Program-made: the position numbers and the translations under genes
Part shown: positions 1 to 13,254 of the stretch, one piece after another
How the letters are laid out: each line of letters starts with the position of its first letter
Numbering within the stretch: the first letter of the stretch is position 1
Source of the DNA: Acidobacteriota bacterium
Lineage (GTDB): Bacteria; Acidobacteriota; Vicinamibacteria; Vicinamibacterales; UBA2999
DNA length: 13,254 nt
Direction of reading: 5' to 3'
Assembly: GCA_947465645.1 (NCBI GenBank)
Contig: CANIBQ010000117.1
Location: 1-13,254, forward strand
The notes under the pieces: model-generated
What the model saw: only the letters and a program-made list of their open reading frames with translations
Told to the model about the DNA's origin: nothing
Databases searched by the model: none

Positions 1-1
1 C

Positions 2-871
2 CGCGAGACGGAGGTGTCGCTGAAGAACTTCCAGGACATCCGCGACATGAAGAAGGAGCCGCGCCCGGACAACCCGGTGCCGCTGCCAGAGCTGCAACGC
101 CTTGCCTTCGACCACGTCAGCTTCCAGCACCAGTCGGCTTCGTCTCCGGCACTCACCGACATCTCGTTTGACGTGCAGCGAGGCGAGACGATCGCCTTCG
201 TCGGCCCCTCCGGGGCGGGTAAGACGACCTTGGTCAAGCTCCTGGTGGGGCTCTACCGGCCGTCCCTCGACTCCGCTCGGGACAAGCAGGGAGACATCCT
301 CTACAACGGGCACTCGTCCTCGGACATCGACCTGAACCAGCTGCGCGAGCGGATCGGCTTCGGCACGCAGGACACACAGCTCTTCTCAGGCACGATCCGC
401 GAGAACCTGCTATTTGTGAACCCGACGGCGACGGATGCGGAGTGCCTCGACGTCCTGCGCAAGGCGGCGTGCGACAGCCTCCTGGCGCGCGCGTCGAAGG
501 GGCTGGATACGGTGATCGGCGAAGGCGGCGTCAAGGTGTCGGGCGGCGAGAAACAACGCCTGTCGATCGCCCGGGCGCTGCTGCGCCGGCCGCACCTGCT
601 GGTGTTCGACGAAGCGACATCCTCCCTCGACTCCCTGACGGAAGAAGAGATCGGCGCGACGATCCGCGACGTGGGGAACAGCCGCGACATCATGACGATC
701 CTGATCGCGCACCGCCTGTCGACGATCATGCACGCGGGACGGATCTATGTGCTGGAGCAGGGGAGCGTCACGGAATCAGGCACGCACGCAGAGCTGCTGG
801 TGCAGAAGGGGCTGTACTACGCGATGTGGCGGCAGCAGATCGGCGAGAAACGCGCAGTGGCGGTGGCGTAG
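2..871 (+). CDS. ABC exporter, C-terminal ATP-binding domain (5' partial)
   Basis: The reading frame is open from the first bases of the window, so the gene begins upstream; the GTG at 14 is merely internal. What is visible is the nucleotide-binding domain of a type I (exporter-type) ABC transporter. Counting from position 14: Walker A GPSGAGKTT (64-72), Q-loop in GFGTQDTQLF (116-125), signature VSGGE (175-179), Walker B LLVFDE (195-200), D-loop SSLD (203-206) and H-loop His233 in IAHRLST. The segment before it (QDIRDMKKEP) resembles the linker that joins a membrane domain to the ATPase in fused half-transporters, so a six-helix membrane domain probably lies upstream. The ATPase powers transport across the inner membrane; the substrate cannot be read from this part. 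The TAG stop is formed by the GTAG head of a palindromic repeat (868-890). Confidence 0.93.
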   Translation, partial: RETEVSLKNFQDIRDMKKEPRPDNPVPLPELQRLAFDHVSFQHQSASSPALTDISFDVQRGETIAFVGPSGAGKTTLVKLLVGLYRPSLDSARDKQGDILYNGHSSSDIDLNQLRERIGFGTQDTQLFSGTIRENLLFVNPTATDAECLDVLRKAACDSLLARASKGLDTVIGEGGVKVSGGEKQRLSIARALLRRPHLLVFDEATSSLDSLTEEEIGATIRDVGNSRDIMTILIAHRLSTIMHAGRIYVLEQGSVTESGTHAELLVQKGLYYAMWRQQIGEKRAVAVA

Positions 872-890
872 GTCCGGCTGAAGCCGGACC
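868..890 (+). repeat. REP-like palindrome, family B, overlapping the ABC gene stop codon
   Basis: A GTAG head (868-871) is followed by inverted arms GTCCGGC and GCCGGAC around a TGAA loop. The TAG of the head is the stop codon of the preceding ATPase gene. The architecture matches REP elements (GTAG plus imperfect palindrome) known from enterobacteria, pseudomonads and Stenotrophomonas. Further short repeats of the CTCCCTCGT type follow up to about 920. Confidence 0.75.
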
Positions 891-905
891 CCACGCACGA
901 GGGAG

Positions 906-1265
906 CTACGGACGAGGGAGGCGCGACAGGATGATGTCGAGAGTCGCGTCGATCTTCGCGAACTTCTCGTCGATCCTGTCGAACTTCTGGTCGATCTTGT
1001 CGAATCGCTCGTCGACCTGATCAAAGCGCTTGAGGGTCTCGTCGTGGAAGTCGAGGGCCTGCTTGATGGCCAGCTGGTGCATCTGGCCGATCTCGTCGCG
1101 GATCGCAAAATGTGCGACGTCGTTTTCGCCACGAAATTGCGAGAACTCCATCCTGAGGCCGCTGACGTTCTCCGTCAGGGCCGCCAGTTTCGCCGGTAGC
1201 GTTTGAAGCCCTTCCACCTTTTGCTCCAGAATCTCAACGCGATCGGTCAGCGATCGTCCGGCCAT
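906..1265 (-). CDS. small coiled-coil protein with four perfect heptads
   Basis: A 119-residue protein with no signal peptide or membrane segment. The start is the ATG at 1265 because an AGGAGG sits 8 nt upstream; a longer reading to 1334 has no such site. Residues 4-45 look like a first helical segment (DRVEILEQKVEGLQ). Residues 80-107 are four consecutive heptads of the form [RK]F[DA]x[VI]D[EQA], a clear coiled coil with Phe and Val/Ile at the core positions. The heptads are also 21-bp imperfect repeats at the DNA level (945-1028). It probably oligomerises and may act as a tether or stalk, but no enzymatic motif is present and I do not assign a function. Its 3' end faces the end of the ABC gene, 34 bp away. 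The stop lies among repeat remnants. Confidence 0.8.
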   Translation of the reverse strand: MAGRSLTDRVEILEQKVEGLQTLPAKLAALTENVSGLRMEFSQFRGENDVAHFAIRDEIGQMHQLAIKQALDFHDETLKRFDQVDERFDKIDQKFDRIDEKFAKIDATLDIILSRLPRP

Positions 1266-1273
1266 CGCCACAT

Positions 1274-1279
1274 CCTCCT
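1274..1279 (-). promoter_or_regulatory. Shine-Dalgarno site fixing the coiled-coil gene start
   Basis: On the minus strand AGGAGG lies 8 nt before the ATG at 1265. It decides the start against the longer upstream reading. Confidence 0.8.
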
Positions 1280-1330
1280 GCCCGCGGGCGGGCTGAAGGA
1301 TGCGACGACGATACCATCGTCCGAGGAGAC

Positions 1331-1381
1331 GCAAAGCTAAAGCTTTGCGCCACGGGAAGCAGGCAAAGCTGAAGCTTTGCC
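1331..1381. repeat. pair of family C palindromes
   Basis: Two near-identical palindromes lie at 1331-1348 and 1362-1381. Each has arms (G)GCAAAGCT and AGCTTTGC(C) around a two-base centre (AA or GA), and they are separated by 13 nt in the same orientation. They fill the gap between the start of the coiled-coil gene and the stop of the hydrolase gene. The same family recurs at 12368-12442. Confidence 0.85.
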
Positions 1382-1398
1382 CCCCACGAAATAGACGG

Positions 1399-2892
1399 CT
1401 AGTTCGTGGCGACGGCGGCGGCGGTGACGTCCTTGGCCAGCTGGGCGAAGGGTGCGGGCATGCCGTGCAGCGGGACGATCCGGTCGACGCGGAGCTTGCG
1501 GGCCTGCACGTCGGTCAGAAACTGGCCGGCAAACGTCTGGGCGGCGGCGCCGGGTGTGTAGACGTCGACCTCCACGAGGATCCGCTCCCTCGGGAAGTAC
1601 GCCATCAGCATGGTCGCGGAGTGCGCGCCGGTGACGGGGTAGAGGTTTACGGTCATCCGGCCGTCGGTCACGGTCTTCTCGCCGCTGACATTATCAAAAG
1701 CGATCGGCTTCGGGTTCTTCTGCAGCGCGTCGGGGACGATGGTGTGCGGGCGCGAGGCGATCTCCTCGAAGAACACCCGGTTGCCGCCGTGCGTGATGAC
1801 CGTCAACCCCTCGGCCACCGCGGCGCGGACGCCGCCGGAGTGGTCGAAGTGGTGGTGGGTGTTCACCAGTTGCGTCAGGGGCTTGCCGGGGACGGTCTCA
1901 CGCGCCTTGGCGATCGCGGCGAGCGTGCGGGCTTCGTTCTGCGGCGCTTCGATCAGCATGAGGTGATCGGCAAACTCGACGAGCACGCTGTGGTGCGAGC
2001 CGCCACCGATCAGCCAGATGCCGGGGGCAAGCACCTCGGAGGTCGCCATCACCGGCGGCGGGCCGGCCGGCGCGGGCGCGGCGACCGCGGCCGGCGGTGC
2101 GGCGAGGTCGGCGGCGGCAGTGCCGCCTCCGACCTCGGCAGTATTCTGGCTGGTGATGCGGTAGTCGGCGGTGGTGAAATCATCGGTCTTCACGGTCAGC
2201 TGCGTCGGCAGCTGAAGGTCGCCCACGGCCTGGTAACCACCAAACGTCGTCGAGATCATCACGTCGCCAAGGTTGACGTTGTCAGCCTTGTGCACGACAC
2301 GGCTCGGGAGCTTGGTGGTCGCGTCGATGGCCAGGGTAAACGCCTGGCCTGCGAGGTTGACGTCGACCAGCGACTGGCCGCCTTCGGTCCGCAGGTTCGT
2401 CAGCGAGGCGCCCTCGGTGAGCGCCGCGCGTACTGCGGTGACGGGGTGGTGCAGGATCTCAAGCCGGCGATCGGCCAGCGCCGTGCCGCCGGCGCGGGTG
2501 GCGGTGCCGTTGGCCGCGACGTTGTAGGCGACGTCGCCGGCGAGACCGTTGATCTGCGTTTGCGGCGCCGGGCCCTGGAAGAACTGGAAGTTGGGCGTAC
2601 GCGTCAGCTCGGTGCGCGCGCGGCCACCGGGGACGTCGATGGTGCGGGTGTACTGGCTGACGGTAAACGTCTGGCCGCTGGCGCCGGGCACGATGTCCTG
2701 GCCGAGGTTGTACTGCGTGCCCTCGCCCTCAAGCACCAGCGTCGTCACCGCGAGGACGCGATCGCGGCCGCCAAGGGCGGTGGCGGCGTCGTTGACGATC
2801 TGCTGTTCGGGGGTCGGTCGCGAGCAGGCGGCACTGGCGGCAGCGACGGCGGCTGTCATGACCAGCACGGCGACGAATCTGGATCGAGTCAT
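1399..2892 (-). CDS. metallo-beta-lactamase-fold hydrolase, probable lipoprotein
   Basis: A 497-residue protein with an ATG start at 2892 supported by GGAG about 6 nt upstream. The N-terminus is a secretion signal with a lipobox-like SAAC, Cys23 being the likely lipidated residue. Residues 30-250 form an Ala/Thr/Val-rich, probably beta-structured domain I cannot name, followed by a Pro/Ala linker (262-280). The metallo-beta-lactamase fold follows: HHHFDH (346-351, the HxHxDH motif), His424 in TGAHS, Asp443 in VEVDVYTP and His476 in PLHG. The full set of predicted zinc ligands is present, so it is likely an active metallohydrolase in the periplasm or on the outer membrane. The family covers many substrates (lactams, thioesters, phosphoesters and others), so none is assigned. 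The neighbours give no pathway context. Confidence 0.88.
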   Translation of the reverse strand: MTRSRFVAVLVMTAAVAAASAACSRPTPEQQIVNDAATALGGRDRVLAVTTLVLEGEGTQYNLGQDIVPGASGQTFTVSQYTRTIDVPGGRARTELTRTPNFQFFQGPAPQTQINGLAGDVAYNVAANGTATRAGGTALADRRLEILHHPVTAVRAALTEGASLTNLRTEGGQSLVDVNLAGQAFTLAIDATTKLPSRVVHKADNVNLGDVMISTTFGGYQAVGDLQLPTQLTVKTDDFTTADYRITSQNTAEVGGGTAAADLAAPPAAVAAPAPAGPPPVMATSEVLAPGIWLIGGGSHHSVLVEFADHLMLIEAPQNEARTLAAIAKARETVPGKPLTQLVNTHHHFDHSGGVRAAVAEGLTVITHGGNRVFFEEIASRPHTIVPDALQKNPKPIAFDNVSGEKTVTDGRMTVNLYPVTGAHSATMLMAYFPRERILVEVDVYTPGAAAQTFAGQFLTDVQARKLRVDRIVPLHGMPAPFAQLAKDVTAAAVATN

Positions 2893-2933
2893 GGATGGCT
2901 CCTGGTTAGGCGGACGCCGACATGTTAGTCGAA

Positions 2934-2991
2934 GGCGGGCCTGACAAGGCCCGCCCTACGTCTTCTGGGCCCTACGTCTTCTGGGCCTGGG
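2934..2991 (-). repeat. family A REP-like palindrome with a 16-nt head array
   Basis: Arms GGCGGGCC and GGCCCGCC around TGACAA (2934-2955) are followed by CTAC, which is a GTAG head on the minus strand (2956-2959). Upstream on that strand a second GTAG (2972-2975) and the segment GGCCCAGAAGAC repeat with a 16-nt period. The array lies just upstream of the hydrolase start. The remaining gap (2992-3077) holds nothing I recognise. Confidence 0.8.
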
Positions 2992-3077
2992 CGAGGAATC
3001 CACGACTCAGCGACCGTTGTCTGTCAGTGTTTCTACTGATGATCGGACCAGGTGTTTCCACCCGGCGCGAAAATGTT

Positions 3078-3653
3078 CTAACGAACTGTGCTCTTTGCGA
3101 CCAGATCGTCGACGGCGATTCGGACCCGATCGAGGACGCCGCGCACGGTGGGGCCGAATTTCGAGAAGGCCCCGTTGGTGGCGGCCTGGCGGGCGGGGTC
3201 GCCGCTGGCCAGAAACTGGTTCATGGCGGCGGCGCTCTGGCCGAAGTCGCTGGTGAAACCGTCGGCCATGGTGATGGCGACGGCCAGCTCGGCCCGCAGG
3301 ATGCCGGCGGCGAAGGCGGCAGCGGCATCCGGTGCGGCGCGCTCGACGGCGCCGGCGACGCAGAGATCGAGGCGCTCGGCGACATCGAGCGCCTGCTGCT
3401 GATCGTTGATGGTGCCGGACGCGAGCATCCCGGCGACGACGTTCTGCCGCTCAGGGGTGGACCCTTTGACCGTTTCCCCCGCCACGAGGTGAAGGCTTTT
3501 GGTCGCAACGTCGACAAGTTCGACCAGGGCAAACGCCTCGCCGTAGCAGGTGAGGACCCGCCCATGAGGCGTCGCGCCGTCACGTTCCAGGGCGGGCGTT
3601 TGCGCGAACGCGAGCGTGGGAAGGCAGACGAGCGCGAGCGCGAGGAGCTTCAT
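3078..3653 (-). CDS. secreted protein of unknown function
   Basis: Starting from the ATG at 3653 the product has 191 residues; a TTG start at 3674 would add seven residues before the signal peptide and is less likely. Residues 1-17 are a standard signal peptide (MKLLALALVCLPTLAFA) with a predicted AFA|Q cleavage. The mature part is about 174 residues, largely alanine-rich predicted helix (86-130, 140-185). It has two cysteines (Cys36, Cys98) that could form a disulphide in the periplasm. I recognise no family or catalytic motif. It is transcribed divergently from acylphosphatase, with only 33 bp between the start codons, and runs toward the hydrolase gene in the same direction, 185 bp apart. 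No Shine-Dalgarno site is evident. Confidence 0.75.
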   Translation of the reverse strand: MKLLALALVCLPTLAFAQTPALERDGATPHGRVLTCYGEAFALVELVDVATKSLHLVAGETVKGSTPERQNVVAGMLASGTINDQQQALDVAERLDLCVAGAVERAAPDAAAAFAAGILRAELAVAITMADGFTSDFGQSAAAMNQFLASGDPARQAATNGAFSKFGPTVRGVLDRVRIAVDDLVAKSTVR

Positions 3654-3669
3654 GGGCTGGAGGGTAGCG

Positions 3670-3675
3670 TACAAT
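3670..3675 (+). promoter_or_regulatory. candidate -10 box for acylphosphatase
   Basis: TACAAT lies 11 nt before the acyP ATG, so a transcript starting about 7 nt after the box would have only about 5 nt of leader. No clear -35 box is seen. On the opposite strand TACGCT (3666-3671) could serve the divergent secreted-protein gene. Confidence 0.4.
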
Positions 3676-3686
3676 CACCCCTTCCC

Positions 3687-3962
3687 ATGCCCGTGGCGCG
3701 GCGGTTCGTGATCGGCGGACGTGTGCAGGGGGTCGGCTTCCGGTGGTTCGTCCACGCGGCGGCGGCGCGCGAGGGGGTCAGCGGCTACGTGCGAAACCTC
3801 CACGACGGCACCGTCGAGGCGTTTGTCGAGGGCGAGAACGAGGCGGTCGCCCGGGTCGAGCGCGCCGTCCGCAGCGGCCCGCCCGGCGCGCGCGTCAAGA
3901 CGGTGAACGTGATCGAAGAAGACGCCGCCGGGGCGTACAAGACATTTACGATTGAGGGATAA
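3687..3962 (+). CDS. acyP: acylphosphatase
   Basis: A 91-residue protein, the normal size for acylphosphatase, which hydrolyses the carboxyl-phosphate bond of small acyl phosphates such as acetyl phosphate in the cytoplasm. The two family signatures are intact: GRVQGVGFRWFV (11-22), with the phosphate-binding catalytic Arg19, and GYVRNLHDGTVE (33-44), with the catalytic Asn37. The start is the ATG at 3687. The frame stays open for a long way upstream, but that part has no matching homology and overlaps the divergent gene, so it is not coding. There is no Shine-Dalgarno site; a -10-like box sits 11 nt upstream. The TAA stop overlaps the left end of a family D repeat. Confidence 0.95.
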   Translation: MPVARRFVIGGRVQGVGFRWFVHAAAAREGVSGYVRNLHDGTVEAFVEGENEAVARVERAVRSGPPGARVKTVNVIEEDAAGAYKTFTIEG

Positions 3963-4073
3963 CCACGAAGGGGTTTGACGACAAAGGGGTTTGACCACAA
4001 AGGGCACAAAGATCACAAAGAGGATCTGCCTGGGTGACCTTCGTGATCTTTGTGGTTGGAAGACTTCGTGGTT
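3961..4073. repeat. family D dispersed element (AACCACGAAG...CTTCGTGGTT)
   Basis: The 113-bp stretch between acyP and apt is bounded by perfect 10-bp terminal inverted repeats, AACCACGAAG (3961-3970) and CTTCGTGGTT (4064-4073). Inside are direct repeats of the type ACAAAGGGGTTTGAC and an inner inverted pair around GATCACAAAG and CTTCGTGATC. A second copy with the same ends lies at 9972-10055. This repeat type often gives spurious ORFs reading NHKDHEGH-like peptides. Confidence 0.8.
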
Positions 4074-4084
4074 GATAGGGACTG

Positions 4085-4597
4085 ATGGATCTGAAGCAGC
4101 ACATTCGGCACGTACCGGACTTCCCGAAGGCGGGGATCCTGTTTTATGACATCACGACGCTCCTGCGCGACCCGGCGGGGTTCAGGATGACGATCGACCT
4201 TCTGGCCACCCCGTACGAGGGGCAGGGGATCGATGCGGTGATTGGCATCGAGAGCCGCGGGTTTATCCTCGGGGCGGCGGTGGCCGAGCGCATCGGCGCG
4301 GGGTTCATCCCGATCCGCAAGCCCGGCAAGCTTCCGGCGAAGGTGCTCAAAGAGAGCTACGCCCTGGAATACGGCACGGACGCCCTCGAGATCCACGCGG
4401 ACGCGGTCGAACCGGCCCAGCGCGTACTCATCGTCGACGACGTGCTCGCCACGGGCGGGACGGCGGCAGCGGCGGTGAAGCTGGTACGGACGCTTGGCGG
4501 CGAGCTGCATGGGCTGGCGTTCCTGATTGAGCTCCTCGGATTGCAGGGGGCGGCGAAGCTGCCTGGTGAGAAAGTGTTTTCGGTCCTGCAGTATTAG
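4085..4597 (+). CDS. apt: adenine phosphoribosyltransferase
   Basis: A 170-residue enzyme that converts adenine and PRPP to AMP in the purine salvage pathway; the length is typical. The visible hallmarks are [13 protein letters not shown] near the N-terminus (12-24), the active-site segment ESRGF (56-60), the loop KPGKLP (79-84) and the PRPP-binding motif [13 protein letters not shown] (114-126). The ATG at 4085 gives the usual N-terminus, and only a weak AGGG precedes it. The gene starts 11 nt after the right end of a family D element. Its TAG stop touches the left arm of a family A palindrome. It is cytoplasmic, and nothing nearby suggests a purine operon. Confidence 0.97.
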
Positions 4598-4622
4598 GCG
4601 GACCTGACAAGGTCCGCCCTAC
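4597..4622 (-). repeat. family A REP-like palindrome at the apt stop codon
   Basis: Arms GGCGGACC and GGTCCGCC around TGACAA, followed by CTAC (a GTAG head on the minus strand). The first G of the left arm is the last base of the apt stop codon. Confidence 0.85.
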
Positions 4623-4640
4623 GTACGTCCGGGCCGGTGC

Positions 4641-4706
4641 GTCGGGGCCGGCTTCCGTTACGTAGGGGCCAGCTTCCGTTACGTAGGGGCCGGCTTCAGC
4701 CGGCCC
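4641..4706 (+). repeat. family B head array: two 21-nt units plus one complete palindrome
   Basis: Two 21-nt units (4641-4661, 4662-4682) each consist of GTCG or GTAG, an arm GGGGCCGGC or GGGGCCAGC (starting at the last base of the head), and TTCCGTTAC. They end in a complete element at 4683-4706: GTAG, GGGCCGGC, TTCA, GCCGGCCC. The array sits directly upstream of the tRNA promoter region. Confidence 0.85.
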
Positions 4707-4709
4707 GGG

Positions 4710-4715
4710 TAAAAT
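4710..4715 (+). promoter_or_regulatory. candidate -10 box for tRNA-Arg
   Basis: TAAAAT ends 10 nt before the first base of the tRNA, which would give a leader of about 4 nt. The -35 region would fall inside the family B palindrome and shows no consensus. Confidence 0.45.
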
Positions 4716-4725
4716 GAGGGGCCGG

Positions 4726-4802
<77 letters not shown>

Positions 4803-4858
4803 CTTCCAGGTAGGAGGTGGGAGGTTAGAAGCGGTTCGAGGTTAGACGTTAAACGCTT
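4803..4858 (+). other. short repeat-bearing gap after the tRNA
   Basis: The 56 bp between the tRNA and the TPR gene contain direct copies of GAGGTTAGA (around 4820 and 4839), resembling the degenerate GAGGTTAG repeats of repeat-rich genomes. No promoter or strong ribosome binding site is evident. Confidence 0.4.
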
Positions 4859-5605
4859 ATGAAGACTAAAGAGCGGCATCATCTGAAAGAGAACGAGCTG
4901 GCGCACACGCTGGCCAGTGCGCGCGAGTTTGTGGAGTCGCGCGGGAAGCAGGTTGGCGGCGCGATTGGCATCGTGGTGCTGATTGTCGCGGTGGTCGCGG
5001 GGGTGCTCGTCTTCCGCAACCGCGCGGACACGCGTGGAGAGGAGCAGCTGGCCGAGGCGCTGGTCGCGCTCAACGCGCAGGTGGTCCCGGCGTCGGCGGC
5101 GGCCGGTGAACTGCCGGCGGCGGCGCAGATCGGTGCGACGGGGTCGTTCCAGACGGAAGAGGCCAAGCTGGCGGTGGCGTTGCCGAAGCTGAAGATGGCG
5201 GCGGACGCGTTCCCCGACACCTCCGCGGGCATCCAGGCGCGCTACCACTACGCGGCGACGCTGGCTGCGCTCGGCCGCCACGCCGACGCGGTGAAAGAGT
5301 TTGACGATGTGACGCGGCGGGCGGGGGCGGACACGCTCTACGGCCGCATGGCGTCACTCGGCAAGGCCGACACGCAGAGCAAGGCGGGGCAGATCGACGG
5401 CGCGATCGCGTCGTGGAAGGCGCTGGCCGACAAGAAGGATCCAAATCTGCCGGAAGACGCGATCCTGATGGAGCTGGGCAAGGCCTACCAGACGAAGGGC
5501 AGCCGCGAGGACGCGCGCAAGACCTTCACGCAGCTGGTCGACCAGTTCCCGACGTCGCCGTATGCCGCGGAAGCGAGAGCCGAGCTCGACACGCTGAAGG
5601 GGTAG
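4859..5605 (+). CDS. membrane-anchored TPR protein, YfgM-like
   Basis: A 248-residue protein with a short charged cytoplasmic N-terminus containing KENELAHTLASAREFVESR. One membrane helix follows (about 34-52, GGAIGIVVLIVAVVAGVLV). The rest is helical, exposed outside the inner membrane, with degenerate tetratricopeptide repeats at about 124-155, 159-192 and 200-237 (for example AILMELGKAYQTKGSREDA). The order N-terminal helix, single anchor, TPR tail resembles the YfgM family, an ancillary subunit of the SecYEG translocon linked to periplasmic chaperones; that assignment is inferred from architecture. The start is the ATG at 4859, with no strong Shine-Dalgarno site. The TAG stop overlaps a family A palindrome, and the gene converges on the solute-binding protein gene. 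Confidence 0.85.
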   Translation: MKTKERHHLKENELAHTLASAREFVESRGKQVGGAIGIVVLIVAVVAGVLVFRNRADTRGEEQLAEALVALNAQVVPASAAAGELPAAAQIGATGSFQTEEAKLAVALPKLKMAADAFPDTSAGIQARYHYAATLAALGRHADAVKEFDDVTRRAGADTLYGRMASLGKADTQSKAGQIDGAIASWKALADKKDPNLPEDAILMELGKAYQTKGSREDARKTFTQLVDQFPTSPYAAEARAELDTLKG

Positions 5606-5673
5606 GCGGGCCTGACAAGGCCCGCCCTACGAGCGCAGGAGTAGGCTGTAGCGCGGACCTTGTCAGGTCCGCG
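5605..5673. repeat. inverted pair of family A REP-like elements between convergent genes
   Basis: The first element (5605-5630) has arms GGCGGGCC and GGCCCGCC around TGACAA, with its GTAG head on the minus strand. The second (5648-5673) has a GTAG head on the plus strand, arms CGCGGACC and GGTCCGCG, and a TTGTCA loop. An extra GTAGG at 5641 precedes it. The heads face each other, and the elements fill the whole gap between the two convergent stop codons, which they touch. Confidence 0.85.
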
Positions 5674-7215
5674 TCATCGCGACTTGCTCACGTTCCGGAG
5701 CGACTCGAAATTCCCGGTCGCGTTCATCACCAACCCCCGCACGGACGGCTGGCCGACCGCGACGTTGGTCCGATTCCAGAGGCTGATGTACGGGGAGTCC
5801 TCGGCGATGATCCGCTGGGCCTCGCCGTAGTACTTCTTCCGTTCCTCCTCAGTCGCCGCGGCGCTGGCCAGGTCGATCAGCCGGTCGACCTCAGGGTTGC
5901 TGTAGCGCCCGCGATTGAAGCCGTTGGGCGGCGCCATCTGCGAGTGGAATACCCGCCGCAGGATGTCGGGGTCGACCACGGCGCCTCCGGCCCACTGCAT
6001 CTGCACCATCTGGAAGTTCCCCTTCACGACATCCGCAAACATCGTCGCGAACTCGAGCGACTGGGCGTCGACGTCGACGCCGACCTCGCGCAGGTTCTGC
6101 TGGATCACCGCAGCCTGCTGGCGGAAGTCGTCGTTGACGCCGAGCTTCAGCGTGATCCGGAAGCGGGCGAGCGGGCCATTGCCGTCGGGGTCGGGATAGC
6201 CGGCTTCGTCCAACAGGGCTTTGGCGCGGGCGGGATCGTAGGTGTAGCGCTTGATCGTCGAATCGTAGGCCCAACTCTGCGGCGGGATGAGGCCTGTCGC
6301 CACTGTCGCCAGGCCGCGGCGGAGGTAGGCGACGATCGCCTCGCGGTTGACGGCGTAGGCGAGTGCCTGCCGGACGCGCCGGTCCTTCAGGATCGGGTCC
6401 TGCGTGTTGATGCTCACGTACATGTAGTCGAGGCCCGGCGCCTCGGCGAGCGTGACACGACCGTCCTCCTTCAACTGGTGGACGATGTCGGGCGGCATGA
6501 GGTTGACGACGACGTCAACGTCGCCCTTCTTCATCTCGAGCCCGAGCATCGTGTCATCGGGAATCACGCGGACGACGATGCCGTCATTGCTCGGCGCGCC
6601 GGCGTAGTAGTCCGCGAACGGCGAGAGCACCACGCGGTCATCCACGTCGTAGCGGACGAACCGGTAGGGTCCGGTGCCGACGAGCGTCCGGTTGAAGTCG
6701 GCGCCAGCGCCAGCCGGGACGATCGGCGGGCTCACCAGCTGTATCGGGAACGCCGCGAACGGCGCCCGGAGCTTGAACTCGACGGTGTAGGCGTCGATCG
6801 CCCGCACCGAGGCGAGCGGGCGGAACGCCCCCTTGAAGGGAGACGTCGAGGCGGGGTCGATGTAGCCCTGGTAGTTGAAGACGACATCGGCGGCGGTCAG
6901 CTCGTGGCCGTCGTGGAACCTGACGCCGCGCCTGAGCGTGGCGATGTAGGTGAGCGGATCGGGATTATCGAGCCGCTCGGCCAGCATCGGCCGGACGCGC
7001 AGGTCGTCGCCGATGTCCATCAGCGAGCTGAAGATCAGATGGTTGATGCGCTGAGCGGCCTCATCGGTGGCGAAGCGTGGATCGAGGTTGTTGGGCGGCT
7101 GTCTTATGCCGACCACCAGGACGCCAGACGCGACCTCGTTGCTGGAGCCGGCGCACGAGGTCGCGACAAGGCTCAATGCACATAGCCCAATGCTCAAGGC
7201 CCAACGGACGGTCAC
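5674..7215 (-). CDS. ABC transporter solute-binding lipoprotein, family 5 (DppA/OppA-like)
   Basis: A 513-residue protein of the peptide/nickel-type periplasmic binding family, which captures oligopeptides or similar solutes for an ABC importer. The N-terminus is a signal sequence ending in ATSC, with Cys21 as the likely lipid anchor. Family landmarks are VGIRQPPNNLDPRFATDEAA (35-54), LTYIATLRRGVRFHDG (88-103) continuing into LTAADVVFNY, GTGPYRFVRYD (180-190), RQALAYAVNRE in the middle and SPYISLWNRTNVAV near the end. The start is a GTG at 7215 overlapping the mutS stop by 4 bp (GTGA), so the two genes are probably translationally coupled. No permease or ATPase genes adjoin it, so this binding protein is an orphan here. 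The TGA stop directly abuts a family A repeat. Confidence 0.93.
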   Translation of the reverse strand: MTVRWALSIGLCALSLVATSCAGSSNEVASGVLVVGIRQPPNNLDPRFATDEAAQRINHLIFSSLMDIGDDLRVRPMLAERLDNPDPLTYIATLRRGVRFHDGHELTAADVVFNYQGYIDPASTSPFKGAFRPLASVRAIDAYTVEFKLRAPFAAFPIQLVSPPIVPAGAGADFNRTLVGTGPYRFVRYDVDDRVVLSPFADYYAGAPSNDGIVVRVIPDDTMLGLEMKKGDVDVVVNLMPPDIVHQLKEDGRVTLAEAPGLDYMYVSINTQDPILKDRRVRQALAYAVNREAIVAYLRRGLATVATGLIPPQSWAYDSTIKRYTYDPARAKALLDEAGYPDPDGNGPLARFRITLKLGVNDDFRQQAAVIQQNLREVGVDVDAQSLEFATMFADVVKGNFQMVQMQWAGGAVVDPDILRRVFHSQMAPPNGFNRGRYSNPEVDRLIDLASAAATEEERKKYYGEAQRIIAEDSPYISLWNRTNVAVGQPSVRGLVMNATGNFESLRNVSKSR

Positions 7216-9962
7216 GGCGTCTCCTCTGCGAGGCGCTGCAACTCGGCGAGCAGCTCGAGGGCGGCCCGTGGCGTCGTGCTGTCGACGTCAATGTCCTTGA
7301 GACGCCGCGCGAGCTCGCTGGTCTCGGCCTGCGCGAATAGTCCCATCTGCGCTGTTGGCGTGTCGCTGGGTGCGCCGGAGAGCGTCGGCCGGCCGCCGCG
7401 GGTCAGTTCGTCGCGCTCGAGGCCGCTGAGGATCTCGCGGGCTCTGGCAACGACGGAGGCGGGCAGCCCGGCGAGGCGGGCGACCTGGATGCCGTAGCTG
7501 CGATCGGAGCGGCCGGTGACGATTTTGCGCAGGAAGATGATGTCGTCTTTCCACTCGCGCGCCGCGACGTGGGCGTTGACGACCCCCGGGGTCGTGTCGG
7601 GGAGATCGGTCAGCTCGTGATAGTGCGTGGCGAAGAGCGTCTTCGGGCGCGCCTTGCTATTGGTCGCCAGGTACTCGGCCACGGCCCAGGCGATGCTGAG
7701 GCCGTCGAAGGTCGAGGTGCCGCGGCCGATCTCGTCGAGCACGACAAGGCTTCGAGACGAGGCGGCGTGCAGGATGTTGGCGGTCTCCTGCATCTCCACC
7801 ATGAAGGTCGACTGTCCGCGGGCGATGTTGTCGGAGGCGCCGACCCTGGCAAAGATGCGGTCGACGATCGGCACCTTGGCGTCGCGTGCCGGCACAAACG
7901 ATCCGATCTGCGCGAGCAGCGGGATGAGCGCGGTCTGCCGCAGGTAGGTCGACTTGCCGCCCATGTTCGGCCCGGTCAGGATCACCAGCTGCCGTGTCGT
8001 CCCGTTCAGATCGATGTCGTTGGGCACGAACGCATCGGCGGCGTAGCGCTCGACCACCGGGTGACGGCCGTCGGTCACGACGAAGTCGTCGCCGTCGTGG
8101 ACGTGCGGCTTGGTGTAGTTGGAGAGCGACGCGGTCTCGGCCAGCCCGGCGAGGACGTCGAGCGTGGCGAGCGCCCGCGCGGTGTCCTGGATCCGTCCGG
8201 CCTCGGCAGCGACGGCGCGGCGAAGTGTTTCGAAGATCTCGAGCTCGCGCTCGAGGATCCGCTCGTCGGCGCCAAGGATCTTCTCCTCGTACTCCTTGAG
8301 CGCCGGCGTAGTGAAACGTTCGCCGCCGGCGATCGTCTGCTTGCGCTGGTAGTCGTCTGGAACCGCGCCCAGATTGCTCCTGGTGATCTCGATGTAGTAG
8401 CCGAAGACGCGGTTGAAGCGAACCTTGAGCGAGGCGATGCCGGTGCGCGCGCGCTCGCGTTCCTCCATCTCGGCGATCACCTGGCGGCCGGAGCGGCTGA
8501 TCGCCTTGATCTCGTCGAGTTCCGGGTCGACGCCGTCGCGGGTGAAGCCGCCTTCGCGGGTCAGCGCCGGCGGTTCGTCGATGAGCGTTCGCTCGACCAG
8601 ATCACGGATGTCGGTGAGGTCGTCCAGTTCGGCGAGCAGGCTCTGAAGGAGCGGCGCCTGCACCTCCTGCAGGATCGACTTGACCCGAGGCACAGCGGCC
8701 AGCGACAGGCGCAGCGCCACCAGGTCGCGCGGGTTGGCTGAGCCAAGCGCGGCGCGGGCGACCAGCCGCTCGAGGTCGTGCACGCTCTTGAGCAGCTCGC
8801 GGAACTTGCCGCGGTCGGTGGCGCGGAATGCGAGTTCCTCGACGGCGTCGAGGCGATCGCGGATGCGTTCGAGCGCGTAGAGCGGGCGGAGGAGCCAGCT
8901 GCGCAGCATCCGCCCGGCCATCGACGTGACCGTGCGGTCGATCTCGTGGAGGAGCGAGCCTTGCGGCCCGCCTTCACTCCCAACCACGACCTCGAGATGC
9001 TTGAGCGTAATCGGGTCGATGATGAGACAGTCGGCAGAGGTCTTGTAGCTCAACGCCCGCACGTGCGCGAGGTCGGCCTTCTGGGTGTCGCGCAGGTAGG
9101 CGACCAGTCCGCCGGCCGCCTGCACCGCGGCGACGCGCCCATCGAGACCGAACCCCTCGAGGCCGTGCGTCTTCAACTGGTCGAGCAGTGTTCGCCGCGC
9201 CGCTTCCGGTTCGAAGCTCCAGGCGTCGACGGTCGTGACCGGAATCTGCAGGCGGGCGATCTCGGGGAGCCGGGTGGCGATATCGCTCTCCGCGGGAACC
9301 ACGATCTCGCGCGGACGCAGGACGGAGATCTCGTCGGCGAGCGCGGCCAGACCATCACCGCGATATTCCGCGGTGGTGAATTCGCCGGTCGACAGATCGA
9401 TCAGCGCCACGCCGTAGACGCCAGCCGGGCCTGACAAGGCCCGGCCTACAGGAGGAGCAGAGTCTCCCGTAGAGCGGACCGTGGCATCCGTAGAGCGGAC
9501 CGTGGCATCTGTAGAGCGGACCTTGTCAGGTCCGCTGCCAGGTCCGCTGTCGGGTCCCACGACAGCCATCAGAAACGACGGCTCACGCGCCTCGAGGTGC
9601 CCCGCATCCGTCAGCGTGCCTGGCGAGACGACGCGGACGACCTCGCGTTTGACGAGCCCCTTGGCGTTCTTCGGGTCCTCGACCTGCTCGCACAGTGCGA
9701 CGCGGAAGCCCTTGCGGACCAGCTTGCCGAGGTAGCCCTCGAGCGCGTGGTAGGGGATGCCGCACATCGGGATGCCGTGGCCGCCGGCGTCCTTGGAGCG
9801 CGAGGTCAGGGTGAGATCGAGCGCGCGCGCGGTGACCAGCGCGTCTTCGTAGAAGATTTCGTAGAAGTCACCCATGCGGAAGAACACGATGGCGTCGCGG
9901 TACTGCCGCTTCGCTTCGAGGTACTGCCGCATCGCGGGGCTTGGAGTCGCCGTGGATGACAT
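7212..9962 (-). CDS. mutS: DNA mismatch repair protein MutS with an in-frame repeat insertion
   Basis: A 916-residue MutS from the ATG at 9962; a GTG at 9977 lies inside a family D repeat and is less likely. MutS binds mismatches as a dimer and recruits MutL. The mismatch-wedge motif F33-Y34-E35 is in MGDFYEIF, Walker A GPNMGGKST is at about 664-672, the Walker B region LDEIGRGTST starts at 742, and STFMVEMQETANIL lies between them. All domains look intact and uninterrupted. The oddity is about 45 extra residues at 136-180 (DNA 9423-9557), between the strand ending SFLMAVV and the strand GVYGVALIDLSTGEF at the start of the connector domain, where E. coli has a short loop. The insert is translated palindromic repeat and contains three VRST units, two followed by DAT. 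The excess over E. coli MutS (853 aa) is roughly the insert plus terminal differences. The gene overlaps the solute-binding protein gene and is divergent from tsaB. Confidence 0.97.
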   Translation of the reverse strand: MSSTATPSPAMRQYLEAKRQYRDAIVFFRMGDFYEIFYEDALVTARALDLTLTSRSKDAGGHGIPMCGIPYHALEGYLGKLVRKGFRVALCEQVEDPKNAKGLVKREVVRVVSPGTLTDAGHLEAREPSFLMAVVGPDSGPGSGPDKVRSTDATVRSTDATVRSTGDSAPPVGRALSGPAGVYGVALIDLSTGEFTTAEYRGDGLAALADEISVLRPREIVVPAESDIATRLPEIARLQIPVTTVDAWSFEPEAARRTLLDQLKTHGLEGFGLDGRVAAVQAAGGLVAYLRDTQKADLAHVRALSYKTSADCLIIDPITLKHLEVVVGSEGGPQGSLLHEIDRTVTSMAGRMLRSWLLRPLYALERIRDRLDAVEELAFRATDRGKFRELLKSVHDLERLVARAALGSANPRDLVALRLSLAAVPRVKSILQEVQAPLLQSLLAELDDLTDIRDLVERTLIDEPPALTREGGFTRDGVDPELDEIKAISRSGRQVIAEMEERERARTGIASLKVRFNRVFGYYIEITRSNLGAVPDDYQRKQTIAGGERFTTPALKEYEEKILGADERILERELEIFETLRRAVAAEAGRIQDTARALATLDVLAGLAETASLSNYTKPHVHDGDDFVVTDGRHPVVERYAADAFVPNDIDLNGTTRQLVILTGPNMGGKSTYLRQTALIPLLAQIGSFVPARDAKVPIVDRIFARVGASDNIARGQSTFMVEMQETANILHAASSRSLVVLDEIGRGTSTFDGLSIAWAVAEYLATNSKARPKTLFATHYHELTDLPDTTPGVVNAHVAAREWKDDIIFLRKIVTGRSDRSYGIQVARLAGLPASVVARAREILSGLERDELTRGGRPTLSGAPSDTPTAQMGLFAQAETSELARRLKDIDVDSTTPRAALELLAELQRLAEETP
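9423..9557. repeat. family A repeat cluster inside mutS
   Basis: The cluster holds a complete element (9424-9449; arms GCCGGGCC and GGCCCGGC around TGACAA, GTAG head on the minus strand). Facing it on the plus strand are two 21-nt units (9469-9489, 9490-9510: GTAG, AGCGGACC, GTGGCATCC or GTGGCATCT). A complete element follows (9511-9536: GTAG, AGCGGACC, TTGTCA, GGTCCGCT), then stray right arms GGTCCGCT and GGGTCCC. The total is about 135 bp, a multiple of three, without a stop in the mutS frame. Confidence 0.9.
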
Positions 9963-9971
9963 GAGTGTCTG

Positions 9972-10055
9972 AACCACGAAGGCACGAGGATCCGGAAGGA
10001 CACGAAACTAAACAGGGGTTTCGTGATCTTGGCGATCATCGTGAACTTCGTGGTT
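9972..10055. repeat. family D dispersed element, second copy
   Basis: The mutS-tsaB gap is occupied by an 84-bp element with the same 10-bp ends as at 3961-4073: AACCACGAAG (9972-9981) and CTTCGTGGTT (10046-10055). Inside, GGACACGAAAC and GGTTTCGTGATC form further partial inverted repeats. Confidence 0.8.
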
Positions 10056-10057
10056 GA

Positions 10058-10063
10058 TATTAT
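10058..10063 (+). promoter_or_regulatory. candidate -10 box for tsaB
   Basis: TATTAT lies 10 nt before the tsaB ATG, implying a leader of about 4 nt. It begins 2 nt after the family D element ends. There is no Shine-Dalgarno site. Confidence 0.4.
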
Positions 10064-10073
10064 CTGTCACCGG

Positions 10074-10880
10074 ATGCTGATTCTTGCCCTCGACACGACG
10101 ACGCGCGCGGGAAGCTGTGCGCTGGCGCGGGACGGGCGCGTGATTCTTGAAGAGGGGAGCGACGTGTCGCTGCGGCCGGCGGCGCGCCTGCCGGGCGATC
10201 TGATGGCGCTCCTCGAGCACGCCGGGGTGAGGCTGGACGAGGTCGACCTGTTCGCCGTCGCCACCGGCCCAGGTTCATTCACCGGCCTCCGGATCGGCAT
10301 CGCGACGATGCAGGGGCTGGCGTTTGCGGCAGGGAAGCCGCTCATCGGCGTGTCCGGGTTCGATGCGCTGGCCGCTACCTGTAGGGCGGACCTTTACGGT
10401 CCGACTGGCGCGCCTGATAAGGCGCGCCCTGCAAGAGTCGCCACCTGGGTCGATGCCTGGCGCGGCGAGGTCTACGCGGCGCTCTACGAACCGGGCGCGG
10501 CGGCGCCGGAGCCTGTTGTTGCTCTTCCGGCTGACTTGCTGGAGCGGTACGACGCACGGTCTGGCGGACCTGACCCGACTGCGCCGAAGGCTTCGTCGGG
10601 GCAAGCCAGTGTCCGCCCTACAGGTGGAACGGGTGAGGTAATCACATTCGTCGGGGACGGGGCGGCGACCTATCGCGATCTGATTCTGGCGACGCTCGGG
10701 GATCGGGCGCGGATTGCGGAGCCGCCGGCGCCGCTCATTGCGGGCGTCATCGCCCAGCTCGCCACGCGAGCCGCGGAGGCAGGCGAGTTGCCGCCGCCGC
10801 ACGCGATCAGGCCGCTCTATGTCCGCCGCCCGGACGTGGAGATTGTCCGAGACGCGCCGCCGACCAGAGACAGGGCGTGA
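10074..10880 (+). CDS. tsaB: tRNA threonylcarbamoyladenosine biosynthesis protein TsaB
   Basis: A 268-residue TsaB, the ASKHA-fold partner of TsaD needed to make the t6A37 modification of ANN-decoding tRNAs. Landmarks are MLILALDTTTRAGSCAL (1-17), GPGSFTGLRIG (65-75), KPLIGVSGFDAL (88-99) and the VDAWRGEVYAALY strand-turn (126-138). The start is the ATG at 10074 because it gives the canonical MLILALDT N-terminus; a longer reading from 10023 runs through a repeat. Two segments absent from E. coli TsaB are translated repeats: residues about 103-120 (CRADLYGPTGAPDKARPA) and 163-184. Both fall where loops are expected, so the fold may survive. rimI follows with a 4-bp overlap (GTGA), a common pairing. 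Confidence 0.95.
   Translation: MLILALDTTTRAGSCALARDGRVILEEGSDVSLRPAARLPGDLMALLEHAGVRLDEVDLFAVATGPGSFTGLRIGIATMQGLAFAAGKPLIGVSGFDALAATCRADLYGPTGAPDKARPARVATWVDAWRGEVYAALYEPGAAAPEPVVALPADLLERYDARSGGPDPTAPKASSGQASVRPTGGTGEVITFVGDGAATYRDLILATLGDRARIAEPPAPLIAGVIAQLATRAAEAGELPPPHAIRPLYVRRPDVEIVRDAPPTRDRA
10381..10432. repeat. inverted pair of family A repeats inside tsaB (first insertion)
   Basis: A plus-strand element (10381-10403) has a GTAG head, arm GGCGGACC, loop TTTAC and right arm GGTCCG. It is followed tail to tail by a minus-strand element (10407-10432) with arms GGCGCGCC and GGCGCGCC around TGATAA and head GCAG. The pair is read through in frame as part of TsaB and resembles a REPIN (two REPs in inverse orientation). 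Confidence 0.85.
10562..10621 (-). repeat. family A-related element with nested hairpin inside tsaB (second insertion)
   Basis: Outer arms GGCGGACCTGAC and GTCCGCC are followed by CTAC (GTAG head on the minus strand, 10618-10621). Between them lies another inverted repeat, CCCGAC (10574-10579) with GTCGGG (10595-10600), around GAAGGCTTC. It is translated in frame as about 20 residues of TsaB. Confidence 0.75.
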
Positions 10881-11365
10881 CCGACGGCTGCACGATCGAG
10901 CTCCTCGGCGGCGCCGGTGATCCCGACGCGGACCTTGACGGCGTGCTCGAGGTCGAAGACGAGTCGTTCAGCAACCCCTGGACGCGCGCGATGTATGCCT
11001 GGGAGCTGCAGAACCGCGCGATCTGCCACATCTACGTCGTCCGCACCCCCGGCTGCGCGGTCGCCGGCTTCTGCGCGTTCTGGCTGGTGTTTGACGAGAT
11101 CCATATCAACAACATCGCCATGCGCCCGCGCTTCCGCGGTCAGGGGATGGGCACGACGCTGATGCACCGCGTGCTGGCCGAGGCCGGGCAGCTCGGAGCG
11201 CGGCGGGCGACGCTCGAGGTCCGCGCCTCCAACCAGCAGGCACTCAGTCTCTACACCCGGCTGGGGTTCTACGTGGCCGGTACGCGGCGGAACTACTACA
11301 CCAATCCCGTGGAAGACGCACTGATCCTGTGGCGGGAGGCGCTGGGTGGCGAGGTGGCGGGGTAG
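10877..11365 (+). CDS. rimI: ribosomal protein S18 alanine N-acetyltransferase, GNAT family
   Basis: A 162-residue GNAT acetyltransferase; RimI acetylates the N-terminal alanine of ribosomal protein S18 using acetyl-CoA. Seen: SFSNPWTRAMY (31-40) near the N-terminus, the acetyl-CoA pyrophosphate-binding loop RFRGQGMG (85-92), and LEVRASNQQALSLYTRLGF (113-131), which is highly typical of RimI. NYYTNPVEDALIL (139-151) includes Tyr141 as a candidate general acid. The start is the GTG at 10877, overlapping the tsaB stop by 4 bp, so coupling is likely. The tsaB-rimI order supports the RimI name over other GNATs, though substrate specificity is inferred. The TAG stop lies in the left arm of an inverted repeat. 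Confidence 0.92.
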   Translation: MTDGCTIELLGGAGDPDADLDGVLEVEDESFSNPWTRAMYAWELQNRAICHIYVVRTPGCAVAGFCAFWLVFDEIHINNIAMRPRFRGQGMGTTLMHRVLAEAGQLGARRATLEVRASNQQALSLYTRLGFYVAGTRRNYYTNPVEDALILWREALGGEVAG

Positions 11366-11423
11366 CGAGGGGGCTGGGGAGGTCGAGCTCGGCTACCCAA
11401 ATCCCTGGCCACCCGGCTACCCC
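11359..11423. repeat. inverted repeat GGGGTAGC / GCTACCCC downstream of rimI
   Basis: GGGGTAGC (11359-11366), which contains the rimI stop, pairs with GCTACCCC (11416-11423). Between them is a further GGCTACCC and GGCCACCC-type repetition. It may be another dispersed repeat family; there is no T-tract, so it is not a classical terminator. Confidence 0.5.
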
Positions 11424-11473
11424 GTATGTTACGTTTCGCTTCAGGCACCACCAGCGCGTAGACCTTCTTCAGC

Positions 11474-11481
11474 AAAGGAGG
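11474..11481 (+). promoter_or_regulatory. strong Shine-Dalgarno site of the DUF465 gene
   Basis: AAAGGAGG lies 7 nt before the ATG at 11489 and fixes that start. It is the best ribosome binding site in the window; several neighbours have none. Confidence 0.85.
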
Positions 11482-11488
11482 GGCGTTC

Positions 11489-11683
11489 ATGAACACCGAC
11501 GACCGCTTTCGCGAACTCATCGAGCGGCATCACCAGCTCGATGACCGGCTGCACGAACTGTCCGACCGCCACTACCTCTCGAATTCCGAACAACTCGAAG
11601 AAGTCACCTTGAAGAAGCGCAAGCTTGCTCTGAAGGATCAGATGGAGCAGATGGAGCAGATGGAGCAGATCGCCCGCGCCTAG
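11489..11683 (+). CDS. DUF465 / YdcH-like small protein
   Basis: A 64-residue, highly charged helical protein. The pattern of HHQLDDRLHEL (14-24), a central DRHYLSNSEQLEEV (26-39) and LKKRKLALKDQM (41-52) matches the DUF465 family (E. coli YdcH and relatives), small helical-hairpin proteins whose role is not firmly established. The start is fixed by an AAAGGAGG site. The C-terminus carries an MEQ triplet repeated three times (52-60), from 9-bp repeats ATGGAGCAG (11641-11670), which lengthens the second helix. The gene stands alone: a strong terminator follows directly, so it is a monocistronic unit between rimI and psd. It is probably cytoplasmic, since no signal or membrane segment is present. 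Confidence 0.9.
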   Translation: MNTDDRFRELIERHHQLDDRLHELSDRHYLSNSEQLEEVTLKKRKLALKDQMEQMEQMEQIARA

Positions 11684-11691
11684 ATTTTCCT

Positions 11692-11721
11692 GGGGGCCGG
11701 CCGGCGCTGGCCCCCTTTTTT
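11692..11721 (+). terminator. rho-independent terminator after the DUF465 gene
   Basis: A 7-bp perfect stem, GGGGGCC (11692-11698) and GGCCCCC (11709-11715), with a 10-nt loop and a run of six T (11716-11721). It is the only classical intrinsic terminator I see in the window. Confidence 0.88.
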
Positions 11722-11724
11722 CTG

Positions 11725-11730
11725 TACATT
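11725..11730 (+). promoter_or_regulatory. candidate -10 box for psd, implying a leaderless transcript
   Basis: TACATT ends 6 nt before the psd ATG at 11737, so a start 7 nt downstream would fall on the A of the ATG itself. It begins 3 nt after the terminator T-run. No -35 consensus or Shine-Dalgarno site is seen. Confidence 0.42.
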
Positions 11731-11736
11731 AAGCGG

Positions 11737-12378
11737 ATGCGCATCGACCCTGCCGGGCTGCCGTTCATCGGTGGCTCGCTCCTGCTCGCCGTCGTGACCA
11801 CGCTCTGGGGCGGCTGGGCTTACGCGTCGCTCTTCATTGTCTGTGCGCTCTTTTTTCTCTTCTTTTTCCGTGACCCGCATCGCGTGGTCACGGCGGGCGA
11901 CCGCGCGGTGCTGTCGCCCGCTGACGGGCGGGTGATGGTGGCGGGTGCGCCGACCGGGCAGGCCTTTCCGAAGGGCACCTGGAAGCAGATCAGTATTTTC
12001 CTGTCGCCGATGGACGTGCACGTGAACCGGATGCCGATTGGCGGACGGGTGACGCACGTGGAGTACCATCCCGGCCGCTTCCTGCCGGCCTACAAGGCGG
12101 AGGCTGGGGACCTGAACGAGTACACCGAGGTCTGGATCGACCACGGCGGCCAGAGGATTGTCGTCCGGCAAATCGTCGGCATCCTGGCGCGGCGGATTGT
12201 CTGCCGGACGGCCGTCGGCGCCGAGGTGAAGGCGGGCGACCGCTACGGCGTGATGAAGTTCGGCTCGCGCATGGACCTGTTCCTGCCGCCGGATGCGGTG
12301 ATCAAGGTGAAGGTGGGCGACAAGGTCAGCGCGGCGGTGACGGTGATTGCGGAGCTCGCGGATGTCAGGCAAAGCTGA
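11737..12378 (+). CDS. psd: phosphatidylserine decarboxylase proenzyme (short, archaeal type)
   Basis: A 213-residue proenzyme of the short type of phosphatidylserine decarboxylase, which makes phosphatidylethanolamine at the inner membrane. Residues about 8-28 and 30-44 (SLFIVCALFFLFFF) are hydrophobic membrane segments. Then come FRDPHR (44-49), VLSPADGRV (58-66), FLSPMDVHVNR (88-98) and the maturation site MKFGSRMDLFLP (173-184). Self-cleavage between Gly176 and Ser177 would turn Ser177 into the pyruvoyl cofactor. The C-terminal part matches the lipoyl-like fold of the family. The stop codon TGA is the centre of a family C palindrome, so the last residues (RQS) come from the repeat. pssA, the preceding enzyme in the pathway, follows 75 bp downstream in the same direction, indicating an operon. 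Confidence 0.95.
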   Translation: MRIDPAGLPFIGGSLLLAVVTTLWGGWAYASLFIVCALFFLFFFRDPHRVVTAGDRAVLSPADGRVMVAGAPTGQAFPKGTWKQISIFLSPMDVHVNRMPIGGRVTHVEYHPGRFLPAYKAEAGDLNEYTEVWIDHGGQRIVVRQIVGILARRIVCRTAVGAEVKAGDRYGVMKFGSRMDLFLPPDAVIKVKVGDKVSAAVTVIAELADVRQS

Positions 12379-12442
12379 AGCTTTGCCGCACGTTCGCAGA
12401 GCGATACAGCCGTCTCCTGTGGGATAAAGCTTTAGCTTTGCC
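12368..12442. repeat. inverted pair of family C palindromes between psd and pssA
   Basis: The first palindrome (12368-12387) has arms GGCAAAGCT and AGCTTTGCC around GA; its centre TGA is the psd stop codon. The second (12425-12442) reads in the opposite orientation, TAAAGCTTTAGC then TTTGCC. Together they fill most of the 75-bp gap between the two phospholipid genes and resemble a REPIN. Confidence 0.85.
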
Positions 12443-12453
12443 GTGAGCACACT

Positions 12454-13254
12454 ATGAATGACGAGCAAGAAGGCGAGGTTCGACGGTCGCGGATCCGGAT
12501 GCTGACGCCACTCCGGCGGCCGAGCGGCCCCGACGCGGCGCGCAAGATCCGGCGCGGTGTCTACCTGCTGCCGAGCGCGTTCACGATGGCGAACATGTTC
12601 TGCGGCTACGCCTGCATCGTCTACGCGATGCGGGGCGAGTTCGCGACGGCGGCGCCGTTTATCGGCATCGCGATCGTGCTCGACATGCTCGACGGGCGCG
12701 TCGCGCGCCTGACCGGCAGCACGAGCGCGTTCGGCATCGAGTTCGATTCGCTGGCCGACGTGATCTCGTTCGGCGTTGCGCCGGCGATCCTGTCGTTTGC
12801 GTGGGGATTGCAGCCGCTCGGCCGGCTCGGGTGGGCGGCCGGGTTCCTGTTCGTGGCGGCCGCGGCGGTGCGCCTCGCGCGCTTCAACATCCAGTCCGGC
12901 TCGGTCGACAAGCGGTACTTCGTCGGCATGCCGAGTCCGGCGGCGGCGGGCGTGCCGGCGGCGACGGTCTTTGCGTACCCGTACGCGTTCCAGAGCTACA
13001 CCGAGGCGCTGCCGGTGCTGGCGATGGTCATCGTTCCCGCGCTCCTGATGGTGAGCACGATCCGCTTCCGCAGTTTCAAGACGTTCGACCTGCAGTCGCG
13101 TCGCAGCTACACCGTGCTGCTCGTCCTCGCCGGCGGCATGGCGGCGCTGGTGTCACACCCGGAAATCGTCCTCGTGGTGATGGCCTACACCTACCTCGCC
13201 AGCGGTTTCATCGGCCTGGCGTGGTCGAAGCTGCACAAGAAAGACGCTGGTAGC
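12454..13254 (+). CDS. pssA: CDP-diacylglycerol--serine O-phosphatidyltransferase (3' partial)
   Basis: The frame is open from the ATG at 12454 to the window edge (267 codons, no stop). The size is already in the family range, so little is missing. PssA makes phosphatidylserine from CDP-diacylglycerol and serine; Psd, encoded just upstream, decarboxylates it. The CDP-alcohol phosphatidyltransferase signature is complete: D80-G81-x2-A84-R85-x8-G94-x3-D98-x3-D102. The protein is polytopic, with hydrophobic segments at about 38-58, 66-80, 105-118, 124-140, 160-180, 186-203, 219-233 and 238-256. MPSPAAAGVPAA (159-170) is typical of bacterial PssA of this type. No Shine-Dalgarno site is visible before the ATG, and a GTG at 12443 is in a frame that stops at once. 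The upstream gap holds the family C pair. Confidence 0.94.
   Translation, partial: MNDEQEGEVRRSRIRMLTPLRRPSGPDAARKIRRGVYLLPSAFTMANMFCGYACIVYAMRGEFATAAPFIGIAIVLDMLDGRVARLTGSTSAFGIEFDSLADVISFGVAPAILSFAWGLQPLGRLGWAAGFLFVAAAAVRLARFNIQSGSVDKRYFVGMPSPAAAGVPAATVFAYPYAFQSYTEALPVLAMVIVPALLMVSTIRFRSFKTFDLQSRRSYTVLLVLAGGMAALVSHPEIVLVVMAYTYLASGFIGLAWSKLHKKDAGS

Follow-up and report, generated by a model that had tools for sequence, protein, structure and literature searches.

The window, the whole 13,254-nucleotide stretch of Acidobacteriota DNA that was analysed, carries mutS on its minus strand at 7212-9977. The gene is a single open frame of 921 aa with five MutS Pfam domains, and its best Foldseek match is E. 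coli MutS. Within it lies an in-frame insert of 46 residues (residues 141-186, codons 9420-9557 of the minus strand), about 42 above the empty turn, as delimited by codon positions, alignment with 120 homologues and the pLDDT of an AF2 model. The insert sits between FLMAVV and VYGVALIDLSTGEF, and the MutS_II Pfam match begins at residue 186. The 138-bp cluster that encodes it is a mosaic of 21-28 bp units. Full-element scanning located a complete family A REP (GTAGGCCGGGCCTTGTCAGGCCCGGC) at 9424-9451 (minus) and another at 9511-9536 (plus), which closes an array of two 21-bp heads at 9469-9489 and 9490-9510 (both plus). These heads, consisting of GTAG and the 5' arm without the 3' arm, are exact tandem copies of each other, and a short repeated 3' arm fragment (TGCCAGGTCCGC..) follows at 9536-9550 (plus, end approximate). 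A preliminary description of this DNA had reported an in-frame palindromic cluster with one complete minus-strand element and a plus-strand head array ending in a complete element, adding about 45 residues with three VRST units to an otherwise intact mutS. Its coordinates hold, the three VRST units are present, and the frame is open throughout. At the RNA level the insert stretch folds at -88.1 kcal/mol, compared with a mean of -61.7 kcal/mol for 200 shuffles (z -6.3).

The same loop was found in a second protein entry, P0001 (a 90% protein cluster), which is 100% identical over 98% of the query and is found on two contigs, the longest of which (15,505 bp) exceeds the window. Since P0001 occurs on two contigs and many other sequences likewise have a filled loop, the insert is probably not an artefact of this contig. 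An intein or intron was put aside by judgement, from the size of the insert and its open, REP-made sequence.

Family A is not confined to mutS. With GTAGGGCGGRCCTTGTCAGGYCCGCC and up to three mismatches, six matches were found in the 13-kb window, two of them within the mutS insert, and none in 200 shuffles. The others are a copy at 2934-2959 (minus), where no gene was called; copies at 4597-4622 and 5605-5630 (both minus), which overlap by one base the stop codons of a phosphoribosyltransferase gene (4085-4597) and a TPR gene (4859-5605), respectively; and a copy at 5648-5673 (plus) adjoining the stop codon of an SBP_bac_5 gene (5674-7215). A looser scan for the 12-base head (two mismatches) gave 13 matches in the window against a mean of 6.25 (range 2 to 11) in 20 rough shuffles; this is above the shuffles but the scan is too loose, and the evidence therefore rests on the full-element scan. 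The elements have the features of GTAG-class REPs, namely GTAG at one end beside a short hairpin and occurrence as singles and inverted pairs (5605/5648, 9424/9511 and 10381/10408), mostly at gene 3' ends, as with the copies at 4597, 5605 and 5648. A family A element is open in four of its six reading frames. Among relatives, 16 of 162 genomes contain a family A match with up to three mismatches.

Other repeats accompany family A in the window. A second head array at 4640-4706 consists of 2.8 copies of a 21-bp unit (consensus CGTAGGGGCCGGCTTCCGTTA) and closes with a complete REP of another family, so that its architecture and period are the same as those of the mutS array. Arrays of 21 bp with a complete hairpin are also present at L216 (1728-1771) and L241 (6600-6641), which suggests that such head arrays are a general mode of growth, perhaps by slippage at the hairpin. 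A third palindromic family, GCAAAGCTNAAGCTTTGC, occurs in pairs at 1328-1381 and 12366-12442, and a GTCCGGCTGAAGCCGGAC hairpin at 872-889 directly follows the stop codon of an ORF that, from reading its sequence, resembles an ABC transporter gene.

Sequence comparison places the insert between E. coli MutS residues of about 140 and 143, inside the connector domain (residues 128-266; PMC4521584), where the preliminary description had put it. A first AF2 model, built from 36 close homologues, was poor (pLDDT 48). A second one, built from diverse MutS sequences, reached a mean pLDDT of 86.9 and a pTM of 0.83, and matched E. coli MutS with a TM (target) of 0.94. Its segments with pLDDT below 50 are residues 1-9, 150-184 (the insert, which lies between strands at 135-140 and 188-194) and 857-884. 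Both internal low-confidence segments fall at places where inserts are frequent among the window protein and its 120 aligned homologues, the first at the richest place and the second at the next richest. According to this model, the insert is a disordered loop between two connector-domain strands of an ordinary MutS. Pfam, a motif check, AF2 and Foldseek agree on a standard fold with domains I to V and the nucleotide-binding motifs intact.

To place the insert among homologues, the window protein was aligned with the best 120 of 7992 matches, and the loop was measured as the segment PGTLTD..STGEF; the order, Vicinamibacterales, was judged from the names of close homologues. Among these 121 proteins the loop ranges from 39 to 85 aa, about 40 being the empty state, and it is 82 aa in the window and P0001. 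In the window's clade (six rows, support 99) the four other members, from the same best 120 of 7992, have loops of 47, 40, 39 and 40 aa, so the closest relatives lack the insert. Because these four loops are near-empty, the insert most likely arose on the branch leading to the window, and the near-empty sister sequences rule out a conserved ancestral segment. Loops of 39-45 aa were found at 39 loci from other phyla or unnamed bacteria, 32 of them with exactly 40 aa; from this near-constancy outside, the empty loop is likely the ancestral state.

A reading of mutS as a special, single hit does not fit the alignment. Counting between core columns, the turn after residue 142 has eight or more extra residues in 61 of the 121 proteins, window and P0001 included, and by the same criterion the next places are residue 885 (12/121) and residue 232 (9/121), all among the best 120 of 7992. 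With a filled loop defined, arbitrarily, as 48 aa or more, 59 of these 121 loops are filled, and a FastTree phylogeny of 848 columns, from which the loop was excluded, needs at least 20 changes between filled and empty, a count that does not separate gain from loss. The fillings differ. Typed from peptides alone, with types defined after the loops had been seen, the loops of the 120 homologues contain apparent translated REPs such as GPDKARPT and VGRALSGPP (family A), ARTLSGPR (a variant), DLKVGPY and others, and some are filled by 7-bp tandem repeats. Four strict REP peptide motifs occur in 40 of the 121 loops and 34 of the 59 long ones, and the remaining 101,142 residues of these proteins contain no match. 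Of the long loops, 13 of 59 fall outside every peptide type (best 120 of 7992).

At the DNA level, a second set of 88 genomes of the order of genome G001 was collected separately, with some overlap (P0075 and L084 share a loop). It contains 30 loops of 48 aa or more, five of which were chosen for their repetitive look and searched in their own genomes. All five match repeats of their own genome, with no match for the reversed pattern in that genome in any case. The G003 loop (GGCGGGTCTTTAGACCCGCC) gave 75 strand matches with at most one mismatch, one of them in mutS, some palindromic places being counted twice. The G025 loop (GTGGCGCGGCCCTTTCAGGGCCGC) gave 118 matches with at most three mismatches and one exact copy in mutS; one TAG is listed inside the long mutS match. 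The reversed G025 pattern, as a control, matched once each in G085 and G030. In G099, GGCAGCGGGCAGCGGGCAG gave 156 overlapping matches, some in mutS, and is a 7-bp tandem repeat, not a REP. The G030 pattern has 15 matches, one exact in mutS and 14 others with two mismatches, and the G085 pattern, the weakest case, has 12, one exact in mutS, two with one mismatch and the rest with more. In a hairpin test on these five loops G003 passed, G025 was borderline (p 0.025), and G030, G085 and G099 failed.

Over all 30 long loops, a hairpin beyond the gene background (p<=0.02) was present in only three, a sign that many are either no REPs or have ceased to be so; most long loops in this wider genome set are not recognisable REPs. 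The 27 loops without a significant hairpin, together with the exact 21-bp tandem copies in the window's mutS, are what would be expected if the loop had grown by local slippage or duplication of GC-rich coding DNA that merely resembles REPs. For many other long loops that explanation may hold. The window's units, however, match a family with copies outside genes, for which none is expected by chance, and in G003 and G025 the loop belongs to a repeat family that is spread through the respective genome. Slippage is disfavoured for the window and is very improbable as the explanation of its insert.

That most large inserts are confined to a single turn could also mean that this part of mutS has a sequence or hairpin to which the transposase is drawn, in which case the hot spot would be one of entry and not of tolerance. 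We regard such a target preference as unlikely. By eye, the distance from the strand to the start of the REP peptide varies from about 1 to 10 residues and the inverted pair is found in either order, and in G099 the same turn is filled by 7-bp tandem arrays.

REPs were also found in the coding sequence of tsaB (10074-10880, plus), assigned by a Pfam TsaD family match and homologue alignment. Its frame is intact, with REPs in two loops. Loop 1 contains an inverted pair of degenerate family A REPs at 10381-10434 (10381-10405 plus, 10408-10434 minus), too degenerate for the three-mismatch scan. Loop 2 contains a family A REP at 10559-10624 (minus) that is split by a further piece of about 11 extra residues. 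For comparison, the window TsaB was aligned with the best 120 of 6540 matches, many of which are named TsaB by their sources. In this set of the best 120 of 6540, five or more extra residues occur in 65 of 121 proteins at loop 1 and in 47 of 121 at loop 2, and strict family A motifs occur in six of 121, in one case (P0216) near the C-terminus; the window's own copies have degenerated too far to be among them. The closest TsaB among them apart from the window itself, P0122, has an unsplit GGPDKVRPT in loop 2 and no REP in loop 1. Because the window's REP is split by about 11 residues where that of P0122 is uninterrupted, loop 2 in the window is probably a nested insertion into a coding REP.

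Further carriers were found in relatives with a coding test of our own, a heuristic based on GC content by codon position. Over 40 stretches of G003, nine of the 49 copies tested are in frame within ORFs that have a coding signal on both sides; L221, which had neither coding support nor a Pfam match, was excluded from this set. The carriers are GH4, an FAD/halogenase-like protein, an RNase H-like exonuclease, MutS2, thiolase, a ComM-like Mg-chelatase, MetH and two kinases. Four of the nine inserts are inside a Pfam domain and five in linkers or edges, and all nine read GGSLDPP, GGSSDPP or GGSKDPP. In one kinase (L245:2012-4060:+, residue 183) the REP is in frame in the protein kinase domain just before the DFG motif, in the context NVKLAIG-SGGSLDPP-NVKVLDFG. 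In MutS2 (L227:2037-4457:-) the in-frame REP is between MutS_V and an SH3-like segment, and G003 thus carries REPs in both mutS and MutS2. Over 20 stretches of G002, eight of 29 copies are in frame, in seven ORFs including SMC, a carboxyltransferase and an FdhE-like protein, six of the seven having Pfam matches. In the family A genomes G096, G105 and G112 (15 stretches), only one of 20 tested copies is in frame, in UbiE.

A candidate source of mobility is the Y1 transposase (RAYT, PF01797); of 162 genomes from the order of G001, 104 contain it. In G099, a PF01797 gene (L270:1616-2218) lies among GCGGCGCGGACCTTTCAGGTCCGC arrays, and in a second one (L274:2623-3210) the Y1 domain lies between GTGGGGGCCGGCTTTAGCCGGCCC elements that face each other. 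Both repeats are close to REPs of the window, namely family A and the family at 4680-4706. These two loci link REP and RAYT in the relative G099, and the same link would apply to the window. Five of the six PF01797 matches of G099 were examined, and the three others had no such REPs nearby; 15 RAYT loci of various genomes, with hairpins judged by eye, showed no GTAG REP of these families, and no RAYT flanked by the same REPs was seen within the window.

Whether the loop affects the protein was approached through branch lengths. In 20 pairs of filled and empty MutS sequences, connected by paths without a common branch, the filled branch was the longer in 10, and for the window's pair the values were 0.084 (filled) and 0.081 (empty). 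From this even split, neither decay nor accelerated change of filled MutS is seen in the 20 pairs, a comparison that measures MutS and not the genome-wide mutation rate. The catalytic motifs are kept in the window protein, and MutS with the insert most likely still works. The mutator reading finds no rate signal in the MutS branches, and nothing was found in the branches (10/20, a measure on MutS, not on mutation rate) or the motifs that points to the altered function or raised mutation rate proposed in the preliminary description.

A loop of adaptive value would alter MutS activity, through MutL contact or clamp movement, and tune the mutation rate, the hot spot then reflecting selection. Movement of the connector domain builds the MutL interface (PMC4521584), and the loop lies in that domain. 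Di Nocera et al. hold that it is hardly by chance that repair genes contain REPs (PMC3733652), and the MutS2 of G003 is hit as well. On the other hand, filled branches are longer in only half of the pairs, unrelated sequences fill the turn, and REPs are also found in TsaB, thiolase, MetH, kinases and other proteins. The MutL-contact residues Q211 and Q212 (PMC4521584) are elsewhere, a statement on sequence position and not on spatial distance. Taken together, we judge adaptive tuning to be quite unlikely.

The closest described systems are intragenic GTAG REPs (Di Nocera et al., 2013, PMC3733652). Like those of the window, they are GTAG-tagged hairpins that occur as singles, dimers and clusters, also inside ORFs and often in DNA repair genes. 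In Thauera and R. conorii such clusters code for 43-82 aa, and two Xanthomonas have a hit in recB at about the same site (PMC3733652). REP ends that supply a TAG stop to neighbouring ORFs (PMC3733652) resemble the situation at 4597 and 5605 in the window, where a REP overlaps the stop codon by a base. The main text of that paper contains neither mutS nor mismatch repair and names Acidobacteria once, and the portions considered here do not describe a single turn that was filled repeatedly by different repeat families within an order. REP arrays associated with RAYT share with the window the GTAG head, the short stem, inverted pairs and location at gene 3' ends, but are normally extragenic, whereas the mutS and tsaB copies are intragenic.

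Rickettsia palindromic elements (RPE), which the preliminary description had named as the precedent, are a more distant parallel than GTAG REPs in repair genes (PMC3733652). They are likewise palindromic repeats translated within conserved genes, and an RPE-bearing guanylate kinase is active with changed substrate affinity (PMC2229807). However, RPE are 105-146 bp long with a long stem-loop and terminal inverted repeats (PMC2229807), compared with window units of 21-28 bp, and RPE-4 and RPE-6, which are short, are assigned to the CGTC repeats, not to GTAG (PMC3733652). Besides the paper of Di Nocera et al., we recognised nothing similar in the literature on REPs or palindromes in coding genes, mutS, Vicinamibacteria and Acidobacteriota, surveyed mostly by title and with few subscription papers. 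Intragenic REPs, also in repair genes, have been known since 2013; the recurrent hot spot in one turn, its occurrence in this order, and the nested and tandem-head forms are new.

We consider it highly probable that a cluster of GTAG-type REPs, probably moved by RAYT, landed in a tolerant turn of MutS, where it is translated as a disordered loop in a protein that likely works. The elements would be non-autonomous and would have been inserted through the action of a Y1 transposase into the turn of the first beta hairpin of the connector domain. The added sequence would be translated as a hydrophilic, disordered loop, and its presence would be neutral. The insert survives because the turn tolerates length, because family A is open in four of six frames, and because the net addition of 42 codons, of which the two extra heads contribute seven each, keeps the phase. 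The same tolerance of length would make the turn a recurrent landing place in Vicinamibacterales.

The case is special neither to this genome nor to mutS; previously, REPs in repair genes were a curiosity of a few such genes. One turn of a near-universal protein, apparently filled many separate times by unrelated repeats, provides a replicated natural experiment. With it, one can ask directly whether REPs that insert into repair genes are tolerated or are selected for, and the branch comparison points to tolerance. More broadly, and as a tentative view that we hold with somewhat less than even confidence, RAYT-driven REPs may be a standing source of protein evolution in Vicinamibacterales. Tolerant turns of housekeeping proteins such as MutS, TsaB, MetH, kinases and SMC would serve as repeated landing pads, in which repeat families insert, nest and grow by duplication of 21-bp (7-codon) heads. 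Loop length would then be set by repeat dynamics, and the connector turn of MutS would be the clearest example.
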